Position numbers and translations under genes: made by a program. Below are positions 1 through 43,864 of a DNA stretch of 43,864 bases, in pieces. Source of the DNA: a virus; the IMG/VR virus record IMGVR_UViG_3300044620_000222, positions 1-43,864 of that record. One strand, 5' to 3'. Numbering within the stretch: position 1 is the first letter of the stretch; every line of letters starts with the position of its first letter. The notes beneath the pieces are model-generated. The model did not search any database, was not told where the DNA came from, and was given only the letters and a program-made list of their open reading frames with translations.

Positions 1-127
1 GAGTCACGGTCAAAGTTCCGTTAGCGTTAAAGCGTTGCACTACATAATTTCGACCGTTTACGCCATTAGTCCCATTGCCCGTGTAGGTAGTTTGAGTACC
101 ACCAGAAGCAACAACGCCTGAAGGTGC
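1..127. repeat. Left copy of 127-bp terminal duplication
   Basis: Bases 1-127 are identical to bases 43738-43864. The repeat lies inside a glycine-rich fibre gene whose reading frame continues correctly across the join. It is therefore most simply the assembly overlap of a circular molecule, or of a circularly permuted terminally redundant one, and not a biological direct repeat inside a gene. The exact length of 127 matches the largest k-mer of common short-read assemblers, which supports this. Confidence 0.95.
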
Positions 128-847
128 TGCGCCAGCGGTGACGGTACGGACAATAACAACACCGCTACCACCGTTAGCGTTCGTGGCTCCGCCACCTTGA
201 CCAGTATTCGATCCGCCAGCACCACTACTAAGGGCAGCGCCATAAGTAACAGCCGAACCAGTAATGCTTACCGACTTTCCAGCAGCCGACGCTCCACCCG
301 CAGCGCCCTTCCCAGAAACAAACGCACCCGTGCTACCAAGAACGGCAAGACCGCCAGTTCCTCCGCCGTTACCACCAGCGAACGCTGACCCTGCAAACTC
401 ACGTGGAGTAAAGTCCACGCTCTGAGCCTGACCGCCACCGCCAACTTCAAGTACGCCAGCAAGACTGCTCGTACCGCCTGCTGTTGAAGTTGCGTTAGTT
501 CCAGAGAAAGTTCCGCTACCTCCTGCCCCAACGGTTACGGATAGAGTTCCTCCAGACAGAAAGACGCTTGGGTAGTAAAAAACACCACCTCCGCCTCCGC
601 CGCATTGGGCAGAGTTATTGGTTCTAGCGCATCCTGCGCCACCAGCGACAACAAGCACATCAGCGATACCGCTATTAGCGACAGTCAAAGTACCGCTAGC
701 GGTAAACGTCTGCACCTGATACGTCACACCACCCGACGAATACGTCGAAGTAGTACCACCACTAACAGCAGCAAAACGCCCAGCAGCAGGAATCGTCCCC
801 GCCGTTGAAGAAGCGGAAGCGATCTGCGAATACCTCGTTACAGCCAT
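1..847 (-). CDS. Glycine-rich tail fibre protein (N-terminal part; continues at 43316)
   Basis: This is the start of a minus-strand gene that runs off position 1 and continues at 43737-43316 on the circle. Joined, it encodes about 422 residues from an ATG at 845-847, 13 bases after the stop of the upstream fibre gene. Two tandem glycine-rich modules are visible. Each opens with a strand such as QTFTASGTLTV, then DVLVVAGGAG, long Gly/Ser/Ala runs, VTVGAGGSG, SITGSAVTYG and a closing SGVVIVRT. This is the layout of the glycine-rich beta domains found in phage tail fibres and receptor-binding tips. No chaperone or catalytic domain is visible. A role at the distal tail in host-surface contact is inferred from composition and its place among other fibre genes. 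Homology to the genes at 861-2351 and 37509-38990 is evident by eye. Confidence 0.85.
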   Translation of the reverse strand, partial: MAVTRYSQIASASSTAGTIPAAGRFAAVSGGTTSTYSSGGVTYQVQTFTASGTLTVANSGIADVLVVAGGAGCARTNNSAQCGGGGGGVFYYPSVFLSGGTLSVTVGAGGSGTFSGTNATSTAGGTSSLAGVLEVGGGGQAQSVDFTPREFAGSAFAGGNGGGTGGLAVLGSTGAFVSGKGAAGGASAAGKSVSITGSAVTYGAALSSGAGGSNTGQGGGATNANGGSGVVIVRTVTAGAAPSGVVASGGTQTTYTGNGTNGVNGRNYVVQRFNANGTLTVT

Positions 848-860
848 GAGTCCCTAATCC

Positions 861-2351
861 TTAACTAGTCTGGTAACGAATAATGACAATGCCGCTGCCT
901 CCTGCGGAACCATACGAGCCACCGCTTCCACCATCACCCCTGTTTGTTGCTCCTACGTATCCCTGAGCATTTCCGCCGCCAGTCGCGTATGTGATAGCGG
1001 AACCAGTTATTGAAACTGACAGGCCGTTACTTGCCGAAGTAACCGCACTAGTGCCACCCGTAACGCCAGCGGAAGCGCCTCCACCACCTGTGCCGCCGTA
1101 TTGAGAGTTTGAGGCGTTACCCATGCCACCACTATTTCCAACTAGCAAAGTTCCAGCGCCACCTGCGTATCCGCCTGCGCAGCCGCCGCCTCCTGAGCCG
1201 CCGAGAAATCCTATTCCGACACTGTCTCCAGAGCCTCCAAGACCGCCACCCTGTGAAACAAAAATCGGCCCACCAGTAAAGCCAAGTACCGAGGACGTGC
1301 CGAAACCAGCAGTCGAAGGTTTGCCGTTCGCTGCTGTTCCTGCCCCGCCTGCACCAATGGAAACGGTATAAGTCCCCGGATTAAGATAAGCACTGGTGGA
1401 AACAAGCGCACCTGCGCCGCCACCTCCGCCGTAACTCAAACCCGATAGAGAAGCGCCACCGCCGCCGCCACCGCCGACTAGAAGGCAGTCAACAAAGCCA
1501 CCGTTAGTAACGGTAAACGTGGATGACGAAGTGAACGTGTGAACGTTGTACCCAGCACCACTCAAACCAATAGACCCGTTACCAGTAAACGTAGTTAGCG
1601 TGCCGCCAGAAGCAACCACCGACAGCGGGGAACGTGCGGTAGAAGCAAGAGTACGAACAATGACAATACCGCTATTACCAGCAGACTGACCTCCGCCACC
1701 ATTACCGCTGTTAACGGTATTAGGTGTTGTGCCAGAAGATGAAGCGCCGCCTTTTGCGTAAGTAATACTTGATCCAGTAATTGTTGATGCCCGACCGTCG
1801 CCAGGGGTAGAACCACTCGCAGCAGTACCAGCGCCACCACCAGCAAAGAAGTTTCCAGTGCCAATAGTTCCAGATCCACGATTACCTTGACCTGGCACAC
1901 CAAGCCCAGCACCAGTGTCACCGCCAGAACCAGAACCACCACGCCGACCAACAAGGCCAGAACCTACAGAAGAACCTCCACCGCCTCCTATGCCAGTGAG
2001 TCCTACTGTCGAAATTGAAGAATCAACTCCATCGCCTGACTGTCCTGATCCTCCAGCACCCACTGTTACCGTGTATGAACCAGCAGGAAAATATATAGAA
2101 TTGGATTCCAACATTCCGCCAGCGCCGCCACCAGAATAGAAAGATGCACCACTCGTATATGTAGAGCCGCCACCACCAACAACCAGCACATCTACAAGGC
2201 CAGCAGCAGCAACGTTTAGAGTGCCTGACGCGGTAAACGTATACACGTTGTACGTGTTACCGCCCGAGGTGTAAGAAGTGAATGTGCCACCCGACACCGC
2301 AGCAGCCGAACCAGCCTGAAGGCGCTTACCGCTAGCAGTCGAAAGGGTCAT
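861..2351 (-). CDS. Glycine-rich tail fibre protein
   Basis: This gene encodes 496 residues. It begins MTLSTASGKRL, and its ATG overlaps the upstream stop as TAATG. Two large glycine-rich modules follow. Module 1 spans about residues 20-235 (YTFTASGTLNV, LVDVLVVGGGG, YTVTVGAGGSG, SITYAKGG, SGIVIVRT). Module 2 spans about 240-496 (HTFTSSSTFTV, VDCLLVGGGG, YTVSIGAGGAG, ITYATGG, SGIVIIRY). Each module repeats the order beta strand, Gly-rich loop, VGAGG, ITGS..TYA, IVIxR seen in the neighbouring fibre. Such domains form glycine-rich sandwiches at the tips of phage adhesins, so a receptor-binding role is likely but inferred. The gene has probably arisen by internal and intergenic duplication of one module. 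Confidence 0.85.
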   Translation of the reverse strand: MTLSTASGKRLQAGSAAAVSGGTFTSYTSGGNTYNVYTFTASGTLNVAAAGLVDVLVVGGGGSTYTSGASFYSGGGAGGMLESNSIYFPAGSYTVTVGAGGSGQSGDGVDSSISTVGLTGIGGGGGSSVGSGLVGRRGGSGSGGDTGAGLGVPGQGNRGSGTIGTGNFFAGGGAGTAASGSTPGDGRASTITGSSITYAKGGASSSGTTPNTVNSGNGGGGQSAGNSGIVIVRTLASTARSPLSVVASGGTLTTFTGNGSIGLSGAGYNVHTFTSSSTFTVTNGGFVDCLLVGGGGGGGASLSGLSYGGGGGAGALVSTSAYLNPGTYTVSIGAGGAGTAANGKPSTAGFGTSSVLGFTGGPIFVSQGGGLGGSGDSVGIGFLGGSGGGGCAGGYAGGAGTLLVGNSGGMGNASNSQYGGTGGGGASAGVTGGTSAVTSASNGLSVSITGSAITYATGGGNAQGYVGATNRGDGGSGGSYGSAGGSGIVIIRYQTS

Positions 2352-2689
2352 TAGGAAATCTCGCTTCCAAACACAGAGAACGAAACAGTGGAAGCAGAAG
2401 ACGAAGCGACCAGGAAACAGTTAGTGGCATCCAGGGTTGCTCCGATAGTGGCCGTGAACGAGTCGTTACCAGCGAGGCTTACCTGGTAGAACAGGTAGCC
2501 AGCAGCCTGGTAAGTGGCAGACGCGGTAGAGATACCGATACTGAACGTCGCTGCCGTTGAAGAAGTGTTACACACGTTGACAGTTGATACGACTGCTGCC
2601 GTTGCAGACGGGCAGGTATAGATGTTGGCAGCCGTACCAATCACACCGTTACCAGCCGCAGCACCAAGGCGCTTATAAACAGTAGGCAT
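2351..2689 (-). CDS. Small beta-rich structural protein
   Basis: A 112-residue protein lies between the collagen-like fibre and a glycine-rich fibre, with TAATG overlaps at both ends. Its ribosome binding site GGAGG lies in the last codons of the upstream gene. The sequence is rich in Thr, Ser, Ala and Val with alternating hydrophobic residues (ATFSIGIS, AGYLFYQVSL, TVSFSVFGSE), suggesting a single beta-sandwich. Proteins of this kind are frequent in tail-fibre loci of marine and freshwater phages as small virion decoration or fibre-associated proteins. I recognise no named family. A structural role is inferred from position and composition only. Confidence 0.7.
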   Translation of the reverse strand: MPTVYKRLGAAAGNGVIGTAANIYTCPSATAAVVSTVNVCNTSSTAATFSIGISTASATYQAAGYLFYQVSLAGNDSFTATIGATLDATNCFLVASSSASTVSFSVFGSEIS

Positions 2690-3492
2690 TACATTCCTCC
2701 AAGCATCAGCGAAACAACAATCGGATCAGCAGCAGCAAGACCAGCGGGACCAGTTGGTCCAGTTGCTCCAGTAGGGCCAGTCACGGTAGAGGCAGCACCC
2801 GTAGGTCCAGTTGGTCCCGTGGGTCCAGTCGGGCCGTCAGCGCCAGCGGCACCAGTCGGGCCTGTAGGTCCAGCAACAGTCGAGTCGGCGCCAGACGGAC
2901 CAGTCGGCCCAATCGCGCCCTGAGGTCCAGTAGCACCGTCGGCTCCCGTTGGACCAGTCGGTCCAGTTGGTCCAGTCGCGCCGTCCTGCCCAACATAGCC
3001 AGGAGCGCCTGTCGGACCCGTAGGGCCAGGAACAGTAGACACGGGACCCGTAGGACCAGCGTCACCCTGAGGACCCGTAGCACCCGTAGGGCCAGTCACA
3101 CTAGAAGGAGCGCCAGTTGCACCCGTAGGACCAGTCGGACCCGTCGGACCCGTAGCACCAGCACTAGCGGCCTGCCCCTGAGGACCCGTAGCACCAGTAG
3201 GCCCAGTCGGACCCTGAATACCCTGATTACCCTGGGGACCCTGAGAACCAGTTGGACCCGTTACGCCAGCGTCACCCTTAGCGCCAGTAGGACCCGTAAC
3301 CGTAGACGCCTGCCCTTGGGGACCAGTCGGACCAGTTGGGCCAGTGCCACCCGTGGGGCCAGTCGGACCAGCAGCAATATTGTTGACAGCAGAGTTAACG
3401 GTAGAAATTGCCTCAATAATGAGGTTAGTGTCACCAGCGGGAGTGCCGTCGCCAGGAGTTTTATTGGGCGTAGGTAGCGTTAAGGTAGGCAT
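2689..3492 (-). CDS. Collagen-like fibre protein (Gly-Pro-Thr repeats)
   Basis: This gene encodes 267 residues starting at the ATG at 3490-3492, with AGGAG seven bases upstream. A TTG one codon earlier is less likely. Residues 1-40 form a short head ([19 protein letters not shown]) typical of phage fibre attachment segments. About residues 41-250 are nearly continuous G-X-Y triplets, mostly GPTGPTG with interruptions such as ASTV, QGQAAS and PGYVGQDG. The final ~17 residues are hydrophobic ([12 protein letters not shown]). Collagen-like stretches in phage tail proteins form trimeric triple-helical shafts, and the interruptions here could be flexible breaks. The gene sits at the head of the fibre cluster, so a shaft or side-fibre role is likely. 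The repetitive DNA makes it a hotspot for length variation. Confidence 0.88.
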
Positions 3493-3501
3493 CAATAACT
3501 C

Positions 3502-3834
3502 CTAGTTGTACGGTGAATCGTAAGTTTCAGGGTACACGTTATCTGTATAGACATTACGCCACGTATAACCCGCTGCCGTCAGCGCGTCGTACTCAAACGT
3601 ACCAATATCGGTACGGAAATCAGTACCACCAAGAATGTAAGTGTGAACATCCTCATCCTGGATTGCACTGTTCTCAAACGTAGCCTGCTCCACAACATCA
3701 CCATTATTGTAAATCAAAATAGAATTCTGGGCAGGAGGACCCTGAAAGAACTGCCACAGCGGAGAAATATCAGGACCAAAAAGCATGTTCGGGCCATACG
3801 TTCCACGGCCCAACAACTGCTGTTGAATAGTCAC
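3502..3834 (-). CDS. Hypothetical virion-associated protein
   Basis: A 110-residue protein starts with GTG, and the GTG overlaps the stop of the gene upstream as GTGA. It begins with MTIQQQLLGRGTYG and is rich in Tyr, Asp and Asn (DEDVHTYILGGTDFRTD, WRNVYTDNVYPETYDSPYN). No transmembrane segment or catalytic motif is visible. It sits between a string of small basic proteins and the collagen-like fibre in the late operon, which suggests a minor structural or fibre-associated role. I do not recognise the family. Confidence 0.7.
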   Translation of the reverse strand: MTIQQQLLGRGTYGPNMLFGPDISPLWQFFQGPPAQNSILIYNNGDVVEQATFENSAIQDEDVHTYILGGTDFRTDIGTFEYDALTAAGYTWRNVYTDNVYPETYDSPYN

Positions 3835-3992
3835 TTCTTGCCCCGCTTAGCAGCAGCGTTATCAATCAGATTCGGGTAAGGACGACCTGCTGCCTTAGCA
3901 CGAGCCTTAGCCGCAGACTTCTGCTTAGGCGACAACGGAGTTGACTTCTTCTTCGGGCTTGGCTTATCCCAAAAAGCAACCTTCTTTTTCAT
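3831..3992 (-). CDS. Small basic Lys/Pro-rich protein
   Basis: A 53-residue protein reads MKKKVAFWDKPSPKKKS... and ends NAAAKRGKK. It overlaps its neighbours on both sides (TGATG at its start, GTGA at its end), so it is translationally coupled. About a third of residues are Lys or Arg, with a WDKPSPKKK head and a GRPYPNLIDN motif near the end. Small proteins with this head and tail recur beside structural genes of environmental tailed phages. Their function is unknown to me. A DNA-binding or packaged role is plausible from the charge but is inference. Confidence 0.75.
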   Translation of the reverse strand: MKKKVAFWDKPSPKKKSTPLSPKQKSAAKARAKAAGRPYPNLIDNAAAKRGKK

Positions 3993-4258
3993 CAGCAATC
4001 CCACGCTCTCAGCGACTTATTGATACGGGAGTTCGGGTCCTTAGCAGTCTTAGCGGAAGTATTAACCCGCTTCATACCCTCCATACGGGCACAAAAAGAC
4101 TTCCTACGGGCAGCGGATTTAGGGGACTTCTTAGCCTCAGCCTTCTTAACAGGGGGCTTAAGATTCATCCCCTGCTTCTTAGCCGACGCACGACCCTTAG
4201 CGTTAAGACCCCCTTTAGGGTTCTTACCCGCTTTCCTCTGCCACGCAGGAGTAGCCAC
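3992..4258 (-). CDS. Small basic protein, DUF6321-like
   Basis: An 88-residue protein begins with GTG in a TAGTG overlap. The N-terminal block ATPAWQRKAGKNPKGGLNAK, followed by GRASAKKQGMNLKPPV and a C-terminal RINKSLRAWDC, matches my memory of the DUF6321 family of small phage proteins. It is strongly basic. No catalytic motif is visible. It belongs to a run of five short basic or cysteine-containing genes between the capsid module and the fibres. The family assignment is fairly confident, but the function is unknown. Confidence 0.8.
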   Translation of the reverse strand: MATPAWQRKAGKNPKGGLNAKGRASAKKQGMNLKPPVKKAEAKKSPKSAARRKSFCARMEGMKRVNTSAKTAKDPNSRINKSLRAWDC

Positions 4259-4407
4259 TAGTAACCGTTGTTCCCGTCATAACCACCAGGCTTCGTGTCA
4301 CTAGCGGGAACGATGATGCCGTTCTTAGCGGAACCACCATTGTTGCCACAGTCCATAGCGCCAGACTTCTTATCGTTCGGAGTGGAGCATCCACATGACA
4401 TACACAT
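4258..4407 (-). CDS. Small Cys-rich protein with CMSCGC motif
   Basis: A 49-residue protein starts at ATG 4405-4407 and ends in a TAG overlapping the next GTG. It opens with MCMSCGC and carries a further Cys in GAMDCGNNGG, enough ligands for one zinc or metal site. The rest is Gly/Asn-rich and looks flexible. Similar short proteins with an MCM(S/T)CGC head are common in environmental phage late operons. The role is unknown. The overlap with its neighbours supports that it is translated. Confidence 0.65.
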   Translation of the reverse strand: MCMSCGCSTPNDKKSGAMDCGNNGGSAKNGIIVPASDTKPGGYDGNNGY

Positions 4408-4409
4408 AA

Positions 4410-5060
4410 CTACTTCTTTCCCTTAGTCGGAGAGGTGCGTCCCTTAACAGGAACTTTTGTATTTCGAGCAGAATTTGTACGAGACTCAGCACTAATTTTA
4501 CGAACAACGTCAGACATCGTTCCTTTGCCGCGCACGGAAGCGCCCATAAGTTCTCCAGCGCGAGCAATCTCCTTGCCTGCTCTATCGCTACGAGCCTTCC
4601 TCGCCGCCAAACGCTTTGCGACACCAGAATCACGTAACGTGCCACCTGCTCCACGGCCTAAATCCTCTTTGGCTTCTCTCTTGAGAGTACGGTTAGAAAT
4701 TGGGATATCCCGTCCACCCATTTCCCACTCACGGAAATTACTAACTGCCTCTGAACGATCTTTGCGAATGGCCTTAACCCGTGCAGGAGAAGGACCCTTA
4801 ACGCTCTTACCAGCATTACGAGCAGCAGTACGGGCGACAGCCTTAGCCATAGCGCCGACAACGCCAAGTCCAGACTCGACAGGCTTAGTCGTCATCGTCC
4901 TACCAGCCACCTTGACCTTCTGCGGCTTCACACCACCACCAGCAGCAGCAAGAACCTTGCCCACTACCTTCTCAGCCTTAGTGCCCTTAGAAGACTTAAT
5001 AGGGCTGTAGTTCTTCTTGTAACCCGCGTACGGGCCAGCGCCACCCTTACCAGTAGCCAT
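4410..5060 (-). CDS. Basic hypothetical protein of the capsid module
   Basis: I place the start at ATG 5058-5060 (MATGKGGAGPYAG), because AAAGGAAAG lies just upstream, the same Shine-Dalgarno style as the capsid gene. This gives 216 residues. A longer reading upstream lacks such a signal. The protein is very basic, with Lys/Arg-rich repeats (KSSKGTKAEKVVGKV, KGRTSPTKGKK) and probable helical stretches. No enzymatic motif is seen. Location after the capsid gene and basicity suggest a DNA-associated or internal virion protein, but this is inference. Confidence 0.7.
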   Translation of the reverse strand: MATGKGGAGPYAGYKKNYSPIKSSKGTKAEKVVGKVLAAAGGGVKPQKVKVAGRTMTTKPVESGLGVVGAMAKAVARTAARNAGKSVKGPSPARVKAIRKDRSEAVSNFREWEMGGRDIPISNRTLKREAKEDLGRGAGGTLRDSGVAKRLAARKARSDRAGKEIARAGELMGASVRGKGTMSDVVRKISAESRTNSARNTKVPVKGRTSPTKGKK

Positions 5061-5132
5061 TTTTTCTTTCCTTTGCTTTACAGGGGTTTTGTCATATGAC
5101 TTAGTAACGAACTGGCCTAAGCCGTTCACTAC

Positions 5133-5861
5133 TTAGCCTCTGGCCTGATTCTTAAGGTCACTAAGAGTCTTTTCAAGATTCTTCAAAGTAGCGGCATCAC
5201 GATCAGCCTGCTGCTTCTGCGCAGCGGTTTGGTTCGCCCTCTTCCGCTGCCTCTCAAGAGCCGCTCTCTGGCTTGCAATAACAGACTCAGCATTACGAAT
5301 TTTCTGCTGAAGCGGCGTACCACCAGGCCCAATAGAGCCAGGTCCAGCACCGCGTCCACCAGAACCAGCGCCGCGTCCACCAGAACCAGCGCCGCTAGAC
5401 GAAGTAGGAGATGTAGCCGCTCCAGGCTTTCGGTATGACAAAGCAGGCATCCCCGCTGCCTTACGCCTTGCTAACTCAGCGGCACTAGCCCTACCAACAC
5501 TCGAATTAGCAGCCTTAGTGACCGCTGCTTTTCTCTGGCTAGGGGTTAACGGCTGAGCGCCAGCACCATTACGGGAACCGTTTCCAGTACCATTACCGCC
5601 GCCGTTTCCGCCACCATTACCGACGGGCTTCTTCTTACTAGAAACCGAACCCATCATCTCCGTCTTACGGCGACCCTTGGCATACATCTGAGTATCACCT
5701 CTAGCGACACCGCCAGTCTGCTGCTCCATTTGTACGCGAGCAGTGACCTTCTTGGCAGGCTTACCCTTCTGCGCAAGGTATCCCTTAGAGACTGCCTTGC
5801 CATTAACGACAGTACCCTTTTTAACCCACTCAGTATTTGACTGGGAAACAACTCTGGCCAT
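5133..5861 (-). CDS. Hypothetical protein with C-terminal coiled coil
   Basis: The start at ATG 5859-5861 (MARVVSQSN) is chosen because GAGGAAC precedes it, giving 242 residues. Residues ~1-85 are basic and mixed. A Gly/Asn-rich linker of GNGGGNG repeats and a Ser/Gly linker with SGGRGAG repeats follow. The last ~60 residues form a clear coiled coil (ESVIASQRAALERQRKRAN, LKNLEKTLSDLKNQARG). It lies directly downstream of the major capsid gene, separated from it by a hairpin. Candidate roles are capsid decoration or internal protein. No family is recognised. Confidence 0.7.
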   Translation of the reverse strand: MARVVSQSNTEWVKKGTVVNGKAVSKGYLAQKGKPAKKVTARVQMEQQTGGVARGDTQMYAKGRRKTEMMGSVSSKKKPVGNGGGNGGGNGTGNGSRNGAGAQPLTPSQRKAAVTKAANSSVGRASAAELARRKAAGMPALSYRKPGAATSPTSSSGAGSGGRGAGSGGRGAGPGSIGPGGTPLQQKIRNAESVIASQRAALERQRKRANQTAAQKQQADRDAATLKNLEKTLSDLKNQARG

Positions 5862-5896
5862 TTGTTCCTCTTTCTGAAGTCTGTAGATATAAGTAT

Positions 5897-5928
5897 GGCC
5901 CCCTCCCCCGTAAGGGAGGGAGAGGGCC
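5897..5928 (-). terminator. Hairpin downstream of capsid gene
   Basis: GGCCC-CCTCCC pairs with GGGAGG-(GAGA)-GGGCC around a CCGTAA loop, an 11-bp interrupted stem in the gap between the capsid stop (5940) and the next start (5861). The sequence that follows on the minus strand is AT-rich but has no long T run. It could be a partial terminator that raises capsid expression over downstream genes, or an mRNA-stabilising hairpin. Confidence 0.55.
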
Positions 5929-5939
5929 ACACCAACTAT

Positions 5940-6977
5940 TTAGACCAGCGTTGCCTGGGTCTTGATCTGGAGCAGAGCCTCTGCACGGAAGATCGAGTAC
6001 CCAACGAGGTGGTACCAGCCGACCGATGCGAAACGACGCAACTTATCGACCACGGGCGAAACGACCGTCTTCGGGTTAGCGCCGAAGCCAGGAGCGGTCG
6101 AGAACGCCTTGGCGAGTGCCTCAGCACCCATCAGGTAGCCCTGGCCCTGGTTCGTGAGGTGGTTGTTGACCACGAGGCGCACGCCTTCGTAGGTTCCAAC
6201 CTCACCCATGAACACGCTGTTGCCAGCGGCAGAAGTGCCACCCGAGTAGCCGACCATCCAGCGGAAGCCCGTGTCGGTAGTCTCCGACATGAGTTGCTGA
6301 GCCTGGTACGGGCTAATGACAGCAACGTAGTTGCCACCACGGAGGGGACGGACATTCGCTGCACGCAGAAGAGCAACACCCTGGCGAAGGATCGCACCCG
6401 AAAGCGGGGACGAGGTTGCGCCAATGGAGCCGATGGTGGCGGTTGAGCCGTCATCGTAGGTGATGCTGGTCTGATCGAGGGCGGTACGGCACAGGGTGTC
6501 AATTGACAGGCCTGCGTTGTAGCCCACGCGCTCTGCGATCAGCGGATCGAGCGAGATCATGCTCGTGCCACGGATTAGGGCGGTGTTGGTGACTGCCGTG
6601 CCGTACTCACGCATGGTCACGGTGAGTGCCTTGGAGGTGAGGGTCACGGAGTCAACGTCAAGGTTCTCAAGGAGCGGAGTGGTCTGCTCAGTGATGTCAT
6701 CGACGAAGGAGAAGCGAACCGAACCGCCACGATGGGTGGTGTTGGTTGCGCGAACCGTTGCGAACTGATCGAAAATAAGTTCGGGACGCAGCGACGGGTA
6801 GACCGCCAGGTCGTATGCCTTGGTAACAAACTGCGAACCAAGGGTGATATCGACAATCGGGGCGGGGGCATTGATAGAAAGCGGGCCAGCAGCGGTAACG
6901 ATCTCACCAGGTGAGTACATCGGAGCCGTTGCGGGACCATTCTGATTAGCACCAGGAGTGCCAGTACCAGCAGGCAT
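5940..6977 (-). CDS. Major capsid protein, N4-gp56 family
   Basis: A 345-residue protein forms the icosahedral shell. The family pattern is visible throughout: AYDLAVYPSLRPELIFDQFA near residue 55, RGGSVRFSFVDDI, TPLLENLDVDSVTLTS, VTMREYGTAVTNTALIR, a conserved NAGLSIDTLCR helix and a C-terminal RFASVGWYHLVGYSIFR. These are hallmarks of the N4-gp56 family of HK97-fold capsid proteins, and the length is typical. The start has AAAGGAAC a few bases upstream, a strong site in keeping with very high expression. The scaffold gene lies 11 bases upstream and a hairpin lies downstream. Assignment is confident. Confidence 0.95.
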   Translation of the reverse strand: MPAGTGTPGANQNGPATAPMYSPGEIVTAAGPLSINAPAPIVDITLGSQFVTKAYDLAVYPSLRPELIFDQFATVRATNTTHRGGSVRFSFVDDITEQTTPLLENLDVDSVTLTSKALTVTMREYGTAVTNTALIRGTSMISLDPLIAERVGYNAGLSIDTLCRTALDQTSITYDDGSTATIGSIGATSSPLSGAILRQGVALLRAANVRPLRGGNYVAVISPYQAQQLMSETTDTGFRWMVGYSGGTSAAGNSVFMGEVGTYEGVRLVVNNHLTNQGQGYLMGAEALAKAFSTAPGFGANPKTVVSPVVDKLRRFASVGWYHLVGYSIFRAEALLQIKTQATLV

Positions 6978-6988
6978 TTTTTGTTCCT

Positions 6989-7456
6989 TTACTGTTCGTT
7001 AGAAATGGGGATTCCGTACTGTCGAGCAACGTCTAACATCGCCTCAAGACCGCCTTCCTCCATCGCAGAAGCCAACTGAGCCAAAGCAGCATCCTGACCA
7101 TTGTCAGGAATAATCGCACCAGCAGAAGCCTGCATCACACGCTCCTGAGAAGCCATGTTTGCCTGAGCCTGCTGATTTGGCTCATTAGAAGCAAGAAACC
7201 CAGCCTCAACCGCAGCCTGTCGAACCGCGTCAGCCGTGAAATCACCGTCATAACCCTTGACAAAGTACTTCATTCGCGGGTCATCGGGATTAATCCCAGC
7301 CTTAGTGAACGCAAGTTCACGCCTAGCATTAGCGAGTTCCTGCTCCAACTTCTTCGACTTATTAGCAGCACGCCGTAGGCCACGAGGAGCCTCTTCAACT
7401 TCCTGCCCGTCAGTCTCGTCAGAGTCAAAATCGTCTTCGATGTAGTTGTCAGTCAT
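6989..7456 (-). CDS. Capsid scaffolding protein (probable)
   Basis: A start at ATG 7454-7456 with AAAGGGAC upstream gives 155 residues. The N-terminus is strongly acidic (DDFDSDETDGQEVEEA). A predicted coiled coil follows (NKSKKLEQELANARRELAF), then a Gln/Ala-rich helical tail. Acidic, helical, coiled-coil proteins of this size encoded immediately before the capsid gene are typically scaffolds that template procapsid assembly and then leave. The identification rests on position and composition, not on a sequence signature. A longer upstream reading lacks a ribosome binding site. Confidence 0.8.
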   Translation of the reverse strand: MTDNYIEDDFDSDETDGQEVEEAPRGLRRAANKSKKLEQELANARRELAFTKAGINPDDPRMKYFVKGYDGDFTADAVRQAAVEAGFLASNEPNQQAQANMASQERVMQASAGAIIPDNGQDAALAQLASAMEEGGLEAMLDVARQYGIPISNEQ

Positions 7457-7680
7457 TGCTCGTCCCTTTCCTGGACACAGATACACGGGAGATGTACCTG
7501 GAGGTTTGTTTTTGAAGCCATGTCTCCCATTGGAGAAGACACGTAATAGCGATTAGTCCGTAATACTCAGAAATGAGGGACCAAATCTCACCCTGGAACC
7601 AGTGATTAGCGCACCTACCTTGCGGAAGGGCCAATCCACTAACCACAGACTACAACCAAACGCTAGAAACGCAACTATCG
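7457..7680 (-). other. Structured non-coding leader of scaffold/capsid genes
   Basis: This 224-base gap is the largest inside the late block and lies just before the scaffold start. I see no convincing gene here. On the minus strand it can fold into at least two hairpins. One pairs TGTCTTCT with GGGAGACA (7521-7541). The other pairs GTCC-CTCA with TGAG-GGAC around TTTC. A late promoter or an RNA leader that boosts capsid translation are the obvious options. I could not find a clear -35/-10 pair. A tRNA was considered and rejected. Confidence 0.5.
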
Positions 7681-8709
7681 TCAGCGTGTCGCAGCAGACT
7701 TCAAGCCGATATTCCCAGACTTATCAGCCTCAAACGAGCCACCACCCTCAAAACGACCCCTACGCGAACCCGCCACTCTCTCGATATCCTTAATGGCGGC
7801 GGCATTACCAGCGAGGTTGCCCTGAATGAGTGTGTTCTGGTCTACGACATCTCCCGCACCACCAAGGAATGAGGACTGCCCCGCTACCCGACCGAACCCT
7901 TCCTGGGCCTGGACCTGAGTCACGCCAAGTTCCTGTAGGTTCTGGGCTATGCCGACATCAATACCGATGTTCTGGCGTGCTGCCTCTGCACCGATCTGGG
8001 CGCTTGCGTACTGCTTCTCAAGCAGGGGCGTAGCGACAGAGGGATCGAGGAAGTAAGCGGCAAGGCCACCAGCCCCCACGTTGTAATACTGGGAGAGAGT
8101 GTCCTTGAGGTCCTGGGGAGCCTGGATAGACGCTGCCGTAGCCAAGGTAACGCGGTTGTTCAACTCGTCAATTGAGACTTCGTTCTCCAGCAACTTAGTA
8201 ACGTTTCCCGTTAGCATCCCAGGCGGGAACCCGTTACGGCGCTCAAGACCAGCGGCGAGGGTTTCAAACTCGATGTACTGGCCCTCACTGATTGCACGGT
8301 TCTTTGAGGACAGAGAAGCCATAGCGGGGAAACGAGCCTTGTACTGAGGAGTCTCCCGCAGCATAATTGCGATGGTATCTGCTGAGTAATCCTTACGGGC
8401 ATAGTCGACAATCGTGTCATACAGGGAGTCAAGCCCGTATGTCTTAAAGATTGCCTGGATAGAAGAGATAGCCTGATCCTGCTCACGCCTCTTCTGAGCC
8501 GCGTCCCAATCCTGCTGAGCCTTAAGTTGCGCCGCTAACTGATTCTTCTCAAACTCTTGCTGCAACCGTAGGCGCTTAGTCTCAGGGTCCTCATCAAAGT
8601 TATACGTACCGCCAGTAGCCCCAGTACCAACAGGACTAGCAGGAGTTTCGGGTAGGTTGATGGACTGGCCAACAAGTCCAGTAAGACCAAATGGATTTTC
8701 AACAGTCAC
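7681..8709 (-). CDS. Virion structural protein (hypothetical)
   Basis: A 342-residue protein starts with GTG with AGGAG seven bases upstream. Visible features are a charged helix at ~45-90 (EFEKNQLAAQLKAQQDWD), a conserved-looking block SIQAIFKTYGLDSLYDTI, then LRETPQYKARFPAM and SEGQYIEFETLAAG. The second half is Ala/Gln-rich helical (QIGAEAARQNIGID). The RFP...EY motif recurs in internal or minor structural proteins of actinophages, as far as I recall. It is one of three consecutive proteins between the giant virion protein and the scaffold. A role as internal head or ejection protein is inferred. Confidence 0.7.
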   Translation of the reverse strand: MTVENPFGLTGLVGQSINLPETPASPVGTGATGGTYNFDEDPETKRLRLQQEFEKNQLAAQLKAQQDWDAAQKRREQDQAISSIQAIFKTYGLDSLYDTIVDYARKDYSADTIAIMLRETPQYKARFPAMASLSSKNRAISEGQYIEFETLAAGLERRNGFPPGMLTGNVTKLLENEVSIDELNNRVTLATAASIQAPQDLKDTLSQYYNVGAGGLAAYFLDPSVATPLLEKQYASAQIGAEAARQNIGIDVGIAQNLQELGVTQVQAQEGFGRVAGQSSFLGGAGDVVDQNTLIQGNLAGNAAAIKDIERVAGSRRGRFEGGGSFEADKSGNIGLKSAATR

Positions 8710-8711
8710 AG

Positions 8712-9713
8712 TTAACTCCTAATTCCGAAAATCTTAAGAACGTTGTTGGCAATACCAGACACCTGATCGGTAGCCTGCTTAGTCTTCATCCACTCAGGCT
8801 TCTCCTTCAGCATCTTCTGGAAATCCCAAAGATTCATCGCTGTCGGATTGCCACCATCATCAAAGCCACCTAGAGCCTTGCGAATGTCGGCATTGTTGAT
8901 ATCGACCTGGGAAATGTCTTGGTCAAACGTCTGCGCCCAAATCTGGGCGTAGGGAGAAGCCAACTCCTTGGCGGTCATGCCAGCGCGAATCTTGTCAGCG
9001 TATACAGGCCATAGAGTCGCTGCCTGTTCCTGAATATCTCTGGCCCAGTCATCAGCAGTGGAAAGATTCCTAGCAACAGACCTAGCGGCAGATTCATAGA
9101 AAGAATCAGAGTAGTTCAGCCCATTCTCCGTGGCCATACGGCGGAGGCTATCTGCAAGATTGCCAGAGGCTCCTCGCATCGAAGTGCCACCTGCGATACC
9201 GACGCTCTCCTGCTCGCCAATATCCTGGGAAAGAGCCTCATCGAGAAGAGCAGAACGCCCCGCATCTCCCCAGCCGCCATAGATGTATTGGGTTTCCAGT
9301 TGCTTCAAGCGCTCAGGGCTGGGCCTTGCGCCCATTTCCGTAGCCTTCTGCTTAATAGCAATACGGGCGTTTTCCAGCATCAACTGGTAGTCGGACCCAG
9401 TCCCCTGCTTGGACAACTGGTAGGCGGTCCACGCCTTACGCGCATACTTATTGTTGCTCTGATACCAGTTGGAACCCTGGATGCGCTGCTTAAAGCGCGA
9501 CACTCCAGCGGGAGTATCAAACCAACCGTTATCGGTAGCCTCCTTGTAGATGCTTTGAATCTCAGGATTAGCGTTAATCAGTTCCGCGACAAACGCATAG
9601 TCCTCACCAAGAACACCAGGATCAAAAGTGTCAGGCGTAAGAGGAGCAGTAGCAGCCTTCTTCTTAGCGGCAGCCTTCTTCTTGGCAGGAGCCATAGGGG
9701 TAACAGAAGACAC
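8712..9713 (-). CDS. Virion structural protein (hypothetical)
   Basis: About 333 residues. Three in-frame starts compete: TTG at 9717-9719 (overlapping the previous stop as TTGA), GTG at 9711-9713 with GGTGG six bases upstream, and ATG at 9693-9695 with no clear ribosome site. I prefer the GTG. The N-terminus has a Lys/Ala tail (APAKKKAAAKKKAA), then helical segments with aromatic motifs (NGWFDTPAGVSRFKQ, NLSTADDWARDIQEQAATL) and a C-terminal DDGGNPTAMNLWDFQ. It lacks membrane segments or enzyme motifs. Neighbours suggest an internal virion or ejection protein. Confidence 0.7.
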   Translation of the reverse strand: MSSVTPMAPAKKKAAAKKKAATAPLTPDTFDPGVLGEDYAFVAELINANPEIQSIYKEATDNGWFDTPAGVSRFKQRIQGSNWYQSNNKYARKAWTAYQLSKQGTGSDYQLMLENARIAIKQKATEMGARPSPERLKQLETQYIYGGWGDAGRSALLDEALSQDIGEQESVGIAGGTSMRGASGNLADSLRRMATENGLNYSDSFYESAARSVARNLSTADDWARDIQEQAATLWPVYADKIRAGMTAKELASPYAQIWAQTFDQDISQVDINNADIRKALGGFDDGGNPTAMNLWDFQKMLKEKPEWMKTKQATDQVSGIANNVLKIFGIRS

Positions 9714-9715
9714 GA

Positions 9716-10486
9716 TCAACCACCAATCAAACTGATAAACGCATCAAACCCAGTAGTAGCCGCCGCTGTCTCAGCCGCGCCCTCTTGAGCCCCAGCATAT
9801 TCCTTAGCAATCTGCTGAGCGTTAAACCCACCCTGGGTCTTGCCTTTACTGGTACTAAATCCAGTACCAGACGTAGTGGTCGTCTTGCTCACGGAAGGAC
9901 TCGCCTCAGCACGTGCAGTAAGCACGTTCATAAAGTTGGCGTACTCCTGCTCCGTAGGACGGCGACCCAACTCGCTACCAATAGCACTCTCGATAAGGCC
10001 ACGAGCCGTATCGGGGTCAGTAAGATTTACTGTCTCGCTAGTGCTAGTTGTGGTCTTAGGACCGCCACTGCCACCCTTGCCGCCACCGCCGTAAGCGTTC
10101 AGGCCAGGACCACCAGACTGCTTGTAGTAATCCCAGTAGTCCAACGGGGTAACTTTCAGGCCAGTGCTCTGCTGCACCTGATACGCATAGTTCACGGTAT
10201 CGGCATAGAAAGACGGCAGATTTAGGGTAGGAACCTTCTCATGCCCATAGACAGCAATAGCGTCGTTATAAATCTTCTGCTGCGCTGTAGGGCTAAGAGC
10301 GGCCCAAGCCTGTGATGCTTTGCTTACATCAACAAACTTGCTGCTGCCATAACCAGCGGTAGGTGTACCACCTGTGTACGTACCGCTGTAATCCTGCCCA
10401 ATATACATTTGCCCAGCAGGAGCACCAACAGTAGCCCCAATACCCCACCGCTGTGCGAGAGGGCTAGTAAGTCTTCCGTTAACCAT
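9716..10486 (-). CDS. Virion structural protein (hypothetical)
   Basis: A start at ATG 10484-10486 (MVNGRLTSPLAQRWG) with GGAG six bases upstream gives 256 residues. It overlaps the end of the giant gene by 8 bases. Features are an N-terminal Gly/Tyr-rich stretch, a helical block (SPTAQQKIYNDAIAVYG), a Gly/Ser/Thr linker (AYGGGGKGGSGG), a domain ending RRPTEQEYANFMNVLTARAE, and an Ala-rich tail. The block around LGRRPTEQEY resembles repeats seen in internal structural proteins of actinophages. Function is unknown. Confidence 0.7.
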   Translation of the reverse strand: MVNGRLTSPLAQRWGIGATVGAPAGQMYIGQDYSGTYTGGTPTAGYGSSKFVDVSKASQAWAALSPTAQQKIYNDAIAVYGHEKVPTLNLPSFYADTVNYAYQVQQSTGLKVTPLDYWDYYKQSGGPGLNAYGGGGKGGSGGPKTTTSTSETVNLTDPDTARGLIESAIGSELGRRPTEQEYANFMNVLTARAEASPSVSKTTTTSGTGFSTSKGKTQGGFNAQQIAKEYAGAQEGAAETAAATTGFDAFISLIGG

Positions 10487-13400
10487 TTGTTGCTCCAATA
10501 TCGTTGAAGGTTGTACCAATTTCAACAGGGGTGTCATCGCCGTTCAAGTACCTGTTAGCGATACCAGCCCAACCAATATCCCTAGAGATTAGATCCTGCC
10601 TAAACCCATCCCACTCTTCCTTGAGAGCAGCATTGGCGTCATTCTCTAGAGAAACACCAGACTCCTTAACCATCTGAATCAAACGATTACGAACCTCGAT
10701 GTAGTCAGCCGCAAACTGCCAAGTCTTATTATCCGCCTTATCGGACATAAACTTCTCGTTACGCAACGCTTGAGTAATCGTGTTTACAGCGGAGTAAGTC
10801 TTGCTAGAGCCCGTGCTCTGGTAGTCAACAGCCCAACCTGCGTACAGCGGGTTACTAAGCATGTTGTCGATGAACTCCTTGCGGTACTGATTCAAGTCCT
10901 CAGCGCCCTTAACGCGGTAAGACTTCAAGCCACGCTGCTGAAGGAGGGCATCAATCTGACCCTTAAACTTGATGTACTCAACCCAGCCAGCCTGACGCTG
11001 GGTTTCAGCCATTGACTCAGCGCCCGTATTGATCTCCCGCCACCTACGGCTAGTGCCAGGGATGTTCTCGTTAGTAAGCCACTGGTAAGCGTTAACGTCG
11101 TAGGCGCTTTCCTTGGGGTCGCCATTGACCAGGATTCCAAGAACATCTAAGTCATCGCCAAGAGTCGGAGTCAGATTCCGAATTAGATCAGCATTGTTCT
11201 TAATGTTCCGAACGGTGTCCGTGTTGATAGTCGTGCCACCGACATTCTCCGTCGTGGCCGTGTCAGCCAGCGCCAGCATCTCGTTACCGAAAGTCTGTGA
11301 GAACTTCATCGGCCCCTCAAGGCCATAAACCTGGTCGTATGTCTTCTGAATGTCCATCAGAGGGGCAAGCGGAGAATCATAGTTGGGCGGGGTGAAAGCA
11401 AACATGTTGCCCAACATGCGAAGCAGGAACATGCCGTTAGTGCGGCTAGTGATCTCAGCAGCGGTAGCAGGCTCTTCTCGCTCACCCGCACGCCAGAGAA
11501 GGTCCTGGGTGCGTGCCTGAAGGCCGTACTGGTAGCCGTACTGCTTTGATCCGTCCTTCTGCATGTACTGGATAAACTTGTTAAATACAGGAGGAGTTAC
11601 CTTGTCATAAGACCAAGCCTCAGTAGAGATAGAAGACTCTTCACCAAAGGTGTACTTCTTCATCCCGCCCCATAGAGCCTCAGCGTCCTTCTTGCCAAGG
11701 ATATTGACCATCAGAGAAGGAGCCTCAACCCCAACCCCAAACAGTCCCTTCTTCATAATCTCACTCGCTGCAACTTGAGCAAGAGGGGCAGGGCGAGGGA
11801 CAAAAGCAAAGCCAGACTCAGGGAAGATAACGTTCAGCGAAGCCTTATTGATGGTCATGTTTTTCATGCCAGCGATACCGAAGAAATCCTCAACACCGTC
11901 AGGGATTAGATCGTGAGGCAGCGGGATAATGAGGTTTCCGTTTTTGTCCTCCCAGCCTACCTTTGAGGGCGCAGACCAGAGGAGCAGCAGCATTCCAGGC
12001 AGGGCAGGGTCACGGCGCACAAGACGGCCCACAGAGGTTACAGAGTTCTGTGTAGCCGAAATAAACGGGGTAATCAACTCACCATACTTACCAAGGTTGG
12101 TACGGCGGTCAATCGTGTACAGGAAGTCTTTGGTGTCCTTCAAAGCGCGACGGTGAGCCTGCTTCTCAATAGCGTCAAGGACCCTGATTGGAATCTCAGT
12201 TTCCTTGTCAAACTGCTTATTTACGATGTTTATCAGTTCATCCCTAGTCGCTACATAGCGAGCAGAGTAGAAAGGCGCTCGCACAAGAGCGTCTTCAGGC
12301 ATTGTTCCAATAAACTGAAAAGCCTTTTGAGTAATGGTCCGATACGAATCCATAGTGGTTTTAAAGCCGTTAACAACATCCTTATAGCCAACTACGTTTG
12401 CTAGGCGCGGGTCACCCGTAAGAATTTTCTTAAGTTCGTCTGCCTTAGGAGCGCGACTTTCAAGAATCTTCCACACGCTCCTATTACCAGCAGTAATAGT
12501 CTCAAGGCCCAAACGGACTTCTTTAACAAAGTCAGACGCGCTATCAATGTTGTCACCGATACGTGGACCAGCACCCGCCCCTTCCTTTGACGCTTCCCAA
12601 GCCGCGTCAAGGCTGTCACGCACCTTCTGGCCCTCAGGGTCACGGAGAAGCCAAAGAGCAATCTGCTCATCCGAAGAACCGCGAACAATCATCTTTCCCA
12701 TCGGGTCTTGCGCATACTGACGAAGCATTGACTCCATGCCAGCCCAGTACCTATCTCCCTGATCGGGAGACACATCCACATAGTTCTCAATCTTCTTCCG
12801 ATAAATGATGGATTCAGATAGTTGCAAACGAGCCGACAAAGTTGCTTTAACAGTGTTGTCAGACGACATGTTGAGGTGCGCGATATCGCGGTAGCGTGGG
12901 TTGCTAAATGCACTATTAAGGACAACGCCACCCACAACGACGCGGCTTCCGTTATCTGCAATCCTTCTTGAGCCAGCCTGATTAGCAAACTCTGTAAGAG
13001 CAAATGAATCGTCCCGCTCAAGGGCAATCATCTTTGTCTTGTTCGACTGCATGACGTTTTCTAGGAAGTCAATATGGGCCTGCTCGTCTACAGATACCTT
13101 GGGGCCAAGGCTTGCCTTAACGTCATCAAGAAATTCTTTCTCTGCCCTGATCTGACCTTCAAGGGCTGCAATTTGCTTATCGCGCCATTTCTGCAACTTA
13201 GTACTATTAAGAGCAGGGGGAATGGGGCGACCGCCAAACTTCTCAATGTCCTTGTTTATAGTTCCAAGGCGAGACTTAATGGTCGCTAACTCCGCGTCAA
13301 TCTCTGCGGCGTTCTTGTAGACCTTGCCCGTAACGGGATCGGTAAAAGACTTAGGGGTCCGAGCCTTGGCTTCAGTAGCACCTCTAGCAATTTCAACCAA

Positions 13401-16376
13401 TTGGGGGTTGCTAGACCGCGCTTGCTCTGACTTGAACGCTCTCTCAATGGACTGTTCCAGAGCGGCTTGCGCTTCCTCAGCAGAATCAAACAACTTAGTT
13501 CCAGCAACAAAATTACCAGGCGTGGCAGACATTTCGTTTACACGCCACTTAGTCACAAACTGGTCTGTGTCAACCAGGAAGTTGGCCTTAGCGTCAGTAA
13601 GAGTCTTGAACTGGCCAATCTCGCTGCCGTCAGCCGCAGTAGCCACCCAGCGAGAACCGATCTTCTCGATAGTTCCAGAATCAGAAACGTACTTACCATC
13701 CTGCTTAGTGAAAGTCGCAGGACCTTTGGCTTTCTGCTGGACACGGGCAACCTGGAACTTCTCATCAGCAGTCGTGTAGCCAACAGGCGATTCAAGGAAC
13801 TCAGGCTTAGGCGCGGTAGTGTCGCGAGCGTAGATAAGTTCAGCATCTTGCATCTGTGACTTAGCGCGATTAAGAGCCTGCTGTCCTTCTTGCAAAGCCC
13901 CTTGTTCCGCAACCAAATTATCAAACGTAGTACGGTCAACGCTATAAACATTTTCAAGAGACTTTTCGGCCTTCTTGATTTTCTTAGTAGCCTTCTGAGC
14001 GCGACGGAAGTTTTCTGCACCATAGAGTGCGCCCTTAGCAGCCCACGCAAGAGGGGCAAAACTTTCGTTGAACGCCATAGAGCGGAACAAACCCTCAGCA
14101 ACGTTACGCTGCGGGTAGCCAAGACGGAAGAGAACTGCGGGTCGCCAGAAATCTTGGAAAATTCTATTAGCGTTAAGAGCCTTCTCCGCAGTCCACTGAC
14201 TAGGGGTAAGGATAGAGCCAGCGGCGGGGTCCTTGATTTTCCCCTTAGCAACGTTAATGAATACCTTCTCCAAGTAGTCAAATGGGAGGAGGTACGTTCC
14301 TTGCGACAACTGTGACTTAAGGAACGGGGCTACGTTAAGGACCTTATTGTCCTCAGTGAAGTACCCGTGCTCGCTCTCTCTAATATCTTTTTCAAGAGCC
14401 TTCTGCTTTTTAAACGCTGTGTCGTAAAGGTGGTCAACAACATTTTGGTCAACACCGTAGTACCTCACCATGTCGTCTTTTACCTTGTTCTGCAAGATTT
14501 CTACAGCGGCAGACGTATCGTCGTTACGGGCGAGGGAGGCCGTGTATTCTGAGAACAATTCATTCTTACGGTTGATACCACCGATAGATTCGACCTGGCC
14601 AGTTTTAGGATTTACAAACTCTCTGGCCTGACCGCCATACATAGAGAGGCTGTCAAAGAAAGCACCCATTTCTCGACCTTGGTCAACCGCGCCAGCACCG
14701 CTGTAAGCGACGTAGTAAGCAGGCGTTTCGTCAGAGGTGCGAGCGAGAAGTCGGATAGTGCGACGGAACTTTGATGCTCCAAAGAAATCCTGAGCGAACA
14801 CTCCCTGGCCAGAAGTGCTCTTACGCTCATACCGATTACGCGCACGCTTAGCGCGACGGGCAGACACGGCCTTACCGATAAGAGTGTCAGAAGCAAACCC
14901 ACGGTCTGCCTGAACGAACGAACCAAAGATTGTGTCGTTCATGGCGCGAGCAAAATACTGGTTGTCGATAGAGGCTTCTTTGACTACAGCGCTCATCCAA
15001 GCCATTGCTTCTTGGGTAGGTAACGCCATTGGGTCAAGAGAAACGCCCCGCTCAATAGCCAGCAGAGCATCTACCGAATCATCAAATTCTTTCTCAGCGG
15101 CCTTAAGAATTTGAGGAGACGCACCAGACTTCTTAGCATCTTGAAGAATCTGGAACGCCTTATCAGAGCGAAGCGAATACTTGTGCACCGAACTTGCATA
15201 CAGGTTTGGGTCTTGCGCAATCTGCATCTCAAGGTTAGTTCGCTTTGCAGTAGCCAGAGCATCAGCCGCGATAGCGCTACGCTGGGCGAGAGCCGAAAAT
15301 GCTGTTGCATCTCCAAAACCTGCACGCATTACAAGTTCGCCCGTGATGTAGTCGCCATTACGTACCGTTGCAAGAGCACTAGAAATACCGTAGGCATCTC
15401 CAGAGAATCTAACCTCATCACGCTCAGCGATCTCTCGCTCAGCCATACGCAGGCCAGACGAATCTGGGGTAATAGCGTCGTGTAGGAATCGGGCGGTAGG
15501 GGCCATGTCCTTTGTGTTGCCAGCAATAGAGAGTTCTCGCCCAGCAGCAAGTTCATCTAAAATCGCTTGCTTGTTAGCCTCGACAGAACGGTCCACGTAC
15601 TTAAGGCGAGCAAGTTTTGTTGCCTTACCAGCGACAATTAGTGGATCAGCAAAAATACTGATAGCAGCATCACTTAAACCGCTAAAAAACTTTTCGGGTC
15701 CAGAATCAAATACGGCCTGACCCTCAGCCGTAGTGATGTCATAGTCCTTTTTCTGCAATGCAGAATCGGGAGAAAGCATACTTCCGAAAATTCCAAGGGG
15801 ACCAGTAGAAAGGACATCTCCAATGTTGCCCTCTCCGCGCTTCAACTTTCCAGCGGAGACACCCATCGACGCAACAAAGGCTTGACCAGGAGAGACATCT
15901 TCAGTCTGATCCCAGGTAAGAGTCTGAATACCGCCAGGGGCAGCAGAGATAGCCGCTGCCTCAAGACGGCCAAGACGGTCATAGCCCCAGTTAAAAGCGC
16001 GGAGCATCCCATCCCAAACAGACTCAACCCCGCCCAAAGGAACGGGACCAATCTTTAGGTCAGCCTCATCATCAGTATTAAAGATGCTGCTAAGCATGGA
16101 TTTGCCACGATCAAGCAGAGAAGGATCTTCCTTCTCAAGAGCGGCCTTCTCCTCAGCAACAAACGCCGTAGGATCGTTAAGAAGGTTCTGTGCGGCAGAC
16201 TGGACAGAGGTAGTGGGCTTAATGTTTCCAGGCTTATTAACCGTAGAGATGCCAGTAGTAAGACCCGTACCAAGAAGACTCTGGCCAGAAGAAACTACAG
16301 AGGTCTTACCCGCAAGTGCATCAAGATTTCCGTAGTCTGAAATCTTCCAAACCTTGTTGAAATCCTCAGACCCCAT
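10479..16376 (-). CDS. Giant virion protein, probable internal/ejection protein (1965 aa)
   Basis: At 1965 residues this is the largest gene, occupying 13% of the genome. The N-terminal ~270 residues include a hydrophobic/amphipathic stretch (SVWDGMLRAFNWGYDRLGR, PEKFFSGLSDAAISIFADP). The region near residue 745 (WRPAVLFRLGYPQRNVAEG) leads into a Lys/Glu coiled coil near residue 795 (KATKKIKKAEKSLENV). A beta-containing patch lies around 850-960, and another conserved-looking block near 1425 (NLGKYGELITPFISATQNS). There is no tape-measure partner set in this genome. Length, helical content and position between portal and capsid fit the large ejected internal proteins of podoviruses. I looked for T7-like RNA polymerase motifs as in the N4 virion polymerase and did not find them. 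Murein-hydrolase motifs were also not evident. Function is inferred. Confidence 0.8.
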   Translation of the reverse strand: MGSEDFNKVWKISDYGNLDALAGKTSVVSSGQSLLGTGLTTGISTVNKPGNIKPTTSVQSAAQNLLNDPTAFVAEEKAALEKEDPSLLDRGKSMLSSIFNTDDEADLKIGPVPLGGVESVWDGMLRAFNWGYDRLGRLEAAAISAAPGGIQTLTWDQTEDVSPGQAFVASMGVSAGKLKRGEGNIGDVLSTGPLGIFGSMLSPDSALQKKDYDITTAEGQAVFDSGPEKFFSGLSDAAISIFADPLIVAGKATKLARLKYVDRSVEANKQAILDELAAGRELSIAGNTKDMAPTARFLHDAITPDSSGLRMAEREIAERDEVRFSGDAYGISSALATVRNGDYITGELVMRAGFGDATAFSALAQRSAIAADALATAKRTNLEMQIAQDPNLYASSVHKYSLRSDKAFQILQDAKKSGASPQILKAAEKEFDDSVDALLAIERGVSLDPMALPTQEAMAWMSAVVKEASIDNQYFARAMNDTIFGSFVQADRGFASDTLIGKAVSARRAKRARNRYERKSTSGQGVFAQDFFGASKFRRTIRLLARTSDETPAYYVAYSGAGAVDQGREMGAFFDSLSMYGGQAREFVNPKTGQVESIGGINRKNELFSEYTASLARNDDTSAAVEILQNKVKDDMVRYYGVDQNVVDHLYDTAFKKQKALEKDIRESEHGYFTEDNKVLNVAPFLKSQLSQGTYLLPFDYLEKVFINVAKGKIKDPAAGSILTPSQWTAEKALNANRIFQDFWRPAVLFRLGYPQRNVAEGLFRSMAFNESFAPLAWAAKGALYGAENFRRAQKATKKIKKAEKSLENVYSVDRTTFDNLVAEQGALQEGQQALNRAKSQMQDAELIYARDTTAPKPEFLESPVGYTTADEKFQVARVQQKAKGPATFTKQDGKYVSDSGTIEKIGSRWVATAADGSEIGQFKTLTDAKANFLVDTDQFVTKWRVNEMSATPGNFVAGTKLFDSAEEAQAALEQSIERAFKSEQARSSNPQLVEIARGATEAKARTPKSFTDPVTGKVYKNAAEIDAELATIKSRLGTINKDIEKFGGRPIPPALNSTKLQKWRDKQIAALEGQIRAEKEFLDDVKASLGPKVSVDEQAHIDFLENVMQSNKTKMIALERDDSFALTEFANQAGSRRIADNGSRVVVGGVVLNSAFSNPRYRDIAHLNMSSDNTVKATLSARLQLSESIIYRKKIENYVDVSPDQGDRYWAGMESMLRQYAQDPMGKMIVRGSSDEQIALWLLRDPEGQKVRDSLDAAWEASKEGAGAGPRIGDNIDSASDFVKEVRLGLETITAGNRSVWKILESRAPKADELKKILTGDPRLANVVGYKDVVNGFKTTMDSYRTITQKAFQFIGTMPEDALVRAPFYSARYVATRDELINIVNKQFDKETEIPIRVLDAIEKQAHRRALKDTKDFLYTIDRRTNLGKYGELITPFISATQNSVTSVGRLVRRDPALPGMLLLLWSAPSKVGWEDKNGNLIIPLPHDLIPDGVEDFFGIAGMKNMTINKASLNVIFPESGFAFVPRPAPLAQVAASEIMKKGLFGVGVEAPSLMVNILGKKDAEALWGGMKKYTFGEESSISTEAWSYDKVTPPVFNKFIQYMQKDGSKQYGYQYGLQARTQDLLWRAGEREEPATAAEITSRTNGMFLLRMLGNMFAFTPPNYDSPLAPLMDIQKTYDQVYGLEGPMKFSQTFGNEMLALADTATTENVGGTTINTDTVRNIKNNADLIRNLTPTLGDDLDVLGILVNGDPKESAYDVNAYQWLTNENIPGTSRRWREINTGAESMAETQRQAGWVEYIKFKGQIDALLQQRGLKSYRVKGAEDLNQYRKEFIDNMLSNPLYAGWAVDYQSTGSSKTYSAVNTITQALRNEKFMSDKADNKTWQFAADYIEVRNRLIQMVKESGVSLENDANAALKEEWDGFRQDLISRDIGWAGIANRYLNGDDTPVEIGTTFNDIGATNG

Positions 16377-16527
16377 CTGAATACCTAACGTCTTGACCAG
16401 TCAGTTTAAGAATAAAATCGTTGCGCGTATCCGTATCAGGCCACGGGACCATTGCCAGGTGAATAACGCTAGGAGCGTTCTCTACGCCAAGCGCATCAGT
16501 AAATGCCGCAAGATTATCTATGAACAC
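16366..16527 (-). CDS. Small hypothetical protein
   Basis: A 53-residue protein starts with GTG in a TAGTG overlap with the upstream gene, and it overlaps the start of the giant gene by 11 bases. The sequence (FIDNLAAFTDALGVE..., IHLAMVPWPDTDTRNDFIL) looks like a compact alpha/beta peptide. The codons and tight coupling on both sides support translation. No family is recognised. It may couple translation of the giant gene to the upstream genes. Confidence 0.6.
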   Translation of the reverse strand: MFIDNLAAFTDALGVENAPSVIHLAMVPWPDTDTRNDFILKLTGQDVRYSDGV

Positions 16528-16901
16528 TAGGCTCCCTTAATGTACTTAACCAGTGACACAACAGACTCAGGGGTAGTAGGCAGACTGAGCAACGGCTCAA
16601 TCAGCGGTAGGTAACGCTTAAGCGCACGAGTCTCGTCCACGCGAGGGTCAAGAATCTCAGGACCAGGACCCGCACCCGTTGACAAGCCAGCAGTAAGCGG
16701 CTCAGACGGACGCTGCGTGGGATCAAGCAGCATAGGCGTGTCTTCAGGGTACGTAGAAAGAATCGGGTTCTGATCCTTGGAAGCCTGAATACCACCCGCT
16801 GCTGGACTCTTTCCACCTTGCATGTTGTAGTTCTGTCCCATATCAGTACGGTTGCCATACCCCTTGCCAGGAGTACCTTCACGCTTACCACCACGAGGCA
16901 T
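16527..16901 (-). CDS. Small conserved structural protein
   Basis: A 124-residue protein is coupled to the portal gene by TGATG. The N-terminus PRGGKREGTPGKGYGNRTDM is a motif I associate with short proteins following portal genes in podovirus-like actinophages and marine phages. The middle is disordered and Pro/Gly-rich. The C-terminal ~40 residues (ALKRYLPLIEPLLSLP, ESVVSLVKYIKG) are helical. It could be a portal-associated or head-completion protein. That is inference from gene order. Confidence 0.72.
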   Translation of the reverse strand: MPRGGKREGTPGKGYGNRTDMGQNYNMQGGKSPAAGGIQASKDQNPILSTYPEDTPMLLDPTQRPSEPLTAGLSTGAGPGPEILDPRVDETRALKRYLPLIEPLLSLPTTPESVVSLVKYIKGA

Positions 16902-18724
16902 CAGACACCACCCATCGCACTCTGCGGCCTACGCAAAGTAGACAAAAGACCCATCAAATTTTGTTGAGACTGGTTTGGACCCTGGATAGAAGCCTGACCT
17001 GGCTCACCAGTCATCGCTTGCATAGCAGGGCCAGCCATTGCCTGATCCACAGACATTTCCGTGCCAGGTTCGGCAGGCTGCTTCTGCTGTTCCTTCATTG
17101 CATCCTCAGTGACCTTGTTGAGCGCGTCAGCAATTTCCATCTTGTCGTTCTTAACAAGATACATAATTTTACTTAGCACAAGCGGAGGAATCTGACCGCT
17201 CGACGCCTGCTGCTGAATTGACGCAACAAGCGCCTGCTCAAGCCCTTCTGAGATAATCTGGTCATGCTCCTGTTCGGGGTTATCAATATATGGATCAAGG
17301 GTGGCAGCAGTTTGCTTAGACATGATTCCCAAGCCGATCCGCTGCCCAATGCCGACGATCAGAGAGTTCAAGTCGGAGCCGCTAGCGGGGTACGACACGA
17401 TGTGCTCGTCTGTTTCAAATGTCTTGTTGGCGACATATGTGACGGGACGGGCTGAGTTTCCAGTTCCAACAAACAGAGTGCGCTTGTTATCGCCGTCGTA
17501 AGCCTTAGCCATAGCAATAGCAATTTCGTTCTCTTCCTCCAGGGAGTAAGCAAACGTATGCTGTGCTTCTGCTACGGGGTAGTCAATAACTGCCGATAGG
17601 ACCGCATCTCCGCGTCGCCCTGTACGGATGTTGCTGCCCGACTCTCCACCGAACTCAGCAGGAATTCCTGCCGTGACTCGCTGATTTCGTTCCAGTCGGT
17701 CAATCGTTGGGTTAGTGAGGTATCCAGGCTGGGTCTGGACTTCGCGAATATCGCCGCCAGCGATGATGTTGACCATGCCTGTGCGTCCATCATGGGGACC
17801 ATCAAGGAACCTAGCAATCTCTCCGTTACGTGACACCAAATAGGTATCGGGAAAGATACCCTTCTCAACTGCGATAACTTCCAAAGCCATGAGTTTGGCC
17901 TGCTGGTAATACATGCCGATCATGTTGTCGAACTGGCCCGTAGCCCCATCGAGGGTGATTCGCATGGGGATGGTGACGGGGATTTCCTCTGTAACGCTGG
18001 GGACGTACTCAAGGGTGATTCCGCGCATGGAGTTTCCGCTGGACTCCATCTCGCTGATGCTGTAGTCGGATTCCATTGAGCGGTAGCCAGCAGCAATCAG
18101 GTGGGTACATTCCTTGTCCACGTACTCAAGGAGGGTGACGATTGCATCTTGCGGGGTGTCGTAGCGTTCGGTGAGGCGGAACAACTGTTCGCTGTATCCG
18201 TTGGCTCGCATCCACGCGGCGGAGCGCTTGAAAGCAAAGATGCAGTCAATGGGGGTGACTTGTCCTGGCATGACATCGGTAGACGGGAAAGTCTCAAGCG
18301 GGTGGCGGGTGTTCCACACGGGGCGGTGTTCCTTGCGGTCCCAACGCATGATGCAGGGGGACATGCCATAAGCAATCAGGTGACGGCCACGCATGTTCAT
18401 CTTCAGCGGCATACGGTCGCTCTGCCACCAGCCCTGAACGACACGGGCAGAAGAGGTCGCGTTGCGGTCAGACTCACGGATTCCTGGACGGGCGGAAGCA
18501 AAAGTAATACTGGGTACTACTGAGGTAACGCGGCCTGACATCTGATCTACACCAGCAGCCAGCAGGTTGGGGACGGAGGGAAGTTCTGACTGCTCAAGGT
18601 CAGGCAGGGGGACTGCCATTGTTCCGTTGTAGATCGACTGGATAGTCTTCATCTTCTGATGCAGGGGGCCGTACTGCTTGAGCCGCTGCTTATACAGATT
18701 AATAATCTCGTCAGTAGTCTTCAT
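16901..18724 (-). CDS. Portal protein
   Basis: A 607-residue protein forms the dodecameric DNA gateway at one capsid vertex. It follows TerL with an ATGA overlap. Portal-like features are the N-terminal helical segment (YKQRLKQYGPLHQKMKTI), SVPNLLAAGVDQMSGRV, a basic/aromatic core with RPVWNTRHPLETFPSTD, and a stem/crown region (PIDRLERNQRV-like helix, DYPVAEAQHTFAYSLEEEN). The C-terminal ~90 residues are Gln/Met/Pro-rich and look disordered, as in many portals. The start has GAGG six bases upstream. Size and position directly after terminase make the call firm, although the sequence is divergent from the classical families I know. Confidence 0.88.
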   Translation of the reverse strand: MKTTDEIINLYKQRLKQYGPLHQKMKTIQSIYNGTMAVPLPDLEQSELPSVPNLLAAGVDQMSGRVTSVVPSITFASARPGIRESDRNATSSARVVQGWWQSDRMPLKMNMRGRHLIAYGMSPCIMRWDRKEHRPVWNTRHPLETFPSTDVMPGQVTPIDCIFAFKRSAAWMRANGYSEQLFRLTERYDTPQDAIVTLLEYVDKECTHLIAAGYRSMESDYSISEMESSGNSMRGITLEYVPSVTEEIPVTIPMRITLDGATGQFDNMIGMYYQQAKLMALEVIAVEKGIFPDTYLVSRNGEIARFLDGPHDGRTGMVNIIAGGDIREVQTQPGYLTNPTIDRLERNQRVTAGIPAEFGGESGSNIRTGRRGDAVLSAVIDYPVAEAQHTFAYSLEEENEIAIAMAKAYDGDNKRTLFVGTGNSARPVTYVANKTFETDEHIVSYPASGSDLNSLIVGIGQRIGLGIMSKQTAATLDPYIDNPEQEHDQIISEGLEQALVASIQQQASSGQIPPLVLSKIMYLVKNDKMEIADALNKVTEDAMKEQQKQPAEPGTEMSVDQAMAGPAMQAMTGEPGQASIQGPNQSQQNLMGLLSTLRRPQSAMGGV

Positions 18725-20574
18725 GCGATCCCTCGTCTTGCACCAGTAAGCCAGTCAGGTCTTGACATTTGATACATACCTTCCCTACGAGGAGTGTAAT
18801 GGTTCTCAACCGCTAATTTCCCAAACCATGTAGACATAATCAAGTCAGTCGTATCGTGGTCAGGATATCTTGTGGCTTCCTCTATAAGGTTATTGACCTT
18901 CAGACGCGCCGACGGATTACCCCACGGCAGCCGAATGAATCCCTGACGGAACAAATCGCCAATAGATTCAAGACCGTACTTGGGGTCTGCCTTGTTTACG
19001 TGCGTGGTGTGCGGGACAAATGTTTGGCCCGTCATCTCCATCCACTTCTGCACATGCTTCTGGCTGAGGAACCATCTCTGGGCAGCGTTGACCTCGAAGA
19101 TCACGTGCGTGATAGGTGCGCCTTCCTCAATGGCACGCTGTGTGAACTCGACCATAAGCCCGTCCCAGTCAAACGTGCTGAGGTCCAGGGAAAGGAACTG
19201 CTCTGGGTTGAGACGACGCTTCACAATGTCGAGGGCGTAGCGGGTGTTGGAGTCGGGGTCGTAGACCCACCAGATGATTCCCCAGAACTCAGTGGGGGAC
19301 GGGTCAACGGTGACGAAAGACCAGCCATTGCCATTCATCAAATGGGCGGGGACCTCACCAATGACTCGATCCTTGTCTAGACAACCTGGGGCTGGGTAGC
19401 CTTCCGCGTCCATGCCTCCCATAATCCAGGCGGGATCAACAAGGCCACCCACGGTGTCGCCGTCTTGCTGCTGGTACATGACGGCGTAGGTTCGCGGATT
19501 GGTGTGCTGAATTGTCTCCAGCATCTTCCAAGGGATGCGGTGGGGGTCGAGGAGGCAGCCAGCAGGCCACGGCTGGACATCCGTGTGGTCACCAGTACAC
19601 AACTCCTCGTCATGGGCCTGGTACACGATGTGCTTATATTTGGGCTGCTCGTCAAGGGTTCTCTTGTCCAGGCAGTAGCGGTACAGGTCATTGACGGCGA
19701 TCCTCTGGCCCTGGAGCAGCAGGAGGCCACCAGGTTCCACGCGGGTTTCTGCCTCCGTGTCCCACCATTCCCGAATGTTGTCGCGGGAATCCTCAGTCTT
19801 GACGTTCTTCCGATCCACGAGGTCGTCCCAGATCACAAAGTCGAAACGGCCTCCAAGGAAGCCTGAGTCCTGGCCCCACGCGGAAACGGTGGATTCCTTG
19901 TCGTCAAGTGCTACGCCGTCCAATTGTCGGACGACCAACGATTCTCCGCGCCACATCTCCGAGCGGCCTTCAGGTTTGAACGCGCCGAAGTCATCCTGCA
20001 TACAGGCTTCAGCATCGAAAGCAATACCCCTAGCGAGAGAGTCAGCGTCGGCCCTCATGGGGGCGTCACGCTCCAGGGACTTCTTAATACGGCCTGCGTA
20101 CATTCTGGCCTGGCGTTCCGTGCGCGACCCGATCTGGATACGGATTGTCCTGTCCCTAGCGATCAGCCAGCAGGGAATGTCGTGAGTGAACAGGGTGGAC
20201 TTTCCAGAGCCAGGAGGCTCATTCATCACCACGTACTCACGGTCAGGAGTCTCTAAAAGTTCCAGCAGGCGGTACGCGGCCTCCTCCTGCCAGGCTGTCG
20301 ATTTACGCCCAAAGTACCGTAGGCGGAAATACGCGAAATCCTCCAGCGCACGACGGGCCTCTTCAGGCAAAGGCGCATTGACGTAGTTGCCTGCTACCAG
20401 AGTTACGTTGAGAATCTCCGCAGCCTCAAGACCACCAGATGCCTGATCTCCACGCTCAAACCTGTACGCCGTCGAAGTAGACAAGCGGGCTTTACGTGCA
20501 GCAGCATCCACAGCCAAGCCAGCATTACGGGCATCAAAATACGCCTGCCACTGCTTGACCTCAGTCTTCTTCAC
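18721..20574 (-). CDS. Terminase large subunit
   Basis: A 617-residue packaging motor carries an N-terminal ATPase and a C-terminal nuclease. It starts at a GTG overlapping the upstream TAG (TAGTG). Walker A PPGSGKST is at residues 120-127. Walker B VIWDDL is near 247-252. Coupling-type residues follow in LLLQGQRIAVNDL. The RNase H-like nuclease begins around 420 with FVTVDPSP and continues with HVIFEVNAAQRWFLS and a final Asp-rich YPDHDTTDLIMS. Residues ~18-45 (VDAAARKARLSTSTAYRFERG) look like a helix-turn-helix, unusual for the N-terminus of a large subunit. They might take over part of the DNA-recognition job of a small subunit. Downstream are the portal and head genes. Confidence 0.95.
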   Translation of the reverse strand: MKKTEVKQWQAYFDARNAGLAVDAAARKARLSTSTAYRFERGDQASGGLEAAEILNVTLVAGNYVNAPLPEEARRALEDFAYFRLRYFGRKSTAWQEEAAYRLLELLETPDREYVVMNEPPGSGKSTLFTHDIPCWLIARDRTIRIQIGSRTERQARMYAGRIKKSLERDAPMRADADSLARGIAFDAEACMQDDFGAFKPEGRSEMWRGESLVVRQLDGVALDDKESTVSAWGQDSGFLGGRFDFVIWDDLVDRKNVKTEDSRDNIREWWDTEAETRVEPGGLLLLQGQRIAVNDLYRYCLDKRTLDEQPKYKHIVYQAHDEELCTGDHTDVQPWPAGCLLDPHRIPWKMLETIQHTNPRTYAVMYQQQDGDTVGGLVDPAWIMGGMDAEGYPAPGCLDKDRVIGEVPAHLMNGNGWSFVTVDPSPTEFWGIIWWVYDPDSNTRYALDIVKRRLNPEQFLSLDLSTFDWDGLMVEFTQRAIEEGAPITHVIFEVNAAQRWFLSQKHVQKWMEMTGQTFVPHTTHVNKADPKYGLESIGDLFRQGFIRLPWGNPSARLKVNNLIEEATRYPDHDTTDLIMSTWFGKLAVENHYTPRREGMYQMSRPDWLTGARRGIA

Positions 20575-20918
20575 TAAGCAATCTCCTCAATCGGATCAAC
20601 CTTGCCAAACTTAGATTGCTTCCCCGCCAACAGCAGGGCATCCCAATCTACTCCTCGTCCAGCACCACCAGCGAAAGAATCGCCTCCGCGATCTCCTCCA
20701 CCGTGTGATCCGACAACGCTGCCCTCTTCTCCAACCCATGCAGAATCAACGGGTCCAGTTCCAGCATCACCATGACCGACCTCCCTCTCCAAAATGGATG
20801 TAACGAACTCCGTTATAGACATACCTTTATCAGCAGCCACACACTTAACCGCTAAATGCAAAGACTCCTCCACAACAAGATGCAACACCTTCTTGCCACT
20901 TCGGTAGTCATTACGCAT
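20574..20918 (-). CDS. Ribbon-helix-helix protein; possible small terminase or late regulator
   Basis: This is the first gene of the late block. I take ATG 20916-20918 (MRNDYRSGKKVLHLVVEE), giving 114 residues. In-frame ATG at 20930 and TTG at 20954 are alternatives, and none has a clear ribosome site. Residues ~8-48 (KKVLHLVVEESLHLAVKCV, GMSITEFVTSILERE) fit a beta strand plus two helices of Arc/CopG-type ribbon-helix-helix DNA-binding proteins. The rest is a Gly-rich acidic linker and a short C-terminal tail (FGKVDPIEEIA). Position directly upstream of TerL suggests a TerS-like role. Three spaced repeats overlap its start and upstream DNA, which suggests autoregulation. Both are inferences. 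Confidence 0.7.
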   Translation of the reverse strand: MRNDYRSGKKVLHLVVEESLHLAVKCVAADKGMSITEFVTSILEREVGHGDAGTGPVDSAWVGEEGSVVGSHGGGDRGGDSFAGGAGRGVDWDALLLAGKQSKFGKVDPIEEIA

Positions 20919-20972
20919 GTTGTGGAGCATACAGAAACATGTTGTGGAGCACAAGAACCTATGTTGTGGAGC
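20917..20972. repeat. Three 12-bp direct repeats at 22-bp spacing
   Basis: ATGTTGTGGAGC occurs at 20917-20928, 20939-20950 and 20961-20972, exactly 22 bases apart, about two helical turns. All copies are perfect. They cover the start codon region and the upstream DNA of the ribbon-helix-helix gene. Same-face tandem sites are what a cooperatively binding ribbon-helix-helix protein needs for autorepression. They could also be the terminase recognition (pac) site. Confidence 0.85.
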
Positions 20973-21773
20973 CTATGACCCTATGACACAAATCAACACA
21001 GCCGCTTAGTATGTATATACCCCCCCTCCTGCCTAGGCAGCCCCCCCGTCAAAGGATTTTCCTCACATAACGGTCACAACAGACATAACGGACGTAACGG
21101 GGCAATTCGGTCATTGGTGGACATGTAGGGGGATATCGGGACGTAGGGGGGTATAGGGGACGTACCGCGCAAATCGGACATTGCGTAGTGAGCAAATCGC
21201 GGGTAGTTGATCGCTGGACTATTGGACATCCTTGTTGTCCGCTTTACGTGGATTGTCGGGCTTGCCCGTTGTGTACCGTTATGTCCGTTTCGTCACCTAT
21301 GCGCAGTATGTCCCGCTATGCGAGGTATGTCCGTTTTGGGTGGAATGTCCGATCCCGCGACCCTCCGCCGCTGTGCGGCTACGGGTTCTGAGGAGGCGCT
21401 GCGCGCCACCGTACAGGCGGCTCCCGAAATGTCCGATTTGATGGGGTTTGGGGGGATATGTCCGTTTTGTCGGATAAGCGGGTCCCGCTATTCGGACATA
21501 TCGGACATGACCCCCAGGAAGCCCTAGGAAGGCCGTACAGGCCCGAACATGTCCCAAGGTCCAACCACACCAGACGCCTCATTTTCGTTCGATCTGAGCG
21601 GTTGTCCTAGTTTGTCGCATATGTCCGTTTTGTGATTCTCACCGGTGGGATTGGTCCGTTATCGGATCGTTATGAATGGTTGACGTAGGGACTTGACGTA
21701 AGGGGGAAATGAGAGGAGAATCGAGGCACGAGATCGGGAAAGTCTCCCGACTCGCGAACAAGGAGAAGGAAGC
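20973..21773. other. Bidirectional control region between late and early blocks
   Basis: About 800 bases without a convincing gene. Short open frames here lack ribosome sites and are composed of repeated motifs. Visible elements are a perfect 12-bp palindrome CTGCCTAGGCAG (21029-21040) inside C/G tracts, and a TATATAC stretch (21013-21020). Exact TGTCCG/CGGACA occurs at 21175, 21236, 21282, 21328, 21346, 21430, 21459, 21493, 21502 and 21622. A two-hairpin element lies at 21354-21407. Near the right end TTGACGTAAG (21693) matches the early -35 family, but a good -10 is missing. The region likely holds early and late promoters and possibly the replication origin. None of these functions is shown directly. 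Confidence 0.6.
21354..21407. repeat. Two-hairpin element, left copy
   Basis: CCCG (21354) and CGGG (21382) enclose a GCCGC-TGT-GCGGC hairpin, followed by a second hairpin GGCGC-TGC-GCGCC ending at 21407. The same architecture with different bases occurs at 22615-22671, on the other side of the gene at 21774-22541. Both copies begin CCCGCGACCCTC. Confidence 0.7.
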
Positions 21774-22541
21774 ATGATTAGCACCGTAGAATTCCGCAAG
21801 ATGACAGGCGTCGACATCAACAGCACGCCCGCACAGTTGGAAAAGGCCTTGGGCTCGCAGGTAGCCAAGGAAACCGACTCACAGATCGCGATCGCGCTCA
21901 TCGTTCGGACTCTCATCGTCGAACACTCATGGCAGGTCAACTCTGCCGCCGCCAATGTCGGGCTCACCAATGGCACCGCTCGCACCGCTGGGAACCGTGG
22001 CAAGGTCCTCTACGAAACGGGAGCCAAGTCCGCCGCGCTCGTGTGGCAGACGCTCCGCACCCTGTCCGACACCGTCGCCAACGAATTGGCCGCAACCGTT
22101 CAGGGGATGCTCACGGAAGATGATCGCACGGCTTACGTCTGCCGCATCGGTGTTCGCAAGGTTGTCGCTACCCGCATGGGGGAGAACGCCACCCCTGAGA
22201 CGATTGACGCCCTCACTGACGCAATCATCGCAGACGGCCACCGTACCCCCGTCGCCGCTCGTGGCGTCGTCGACGGCATCGCCACCCGCTTGGGCATCGA
22301 ACTCCCCAAGCCCCAGCAAGCGGGCAACCGTTCGGGCTCGTCATCCAATTCGGCAGATGAGAAGGCCGAAATCCCGACATTCGATCAAGCCCTCATGGGA
22401 GCACTGGCAGCCGTCAAGCGCGTGCATGAGGGAACGGACGAAGATCACCCGCTCACGCTCACGACCGTGCAGGCGTCGCTCGTGGATACCCTGATGACGG
22501 AACTCCTCGCGATCATGGACGCGGCGAAGGTATCCGCATAA
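21774..22541 (+). CDS. Unrecognised GC-rich protein, first early gene
   Basis: A 255-residue protein with a strong ribosome site (AAGGAGAAGGAAGC before ATG). It appears mainly alpha-helical. A stretch around 52-75 (HSWQVNSAAANVGLTNGTAR) could be a helix-turn-helix, and a second block has VCRIGVRKVVATRMGENATP. A Ser/Asn linker (NRSGSSSNSADEK) separates a C-terminal helical domain. I recognise no family. Its codons are richer in G and C at third positions than in most neighbours. It is bracketed by two matching two-hairpin elements and by TGTCCG motifs, and it ends in a strong terminator. This looks like a self-contained unit, perhaps acquired. A DNA-binding, regulatory or replication-initiation role is possible but unproven. 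Confidence 0.8.
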   Translation: MISTVEFRKMTGVDINSTPAQLEKALGSQVAKETDSQIAIALIVRTLIVEHSWQVNSAAANVGLTNGTARTAGNRGKVLYETGAKSAALVWQTLRTLSDTVANELAATVQGMLTEDDRTAYVCRIGVRKVVATRMGENATPETIDALTDAIIADGHRTPVAARGVVDGIATRLGIELPKPQQAGNRSGSSSNSADEKAEIPTFDQALMGALAAVKRVHEGTDEDHPLTLTTVQASLVDTLMTELLAIMDAAKVSA

Positions 22542-22552
22542 CGGACAATGGG

Positions 22553-22582
22553 AAAGGGTCGGCCCTTCGGGGTCGGCCCTTT
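22553..22582 (+). terminator. Rho-independent terminator
   Basis: AAAGGGTCGGCCC pairs fully (with G-U wobbles) with GGGTCGGCCCTTT around a TTCG tetraloop, a 13-bp stem followed by CTTATT. It lies 12 bases after the stop of the first early gene and isolates that gene from the next operon. Confidence 0.9.
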
Positions 22583-22819
22583 CTTATTGGGGCAAAACGG
22601 ACATTTCGGGCGAACCCGCGACCCTCGCCGGCTGAAGCCGGCTCGGGAAAAGCAGGCGGCGCATACGCGCCACAAAAGCATTTTCCTGGGGGCAAGCCCC
22701 CAGACCCCATTACCCGTAGATTTCTTTCCAGCAAAGCAGGAAGAACTCGCCACTCCTCCGCTAACAAGAATGATGGTGTTTGGGGTGGGTGGCTAACGTG
22801 TTTGATAGCCTCCGCTCCC
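22583..22819. other. Non-coding spacer with hairpins
   Basis: About 240 bases between the terminator and the next promoter. It contains one CGGACA motif (22598), the right copy of the two-hairpin element, and a perfect CTGGGGG-CAAG-CCCCCAG hairpin (22686-22703). A short frame through it has no ribosome site and I do not regard it as a gene. Confidence 0.6.
22615..22671. repeat. Two-hairpin element, right copy
   Basis: CCCG (22615) and CGGG (22644) enclose GCCGGC-TGAA-GCCGGC, followed by GGCGC-ATAC-GCGCC ending at 22671. It matches the left copy (21354-21407) in order and stem positions but differs in loop and stem bases, and each stem keeps its pairing. Confidence 0.7.
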
Positions 22820-22848
22820 TTTACATAAGACTAGAACTAGAGTATAAT
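22820..22848 (+). promoter_or_regulatory. Early promoter P1
   Basis: TTTACA (22820-22825), a 17-base spacer and a perfect TATAAT (22843-22848) lie 46 bases before the gene at 22895. The -35 continues as TTTACATAAG, the extended motif shared by the early promoters of this phage. Confidence 0.9.
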
Positions 22849-22894
22849 AAGTCTTGTAAGTGAGAAACACACCCACCAAACAAGGAGAAACCAG

Positions 22895-23230
22895 ATGGAT
22901 ATCTACTGCTCAATCTGTGCCGAGCCCTGGGACATGGACTCGCTGCATGAGGAAATCGACCTGCGCAAGAGTGATGGGCGTATGCCTGCCACTACTAACC
23001 AGGCTGAGTACGACCCCCTGTATAACAAGATCGTTGCGGAGTTCGCATCCAAGGGATGCCGCGCCCTGTCTTACGCCTACCCTGATGGTGACGGGTGGTG
23101 CAAGCCCTCTGCTGATCCCAAGGCACAGTTCCGTGCTCAGGTCGCTAGCGCAATGTACGACCTCATGGGTGACGACCTCGACGGCGTTGCGTCCATGATG
23201 GAGGACTACGAGAGCATGGGGATGTACTAA
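22895..23230 (+). CDS. Small early protein with CSICAEPWD motif
   Basis: A 111-residue protein follows promoter P1 and an AAGGAGAAACC ribosome site. The N-terminus has IYCSICAEPWDMDSLHEE, a short metal-site-like CxxC motif that I recall from many actinophage early proteins. A second Cys pair is further on (KGCRALS, DGWCKPS). The C-terminus is acidic and helical (LDGVASMMEDYESM). Function is unknown. It suggests an actinobacterial host. The gene ends in a TAATG overlap with the next. Confidence 0.82.
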   Translation: MDIYCSICAEPWDMDSLHEEIDLRKSDGRMPATTNQAEYDPLYNKIVAEFASKGCRALSYAYPDGDGWCKPSADPKAQFRAQVASAMYDLMGDDLDGVASMMEDYESMGMY

Positions 23231-23412
23231 TGAGCGCCGCTGCCGATGCCTTAGACACCATTCTTGCTAACAACTGCCCGCTAACGCAGGAAGGGGACGT
23301 TTACACGTTCTCTATCGAGTTGCACTGCTCGACTGTCACTGTGAAGGCTCGCCTGATCTCGACAATGGGTGGCATTCACTACGAGCCCATCTCCGTGACG
23401 GTGGATGAATGA
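23230..23412 (+). CDS. Small early hypothetical protein
   Basis: A 60-residue protein is coupled by TAATG upstream and ATGA downstream. It appears to be a small alpha/beta fold (DVYTFSIELHCSTVTVKARL, IHYEPISVTVDE). No known family or motif. It is probably one of the accessory early proteins of this operon. Confidence 0.7.
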   Translation: MSAAADALDTILANNCPLTQEGDVYTFSIELHCSTVTVKARLISTMGGIHYEPISVTVDE

Positions 23413-23510
23413 GCATGTACTACTGCTACAACTGCCGCGACTACTTCCACAAACTGGAGGACTGTCGCTGCTCCTGGTATGACAGGGAGCCTAACATTAC
23501 CTTTACTTAA
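23409..23510 (+). CDS. 33-aa zinc-ribbon-like microprotein
   Basis: A 33-residue reading frame starts in an ATGA overlap and ends at the -35 box of promoter P2. It has CYNC and, 14 residues later, CRC, enough for one zinc site (MYYCYNCRDYFHKLEDCRCS). Translational coupling and the Cys spacing support it as a real gene. Its function is unknown. Confidence 0.6.
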   Translation: MSMYYCYNCRDYFHKLEDCRCSWYDREPNITFT

Positions 23511-23530
23511 GGCTAGAAGTAAGGTATAAT
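23502..23530 (+). promoter_or_regulatory. Early promoter P2
   Basis: TTTACT (23502-23507), a 17-base spacer and TATAAT (23525-23530). The extended -35 TTTACTTAAG and the sequence around the -10 closely resemble P1, and the following leader is also similar (AAGGAGAAACC before the ATG at 23574). Confidence 0.9.
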
Positions 23531-23573
23531 AAGTTCTGTAAGTAAGAGAACCACCAACAACAAGGAGAAACCA

Positions 23574-23735
23574 ATGCTCGACGCTTACGAGATTCCTGGT
23601 GGCTACTGGGAAATCTACTTTAACCACCACTACTCAACGATGGTGGATAACGCTGACTTCGGGGACTTCATCTCCGAGGTGCTCGACCACGGAATGGACA
23701 TTCGCCTTCACTCATTGGAGTCATCATGCGTCTAA
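23574..23735 (+). CDS. Small early hypothetical protein
   Basis: A 53-residue protein with a strong AAGGAG site behind promoter P2. The sequence (YEIPGGYWEIYFNHHYSTM, GDFISEVLDHGMDIRLHS) suggests a small alpha/beta domain. It overlaps the next gene by 10 bases. No family is recognised. Confidence 0.7.
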   Translation: MLDAYEIPGGYWEIYFNHHYSTMVDNADFGDFISEVLDHGMDIRLHSLESSCV

Positions 23736-23830
23736 CCAAGCGCGGCTGGATCGTTGTCAATATCGCTACTGTCACCGCACTCGTGGCTCTTATGTCTGTA
23801 GTCGGTGCTATCGAAACGGCAGGCTACTAA
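23726..23830 (+). CDS. 34-aa single-span membrane microprotein
   Basis: A 34-residue frame has a positively charged N-terminus (MRLTKRG) followed by one hydrophobic segment (WIVVNIATVTALVALMSVVG) and a short tail, so it is probably a membrane protein with N-in orientation. It overlaps both neighbours (10 bases upstream, TAATG downstream), which supports translation. It might act on the host membrane early in infection. That is inference. Confidence 0.62.
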   Translation: MRLTKRGWIVVNIATVTALVALMSVVGAIETAGY

Positions 23831-24030
23831 TGCAAATCATTCAGCCAATGAACGTCGTCTGGGAACTTGACGACACGCACCCGCTAGTGCTGGCCTTCTT
23901 CAGCATGACTCAGGAGAACCAGGACACCATGCTCAACGCGATGATGGGGCAGTTCGTCGCTACCGTCAATGATGGTGGCACGTGGGCTCGCTTCTCCTTG
24001 GCTCCAGCGATGGAGGCCGCTAATGCCTAA
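23830..24030 (+). CDS. Small early hypothetical protein
   Basis: A 66-residue protein starts in a TAATG overlap (MQIIQPMNVVWELDD). It contains many Met residues in a helical middle (ENQDTMLNAMMGQFVATV) and ends FSLAPAMEAANA. The real start is internal to a longer open frame that lacks a ribosome site. Function is unknown. Confidence 0.65.
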   Translation: MQIIQPMNVVWELDDTHPLVLAFFSMTQENQDTMLNAMMGQFVATVNDGGTWARFSLAPAMEAANA

Positions 24031-24202
24031 CTATCGAGTTCAGGGTTACATCCATATGGAATCCACCAGGGATGAGGCTGACTACGACGTTGTGATGGAG
24101 GACCAAGACCTTCCCCCTGGGCCAATGGACGTATTTCAGTACCTCGTTTCTAGTGGAGAAATTCAGATCATCGAGACAATGTGGGAAGAAGTGGAGAACT
24201 AA
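24023..24202 (+). CDS. Small acidic early protein
   Basis: A 59-residue protein overlaps the previous gene by 8 bases (MPNYRVQGYIHMES). It is acidic (DEADYDVVMEDQDLP, METMWEEVE-like end) and probably alpha/beta. No family is known. Small acidic early phage proteins often bind host proteins or mimic DNA, but nothing here proves that. Confidence 0.65.
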   Translation: MPNYRVQGYIHMESTRDEADYDVVMEDQDLPPGPMDVFQYLVSSGEIQIIETMWEEVEN

Positions 24203-24520
24203 ATGAATACCGAAGTTATCTACGCTGACGGCTCCATCTCCGAATTTAAGGAGAATGGCGCAACAATGCACAGTGGCCCAATAGCCATTCATCGCATACG
24301 CCTCATCACCGCTAAGTCTGCGCTATCTCTCTACATCAAGACGGAGGGCCGCATGGAACTAACGCAAGGAGGGGCTAACGCTGCTGTCGTGAATGTCATC
24401 GCTCCCATTACTGGCAAGAAGTACAAGCGGTCCATGAATGGCAAGCGTGAAGCCCTTGCGGATTGCTGCGCGATTCTTGAGCAGATCGAGAGTGGTGCTG
24501 TGGTGTGGGAGGAGTCGTGA
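24203..24520 (+). CDS. Early hypothetical protein
   Basis: A 105-residue protein follows the previous stop directly. Mixed alpha/beta sequence includes VIYADGSISEFKENG at the N-terminus, a central basic patch (GKKYKRSMNGKREALADC) and a helical end (CAILEQIESGAVVWEE). No known motif. It is followed by a GTGA-coupled microprotein. Confidence 0.72.
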   Translation: MNTEVIYADGSISEFKENGATMHSGPIAIHRIRLITAKSALSLYIKTEGRMELTQGGANAAVVNVIAPITGKKYKRSMNGKREALADCCAILEQIESGAVVWEES

Positions 24521-24654
24521 CCGCACCCGCAACTCCTCATCTAACTAACTTGTTCTGGTTCCTGCGTGAGTGGGCGCATGAACACCAGCACGAGCACGCC
24601 TTCATTCGCTCCAGGACGGTCTGTGACCTCTGTGGATTTGACCTAAGCATCTAA
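24517..24654 (+). CDS. 45-aa protein with His cluster and CDLC
   Basis: A GTG start overlaps the preceding TGA (GTGA). The 45-residue product has a His-rich helix (WAHEHQHEHAF) followed by CDLCGFDLS, so His and Cys ligands could bind one zinc. Promoter P3 overlaps its 3' end. Function unknown. Confidence 0.58.
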   Translation: MTAPATPHLTNLFWFLREWAHEHQHEHAFIRSRTVCDLCGFDLSI

Positions 24655-24667
24655 CTAACGGTATAGT
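24638..24667 (+). promoter_or_regulatory. Early promoter P3
   Basis: TTGACC (24638-24643), an 18-base spacer and TATAGT (24662-24667), with the extended TTGACCTAAG of the early family. It drives the gene at 24698, which has a GGAGG ribosome site. Confidence 0.78.
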
Positions 24668-24697
24668 TACCTCATAACACCAACAAGGAGGCTCCAA

Positions 24698-25000
24698 ATG
24701 GAAGCAACAGATCGCTGGAAGCGCGACATCTCTATGGTTTTCGACAACCACGAGGGCGCACACTTCATGCTCAGAGAAATCGTCAACAACTGCCCTGATC
24801 GTTACGAACTGTCTAACAACCTGCATGAGTTCTACGACAGTGCAATCGACCGCGTTCTGCGGGAGACACCCGATAACACTCTTGGTCACTGGCTAGTGCG
24901 GGAACTGTGCTTCGGCATCCCGCAATCCGTGTTCGACGACCTTGCCTACGACTACTGGGAGGCGTTCGACCGTGAACTCATCGACAAGCACTCTGCCTAA
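24698..25000 (+). CDS. Early hypothetical helical protein
   Basis: A 100-residue protein behind promoter P3 and AAGGAGG. It is acidic and rich in aromatic residues and appears mainly helical (HEGAHFMLREIVNNC, NNLHEFYDSAIDRVLRE, SVFDDLAYDYWEAFDREL). It resembles small helical actinophage early proteins of unknown role. The next microprotein starts inside its 3' end. Confidence 0.75.
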   Translation: MEATDRWKRDISMVFDNHEGAHFMLREIVNNCPDRYELSNNLHEFYDSAIDRVLRETPDNTLGHWLVRELCFGIPQSVFDDLAYDYWEAFDRELIDKHSA

Positions 25001-25106
25001 CGAGTGCCTTGAGTGCGAGGCCCAGATTCCTAACTACCTCGCTGTCTGCATTACCTGTCAGATTGTCGCTCAACTTGAGGATCGTGATGAAGATATTTCG
25101 GTTTGA
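24972..25106 (+). CDS. 44-aa zinc-ribbon microprotein
   Basis: A GTG start inside the 3' end of the previous gene (29-base overlap) gives a 44-residue protein with two CxxC knuckles, CLEC and CITC, separated by 11 residues. This is a classical zinc-ribbon spacing, followed by an acidic tail (QLEDRDEDIS). Cys spacing is the main evidence. No clear ribosome site. Confidence 0.52.
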   Translation: MNSSTSTLPNECLECEAQIPNYLAVCITCQIVAQLEDRDEDISV

Positions 25107-25242
25107 CTTCACGGGCAGCATGGAGATCGCTGCTCATTGTGGAGAGGACGCACTTGATGCGTTCAAGGATGCGTGTGCTGAAGCGGGGATTGTTGTTGAC
25201 TCTTTCGGTCAAATCAGCACACCTGATCTAGGGATCGTTTGA
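25087..25242 (+). CDS. Small early hypothetical protein
   Basis: A 51-residue protein from ATG 25087 (MKIFRFDFTGSMEIAAHC) overlaps the zinc-ribbon gene by 20 bases. It looks like a small beta-alpha-beta unit (ALDAFKDACAEAGIVVDSFG). A longer in-frame reading upstream has no ribosome site and is rejected as the start. Function unknown. Confidence 0.6.
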   Translation: MKIFRFDFTGSMEIAAHCGEDALDAFKDACAEAGIVVDSFGQISTPDLGIV

Positions 25243-25346
25243 CGATCTATCACGACATTCCTTGCTGTCGTGAATGTTCTGTAGGGCTTTTCTACGCTGT
25301 TGAGATTCGTCTTGGTCTTTGTCGTGATTGTTGGTACGACAAGTAG
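25239..25346 (+). CDS. 35-aa Cys-rich microprotein (TTG start)
   Basis: A TTG overlapping the previous TGA (TTGA) opens a 35-residue frame that ends just before promoter P4. It carries CCREC and CRDC knuckles (IPCCRECSVG, LGLCRDCWYDK), a zinc-ribbon arrangement like that of several neighbours. Evidence is the coupled start and Cys pattern. Translation is unproven. Confidence 0.5.
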   Translation: MTIYHDIPCCRECSVGLFYAVEIRLGLCRDCWYDK

Positions 25347-25347
25347 T

Positions 25348-25376
25348 TTGACTTAAGGCTCGAGATAGCGTATAGT
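25348..25376 (+). promoter_or_regulatory. Early promoter P4
   Basis: TTGACT (25348-25353), a 17-base spacer and TATAGT (25371-25376), with the extended TTGACTTAAG. It lies 48 bases before the GTG start at 25425, which has GGGAG upstream. Confidence 0.87.
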
Positions 25377-25424
25377 AGTACTCATCAGCGAGGCACACCG
25401 CCTCACAAACAAGGGAGAAACCTA

Positions 25425-26129
25425 GTGATTATCACAGCAATTTCAGCACCGCCCGTAACTGTCGGGCAAAAGATCAAGGCGCTCTACATCCCCTCCATCA
25501 CGGGATGCGACCTCGACGCAAGAGGACAGTTCACAAACCAGATCGTGACTGTCACGAGAGTTGAGAACGATGAGCACCTTATGTACAGCGACGGCGTTCA
25601 CCGCAGAGGTATGCGAGCGTATGCCGATTTCGTCAACAAGAGCACTGGGAATAGTAGTTGCTGGTACGCAAGCGAGTGGGAAATCGTTGACGACGTTCCC
25701 ACCGCGCTCGACGACAAGGCCGACCCCGTTGTCGAACTGACTGACGACCAGAAGATCATCGTGGCCCTGCGCGAGTCGCTGCGTATCACGGAAGAGACTC
25801 TCGCTCGCATCAAGCGTGAGGCCATTGACAGCATGGACTTTGTAAACTCGTTCACCAACGAGCAGGCAGACAAGCACGACTGGTGCGAGATTTACGACGA
25901 CGCCGTTGACATCATCAACGATCGCGTTGCCTCCTGGCTCCAATGGGCGCGCCGCCAGCGTGAGTACCAGATCAGGGTCTATGCAGATATCCGCGTAGAA
26001 GATACCCTCTGCGTGACCGCAACCTCTCTTGAGGACGCGATGGAAATGGCACAAGAGATGTTCGATGTCGAGGAGTCATTCAGTTCTATGGGATTTGACC
26101 TCCGCGATATCGAATGCGAGGAGGCATAG
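25425..26129 (+). CDS. Early hypothetical protein with C-terminal alpha/beta domain
   Basis: A 234-residue protein starts with GTG behind AAGGGAGAAACC. Residues ~1-90 look beta-rich (VGQKIKALYIPSITGCDLD, QIVTVTRVENDEHLMYSDG), perhaps an SH3-like or OB-like barrel. A helical middle (DDQKIIVALRESLRITEETL) follows. The last ~55 residues (YQIRVYADIRVEDTLCVTAT, LEDAMEMAQEMFDVEES) form an alpha/beta unit seen attached to diverse actinophage early proteins. It is followed by a strong terminator. Function unknown. Confidence 0.75.
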   Translation: MIITAISAPPVTVGQKIKALYIPSITGCDLDARGQFTNQIVTVTRVENDEHLMYSDGVHRRGMRAYADFVNKSTGNSSCWYASEWEIVDDVPTALDDKADPVVELTDDQKIIVALRESLRITEETLARIKREAIDSMDFVNSFTNEQADKHDWCEIYDDAVDIINDRVASWLQWARRQREYQIRVYADIRVEDTLCVTATSLEDAMEMAQEMFDVEESFSSMGFDLRDIECEEA

Positions 26130-26215
26130 GTTTCTCCCCTATCCTCGCAACCCTCCCCCCTAGTGGGAGGATTTGGAAGCAGGGTGGTCCCGCCTGTTGC
26201 GAACACGGGACACGA

Positions 26216-26255
26216 GGACCCCAGTCGTCTAACCCCCCGTGGGCGGCTGGGGTCC
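26216..26255. terminator. Terminator hairpin, probably bidirectional
   Basis: GGACCCCAGTCG pairs with CGGCTGGGGTCC over a 16-base loop, followed by TTCCTTTT on the plus strand. It lies after the stop at 26129 and overlaps the stop of the opposing HNH gene (26229). A smaller CCTCCC/GGGAGG hairpin lies just before it (26152-26170). Confidence 0.8.
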
Positions 26256-26705
26256 TTCCTTTTCCGCACTCGGAACGTCCAAACTCGGTGCTCTCTTACG
26301 ATCACGTTCGCATGTGCGACAAACGCGCTTGTTGGCTGGCGTGATGCGGGTGTTTTCTTCGCTGTACTCGTGTCCTTGTGGGCAGTGGGTCTTGTTGCGG
26401 AAGGCGTGGTCTTGTCGCTTGGTGTTCTCGCTTGGGCTAACAACTTCGAAGTGGTCTGGGTTACAGCAGGCGCGATTGCGGCAGAGGTGGTCTAGTTGCA
26501 TACCTTCTGGGACTTCTTGGTCCTTGTAGTGTTCCCAGACGATTCTGTGGATTACGCGGTCGCTGAAGCCTGGGCCTCGTCTGTGTTTGCCGTAGCCGTT
26601 GGGTGTTGTTGCTCCTTGCCACATCCAACAACCATCTTGGTCTTTGACCTGGCGTTTGATGCGTGCTAACTCGCTTGGGTTGAGTCTCCAGGGTGTCCTT
26701 GTCAT
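26229..26705 (-). CDS. HNH homing-type endonuclease
   Basis: A 158-residue protein from ATG 26703-26705 (an ATG three codons earlier is possible), oriented against the surrounding early genes. The N-terminal module has DGCWMWQGATTPNGYGKH. The catalytic core is VIHRIVWEHY, LDHLCRNRACCNPDHFE and SENTKR, an HNH_3-type active site. The C-terminal zinc module is HCPQGHEY...CRTC. Such genes are mobile phage endonucleases that cut DNA lacking the insertion. Opposite orientation and self-contained placement between two terminating hairpins and promoter P5 support recent insertion. Core residues look intact. Confidence 0.9.
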   Translation of the reverse strand: MTRTPWRLNPSELARIKRQVKDQDGCWMWQGATTPNGYGKHRRGPGFSDRVIHRIVWEHYKDQEVPEGMQLDHLCRNRACCNPDHFEVVSPSENTKRQDHAFRNKTHCPQGHEYSEENTRITPANKRVCRTCERDRKRAPSLDVPSAEKEGPQPPTGG

Positions 26706-26724
26706 GTGCAGCATCGTACCATGC

Positions 26725-26753
26725 TCGACATAAGCCTTGATCTAGGCTATAAT
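26725..26753 (+). promoter_or_regulatory. Early promoter P5
   Basis: TCGACA (26725-26730), a 17-base spacer and a perfect TATAAT (26748-26753). The extended TCGACATAAG differs from the family by one base. It restarts plus-strand transcription after the HNH insertion and precedes AAAGGAG and the ATG at 26773. Confidence 0.85.
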
Positions 26754-26772
26754 AGGTAGTGAAAGGAGATAA

Positions 26773-26934
26773 ATGAGCGACCATCTGGCTCACTGGATAA
26801 GTGAAAAACCAGTTCTCATTGAGAAACTAAAGCAGAACCCTCAACTAGAAGAATATCTACGCCATAAAGAGCACCCCGCCATAACGAGAGTAGATGAAAC
26901 ATGGAATCAACTAGTACGGCAATTGAGTCAGTAA
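26773..26934 (+). CDS. Small early hypothetical protein
   Basis: A 53-residue helical protein directly behind promoter P5 with AAAGGAG six bases upstream. Charged helices are visible (PVLIEKLKQNPQLEEYLRHK, RVDETWNQLVRQLSQ). It overlaps the next gene by 34 bases. No family known. Confidence 0.68.
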   Translation: MSDHLAHWISEKPVLIEKLKQNPQLEEYLRHKEHPAITRVDETWNQLVRQLSQ

Positions 26935-27191
26935 CACCCGCTGAACCACCTAAGTCCAGTGGTATCCGTGTGCGTAAGGTCAATTGGGTCAAGGTCCTTT
27001 CTCTCCTTGACGAGAAGCCTGGTGAATGGCATCTCATTGGTGAGTTCGACCAGTCACTACGCACGCATATTCGCCAAGGTCGCTACAAGTACATTGACCC
27101 CAGCAAGTATGAGGTTGTGACGCGCAGGCTAGAAGGAGAACGAACAACCCGTGCAACGCTTTACATGCGGAGAATCGTTGAAGGTTCCTAA
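26901..27191 (+). CDS. Early protein, possible small winged-helix
   Basis: A 96-residue protein. The N-terminal ~25 residues are disordered. The rest (VKVLSLLDEKPGEWHLIGEF, LRTHIRQGRYKYID, YEVVTRRLEGERTTRATLYM) has the order helix, helix, wing-like strands and resembles the small DNA-binding-like early proteins of actinophages. The function is a guess from this layout. It overlaps both neighbours. Confidence 0.68.
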   Translation: MESTSTAIESVTPAEPPKSSGIRVRKVNWVKVLSLLDEKPGEWHLIGEFDQSLRTHIRQGRYKYIDPSKYEVVTRRLEGERTTRATLYMRRIVEGS

Positions 27192-27537
27192 AGAACCTAC
27201 ATGGGAGCGCCTGATCTCTAGGTTCATGGTTGCCAAAGGCATACCAATGTTCAAGTTTGATGGTGGCTCCAGGCGATTCATCGGTATCAAAGGCTTCTCT
27301 TTCGTTCGCGTAACACCGCGCTTAGAAGGTGGATGGGCTGAACTCCCGTTCTACTTCAAGCGCTATGAGAGGGATAGAAGTCAAGGAAGTCCTCACCCGA
27401 CGGTGATGTTCCTTACCAGCAAGAACAACGGCCCTAACGTGGACGATACTTTCGTCCTCATGCGGCTGGAACCTTATTCAGAAATGCTCAAGGCTCTCGT
27501 TGAGAGCGACCCCGCTAGGTATTTAGGAGAAGACTAA
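27151..27537 (+). CDS. Early hypothetical protein
   Basis: Up to 128 residues. The start is uncertain: GTG 27151 lies behind AAGGAG at long spacing, while TTG 27178 has GGAG at better spacing and would give 119 residues. The product looks alpha/beta with basic aromatic segments (MFKFDGGSRRFIGIKGFSF, FKRYERDRSQ). It is coupled to SSB by TAATG, so it is co-translated with a replication protein and may work in DNA metabolism. No family is recognised. Confidence 0.68.
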   Translation: MQRFTCGESLKVPKEPTWERLISRFMVAKGIPMFKFDGGSRRFIGIKGFSFVRVTPRLEGGWAELPFYFKRYERDRSQGSPHPTVMFLTSKNNGPNVDDTFVLMRLEPYSEMLKALVESDPARYLGED

Positions 27538-27974
27538 TGGCACTGTCACAGATCGCTGGAGAGTACGGGATCGTTGCTGAACCCGACTTCCGACTGAGCG
27601 ACAAGGGAAACGCATGGATCAAGTTGCGTGGCAAGGCACAGGACCGTGTGCGTGACGCTAATGGGAACTGGGGTGATGGTGACCCGTGCTTCGTCAACAT
27701 CATGGTTTCTGGTAAGCCAGCCGAACACCTGTTCGAATCAGTCACCAAGGGCGACAGCGTTATCGTCGTTGGCAAACTCAAGCAGCGCGAGTGGACCAAC
27801 AAGGAAGGCGTCAAGCAGACAGACACCTACATTGATGCTGATAGCATCGGCGTCAGCGTTCGATGGAATCCCGCTAAGACCCCACGCACTGCCGAATTGA
27901 GCGGCGGCGGTGGCGTGACCGTGGCGGCATCAATGCTCGGGGCAACTGAAGTATCTTCTGAAGCCCCGTTCTAA
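27537..27974 (+). CDS. ssb: Single-stranded DNA-binding protein
   Basis: A 145-residue OB-fold protein that coats ssDNA during replication and recombination. Visible are the N-terminal strand (QIAGEYGIVAEPDFRLSDKG), the core DPCFVNIMVSGKPAEHL, the GDSVIVVGKLKQREWTNKEG hairpin typical of bacterial SSB, and DADSIGVSVRW. A short Gly-rich linker and a tail ending EVSSEAPF follow, a likely partner-binding tip analogous to the DDDIPF tail of bacterial SSB. It is the last gene before two hairpins and the structured RNA region. Confidence 0.92.
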   Translation: MALSQIAGEYGIVAEPDFRLSDKGNAWIKLRGKAQDRVRDANGNWGDGDPCFVNIMVSGKPAEHLFESVTKGDSVIVVGKLKQREWTNKEGVKQTDTYIDADSIGVSVRWNPAKTPRTAELSGGGGVTVAASMLGATEVSSEAPF

Positions 27975-27983
27975 ATGGGAAGA

Positions 27984-28011
27984 CCCCCTCACTCTTGACA
28001 GAGTGGGGGGG
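27984..28011 (+). terminator. Hairpin after ssb
   Basis: CCCCCTCACTC pairs with GAGTGGGGGGG (one G-U) around a TTGACA loop, an 11-bp stem 10 bases after the ssb stop. There is no T tract, so termination may be partial. The loop is itself a consensus -35 box for the promoter at 27995. Confidence 0.7.
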
Positions 28012-28023
28012 AATCCCTAGATT
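27995..28023 (+). promoter_or_regulatory. Candidate promoter for the structured RNA
   Basis: Consensus TTGACA (27995-28000), exactly 17 bases, then TAGATT (28018-28023, 4 of 6 matches). It lacks the TAAG extension of the early promoters. Transcription would begin near 28030, immediately before the first RNA hairpin. The -35 lies in the loop of the ssb hairpin, so chance cannot be excluded. Confidence 0.5.
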
Positions 28024-28029
28024 GTACCT

Positions 28030-28136
28030 ACTGCATCAGTTGGCACTGATCGGTAAGCGTGACCGCAGGAAACGGCTGCGATAGAGAAAATCTATCAAAC
28101 GTGGCTCCTGCGTACAAGCAGGGGCCATTACTTTTT
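28030..28136 (+). ncRNA. Candidate small RNA with intrinsic terminator
   Basis: No gene fits here, but the plus strand is almost fully paired. ATCAGT-TGGC-ACTGAT is at 28035-28050. CGCAG-GAAACGG-CTGCG is at 28064-28080. GATAGA-GAAAA-TCTATC is at 28080-28096. A 10-bp terminal stem TGGCTCCTGC/GCAGGGGCCA (28102-28127) is followed by TTACTTTTT, a good Rho-independent terminator. A candidate promoter with consensus -35 sits just upstream. Together they describe a ~107-nt independent RNA. I do not recognise it as a known RNA family. Its role is unknown. Confidence 0.6.
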
Positions 28137-28149
28137 GGCCCTGAACATG

Positions 28150-28291
28150 GGTAGGCAAAGGCGCGGCAGGTCGCAGAAGGGACCACCGACCCCATAACCC
28201 AGGGATAACCTCAGGCCAAGAGCAGGCTGGTAACCGCTCTCTGAGGCACAAAGTTGAAAGCCCGCGAAATTCTTGATCGCGCCTACCTACC
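28150..28291 (+). ncRNA. Structured RNA element closed by long-range helix
   Basis: GGTAGG-caaa-GGCGCG (28150-28165) pairs with CGCGCC-ta-CCTACC (28278-28291), a 12-bp closing helix with a small internal loop. Inside lie GGTCG/CGACC (28069-equivalent positions 28169-28191) and a long hairpin CCTCAG-gcca-AGAGC-a-GG/CC-GCTCT-CTGAGG (28209-28246). The ~140-nt domain lies 48 bases before the start at 28339. It could be a riboswitch-like leader of that gene or the distal part of a longer RNA with the preceding element. I could not match it to tmRNA, RNase P, 6S or group I intron cores. Confidence 0.6.
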
Positions 28292-28338
28292 TGAACTATG
28301 TCCGAAACGAACACCAAAGCCGTTGGAGGCTATCGAAA

Positions 28339-28734
28339 ATGTCTGTCAGCAGTTATACAAATAATTTTATGAGGGCGCTGCCTGCGGCCCTTCGTCCCAA
28401 CCCATTCAACATCGACGAGTACGTCATGCAGGCTGTTGAGAAAGGCTGGGAGACAGACGCGCTCGCTAAGGCGTGCTACCTGCACGAGCGCAACCCGAAC
28501 CCTGGGTTCATCGTCACTAACCTCAAGAATCTCTGCCTGCACGGACCTAAGACAGAGACAGTTCGCAAGGGATGGGACTACGGCCACATCAAATGCGGCG
28601 ACCTCTACCATCCCAGCGAGTGCGAGATTTGCCGCTGCGTCCCTGGAGAAGTCACCCACCACATACCTCAGGCGATCAAGCCTGAGCAGAGAGCCGCCAT
28701 GCGCGGCATGTTTAAGGAGGTTCCAGTTGATTGA
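28339..28734 (+). CDS. Hypothetical protein with N-terminal HTH-like and C-terminal zinc motif
   Basis: A start at ATG 28339 with GGAGG nine bases upstream gives 131 residues. The N-terminal half (NPFNIDEYVMQAVEKGWETD, ALAKACYLHERNPNPGFIV) is helical and HTH-like. The C-terminal half has KCGDLYHPSECEICRC, a Cys-rich finger. HTH plus zinc finger resembles small replication or regulatory proteins of actinophages, but the identity is unknown. Its leader contains the structured RNA described above, so its expression may be RNA-controlled. Confidence 0.72.
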   Translation: MSVSSYTNNFMRALPAALRPNPFNIDEYVMQAVEKGWETDALAKACYLHERNPNPGFIVTNLKNLCLHGPKTETVRKGWDYGHIKCGDLYHPSECEICRCVPGEVTHHIPQAIKPEQRAAMRGMFKEVPVD

Positions 28735-28822
28735 GACATGCCCACACTGCGGGATGCACCGCGTACGCAACACCCAATGCCACTACTGCCAACTATTCAC
28801 TAACAAGGAGACACAGCAATGA
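28727..28822 (+). CDS. 31-aa zinc-ribbon microprotein (TTG start)
   Basis: TTG at 28727-28729 has a perfect AAGGAGG six bases upstream. The frame ends in ATGA with the next gene. The product has two CxxC knuckles (TCPHCG, CHYC) spaced 10 residues apart, a compact zinc ribbon. The strong ribosome site is good evidence of translation despite the TTG. Confidence 0.65.
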   Translation: MIETCPHCGMHRVRNTQCHYCQLFTNKETQQ

Positions 28823-28941
28823 GCGCTTTCGGCAGAGCAGAAGAGCAGTACTACGACTATGACCGCTACATGCGCAACCTCGATGATCAGCATGACGAGG
28901 GATGCTCGTGCGATGACTGCGAGGAGGAAGATGACGACTAA
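28819..28941 (+). CDS. 40-aa acidic protein with CSCDDC
   Basis: A 40-residue protein coupled by ATGA. The first half is Tyr-rich and charged (EEQYYDYDRYMRNLDD). The second ends GCSCDDCEEEDDD, a metal-binding Cys triplet in a very acidic tail. It overlaps the next microprotein by 11 bases and has AAGGAG upstream. Function unknown. Confidence 0.65.
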   Translation: MSAFGRAEEQYYDYDRYMRNLDDQHDEGCSCDDCEEEDDD

Positions 28942-29053
28942 ATGCGGGTGGTGCATAACGGGCGACCACGCACACTGCGTACCAGAAGTCAAGTCATTTG
29001 AGCGAACTTGGAGATGTGATTGCGATGACTGTAAAGCAACTAGACCTGCATGA
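28931..29053 (+). CDS. 40-aa zinc-ribbon protein
   Basis: A 40-residue frame from ATG 28931 with GAGGAGGAAG upstream. The motif CGWC...HC...CDCDDC provides up to six Cys ligands (TKCGWCITGDHAHCV, WRCDCDDCKAT). This pattern is common in small actinophage early proteins. The start of the next gene lies inside its end (29025). Confidence 0.68.
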   Translation: MTTKCGWCITGDHAHCVPEVKSFERTWRCDCDDCKATRPA

Positions 29054-29468
29054 CTATTTATGTCCCATGATGGGATCACTCGTGTTCTCAAACACACGCT
29101 GCGAATGTGACTTAATTCACGCAGTAAGAGATGACGAGCGATCAGCAGTACTCACAGCACTGCGAAAAAACAAACCATTAACCGACAGTCATGTACCCTT
29201 AACAAGCACACCGACTGACACACAGCGGGAAGCAGCAAGCAAGGCAGTCCTCAAGGCGGGGACGCGAAGGAAGGGGATATTCGATCTCATAGTCGAACGC
29301 GAGTTCGGGCTAACAGACAGTGAGATAGAAATACTCACGGGCTACACCCATCAAACAGCATCAGCGCTACGCAACTCCCTCATGCGCGATGGGTACATAT
29401 TGGACTCGGGCCACAGACGACCAAATAGTCGAGGGAACCTTTGCATCGTATGGATGGAGGCAAAATGA
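29025..29468 (+). CDS. Winged-helix/HTH protein
   Basis: 147 residues from ATG 29025 (MTVKQLDLHDYLC). The C-terminal ~70 residues (GIFDLIVEREFGLTDSEIEI, LTGYTHQTASALRNSLMRDG, YILDSGHRRPNSRGNLCIVW) form a typical winged helix: two helices, a recognition helix and a wing with the hairpin SGHRRPNSRG. The N-terminal part has a Cys pair (FSNTRCEC). It is a probable transcription regulator or DNA-binding adaptor. Similar proteins are frequent in early actinophage regions. It is followed by the secreted protein at 29465 (ATGA overlap). Confidence 0.78.
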   Translation: MTVKQLDLHDYLCPMMGSLVFSNTRCECDLIHAVRDDERSAVLTALRKNKPLTDSHVPLTSTPTDTQREAASKAVLKAGTRRKGIFDLIVEREFGLTDSEIEILTGYTHQTASALRNSLMRDGYILDSGHRRPNSRGNLCIVWMEAK

Positions 29469-29920
29469 TCGCTCTACTACTAACAGCCAGCATCGCCCTC
29501 ACAGGCGTACCCGCGACTCCCGTACCGATTGTCATGCACAAGCATGATGCGGTTCAGACTGGAGCACAACCCTCCGCCTATAGGGGGAAGTTCTACAGCA
29601 AGACAATTGAGAAGACCCGCCTCTGTGTCGGGCAGCGAGAAGGCCGCTTCCAGTACTGGGGGACAGGCAGTAACGGTTTCTATGAAGGCACGTACCAAGT
29701 AACAGACGCGCTCGCTACTGGCGCTGCATGGATGATGCGGAAGGAACTCCGCGAGATGTGGGGCCACACGGTAGGTACAGAGATCAGCCGTATGCTCCGC
29801 AACAACCCCGCCCACAAGTGGCATCGCTTTTACCAGGACATGATGTTCTTCACCGTGGCATCCTGGAACGGCGAAGGATCAGGACTCAAGCATTGGAGAG
29901 GTGGCCGCTATGCCTGCTAA
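29465..29920 (+). CDS. Secreted transglycosylase/lysozyme-like protein
   Basis: 151 residues from ATG 29465 (an earlier start has no ribosome site). Residues 1-23 are a hydrophobic signal-like segment (MIALLLTASIALTGVPATPV). The domain has LCVGQREGRFQYWGTGSNGF and YEGTYQVTDAL, matching the C-(I/V)-x-x-(R/E)-E-(S/G)-G and AGxYQ signature of actinobacterial resuscitation-promoting-factor-like and transglycosylase domains. It closes with SWNGEGSGLKHW and a C-terminal Cys. A catalytic Glu would be that of QREGRF. It probably cleaves peptidoglycan or localises to it. Its early-block placement, apart from the M15 endolysin, is unusual. Confidence 0.7.
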   Translation: MIALLLTASIALTGVPATPVPIVMHKHDAVQTGAQPSAYRGKFYSKTIEKTRLCVGQREGRFQYWGTGSNGFYEGTYQVTDALATGAAWMMRKELREMWGHTVGTEISRMLRNNPAHKWHRFYQDMMFFTVASWNGEGSGLKHWRGGRYAC

Positions 29921-29943
29921 CTCGATTATCAGTTGCAAGTGCC

Positions 29944-30282
29944 ATGTCTAATCCGCAGAAGAACAAGGGAAGTGCATATGAACGATCAATTGTTGACTAT
30001 CTCAGACAATGCGGCTTCAGAGTTGATCGCACTCGGGCTGGTTGGACAGATGACAGAGGCGACATACACGGAGTTGATGGGTTTACTTGGGAGTGCAAAA
30101 ATCACCGTGCAATCAACCTCTCAGGCTGGATCAGCGAACTCCTCGTCGAGTGTAAGAACGCTGGGACTGAACTTGGAGCAGTTGTCCACAAGAAACGAGG
30201 GACGACGAACGGAGAAGAGCAGTACGCAACTCTCCCACTCTGGATGCTGGTGCAACTCCTCAAAGAAGCGGGATACAAATAA
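29944..30282 (+). CDS. Holliday-junction-resolvase-like PD-(D/E)XK nuclease
   Basis: 112 residues from ATG 29944 (MSNPQKNKGSAYERS). Key residues follow the Hjc/VRR-type order: E13 in KGSAYERS, D40 in DDRGDIHGV, and E50-C-K52 in FTWECKNH, followed by the helix NLSGWISELLVECKNAG. Length is typical for Hjc-like resolvases. It would resolve branched recombination intermediates before packaging. A longer frame upstream overlaps the previous gene and is not needed. It is coupled to the next gene by TAATG. Confidence 0.82.
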   Translation: MSNPQKNKGSAYERSIVDYLRQCGFRVDRTRAGWTDDRGDIHGVDGFTWECKNHRAINLSGWISELLVECKNAGTELGAVVHKKRGTTNGEEQYATLPLWMLVQLLKEAGYK

Positions 30283-30392
30283 TGCCTAGTGTTGTTTCTA
30301 ACTTTGGTTGGGCAGTGTTCTACATCGGGATGGGGTGCTGTCTCGCGTACGCCCTGGTTGCTGGCATCGTAGAGATGTTCCGCAAGAAGTGA
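30282..30392 (+). CDS. 36-aa single-span membrane microprotein
   Basis: A 36-residue frame in TAATG overlap with the resolvase and GTGA overlap with the next gene. Almost all of it is one membrane segment (FGWAVFYIGMGCCLAYALVA) with a basic end (MFRKK), suggesting a C-in orientation. Function unknown. Translational coupling supports it. Confidence 0.6.
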   Translation: MPSVVSNFGWAVFYIGMGCCLAYALVAGIVEMFRKK

Positions 30393-30823
30393 AGTTCTCA
30401 ACAAAGGTACGCGAACTTATCCACGCCAGGGCCAATCACCGATGCGAGATGTGTGGGCTTCCTGTTACTAACGGCCAGATTCACCACAGGAGGCCACGAG
30501 GAATGGGCGGCTCGAAACTCCCCGAAACAGGAGGAGCGGCGAATGGGGTGCTTCTTCACATGAAGTGCCACGAAAGGGCTGAGTCAAACCGTCACTGGGC
30601 TAAGGGTGACGGCTGGCTCGTTGCTCAAGGCGCTGACCCTGAACTGCATCCTGTACGGATGTGGAACGGGTGGACCTGGCTGAAAGCAGATGGATCACAT
30701 GTCAACGTGGTCACGGATATCAAAGAATCCATTGACCTCGATGTTGTCCAGGGGATTTCGGATGCCATTGTCAGCGGCCCATTTACGGATGAGCCTGATG
30801 ACAGCCCTACGGCTAATGCCTAA
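30389..30823 (+). CDS. HNH endonuclease
   Basis: 144 residues from GTG 30389 (MKFSTKVRELIHARANHRCE). The HNH core is visible: CEMCGLP, QIHHRRPRGMGGSK, NGVLLHMKCHERAESN, with a final zinc-type Cys pair. The C-terminal part (GWTWLKADGSHVNVVTD) fits a common phage HNH layout. Such nucleases often assist terminase packaging or nick DNA. Here it belongs to the early operon, next to a resolvase. Its last ~130 bases overlap the opposing regulator gene. Confidence 0.85.
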   Translation: MKFSTKVRELIHARANHRCEMCGLPVTNGQIHHRRPRGMGGSKLPETGGAANGVLLHMKCHERAESNRHWAKGDGWLVAQGADPELHPVRMWNGWTWLKADGSHVNVVTDIKESIDLDVVQGISDAIVSGPFTDEPDDSPTANA

Positions 30824-31027
30824 CTCAGTAGCAATCACATCGGTTGGCTCGCCAGCAACCTTCAGTTCAAAGCAGAGCCTCGCGAGTGGCTTGACTAATT
30901 GCGATGATGCAGTCTTGATGTAGTTACTAATCAGTAACTTCCGCTGCTGCACGTTTGGTTCTTGTTCTATCGAAGAAACAATGTGAGCAATACTGTCGGA
31001 GACATCTGAGTGCTTGACGTAAGACAT
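30695..31027 (-). CDS. HTH transcriptional regulator, antisense to early block
   Basis: A 110-residue protein encoded against the early operon. Residues ~55-92 (CFELKVAGEPTDVIATELGI, SRRAVIRLIRKWAADNG) form a clear helix-turn-helix, with a preceding helical segment that may dimerise. Its start lies 5 bases from a 14-bp palindrome and faces the promoter of the annealase gene. It overlaps the HNH gene at the 3' end by 129 bases. It probably binds the palindrome to control the divergent plus-strand promoter and itself. Confidence 0.78.
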   Translation of the reverse strand: MSYVKHSDVSDSIAHIVSSIEQEPNVQQRKLLISNYIKTASSQLVKPLARLCFELKVAGEPTDVIATELGISRRAVIRLIRKWAADNGIRNPLDNIEVNGFFDIRDHVDM

Positions 31028-31045
31028 GGATACATAGTACTATGT
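31014..31045 (+). promoter_or_regulatory. Early promoter P6 with palindromic operator
   Basis: TTGACG (31014-31019, extended TTGACGTAAG) and a possible -10 TACTAT (31038-31043) are separated by 18 bases. A perfect 14-bp palindrome ACATAGTACTATGT (31032-31045) covers the -10. Binding of the divergently encoded HTH protein there would block the promoter of the recombination genes. Confidence 0.65.
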
Positions 31046-31075
31046 GTCAACAAGGGAAAAACAAGGAGGCAACAA

Positions 31076-31546
31076 ATGGCTATTACCAATGCTCAATACG
31101 AGCAACTACTCAAGCCCCTCAACGAGAAGCGCGTAGCAAAGCGAGCAGGAGGCGGCGGTCGCTCCCTCTCATACCTAGAAGCGTGGGATGTCAAGGCACA
31201 TCTAATTCGCATCTTTGGATTCGGTGGCTGGTCCTGGGACGTTTCTACAGCGATCAAGGCGTTCGAGGAGAAGACCGACAAGGGCAACTGGAGCGTCGCC
31301 TACAAGGTTGTTGGCACTCTCACCATTCCAGACCTGGGCTGCACCTACACGGAAGCCGCTATCGGCTCAGCAATGCTGCCCCAGCGCGGTGAGGCTCACG
31401 ACATGGCGATCAAGACCGCAGAGTCAGACGCAATCAAGCGAGCAGCAATCAACCTAGGAACCCAGTTCGGCCTGAGCCTGTACGACAACGGCTCCCTCCG
31501 TGACGTAGTTGTCCAGACAATCAACGGAGCGCCCAGTGGAGAGTAA
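31076..31546 (+). CDS. Rad52/Rad22-family DNA annealing protein
   Basis: 156 residues from ATG 31076 with a strong AAGGAGG site (an earlier frame extends upstream without one). The Rad52-type core is visible: LLKPLNEKRVAKRAG, YLEAWDVKAHLIRIFGFGGW, WSVAYKVVGTLTIPDLG, AAIGSAMLPQ and DAIKRAAINLGTQFGLSLYD. The family forms ring-like ssDNA-annealing oligomers that promote recombination, and it is the typical partner of an exonuclease. The neighbouring gene encodes one. Confidence 0.92.
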   Translation: MAITNAQYEQLLKPLNEKRVAKRAGGGGRSLSYLEAWDVKAHLIRIFGFGGWSWDVSTAIKAFEEKTDKGNWSVAYKVVGTLTIPDLGCTYTEAAIGSAMLPQRGEAHDMAIKTAESDAIKRAAINLGTQFGLSLYDNGSLRDVVVQTINGAPSGE

Positions 31547-32495
31547 CGAGAAGTACGAAGAGATCGTCTTCCAATCCGTAACAGCCTCGCTCAACGAGTT
31601 TATGAGCGCGTCTGCTCGCACCATCCAATCTGACGAGGGCATCCTTGGCCCCAGCGATATCGGGTTCTGCCGACAGAAGGCAGCGCTGATGATCCAGGGC
31701 GTACCCAAGACTGATGACCCTCCCAAGTGGGCGGCAGCGGTAGGAACCTCGATCCACAACTACCTGGAAGAAGCGTTCAAGAAGGCTAACCCTGACTGGA
31801 TTCTTGGCTCCATCGACCAGTTAGAAGTAACAGCGACACTCCCCTCAGGGGCCGCTATCGGCGGTCACCCCGACATTGTTATCCCCAGCCTTAACATGAT
31901 CCTCGATATCAAGACCGTCAACGGATTCGAGTTCGTTAAGCGCGAAGGCACAAGCCTCCAGCACAAGTACCAGCGCCACCTCTACGCGATGGGCTGCCTA
32001 CAGGCTGGAATCCTCGCCTCAGACGTACCCGTCTGGGTAGGGAACCTCTACTACGATCGGTCAGGCAAACATCCAGAGCCGATCGTACTAATTGAAGAAA
32101 TGGACCCCACTCTCACAGATGAGATTGATTCATGGATTCAAGACGTTATCTACGCTGTCAAGCACAACGAAGATGCGTCACGGGATGTGCCTGTATCCGT
32201 ATGCGAGAAGATTTGCTCACACTTCACGGCCTGCCGTGGGGGAATGACCGTCAATGACGGCGGCGAGCAGATCACAGATCAGAGCCTTATCTCAGCAATT
32301 GACATGTATGTGGAGGCCAAAAGCCTCTCCAGTCAGGCAGCGAAGATGAAGGACGAAGCCAAAGCACGCCTCTACGGAATCAACGGATCAACCGACCGTT
32401 GGCAAGTACGTTGGGTCGAAGTACAGCCAGGACGCATAGAAGCATCTGAGCGCTCTGGCTACATGCGAATGGACATTGTGAAGGTTCGCAAGTAA
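31536..32495 (+). CDS. RecB/Cas4-like PD-(D/E)XK exonuclease with Fe-S cluster
   Basis: 319 residues from GTG 31536 inside the end of the annealase gene. Active-site residues in order are H74 (GTSIHNYLEEAF), D113 (GGHPDIVI), D124-x-K126 (MILDIKTVNGFE) and the QHKYQRHLYAMG motif. One Cys at ~45 (FCRQKA) and three near 220-235 (VCEKICSHFTAC) match the 4Fe-4S iron staple of Cas4/AddB nucleases. Together with the annealase, it would resect ends and generate the ssDNA to be annealed. A hairpin follows its stop. Confidence 0.9.
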   Translation: MESNEKYEEIVFQSVTASLNEFMSASARTIQSDEGILGPSDIGFCRQKAALMIQGVPKTDDPPKWAAAVGTSIHNYLEEAFKKANPDWILGSIDQLEVTATLPSGAAIGGHPDIVIPSLNMILDIKTVNGFEFVKREGTSLQHKYQRHLYAMGCLQAGILASDVPVWVGNLYYDRSGKHPEPIVLIEEMDPTLTDEIDSWIQDVIYAVKHNEDASRDVPVSVCEKICSHFTACRGGMTVNDGGEQITDQSLISAIDMYVEAKSLSSQAAKMKDEAKARLYGINGSTDRWQVRWVEVQPGRIEASERSGYMRMDIVKVRK

Positions 32496-32507
32496 CATAC
32501 ACAATCT

Positions 32508-32546
32508 GGTGGGGGGAGGGTTTCTCCTTGTTCCCCTCTCCCCACC
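32508..32546 (+). terminator. Hairpin after the exonuclease gene
   Basis: GGTGGGGGGAGGG pairs with CCCTCTCCCCACC (one G-U), a 13-bp stem around a 13-base T-rich loop, 13 bases after the exonuclease stop. No T run follows, so it may attenuate rather than end transcription. The next gene starts 19 bases downstream. Confidence 0.65.
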
Positions 32547-32564
32547 GCTCAACAAGGAAACCAA

Positions 32565-32708
32565 ATGTTCTCTGATGAAGACATTAGTAACGTGGCGCGT
32601 TATCAATGCGCACAAGCCCCAGGCTTTGATCTAGCGATAGTCGACCCGCTATGGATACAGATGTACGTTGCAAATCTACGAGAGGGATGTAACTGTGGAG
32701 AGTGCTGA
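32565..32708 (+). CDS. Small protein with C-terminal CNCGEC
   Basis: A 47-residue protein behind AAGGAAACCAA. The body is mixed (DEDISNVARYQCAQAPGFD, LWIQMYVANLREG) and the C-terminus is CNCGEC, with three Cys that could bind a metal together with C15. It overlaps the next gene by 14 bases. No known family. Actinophage early regions hold many such proteins. Confidence 0.65.
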   Translation: MFSDEDISNVARYQCAQAPGFDLAIVDPLWIQMYVANLREGCNCGEC

Positions 32709-32994
32709 AATCCGCCAATGCTGGGCCTTCCACTACGACGGCTTCCGCTGCGAACACCCCGCAGGACACACAGGAGACCACATCGTTACCAAATCCTGGG
32801 GCGACCTAGAGTGCGCCACACCAGGAGAATTCTCCATACCCGCACCCGCAACTCTTGTGACACATATCGCGCAGATCACTGAAGCGCCCATGCCTGAGCC
32901 AGTTGCAGCGGTTGTAGTCACTGGTTGTATCGCATGTAGTCACAAGCACAAAGGTGGCGAGTGCAAGTGCGGCTGCTATGAGTTCATCGGCTAA
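32695..32994 (+). CDS. Cys/His-rich hypothetical protein
   Basis: 99 residues from GTG 32695 (a longer frame upstream has no site). The N-terminal block QCWAFHYDGFRCEHPAGHTG is the small C...C...GHxGxH motif common in actinophages. A Pro/Ala/Val linker follows, then a second zinc site CIACSHKHKGGECKCGCYE. Two independent metal sites joined by a linker suggest a bivalent binding protein. It ends in a TAATG overlap with the glycosyltransferase. Confidence 0.7.
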   Translation: MESAEIRQCWAFHYDGFRCEHPAGHTGDHIVTKSWGDLECATPGEFSIPAPATLVTHIAQITEAPMPEPVAAVVVTGCIACSHKHKGGECKCGCYEFIG

Positions 32995-34037
32995 TGAGCG
33001 TAGCCTTTGTAACGCGAGACTTTACAGGCGTATTCCCTGACCTAGTTCCAGGCGGCTGCTGCTACTACCGCTGCTACCTACCAGCCTTCACACTCAAAGA
33101 AAAGACAGCAGTCGGCCTTCCAGTATTCGACCCGCTACGAGGGTTCGGAGTAAAAGACAGTCACTCCACAGGAATCTTTGGATTCTCTACAGTAATGCTG
33201 AAACTGCTCATGGACCGCTGTACCCCACGACAGATAGAACTAGCCCAAGCCCTAGGCCAACGAATCGTTGTAGACGTTGATGACTACTACGAAGGACTCA
33301 CCCCAGCGAACATGGCCTACGATCTAACCAGCGCAGAGAAAAATAAGAAAACAAACCGTGAGCATTACAAGCGGGTCATCGAACTAGCAGATGTCATCAC
33401 CGTGACAACGCCATTCCTGCTAGAGCATTACAGCAAGCAGCATCCCAACGTGAAGATGGTTCGCAACGGGGTCAACCTCAATCAGTTCACCCCCCGCAAG
33501 CAACTAAACCGTAAGCCAGTTATCGGCTGGGTAGGGGCGGTTAACTTTCGTAACAACGATCTAGAGCAACTAAGGGAATGGCTGCCTAACTTCCTAGATG
33601 AACACGATCTGATGTTTCATCATGCAGGCCACGCTAACAACGCGCCCTTGTTTGAAGATGTAACAGGTGTGAACCCTAACCGTGTTACCCGAAGTCCCTT
33701 GGCCCCAATAACCCATTACGCCTCTGGCTTCCAGTTCGATATCGGGATAGTCCCGCTAAGTGATATCCCATTCAACCACGCCAAGTCCAATATCAAGGGC
33801 TTGGAATACGTAGCGGCAGGCATCCCATTCGTCGCCTCAAATGCTCCTGAGTATATGGAACTAACGGCGACAGGGGTAGGCCGTGTTGCATGGGACGCAA
33901 CAGGCTGGGTCAACTCAATGACCGAACTCCTCGATTACCACACTCGCAAGAGCCAAGCCCGTAACGACCTTAATGTCGTCAAGGAGCATTGGGGCATCGA
34001 CTCTAGAATCCAAGACTGGCAAACAGCGCTCAGTTAA
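32994..34037 (+). CDS. Glycosyltransferase, GT4/GT1-like fold
   Basis: 347 residues. Features are GGCCYYRCYLPAFTL near the start, a DVDDYYEGL motif near 105, ELADVITVTTPFLLEHYSKQ, NGVNLNQFTP, GWVGAVNFRNND, a probable donor-binding segment FDIGIVPLSDIPFNHAKSN, and KGLEYVAAGIPFVASNAPEY. This order matches the C-terminal nucleotide-sugar domain of GT-B glycosyltransferases. It is the last gene of the early block, and its stop overlaps that of the opposing methyltransferase. It may glycosylate phage structural proteins, host wall teichoic acids or DNA. The substrate is unknown. Confidence 0.85.
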   Translation: MSVAFVTRDFTGVFPDLVPGGCCYYRCYLPAFTLKEKTAVGLPVFDPLRGFGVKDSHSTGIFGFSTVMLKLLMDRCTPRQIELAQALGQRIVVDVDDYYEGLTPANMAYDLTSAEKNKKTNREHYKRVIELADVITVTTPFLLEHYSKQHPNVKMVRNGVNLNQFTPRKQLNRKPVIGWVGAVNFRNNDLEQLREWLPNFLDEHDLMFHHAGHANNAPLFEDVTGVNPNRVTRSPLAPITHYASGFQFDIGIVPLSDIPFNHAKSNIKGLEYVAAGIPFVASNAPEYMELTATGVGRVAWDATGWVNSMTELLDYHTRKSQARNDLNVVKEHWGIDSRIQDWQTALS

Positions 34038-34564
34038 GGCTTACGGCAAAACACCGAAACGCCCAAGTAAGCAGGAGCGTTCGTATCCCACACCGTAATG
34101 TTCGCAGGCGGAGTAATGACGCACCTATCAGTCATCTCAGCGTCCTCAACGGTGAAGCCAACCCACTCGAATAGCGACCGTAGCCCTGCATCAGTCCACC
34201 TTGTGTAGTCGTACGGGTAGCCATGAACAGGAAAAGTCTGGTGGGTAGCGACGTACAGCCAGCCTCCTGGTTTGATTATTCGGAATAGGGCAGCGGCAGC
34301 GACCCAGGGATGCTGGATATGTTCAAAGGTGGAAGCCGAATAAACACCCTCGAAGGTGTTGTCAGGGAACTCTTTAAAATCGTGGGCGTCTGATACAACG
34401 TCAACGTCGTCGCCTTCAAGATAGTCAGTCATCGTGAAGTCGCAGTTAGCGGGGAACAGATCGCGATGATGGGTTGATTGAGCACCCCACCTTCTAGTAC
34501 CTAACTCTAACGCTTTGGTAGTGCTTCTAGCGGCTGATAGAACTAACTCGTTGGCTGTCATCAT
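34034..34564 (-). CDS. SAM-dependent methyltransferase (class I)
   Basis: 176 residues. Motif I is replaced by a shortened ALELGTRRWG. The acidic loop is DYLEGDDVDVVSDAHDF, then FEGVYSASTFEHIQHPWVAA and LFRIIKPGGWLYVATH, typical of Methyltransf_11/23-type enzymes acting on small molecules or sugars. It is the most distal late gene on the circle. It shares its stop region (TTAA at 34034-34037) with the opposing glycosyltransferase, and together they might modify a sugar. That is inference. Confidence 0.82.
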   Translation of the reverse strand: MMTANELVLSAARSTTKALELGTRRWGAQSTHHRDLFPANCDFTMTDYLEGDDVDVVSDAHDFKEFPDNTFEGVYSASTFEHIQHPWVAAAALFRIIKPGGWLYVATHQTFPVHGYPYDYTRWTDAGLRSLFEWVGFTVEDAEMTDRCVITPPANITVWDTNAPAYLGVSVFCRKP

Positions 34565-34671
34565 TCCTCATCTCGCTCATTAGCACACTTAACACAAAGC
34601 AATTCCCAACCCTGGTAGACCCTCGCCCCGATCCTTCCGCAGTCCTCACAACGGATAGCGATGTCACTCAT
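34561..34671 (-). CDS. 36-aa zinc-ribbon microprotein
   Basis: 36 residues from ATG 34669-34671, overlapping the methyltransferase start as ATGA. Two CxxC knuckles (RCEDCG, CVKC) spaced by 16 residues with an acidic tail (NERDEE). Too short for gene callers but well placed in the coupled chain. Confidence 0.62.
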   Translation of the reverse strand: MSDIAIRCEDCGRIGARVYQGWELLCVKCANERDEE

Positions 34672-34867
34672 CTTCTACTTCTATAGCCTCCACCGAATCC
34701 CAAGTATCGGTTTCCATCATGGACTCTAAAGTGTTATGCCACATGACCTTGGCGCGGCGAATGAAGTCATCTGCTACATCAGGATTCCAAGATGCTCCCT
34801 CAGCAATGAGTTCCATCTTTAATTCCCCATAGGAAAGACGAACAATGATGTCTTTACTGACGGCCAT
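34664..34867 (-). CDS. Small hypothetical protein
   Basis: 67 residues from ATG 34865-34867 (MAVSKDIIVRLSYGELKMEL) with GGAG seven bases upstream. The rest is helical and acidic (DVADDFIRRAKVMWHNTLES). A longer frame upstream is not supported by a ribosome site. Overlaps neighbours on both sides. Function unknown. Confidence 0.68.
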   Translation of the reverse strand: MAVSKDIIVRLSYGELKMELIAEGASWNPDVADDFIRRAKVMWHNTLESMMETDTWDSVEAIEVEDE

Positions 34868-34973
34868 TTCGTATCTCCAATAGTTTGATTTGAGATACCA
34901 GAGATCGGACATGACCGCTGAGTACCAGCAACTCGTTACTAATTCTATCGGCCTCAGCCTGAATCTTGGCCAT
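34854..34973 (-). CDS. 39-aa coiled-coil microprotein
   Basis: 39 residues from ATG 34971-34973, two bases after the metallophosphoesterase stop (34975). It consists of one amphipathic helix (AEADRISNELLVLSGHVRSL, VSQIKLLEIRNGRQ). It overlaps the next start by 14 bases. Translational coupling is the main support. Confidence 0.5.
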   Translation of the reverse strand: MAKIQAEADRISNELLVLSGHVRSLVSQIKLLEIRNGRQ

Positions 34974-34974
34974 G

Positions 34975-35994
34975 TCAATCGAGCCAGACTTGGTATTGGG
35001 CTGTGACCCTGCCTGCTTCTGGGTCAATGAAGTGGAGGCGCTGGGACGGTACGGCGGAGGAAGCAAGCCCGACCGAGGCGTAGCGGTTGTCCGATTCCGT
35101 GCTGCCAGTCCCGAAGACCGCTCCCGCTCCATCTGCGAGCGAGTACTGGTAGTGGGTGTGGTAGTGACCGACGTAAACATCTCGAAATTTCCACGGATAG
35201 GAACCAGATCGCCAGCGGTTGACATGGTTGACAATGGTGTTGCCTGAGGCGAAACCGTTTCTTCCAACTTCATCTCCGTGGATGGCAAGTGCGCGGTAGT
35301 TTCCGATTTCGATGCGCTGTATGTCTTCTGGACAGTCATTCCATGTAAGGTTTTGCGCACCGCTCGATATGAGTACTTGACGAGCAAGTTCATACGTCAT
35401 CCTGTCTGCGTTATCTGATTTAACTACGGCATCTCTCTTGGAGCCTAGCCTGCCGTGGTTTCCCCACTCAGCAACGACCGTTACCGTTTCGTAATGTATG
35501 AGTGCGCGGCGTACCACTTCAACGAGGAGATTGGATACAGTCACGAACTGCTCGAAAAGAGTCGCGTCAATCTCGTAGGGCTGGGTTGGGAAGTTGAAGA
35601 TTCCCTCGATCATGTCTCCACCAAGGACGATGTAGCAATCCCTCACAGGGTGGTCTTCCCGCTGGATGTCCGTGATCTTGCAGGCTTTATCCACAAACTG
35701 GTGAACGCGCTTGTGCATAACCTGTGAATTATAGGAAGGGGTAAGTTTCGCACCCTGCCAGTCCGTCAGATGCCACAAAGCGGCCTCAGAAGCCTTCTTA
35801 CGGACATCTTTAGTCGCTTTGGGTATCGGAGGTATCGGACGGGCCAAAACAGCGTCATGGGCCGCCTGGAGAACCGCATCAACCAAATGCTCGTCACGAG
35901 CCTTAGCCTTCTTCAGTTCCCTCTGGGTGCGCAGGAGAGTGGAGCGAAGATCGTCGATCTCGTCCTGCACTTGCAGGCGGCTGCCGATACTCAT
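34975..35994 (-). CDS. Metallophosphoesterase (calcineurin-like), possible nuclease
   Basis: 339 residues. The N-terminal ~45 residues form a coiled coil (QDEIDDLRSTLLRTQRELKK). The phosphoesterase core shows LTDWQGAK for the first motif, GGDMIEG, EWGNHGR, IHGDEVG and GHYHTHYQ, the full DxH/GDxx/GNH/H/GHxH series with the first motif slightly degenerate. Similar phage enzymes are described as SbcD-like DNA repair exonucleases or phosphatases. Location next to a small HTH protein favours DNA, but the substrate is unknown. The start overlaps the upstream stop (ATGA). Confidence 0.85.
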   Translation of the reverse strand: MSIGSRLQVQDEIDDLRSTLLRTQRELKKAKARDEHLVDAVLQAAHDAVLARPIPPIPKATKDVRKKASEAALWHLTDWQGAKLTPSYNSQVMHKRVHQFVDKACKITDIQREDHPVRDCYIVLGGDMIEGIFNFPTQPYEIDATLFEQFVTVSNLLVEVVRRALIHYETVTVVAEWGNHGRLGSKRDAVVKSDNADRMTYELARQVLISSGAQNLTWNDCPEDIQRIEIGNYRALAIHGDEVGRNGFASGNTIVNHVNRWRSGSYPWKFRDVYVGHYHTHYQYSLADGAGAVFGTGSTESDNRYASVGLASSAVPSQRLHFIDPEAGRVTAQYQVWLD

Positions 35995-36230
35995 GCTGGG
36001 TTCTTATAGCAGTCGCCACGGCGATGCCGCTGAAGAGTCTGGCCAGAAACCTCATAGCCTTCAGCCTTCAAAGCACGCGAGATCCCCATAGAGGTGTATA
36101 CGGGATCATCTAGGGCTATCTGGAGATCGGCCCGATCCTCTTCAGTCATCAGGCTGATAGCGATACATGCCGAACATACAGGACCCTTTTTGGTTCCAGC
36201 ATTGGCAACCAGGGCATCCTTCAAAGCCAT
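35991..36230 (-). CDS. Small HTH/zinc protein
   Basis: 79 residues with TAAGGAG before ATG. A CxxC (PVCSACIA) at residue ~19 and a C-terminal motif SRALKAEGYEVSGQTLQRHR, GDC, which is a helix-turn-helix with the RHRRGDC ending widely found in small actinophage proteins, sometimes called small terminase-like. It is linked to the metallophosphoesterase by ATGA. A DNA-binding role is inferred. Confidence 0.72.
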   Translation of the reverse strand: MALKDALVANAGTKKGPVCSACIAISLMTEEDRADLQIALDDPVYTSMGISRALKAEGYEVSGQTLQRHRRGDCYKNPA

Positions 36231-36246
36231 ACGTGCTCCTTAAAGT

Positions 36247-36266
36247 TATGCGCTACTTGGCGCATA
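36247..36266 (-). promoter_or_regulatory. Hairpin between endolysin and HTH gene
   Basis: A perfect 7-bp inverted repeat TATGCGC-TACTTG-GCGCATA in the 62-base gap after the endolysin stop (36293) and before the gene at 36230. A possible minus-strand promoter (TTGTTT, 16 bases, TACTAT) ends in its 5' arm. It could be a terminator, an operator, or both. Confidence 0.45.
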
Positions 36267-36292
36267 GTAACAGGAGCCACATACGAAACAAA

Positions 36293-36781
36293 CTAAGAAC
36301 GGACACCATCTTCGTTAATACCAAGTTTATAACAGGCAGCCTTCAGGTCCACAGCGGAAACACCAGGCTTAATCTCCCAGTGCATGTAGTCCTTGGCACG
36401 CCAATCCCCACCCCACTGGACCCACTTGCCATAGCGACGCTTCATAGCCTGGATAGCCAACTGGTGCTTAGCCTGGGCAAAGAACCGCTTGCCCCAAGAG
36501 GAACCTTGCGCCCCCTCCTCAGACCAGTTCAGATCAATCGCTGTTCCAGAGGCATGGTTCGACTTCTTACCAGGAGCGCCATTAGCGTCACGATTGTTGT
36601 AGCCACCCTCGTCCCAGGTCCCCACATCAATCCGCTTGACCGTCTTGTTGTAGTCAGCAGCCACCGCCAGCAGGATTGGGGCGGCATCCTTAGCGAGTGT
36701 AAGTCGCCTATCCGCGCCAGGAACGGGCTTAGTGACCAGTTTCCTAGGCGGTACAGGCCAGCCGTTAAGAGATACCATCAT
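36293..36781 (-). CDS. Endolysin, M15-family peptidase
   Basis: 162 residues from ATG 36779-36781, behind AAAGGATACCA (a longer frame starting at 36802 has no site). Zinc ligands H76 and D83 lie in SNHASGTAIDLN and H134 in KDYMHWEI, the M15 (VanY-like) signature. It cleaves peptidoglycan cross-link peptides, probably at a D-Ala or L-Ala-D-Glu bond. There is no separate wall-binding domain. The start overlaps the 3' end of the holin candidate, a standard lysis cassette. Confidence 0.92.
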   Translation of the reverse strand: MMVSLNGWPVPPRKLVTKPVPGADRRLTLAKDAAPILLAVAADYNKTVKRIDVGTWDEGGYNNRDANGAPGKKSNHASGTAIDLNWSEEGAQGSSWGKRFFAQAKHQLAIQAMKRRYGKWVQWGGDWRAKDYMHWEIKPGVSAVDLKAACYKLGINEDGVRS

Positions 36782-36977
36782 TGGTATCCTTTCCGATACC
36801 ATACTGACGGGTCATAGGGGTCACCCACAGGATCAAAGTTCCAACCACAACGCCAGCGAGAGAAGCCACCAGCGGCGGAAGTCCAAGGTTGAGGATGTTG
36901 TCAGATGCCCAGCCCAGCACAGCGGCCAGCAGCATGATGAGAATATGGCGAGCCTCAGCGGGAATCTTGTCCAACAT
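36765..36977 (-). CDS. Holin candidate, two transmembrane segments
   Basis: 70 residues with AAGGAG seven bases before ATG. Two hydrophobic segments, HILIMLLAAVLGWASDNIL and LVASLAGVVVGTLILWVTP, separated by a short polar turn, with charged ends (DKIPAEAR, RQYGIGKD). Its 3' end overlaps the endolysin start by 17 bases. Size and topology fit a class II holin. Confidence 0.78.
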   Translation of the reverse strand: MLDKIPAEARHILIMLLAAVLGWASDNILNLGLPPLVASLAGVVVGTLILWVTPMTRQYGIGKDTNDGIS

Positions 36978-36979
36978 AA

Positions 36980-37210
36980 CTACTCCTTATCCAGATGCCA
37001 CGTGATATGGCCATCTAGTTTGTCGTTCAACTTGTTTACGTTGTTCTCGATACGGTCTATCGAGTCACGCATAGACAGACCGCTATTTGGCTTAGTCTCA
37101 TGCTGAATGGCAGACACGGCCTTGATGAGCCACATGAGCGCCGCAAATACCAGGGCGGTAATGCTCAAAATCGTGAGAAACTCACCAGTCGTATCCAACC
37201 AATCAGGCAT
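36980..37210 (-). CDS. Single-span membrane protein with coiled coil, possible lysis partner
   Basis: 76 residues from ATG 37208-37210, coupled by TAATG. One membrane segment (FLTILSITALVFAALMWLIK) and then a charged helix (SMRDSIDRIENNVNKLNDKL). It precedes the holin. It might be an antiholin, second holin or spanin-like component. The topology is clear, the function is inferred. Confidence 0.68.
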   Translation of the reverse strand: MPDWLDTTGEFLTILSITALVFAALMWLIKAVSAIQHETKPNSGLSMRDSIDRIENNVNKLNDKLDGHITWHLDKE

Positions 37211-37509
37211 TATGGACCAACCCACTTGAAGGTAGTGGTATCGAACGTCCAGCCAGGACCAGGGCTATCCTTAATGTAGAACGCATCCTGGTCAGGGTCG
37301 TAGCAGAAAGCAGTACTCGCTGCATAGTTGTACCTGAAGGAACCGCTGTACGAAGTCTGCTTCCACACGCCAGGGAAACCATTAGCGTTCAGAAAAGCCT
37401 CGCCAATCGGCTCTGATTCGGGGAAGTTACCGCCACCACAATCAGCATTATCGACAGGAAAACCGTCAATGACATTGTTATTCTCGTCAATACGGACAAA
37501 GTGAGCCAT
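37210..37509 (-). CDS. Fibre-associated small protein
   Basis: 99 residues coupled by TAATG on both sides. It contains HFVRIDENNNVIDGFPVDN, DCGGGNFPESEPIGEAF, WKQTSYSGSFRYNYA and a final DTTTFKWVGP. This pattern is common in small proteins encoded beside tail fibres of cyanophages and other environmental phages. The role may be fibre tip, assembly or capsid decoration. It follows the third glycine-rich fibre. Confidence 0.78.
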   Translation of the reverse strand: MAHFVRIDENNNVIDGFPVDNADCGGGNFPESEPIGEAFLNANGFPGVWKQTSYSGSFRYNYAASTAFCYDPDQDAFYIKDSPGPGWTFDTTTFKWVGP

Positions 37510-38990
37510 TACGCACCAACCCTAATAAGGACAATCCCGCTACTGCCGCTAGTCGATCCAGCCGTCAGGCTTCCACCATCACCAGAGTTTGCTGCCCCAG
37601 CACGCTTATTACCACCAGCGCCCTTGCTTCCAGGGCTACCCCAGTTAGCACCAGGATCAGCAGGATTACCGCTGTCATCAGCGACGCCTCCCCCGTAACC
37701 GCCTTGTGGCCCCTGAGCATTTCCACCACGGAGAGAGGCTCCGACAAGGCCCTGATAATTCATTGCAGCACCATTACCAATACCTGAGGATCGGTTACCA
37801 GCGCACGCTCCGCCACCAGGCTGTCTATCGTTGTACTGAGCGCCAGGAGCGCCGCCCACAGCAGTCAAACCATTGAACTCGCTAGTGCCAAGAGTGTTCG
37901 ACTGAAGCAAATCTCCAGGTTGCCCCGCCCCAATACGGACAGGAACAGCAGCAGCGGGAACATAGAAACTAGTCTTCTCTACCCACCCACCAGCACCTCC
38001 AGCGCCGTTGTACGTAGAGTCCGTACCGCCGCAAGTTCCCCCGCCACCGATGAGAAGAACATCGACAAGGCCAGCGCGATCAAAAGTAATAGACCCAGTA
38101 CCAGTAAAGCGGTACACCGTGTAGGACGCACCTGAGATCGTTACCGAACTGGTGCTGCTAGCGGTGCTGCTAGCGACTCGTGCTTTTGGGACCGCCCCAC
38201 CGCCTTGAACGCTCCAAGAGTCGGTTGCTCGTTTAATGAGAGTGACCATCGACCATCGGCTAAGGATGAGCGAAACGTCAGAGTTAATCGTTACACCCGC
38301 GCCAGCAGCGATAGTGGTCGTACCCGTATTGGTCTGCATCACGGAGACAACTGCGCCTATGGGGAAAGCAACACTGCTATTCGGCGGGACAGTCAGAGTA
38401 TTGGCTGACACGTTAGACATCTCAACAATCTGGGAGACATCTCCAAGAACGAGAGTGTAAGTCGTCCCAGTCTGAGCGTTAGTCGTAACGTTAATCGGAG
38501 CCTTAGCCGCAAGGTTCGCAGTCAGATTAGTGACCGCAGCCTGAGCGATATTTGAGAAAGTGTTGCTCGCGCCAGAGATCGTCTTGCCCGTAAGAGTCTG
38601 GGTATCAGTAGTACCAACAACTGCGCCCGACACACCATGTACGCCAGTCGTGGCATTAACGTGAGCGTTTGCCTCATCAGCATCCGTAGCCGTAAAACAA
38701 TGCTCGATAACTGCGTTAGCGGCATGGGTCGTGATGCTTGTTCCATCAGCCGCACGCCCGTTAGTCACACCATTATCAAAAACAGTAAGTACATTGCCAG
38801 TACGAGAAGAACAAAGAATCTTCTCCTCAGTCGGCTTACCACGATCAATAACAACGAAGAACGGGAAACCACCCGTACCAGTGGGCCAGTTGGAACAGTC
38901 GGTGCAGTAAATAGTGAGGTTGGCAGTAGAGCCACCCAAACTCGTTGTAAGTTGAGCCGCCTGAGCAGCACCAGCATAAGACCTTCTCAT
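37509..38990 (-). CDS. Tail fibre with C-terminal glycine-rich domain
   Basis: 493 residues from ATG 38988-38990 with GGAGG upstream. The N-terminal ~110 residues (RRSYAGAAQAAQLTTSLGG, TNGRAADGTSITTHAA) are a typical fibre attachment and joint region. The middle has repeated shaft elements (TGVHGVSGAVVGTTDTQTLT, GKTISGASNTFSNIAQAA). The last ~210 residues form one glycine-rich module (YRFTGTGSITFDRAGLVD, VLLIGGGG, SSGIVLIRVGA), homologous to those of the fibres at 861-2351 and the wrap gene. Its start is coupled to the nozzle gene (ATGA). Likely a host-recognition fibre. Confidence 0.85.
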   Translation of the reverse strand: MRRSYAGAAQAAQLTTSLGGSTANLTIYCTDCSNWPTGTGGFPFFVVIDRGKPTEEKILCSSRTGNVLTVFDNGVTNGRAADGTSITTHAANAVIEHCFTATDADEANAHVNATTGVHGVSGAVVGTTDTQTLTGKTISGASNTFSNIAQAAVTNLTANLAAKAPINVTTNAQTGTTYTLVLGDVSQIVEMSNVSANTLTVPPNSSVAFPIGAVVSVMQTNTGTTTIAAGAGVTINSDVSLILSRWSMVTLIKRATDSWSVQGGGAVPKARVASSTASSTSSVTISGASYTVYRFTGTGSITFDRAGLVDVLLIGGGGTCGGTDSTYNGAGGAGGWVEKTSFYVPAAAVPVRIGAGQPGDLLQSNTLGTSEFNGLTAVGGAPGAQYNDRQPGGGACAGNRSSGIGNGAAMNYQGLVGASLRGGNAQGPQGGYGGGVADDSGNPADPGANWGSPGSKGAGGNKRAGAANSGDGGSLTAGSTSGSSGIVLIRVGA

Positions 38991-40870
38991 TGCACTTCCT
39001 CCACCACTAGCACAAACGTACCTTCCCAAGACCTACCATTAATACTAAGTTTTTCAGGCTGCCAAAGAAACGTCTTAGCGTGTACCTGATATGACCTACC
39101 TGATTCTTGCAGAGTAAATAGCCTGCTGTTCTCAATCAGGTCAATAAGCGTGTCGTATACAGCCAGCGGGTCACGGGTGTACTTAACCCCGTCAATCTCG
39201 ATCTCCTCATAGTTCATAATCGGCAGGGTCCAGCGAGAAGCACGGCCCTTCACGGGGATAGCACGAACCTCCCAGCGGGTAAGGGTAGGACCAAGAGTCG
39301 TAACGTCACTATCTCGCTTAAGCACGTATCGAACGTTGATGCGAGAGAACTGTGTTCCGAAAAGGCTCGTATTGCCTGAACGGATAGTTCCCTCTTGGAA
39401 GTAGTCGGCTACTCGGATAAAGCCCGTAGAGTCATAGGACAAATCCATGTCGATCTCGCCCTGAAGCGGAAGCCACTTACTCTGCGTGTACAGGCCAGTC
39501 TTCAAGTCCTCCACGGAGAACGACATAGTTCCCTGCTTAAGCCAACCGCCCTGCATCAGATCGGTGTCCTCAAACCAAACGCCAGAGTTCTCTACGGCAA
39601 AGACACGCTTACCCGCAAAAGTAACAACAGACCTGACCGCCTTAACGGTTTCCGTTATAGCGCAGATATCGGAAGCATAAGCAGGGGTAAGAGAACTAGT
39701 GGTGGTGGTAGAGAGGTCCATGCGTCCCAAGCCGCAGACAGGGCCAGTCGGGAAAATGTCAATCTCGCTATCGCCATACTGCGAGTTCATTGAACTTAAA
39801 CCAAACCAAACGAAACGATCTTGCCCCTCAAAGCAACGAACAGGCTCAGCAGTAGGGATGATTGGGCCAAGCGTCAGATCGCCATTCGTATTGTTTGGCG
39901 TAGCAATACGAACACCCTTGCTCGTGCCGATAAGGATAAAGCCAAGGTATTGGTCAATGGTGTAACCAATTTCCCCATCAGGCAAAGTAGCAGCAACAAT
40001 GGCGGGGGATAGGTTAGCGCCACCAGTAGTGATACCGACACGGTGGATCATGTAATGGTCAGCGACTCCGCCAAGAACATAGATGCAAGAGTTTCCTGCG
40101 GCAGCGGAATTCCACCGATAGTCAGTCAACGGATGCGTATAAATGGTATGCGCTGTACCAGTAATATCTTTAAGAACATTTCCATCACCAATGAGAAGAT
40201 AGTCCTTCTCCCACGCGATAAACGAAGCGTTAGTGAATGTACCTGATCTAGCGACTGGGGTAGCCCCAGGGCCAGCGGTGGTATACACCTTGCCGTCGTC
40301 ATGCAAAGTAGTGACTACTTGCCCGTAATTGGCAATGTCAATAATGGGATGCCCAGCATGGACAGTAGTTGACCCAGCCATTGCGGTAGAACCAACACTC
40401 AACTCGTCATACCAGTAAATAACCTGACCATTAACAACAGCGAGATAGTTCTCATACGTAGTCAACCAGGTCGCTCCACCAAGACCCGCTGTGTTGTATA
40501 GCCGCTCTGTTGAAGGCAGAAGATTCAACTGCCAATGAGTCCACGGATCAATACCGAACGAATCCTCATACCGATATTGCAAAGCATCATCACGGTCCAG
40601 ATTCGACTGGCCAGCACCCTGATGCCAAGACTCAGCCTGCTGCCTCCACACATCCTGCGGGAGAAGCAACAAATCTCGCTGGCTATTCGTATTGCGCTGC
40701 TGCACAACATCCATAGCCTCACGCCTAAACGTTCCGCCACCACCATTAGCCGACGTATCAAGCAGATACGGAACACCAGCGATACCAATAACAGACGGGG
40801 AAAAGTAAGACGGGAGAGCCTGAGTTCTTTCCGAATACGGCTGGTCAAAAGTCGTAGTGATATCGCCCAT
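38987..40870 (-). CDS. Tail nozzle-like protein (gp12-type), probable
   Basis: 627 residues. A beta-rich protein with repeated strands such as ITTTFDQPYSERTQALPSYF, GVPYLLDT, LTTYENYLAVVNGQVIYWYD, GQVVTTLHDDGKVYTTAG and AWEKDYLLIGDGNVL. The spacing of these strands suggests propeller blades, as in the nozzle protein gp12 of T7-like tails. It follows the adaptor candidate with no gap and precedes a fibre. No sequence motif proves the identity, and position and architecture are the basis. Confidence 0.68.
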   Translation of the reverse strand: MGDITTTFDQPYSERTQALPSYFSPSVIGIAGVPYLLDTSANGGGGTFRREAMDVVQQRNTNSQRDLLLLPQDVWRQQAESWHQGAGQSNLDRDDALQYRYEDSFGIDPWTHWQLNLLPSTERLYNTAGLGGATWLTTYENYLAVVNGQVIYWYDELSVGSTAMAGSTTVHAGHPIIDIANYGQVVTTLHDDGKVYTTAGPGATPVARSGTFTNASFIAWEKDYLLIGDGNVLKDITGTAHTIYTHPLTDYRWNSAAAGNSCIYVLGGVADHYMIHRVGITTGGANLSPAIVAATLPDGEIGYTIDQYLGFILIGTSKGVRIATPNNTNGDLTLGPIIPTAEPVRCFEGQDRFVWFGLSSMNSQYGDSEIDIFPTGPVCGLGRMDLSTTTTSSLTPAYASDICAITETVKAVRSVVTFAGKRVFAVENSGVWFEDTDLMQGGWLKQGTMSFSVEDLKTGLYTQSKWLPLQGEIDMDLSYDSTGFIRVADYFQEGTIRSGNTSLFGTQFSRINVRYVLKRDSDVTTLGPTLTRWEVRAIPVKGRASRWTLPIMNYEEIEIDGVKYTRDPLAVYDTLIDLIENSRLFTLQESGRSYQVHAKTFLWQPEKLSINGRSWEGTFVLVVEEVQ

Positions 40871-41755
40871 TTACAGGCTCCTCTGAATCGGCACGCGCTG
40901 GATCAGACGAGCCGCTTCCTCCCAAATACGCATCTGGTGGTCCTTATCCACCATCTGAGCAATCTGCATGTTAGAACCAGGACTGACCTCGCTAGCACGG
41001 CGAGCATCACCCTGCTGCTGGACCTGAGCGCGACGCGACTCAGTAGTGCGAAGAAGCGTAGCGAGACATCCCAACGTGGGGATGTCAACCATTGTCTCAG
41101 ATAGGCCGCAAACAGTGTTCACGCTATCTGTCAGGTTCTCAGCCTGGGCGAAAGGAGCCTTGTACAAGAACCTGATATTAGTGCCGCTAGGGATGTTGCG
41201 GAGCAGACGAATACGTGATTGCCCAGCCTCAATCTGAATACGGTAAGCCTTCTCAGGAATGTCATACCAGACATCGGTAGAACCAGGCATACGGAACCTG
41301 ACACGCAACATGCCAATCATGTTCTCTGCCTCAGGCGGGAAATCGTAAGTCTGCCAAGTCGGATCGACAGGGGCTTCCCACTCAGCAATCTGGTAAAGGC
41401 CATGCTCAGGAGTCGAAAGACGCAGAATCTCCTGGTTCATAGTCTCAAACATGTACCAGTCAGTCACGCGAGGCTTGATGTAAACAAACTCTCCGACAGC
41501 GACGTTTCGCTTAGGACTATTGTCAAAACCTGGGATAACAAAGACGCTGTTAGTGGAAGGCTCTGTACCTTTAACGTACCAAACGTTCAAATCGCTGCTT
41601 AGGGACATTCCAGGAGTGATACCCGTGATATCCATATCCAGAACCAGGGTGGTAGCGTTAGCGACGTAAGGCTGAGCAACCAAGTTGATCTGGTCATGCA
41701 GCGATCCATACGCCATGCGGCGGGTGTCAGCGATCATGTCGCGCATCGTTGTCAT
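40871..41755 (-). CDS. Head-tail adaptor-like protein (gp11-type), probable
   Basis: 294 residues. It begins with a helix (MRDMIADTRRMAYGSLHDQI) and has beta segments in the middle (SVFVIPGFDNSPK, NVAVGEFVYIKPRVTDWY). Long helices lie at the end (TTESRRAQVQQQGDARRAS, QMRIWEEAARLIQRV). Helical ends with a beta core and placement just before the nozzle-like gene fit the T7 gp11 adaptor class. The identity is inferred. The start is ATGA-coupled to the glycosyltransferase. Confidence 0.65.
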   Translation of the reverse strand: MTTMRDMIADTRRMAYGSLHDQINLVAQPYVANATTLVLDMDITGITPGMSLSSDLNVWYVKGTEPSTNSVFVIPGFDNSPKRNVAVGEFVYIKPRVTDWYMFETMNQEILRLSTPEHGLYQIAEWEAPVDPTWQTYDFPPEAENMIGMLRVRFRMPGSTDVWYDIPEKAYRIQIEAGQSRIRLLRNIPSGTNIRFLYKAPFAQAENLTDSVNTVCGLSETMVDIPTLGCLATLLRTTESRRAQVQQQGDARRASEVSPGSNMQIAQMVDKDHQMRIWEEAARLIQRVPIQRSL

Positions 41756-42801
41756 GCTGCTGCCTTCCTGTACTGGTCTAGATTATTGGCAAGTCTATCC
41801 TCATAAGGTGACAACTTTAACGCTTCCGTGCCGTGGTAAACAGCCTGGTAGTAATAGCACAATCGGAACGCCGCTATCCCAGCAAGGTCGTGAGCCAGCG
41901 GCCCCCACGCTTCAGCCTCCGTCAGATACTCCAACGGGCGCTCCTTAACCGCGAGAGCAGCGGTAGCGGCCTTTAGGCACTCAGCCCAGTTCTCATGCGT
42001 GTACCAGTAGAACGCCAGATCAACCAGAGTTTCCCTGCGACCAGGGTCCTCGTCCAAGGCACGCTCCAGCCACAGATGGTGGGCATCAATCTTGTACAAG
42101 TAACGGTACGACTGCGCCCTCTCAGCACCCCACCTAGCGGAAGGCAAACCTAGATGCCGCTGGAACTCCGCCTTAGCCTCATCTAGTCGTCCCGCGAAGA
42201 AGTATTCCCGCGCAAGGTAATGAGCGTTCCTGTCATCTTCTGGGTCTTCACTGACAGCAAGTTCAAGAAGGGGGAGATACTGACCGCGAGACTTTGTGTT
42301 ATCAGGGTGATGATGGATTTCCAGCCCATACCAGCCTTGTACCTCTCGCTCAGGGTCCTTAGGAGTGATGACCTCGTGGACGGGATGCTTCCAAAAATAG
42401 CCATGACGGGCATGAATCTTGTCCCCGCCATACACCAAACCAGGCTTACCATCCACCCACGACCAGGTGTACTGGTAGCGGGGGCGAGTAACCCCATCAG
42501 CGTAGGCAGCCTCCAGATGCTCCCGCCAGCCTTCAACAAGAACCTCATCCATGTCTAGCGCTATACACAGATCGGTGTCGTCAGGAACCAAATCAAGCGA
42601 TAGGTTCCGTGCCTTATCAAAGCGCCACGGGCTGATCTCCCACCGTGCCACATCAATACCAAAGTCACGAGCCAGGGTCACCGTGTTGTCGGTAGACCCC
42701 GTATCGAGGATGTGTAGCGAGTCGGCTTCCTTAGCGGAATCAAACCAGCGTTCCACAAACTGTGCCTCGTTCTTGGCAATGGTGTAGACAGCGATTTTCA
42801 T
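41752..42801 (-). CDS. GT2 glycosyltransferase with TPR-like C-terminal part
   Basis: 349 residues. The N-terminal GT-A domain starts YTIAKNEAQFVERWF, with LDTGSTDNTV, a DxD-type LDMDEVLVEGW near 80 and a conserved IHARHGYFWKHPVHEVI. The C-terminal ~170 residues (AHYLAREYFFAGRLDEAKAE, VDLAFYWYTHENWAECLKAA) are TPR-like helical pairs, as in bacterial SunT/glycopeptide-type GT2-TPR enzymes. It lies within the tail gene cluster between the adaptor and two small tail-associated genes, so a structural target is likely. It is coupled on both sides. Confidence 0.88.
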   Translation of the reverse strand: MKIAVYTIAKNEAQFVERWFDSAKEADSLHILDTGSTDNTVTLARDFGIDVARWEISPWRFDKARNLSLDLVPDDTDLCIALDMDEVLVEGWREHLEAAYADGVTRPRYQYTWSWVDGKPGLVYGGDKIHARHGYFWKHPVHEVITPKDPEREVQGWYGLEIHHHPDNTKSRGQYLPLLELAVSEDPEDDRNAHYLAREYFFAGRLDEAKAEFQRHLGLPSARWGAERAQSYRYLYKIDAHHLWLERALDEDPGRRETLVDLAFYWYTHENWAECLKAATAALAVKERPLEYLTEAEAWGPLAHDLAGIAAFRLCYYYQAVYHGTEALKLSPYEDRLANNLDQYRKAAA

Positions 42802-43043
42802 TACTCTGCGGGAGCCTCAACCACGGGGCTGACAAAGTTTTCGCCGTCCCAAGTGTCGCCGATACCCGCATACTTACCTCGGCGGCTACCCAGGTACGAG
42901 GTGTCAATCCACGTACCGTCAAGGCCGATGCCGTTGCAGTAGGCCGTGATAGCGGCATCGTCATCACCGCAATGGGGGATAACGATAACCTGGGTCACTA
43001 CACCGTTCTCAATCTTTGCTGCGTGTGCGTTCTCGCTTGCCAC
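42801..43043 (-). CDS. Small tail-associated protein
   Basis: 80 residues from GTG 43041-43043 with AAGGAG seven bases upstream. It contains NAHAAKIENGVVTQVIVIPH, TAYCNGIGLDGTWIDTSYLG and RRGKYAGIGDTW, a pattern I know from short proteins next to tail fibre genes in many environmental phages. A fibre-assembly or particle role is likely. It is coupled to GT2 by TAATG. Confidence 0.78.
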   Translation of the reverse strand: MASENAHAAKIENGVVTQVIVIPHCGDDDAAITAYCNGIGLDGTWIDTSYLGSRRGKYAGIGDTWDGENFVSPVVEAPAE

Positions 43044-43052
43044 AACTTCTCC

Positions 43053-43319
43053 TTAAATGGTTTCCGTAAGCAAATCAGCCCACGAAGTGTCACCGTTGGC
43101 TGCTGCCCATTCAATAGATTCCTGAGTTGGCGGGACAAGGGCTGGAGCAGAAAATCCACCACTCTCAGTCCATCCCATACCAGCGCTAACTGCACTATCC
43201 CCAACAGGAACAAATTCAGTTAGACCATTCGAGTTAGCGTCGATCCATTGCTGATCCGCAACTTCCAAATTGACAACTACTCCATCAACAATTCGAGCGA
43301 CAACTACAGAAGAACTCAT
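43053..43319 (-). CDS. Small tail-associated protein
   Basis: 88 residues (VVVARIVDGVVVNLEVADQQ, FVPVGDSAVSAGMGWTESGG), related in layout to the gene at 42801 (a short N-terminal strand with xRIxxGVVxN, then a loop-rich body). It overlaps the end of the fibre by ATGA. Likely fibre chaperone, tip or decoration protein. The function is inferred. Confidence 0.72.
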   Translation of the reverse strand: MSSSVVVARIVDGVVVNLEVADQQWIDANSNGLTEFVPVGDSAVSAGMGWTESGGFSAPALVPPTQESIEWAAANGDTSWADLLTETI

Positions 43320-43864
43320 GCCTCATACCTCACAATCACAACGCCAGAAGAACCAAGAGCCCCAGGAGGCGCACCGCAACACCCCGCTTTAATTCCGCCA
43401 TTACCGGTATTCGCCGTAACCGCTGTCCCAGTTTGTGCATACGTAACTGACGATCCAGTAATTGTTGATGTTAATGGTGCATTGGGGCCGGAAGTGCTAT
43501 AGGAAGTTGATAGTGGTGATCCGTACTGACCTAAATAAGAAGTTCCACCAATGCCACCAGGGTTTCCAGTAGCAGTAGCGCCGCTAAGTGTTGAGCCAGC
43601 ACCAACTACTACAGAGTAAGACCCTGATCCAAGATAAACGTTTCCGAATGTAATACCACCACCAGCGCCGCTAGAGGCGTACTCTCCACCTCCGCCTGAT
43701 CCGCCAGACACAATAAGAACATCTGCATATCCAGGCTGAGTCACGGTCAAAGTTCCGTTAGCGTTAAAGCGTTGCACTACATAATTTCGACCGTTTACGC
43801 CATTAGTCCCATTGCCCGTGTAGGTAGTTTGAGTACCACCAGAAGCAACAACGCCTGAAGGTGC
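43316..43864 (-). CDS. Glycine-rich tail fibre protein (C-terminal part; begins at 847)
   Basis: This is the continuation of the fibre gene whose start is at 845-847. Positions 43738-43864 repeat 1-127, so on the circle the gene is complement(43316-43737 joined to 1-847). This part holds the second glycine-rich module (VQRFNANGTLTVTQPGYADV, LIVSGGSGGGGE, YSVVVGAGSTLSG, STITGSSVTYAQTG, SGVVIVRYEA). Frame continuity across the join confirms circularity. The role is as for the first part: probable receptor-binding fibre. Confidence 0.88.
   Translation of the reverse strand, partial: APSGVVASGGTQTTYTGNGTNGVNGRNYVVQRFNANGTLTVTQPGYADVLIVSGGSGGGGEYASSGAGGGITFGNVYLGSGSYSVVVGAGSTLSGATATGNPGGIGGTSYLGQYGSPLSTSYSTSGPNAPLTSTITGSSVTYAQTGTAVTANTGNGGIKAGCCGAPPGALGSSGVVIVRYEA
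43738..43864. repeat. Right copy of 127-bp terminal duplication
   Basis: Identical to positions 1-127. It shows that the contig closes into a circle of 43,737 bp. It does not by itself tell whether the packaged genome is circularly permuted or has defined ends, because an assembler gives this overlap for both a circle and a permuted population. Confidence 0.95.

Follow-up and report, generated by a model that had tools for sequence, protein, structure and literature searches.

A candidate non-coding RNA locus downstream of ssb in an uncultured phage of actinobacterial type

Overview

In an uncultured actinobacterial-type phage, the gap that follows the ssb gene is probably transcribed into non-coding RNA, one product being a short terminated transcript. 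In its fuller form, to which we assign a probability of about one half, the reading is that the gap is a non-coding RNA locus comprising a terminated small RNA and a structured second RNA or leader, in a position that is taken by another RNA in relatives. The window, that is, the whole stretch of DNA analysed, is the entire virus record of 43,864 bases, and most of its nearest annotated relatives, as judged by ssb, terminase and exonuclease, are phages of actinobacteria. The RNA found in the relatives, here called R1, is a real RNA, proven by covariation, and apparently an undescribed structured RNA conserved in several related phages. The locus in the window gains credibility through these relatives and is presented as an orphan candidate phage small-RNA locus.

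Organisation of the post-ssb gap

Between ssb and a downstream gene, here called X, the gap contains, in this order, a GC-rich palindrome, a promoter-like sequence, a first folded domain with a terminator, a second folded domain and the ribosome-binding site of X (Table 1). An earlier note on this DNA had proposed that no gene fits the gap, which it put at 360 bases, and that the second domain matches no known RNA family. Both proposals hold, with the exact length being 364 bases: no plus-strand open reading frame fits the gap and its two minus-strand frames (55 and 93 aa) have no PHROG match, which rules out a hidden gene, while in Rfam 15 no family reaches its gathering score in the window and nothing credible appears up to E=10. 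The top match in the window is a chance-level one to RsaJ, which scores 17.7 of 100 bits and falls on the post-ssb palindrome; with Rfam scores never at a useful level, a known RNA or riboswitch is ruled out. ARAGORN predicts no tRNA or tmRNA in the window, BLAST of the gap against cultured phages gives no match, and nothing points specifically to the leader riboswitch or the packaged RNA that the note had also entertained.

Table 1. Positions of the features discussed, in the window and in related phages (L numbers)
Sequence	Feature	Position	Strand	Remarks
Window	ssb gene	27537..27974	+	upstream gap boundary; matches SSB families in Pfam and PHROGs
Window	post-ssb gap	27975..28338		from ssb stop (27974) to gene X start (28339)
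Window	GC-rich palindrome	27981..28010	.	directly 3' of ssb, TTGACA at centre
Window	promoter-like TTGACA-17-TAGATT	27995..28023	+	TTGACA 27995-28000, TAGATT 28018-28023; G-run in spacer; same plan in L015, L017, L028
Window	domain 1, candidate small RNA	28026..28136	+	hairpins 28029-28055, 28065-28079, 28080-28096, then terminator; putative start near 28030
Window	intrinsic terminator	28101..28136	+	11-bp stem (28101-28128) with 6-nt loop, then TACTTTTT
Window	domain 2, second folded stretch	28140..28300	+	fold z about -3; no homologue found
Window	domain 2 closing helix			28149-28155/28286-28292 (7 bp), then 28159-28166/28277-28284 (8 bp); 4 further pairs, 28167-28170/28272-28275
Window	domain 2 enclosed hairpin	28209..28247		13 bp, interrupted
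Window	gene X, 131 aa	28339..28734	+	GGAGG ribosome-binding site at about 28326-28330
Window	hairpin after exonuclease gene	32506..32546		non-coding
L015	R1	554..672		post-ssb site
L017	R1	168..285		post-ssb site
L028	R1	2811..2928		post-ssb site
L029	R1	372..490	minus	
L030	R1	5948..6065	minus	
L035, L037, L041, L043	R1			further members
L050	R1	12684..12795		weaker
L039	R1, partial	176..213		hairpin 2 only
L060 (Rizwana)	Arthrobacter phage gap	5455..5700		
L061 (SilentRX)	Arthrobacter phage gap	5547..5800		
L063	Arthrobacter phage gap	625..889		
L064	Arthrobacter phage gap	637..887		
L065	Arthrobacter phage gap	974..1234		
L066	Arthrobacter phage gap	2895..3162		

The promoter-like sequence, with the exact 17-bp spacing that had been noted for it, carries its -35 element in the middle of the palindrome. 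A TTGACA-N15-19-TANNNT motif occurs once in the window against 1.33 occurrences expected by chance, so its weight comes only from its place and from its recurrence in relatives. Related loci were collected through the downstream exonuclease gene (25 loci); in nine distinct ones the sequence spans the post-ssb gap or the corresponding place. The plan of TTGAC[AT], exactly 17 bases with a G-run and a -10 element, whose base rate is 0.11 per kb, has a single occurrence in each of four post-ssb gaps, those of the window, L015, L017 and L028, and is missing from the six gaps of L011, L013, L014, L016, L023 and L025, which hold no structured RNA; among the nine relatives its carriers are thus exactly the three with a structured RNA. 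L017 and L028 are related at this site, so the four occurrences are not four independent events.

Folding alone names no strand, since the minus strand of the gap folds about as well as the plus strand (-106.1 vs -106.7 kcal/mol). Allowing for GC content, 275-nt stretches whose first base lies within 27826-27976 rank near the top of the record for folding, to which the post-ssb palindrome contributes. The equal folding of both strands, together with a GC-rich palindrome of different sequence each time after ssb (or ssb and one small open reading frame) in all nine relatives, would also suit a DNA element, with the palindromes serving as replication origin, operator or transcription boundary and the RNA folds arising as a by-product. 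An origin-like element is made possible by cultured Arthrobacter phages in which an unannotated gap of about 250 nt precedes an HTH or RepA-like initiator gene. However, the iterons or repeats beside an initiator gene that mark a replication origin are absent at 27900-28420, where there are no direct repeats of at least 10 bases, and no recognisable initiator gene adjoins the gap in the window, the next gene, X, being without a family. Moreover, the promoter and terminator have a fixed orientation, and R1 at the same site shows compensation of the RNA type. A DNA element is judged quite unlikely.

Gene X itself matches nothing in PHROG or Pfam and has homologues only in L017 (61%) and L015 (57%). 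It has an FNIDEYVMQA core and a Cys/His-rich C-terminal part, and occupies the place held by HTH/RepA-like and DnaB-like genes in several relatives.

A terminated unit followed by a second fold

Domain 1 folds at -44.6 kcal/mol with a z-score of -4.5, a value as low as which none of 200 shuffles attained and which lies below those of all 274 tiles of 160 nt covering the window (lowest tile -3.8). Its terminator is the strongest terminator-like site in the 13.3 kb early region, where such sites show no clear excess over shuffles. Taken together, the z-score, the tile comparison and the terminator establish domain 1 as a solid structured and delimited unit. The three hairpins described in the earlier note are present, and its 10-bp terminator stem is corrected to 11 bp; its suggestion of a candidate stand-alone transcript is strengthened by a self-contained unit running from promoter to terminator. 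A promoter and an intrinsic terminator bounding a short non-coding stretch, the arrangement by which a terminated phage small RNA is recognised, are found here at the level of sequence. Phage small RNAs that possess a promoter and an intrinsic terminator of their own form a general class, which domain 1 resembles in having a promoter-like sequence, compact hairpins and a terminator within about 140 bases; the candidate matches no known RNA.

Domain 2 folds at -57.9 kcal/mol, with z-scores of -3.0 and -2.8 in two computations. Of the architecture claimed for it, the enclosed 13-bp bulged hairpin was recovered, and the 12-bp closing helix proved to exceed 12 pairs and to be broken by a 3x1 loop. 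The further claim that domain 2 is a separate RNA did not advance beyond a modest z-score, of a level reached by about 3% of arbitrary tiles of the window, so comparative evidence is needed for this domain. That frequency, the lack of a detected homologue and the initial choice of the gap as best-looking are what would be expected if only the promoter and terminator were functional and domain 2 were a GC-rich spacer folding by chance. Such a chance fold is nevertheless quite unlikely, as domain 1 exceeds all tiles and relatives with the same promoter fill the site with a covariation-proven RNA.

A different possibility is that the domain 1 terminator is conditional, acting as a transcription attenuator, with the whole region forming a regulated leader for X and for the early genes behind it, and domain 2 a leader fold without independent life. 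The gap and X do lie inside a same-strand early operon, and the region ends just before the X ribosome-binding site. Attenuation is possible because both terminator arms have competitors, the 5' arm being able to pair with an upstream GCAGGA and the 3' arm with a downstream GGCCC, and the nascent chain is predicted to traverse the competing forms. Yet the freshly made terminator is favoured over its competitor by about 9 kcal/mol, and the competitor wins by just 2-4 kcal/mol, after the downstream GGCCC has been made. Such a competitor is not predicted in L015, and the RNA that relatives carry at the site precedes differing genes (X or a DnaB-like gene). An attenuator is judged unlikely.

A covarying RNA at the same site in relatives

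R1 is an RNA of about 118 nt common to the post-ssb gaps of L015, L017 and L028, where it follows the promoter and aligns far above shuffles. A pattern scan for its best conserved loop added L029, L030, L035, L037, L041 and L043, and the more distant L050 and L039; the membership is small, and L029-L043 are near copies of one another. The RNA consists of two hairpins with nearly invariant loops and stems that change by compensation: of the 15 pairs in the two hairpins, 9 show double-sided changes, and pairing is kept in 98.9% of cells, whereas shuffles reach 77% and slid controls 29-40%; the full R1 model behaves in the same way. In a covariance-model search of 320 kb the members scored 101-133 bits, L050 40 bits and the L039 hairpin 34 bits. 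Rfam 15 has no family for R1, and an exact pattern search found its exact hairpin motif nowhere in the genome collection.

The genomic contexts of R1 vary. It lies before X in L015 and L017 and before a DnaB-like gene in L028; in L029, L030 and L041 it follows an unrelated gene close to a terminase gene; and in L050 and L039 it stands behind promoter-like sequences of its own, as read by eye. Since it sits beside differing genes, R1 has no fixed downstream partner, a pattern that favours action in trans.

The window is not itself an R1 member: the covariance model has no match in the whole window, its best score with filters off being 2.1 bits in the gap, and the R1 loop ATG[AC]CGGAGGNAGCA on a compensated stem is absent from the window with up to 3 mismatches. 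R1 and the window's locus are alike in their site after ssb and (in L015 and L017) before X, in their promoter plan, and in being non-coding and absent from Rfam, and the length of R1 is close to that of domain 2, but they share no sequence or model match, and the two conserved loops of R1 are absent from the window. L015 follows the same plan: a palindrome and a promoter come first, then about 120 nt with a GC-rich stem and TTTTTT at their end, and finally a second RNA and X. L017 and L028 have no terminated first domain. Single-sequence models of the window's own two domains, R2 and R3, recovered only the window; across about 30 relatives the one other hit was weak and partial, between R2 and a hairpin of L061 (E 0.09). 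Pairwise alignment of the window with the relatives' gaps did not rise above shuffles after allowing for 30 comparisons, and scans for X and ssb in viral contigs, and for X in genomes, brought nothing new. The support that the relatives lend to the window is accordingly positional, consisting of the same site, the same promoter type and the plan shared with L015.

Proposed mode of action

In the favoured reading of a non-coding RNA locus, a host sigma-A-type promoter lying within the post-ssb palindrome would initiate transcription near 28030; with the intrinsic terminator ending it near 28136, the product would be a stand-alone small RNA of about 107 nt. RNA arising by read-through or from upstream would carry domain 2, which ends just before the X ribosome-binding site and could act as a structured leader or, once processed, independently. 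In relatives with the same promoter the site holds a different RNA, R1, which is found next to unrelated genes as well; this favours trans-acting RNAs that can take one another's place here. As a guess, they might target a host protein or the mRNAs of host or phage at an early stage of infection. The sequence elements, the folds, the recurring promoter and the R1 covariation are directly observed, whereas promoter activity, the stability of domain 1 as a small RNA, the role of domain 2 as second RNA or leader, and action in trans are inferred.

One speculative extension concerns hairpin 2 of R1, CCAG-NAUG[AC]C-GGAG-GNAGCA-CUGG, which, on visual inspection, can be matched to the apex of SRP RNA helix 8. 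Compared by eye with E. coli ffs, it is similar in its GGAG/GGAA tetraloop region followed by AGCA and in its symmetric internal loop, but has a shorter apical stem and a different 5' strand; this helix-8-like feature belongs to R1 and was not seen in the window. R1 as an SRP RNA is ruled out, since RF00169 matches none of the seven records at E<=10 while it does match 13 of 14 control genomes. None of the papers searched brings SRP RNA together with the terms "phage-encoded" and "bacteriophage genome"; structured RNAs in general have been surveyed (PMC2864571). It would be a long shot that the post-ssb site is a slot for exchangeable phage RNAs binding a component of a host ribonucleoprotein, with R1 hairpin 2 imitating the helix 8 tip as an Ffh decoy and the window's domains being a functional replacement of unrelated sequence.

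Related non-coding features

In cultured Arthrobacter phages, the unannotated gap of about 250 nt lies between ssb with a small open reading frame and the HTH or RepA-like gene, and is a candidate origin or leader; among the phages with such a gap (Table 1) are Rizwana, SilentRX, BruhMoment, Tank, Ranunculus and MellowYellow. The two that were folded are, like the window's, strongly structured and begin with GC-rich hairpins, whereas the extra open reading frame between ssb and gap and the HTH or RepA-like gene that comes next set these phages apart from the window. The R1, R2 and R3 models have no convincing match in the Arthrobacter phage gaps.

A separate conserved non-coding hairpin follows the exonuclease gene of the window, and most of 20 phages examined have its counterpart there (for example L004, L005, L008, L011, L013, L016 and L028). 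Its stem of 11-16 bp varies in sequence between phages. The loop, about UUUCUCYCCUKGUUUC, is pyrimidine-rich and anti-Shine-Dalgarno-like; in the window, L004, L011 and L014 it is able to base-pair with the ribosome-binding site of the following gene over 7-8 bases, and over fewer in others. The element looks like a translation-control hairpin.

Significance

Should the locus prove real, it would add an orphan to the phage small RNAs. More solid is R1, a covarying RNA of uncultured phages that is missing from Rfam 15 and whose two nearly invariant loops suggest a binding partner to seek. A site at which unrelated RNAs swap behind one promoter type would, in turn, offer a direct route to the uses that phages make of small RNAs.
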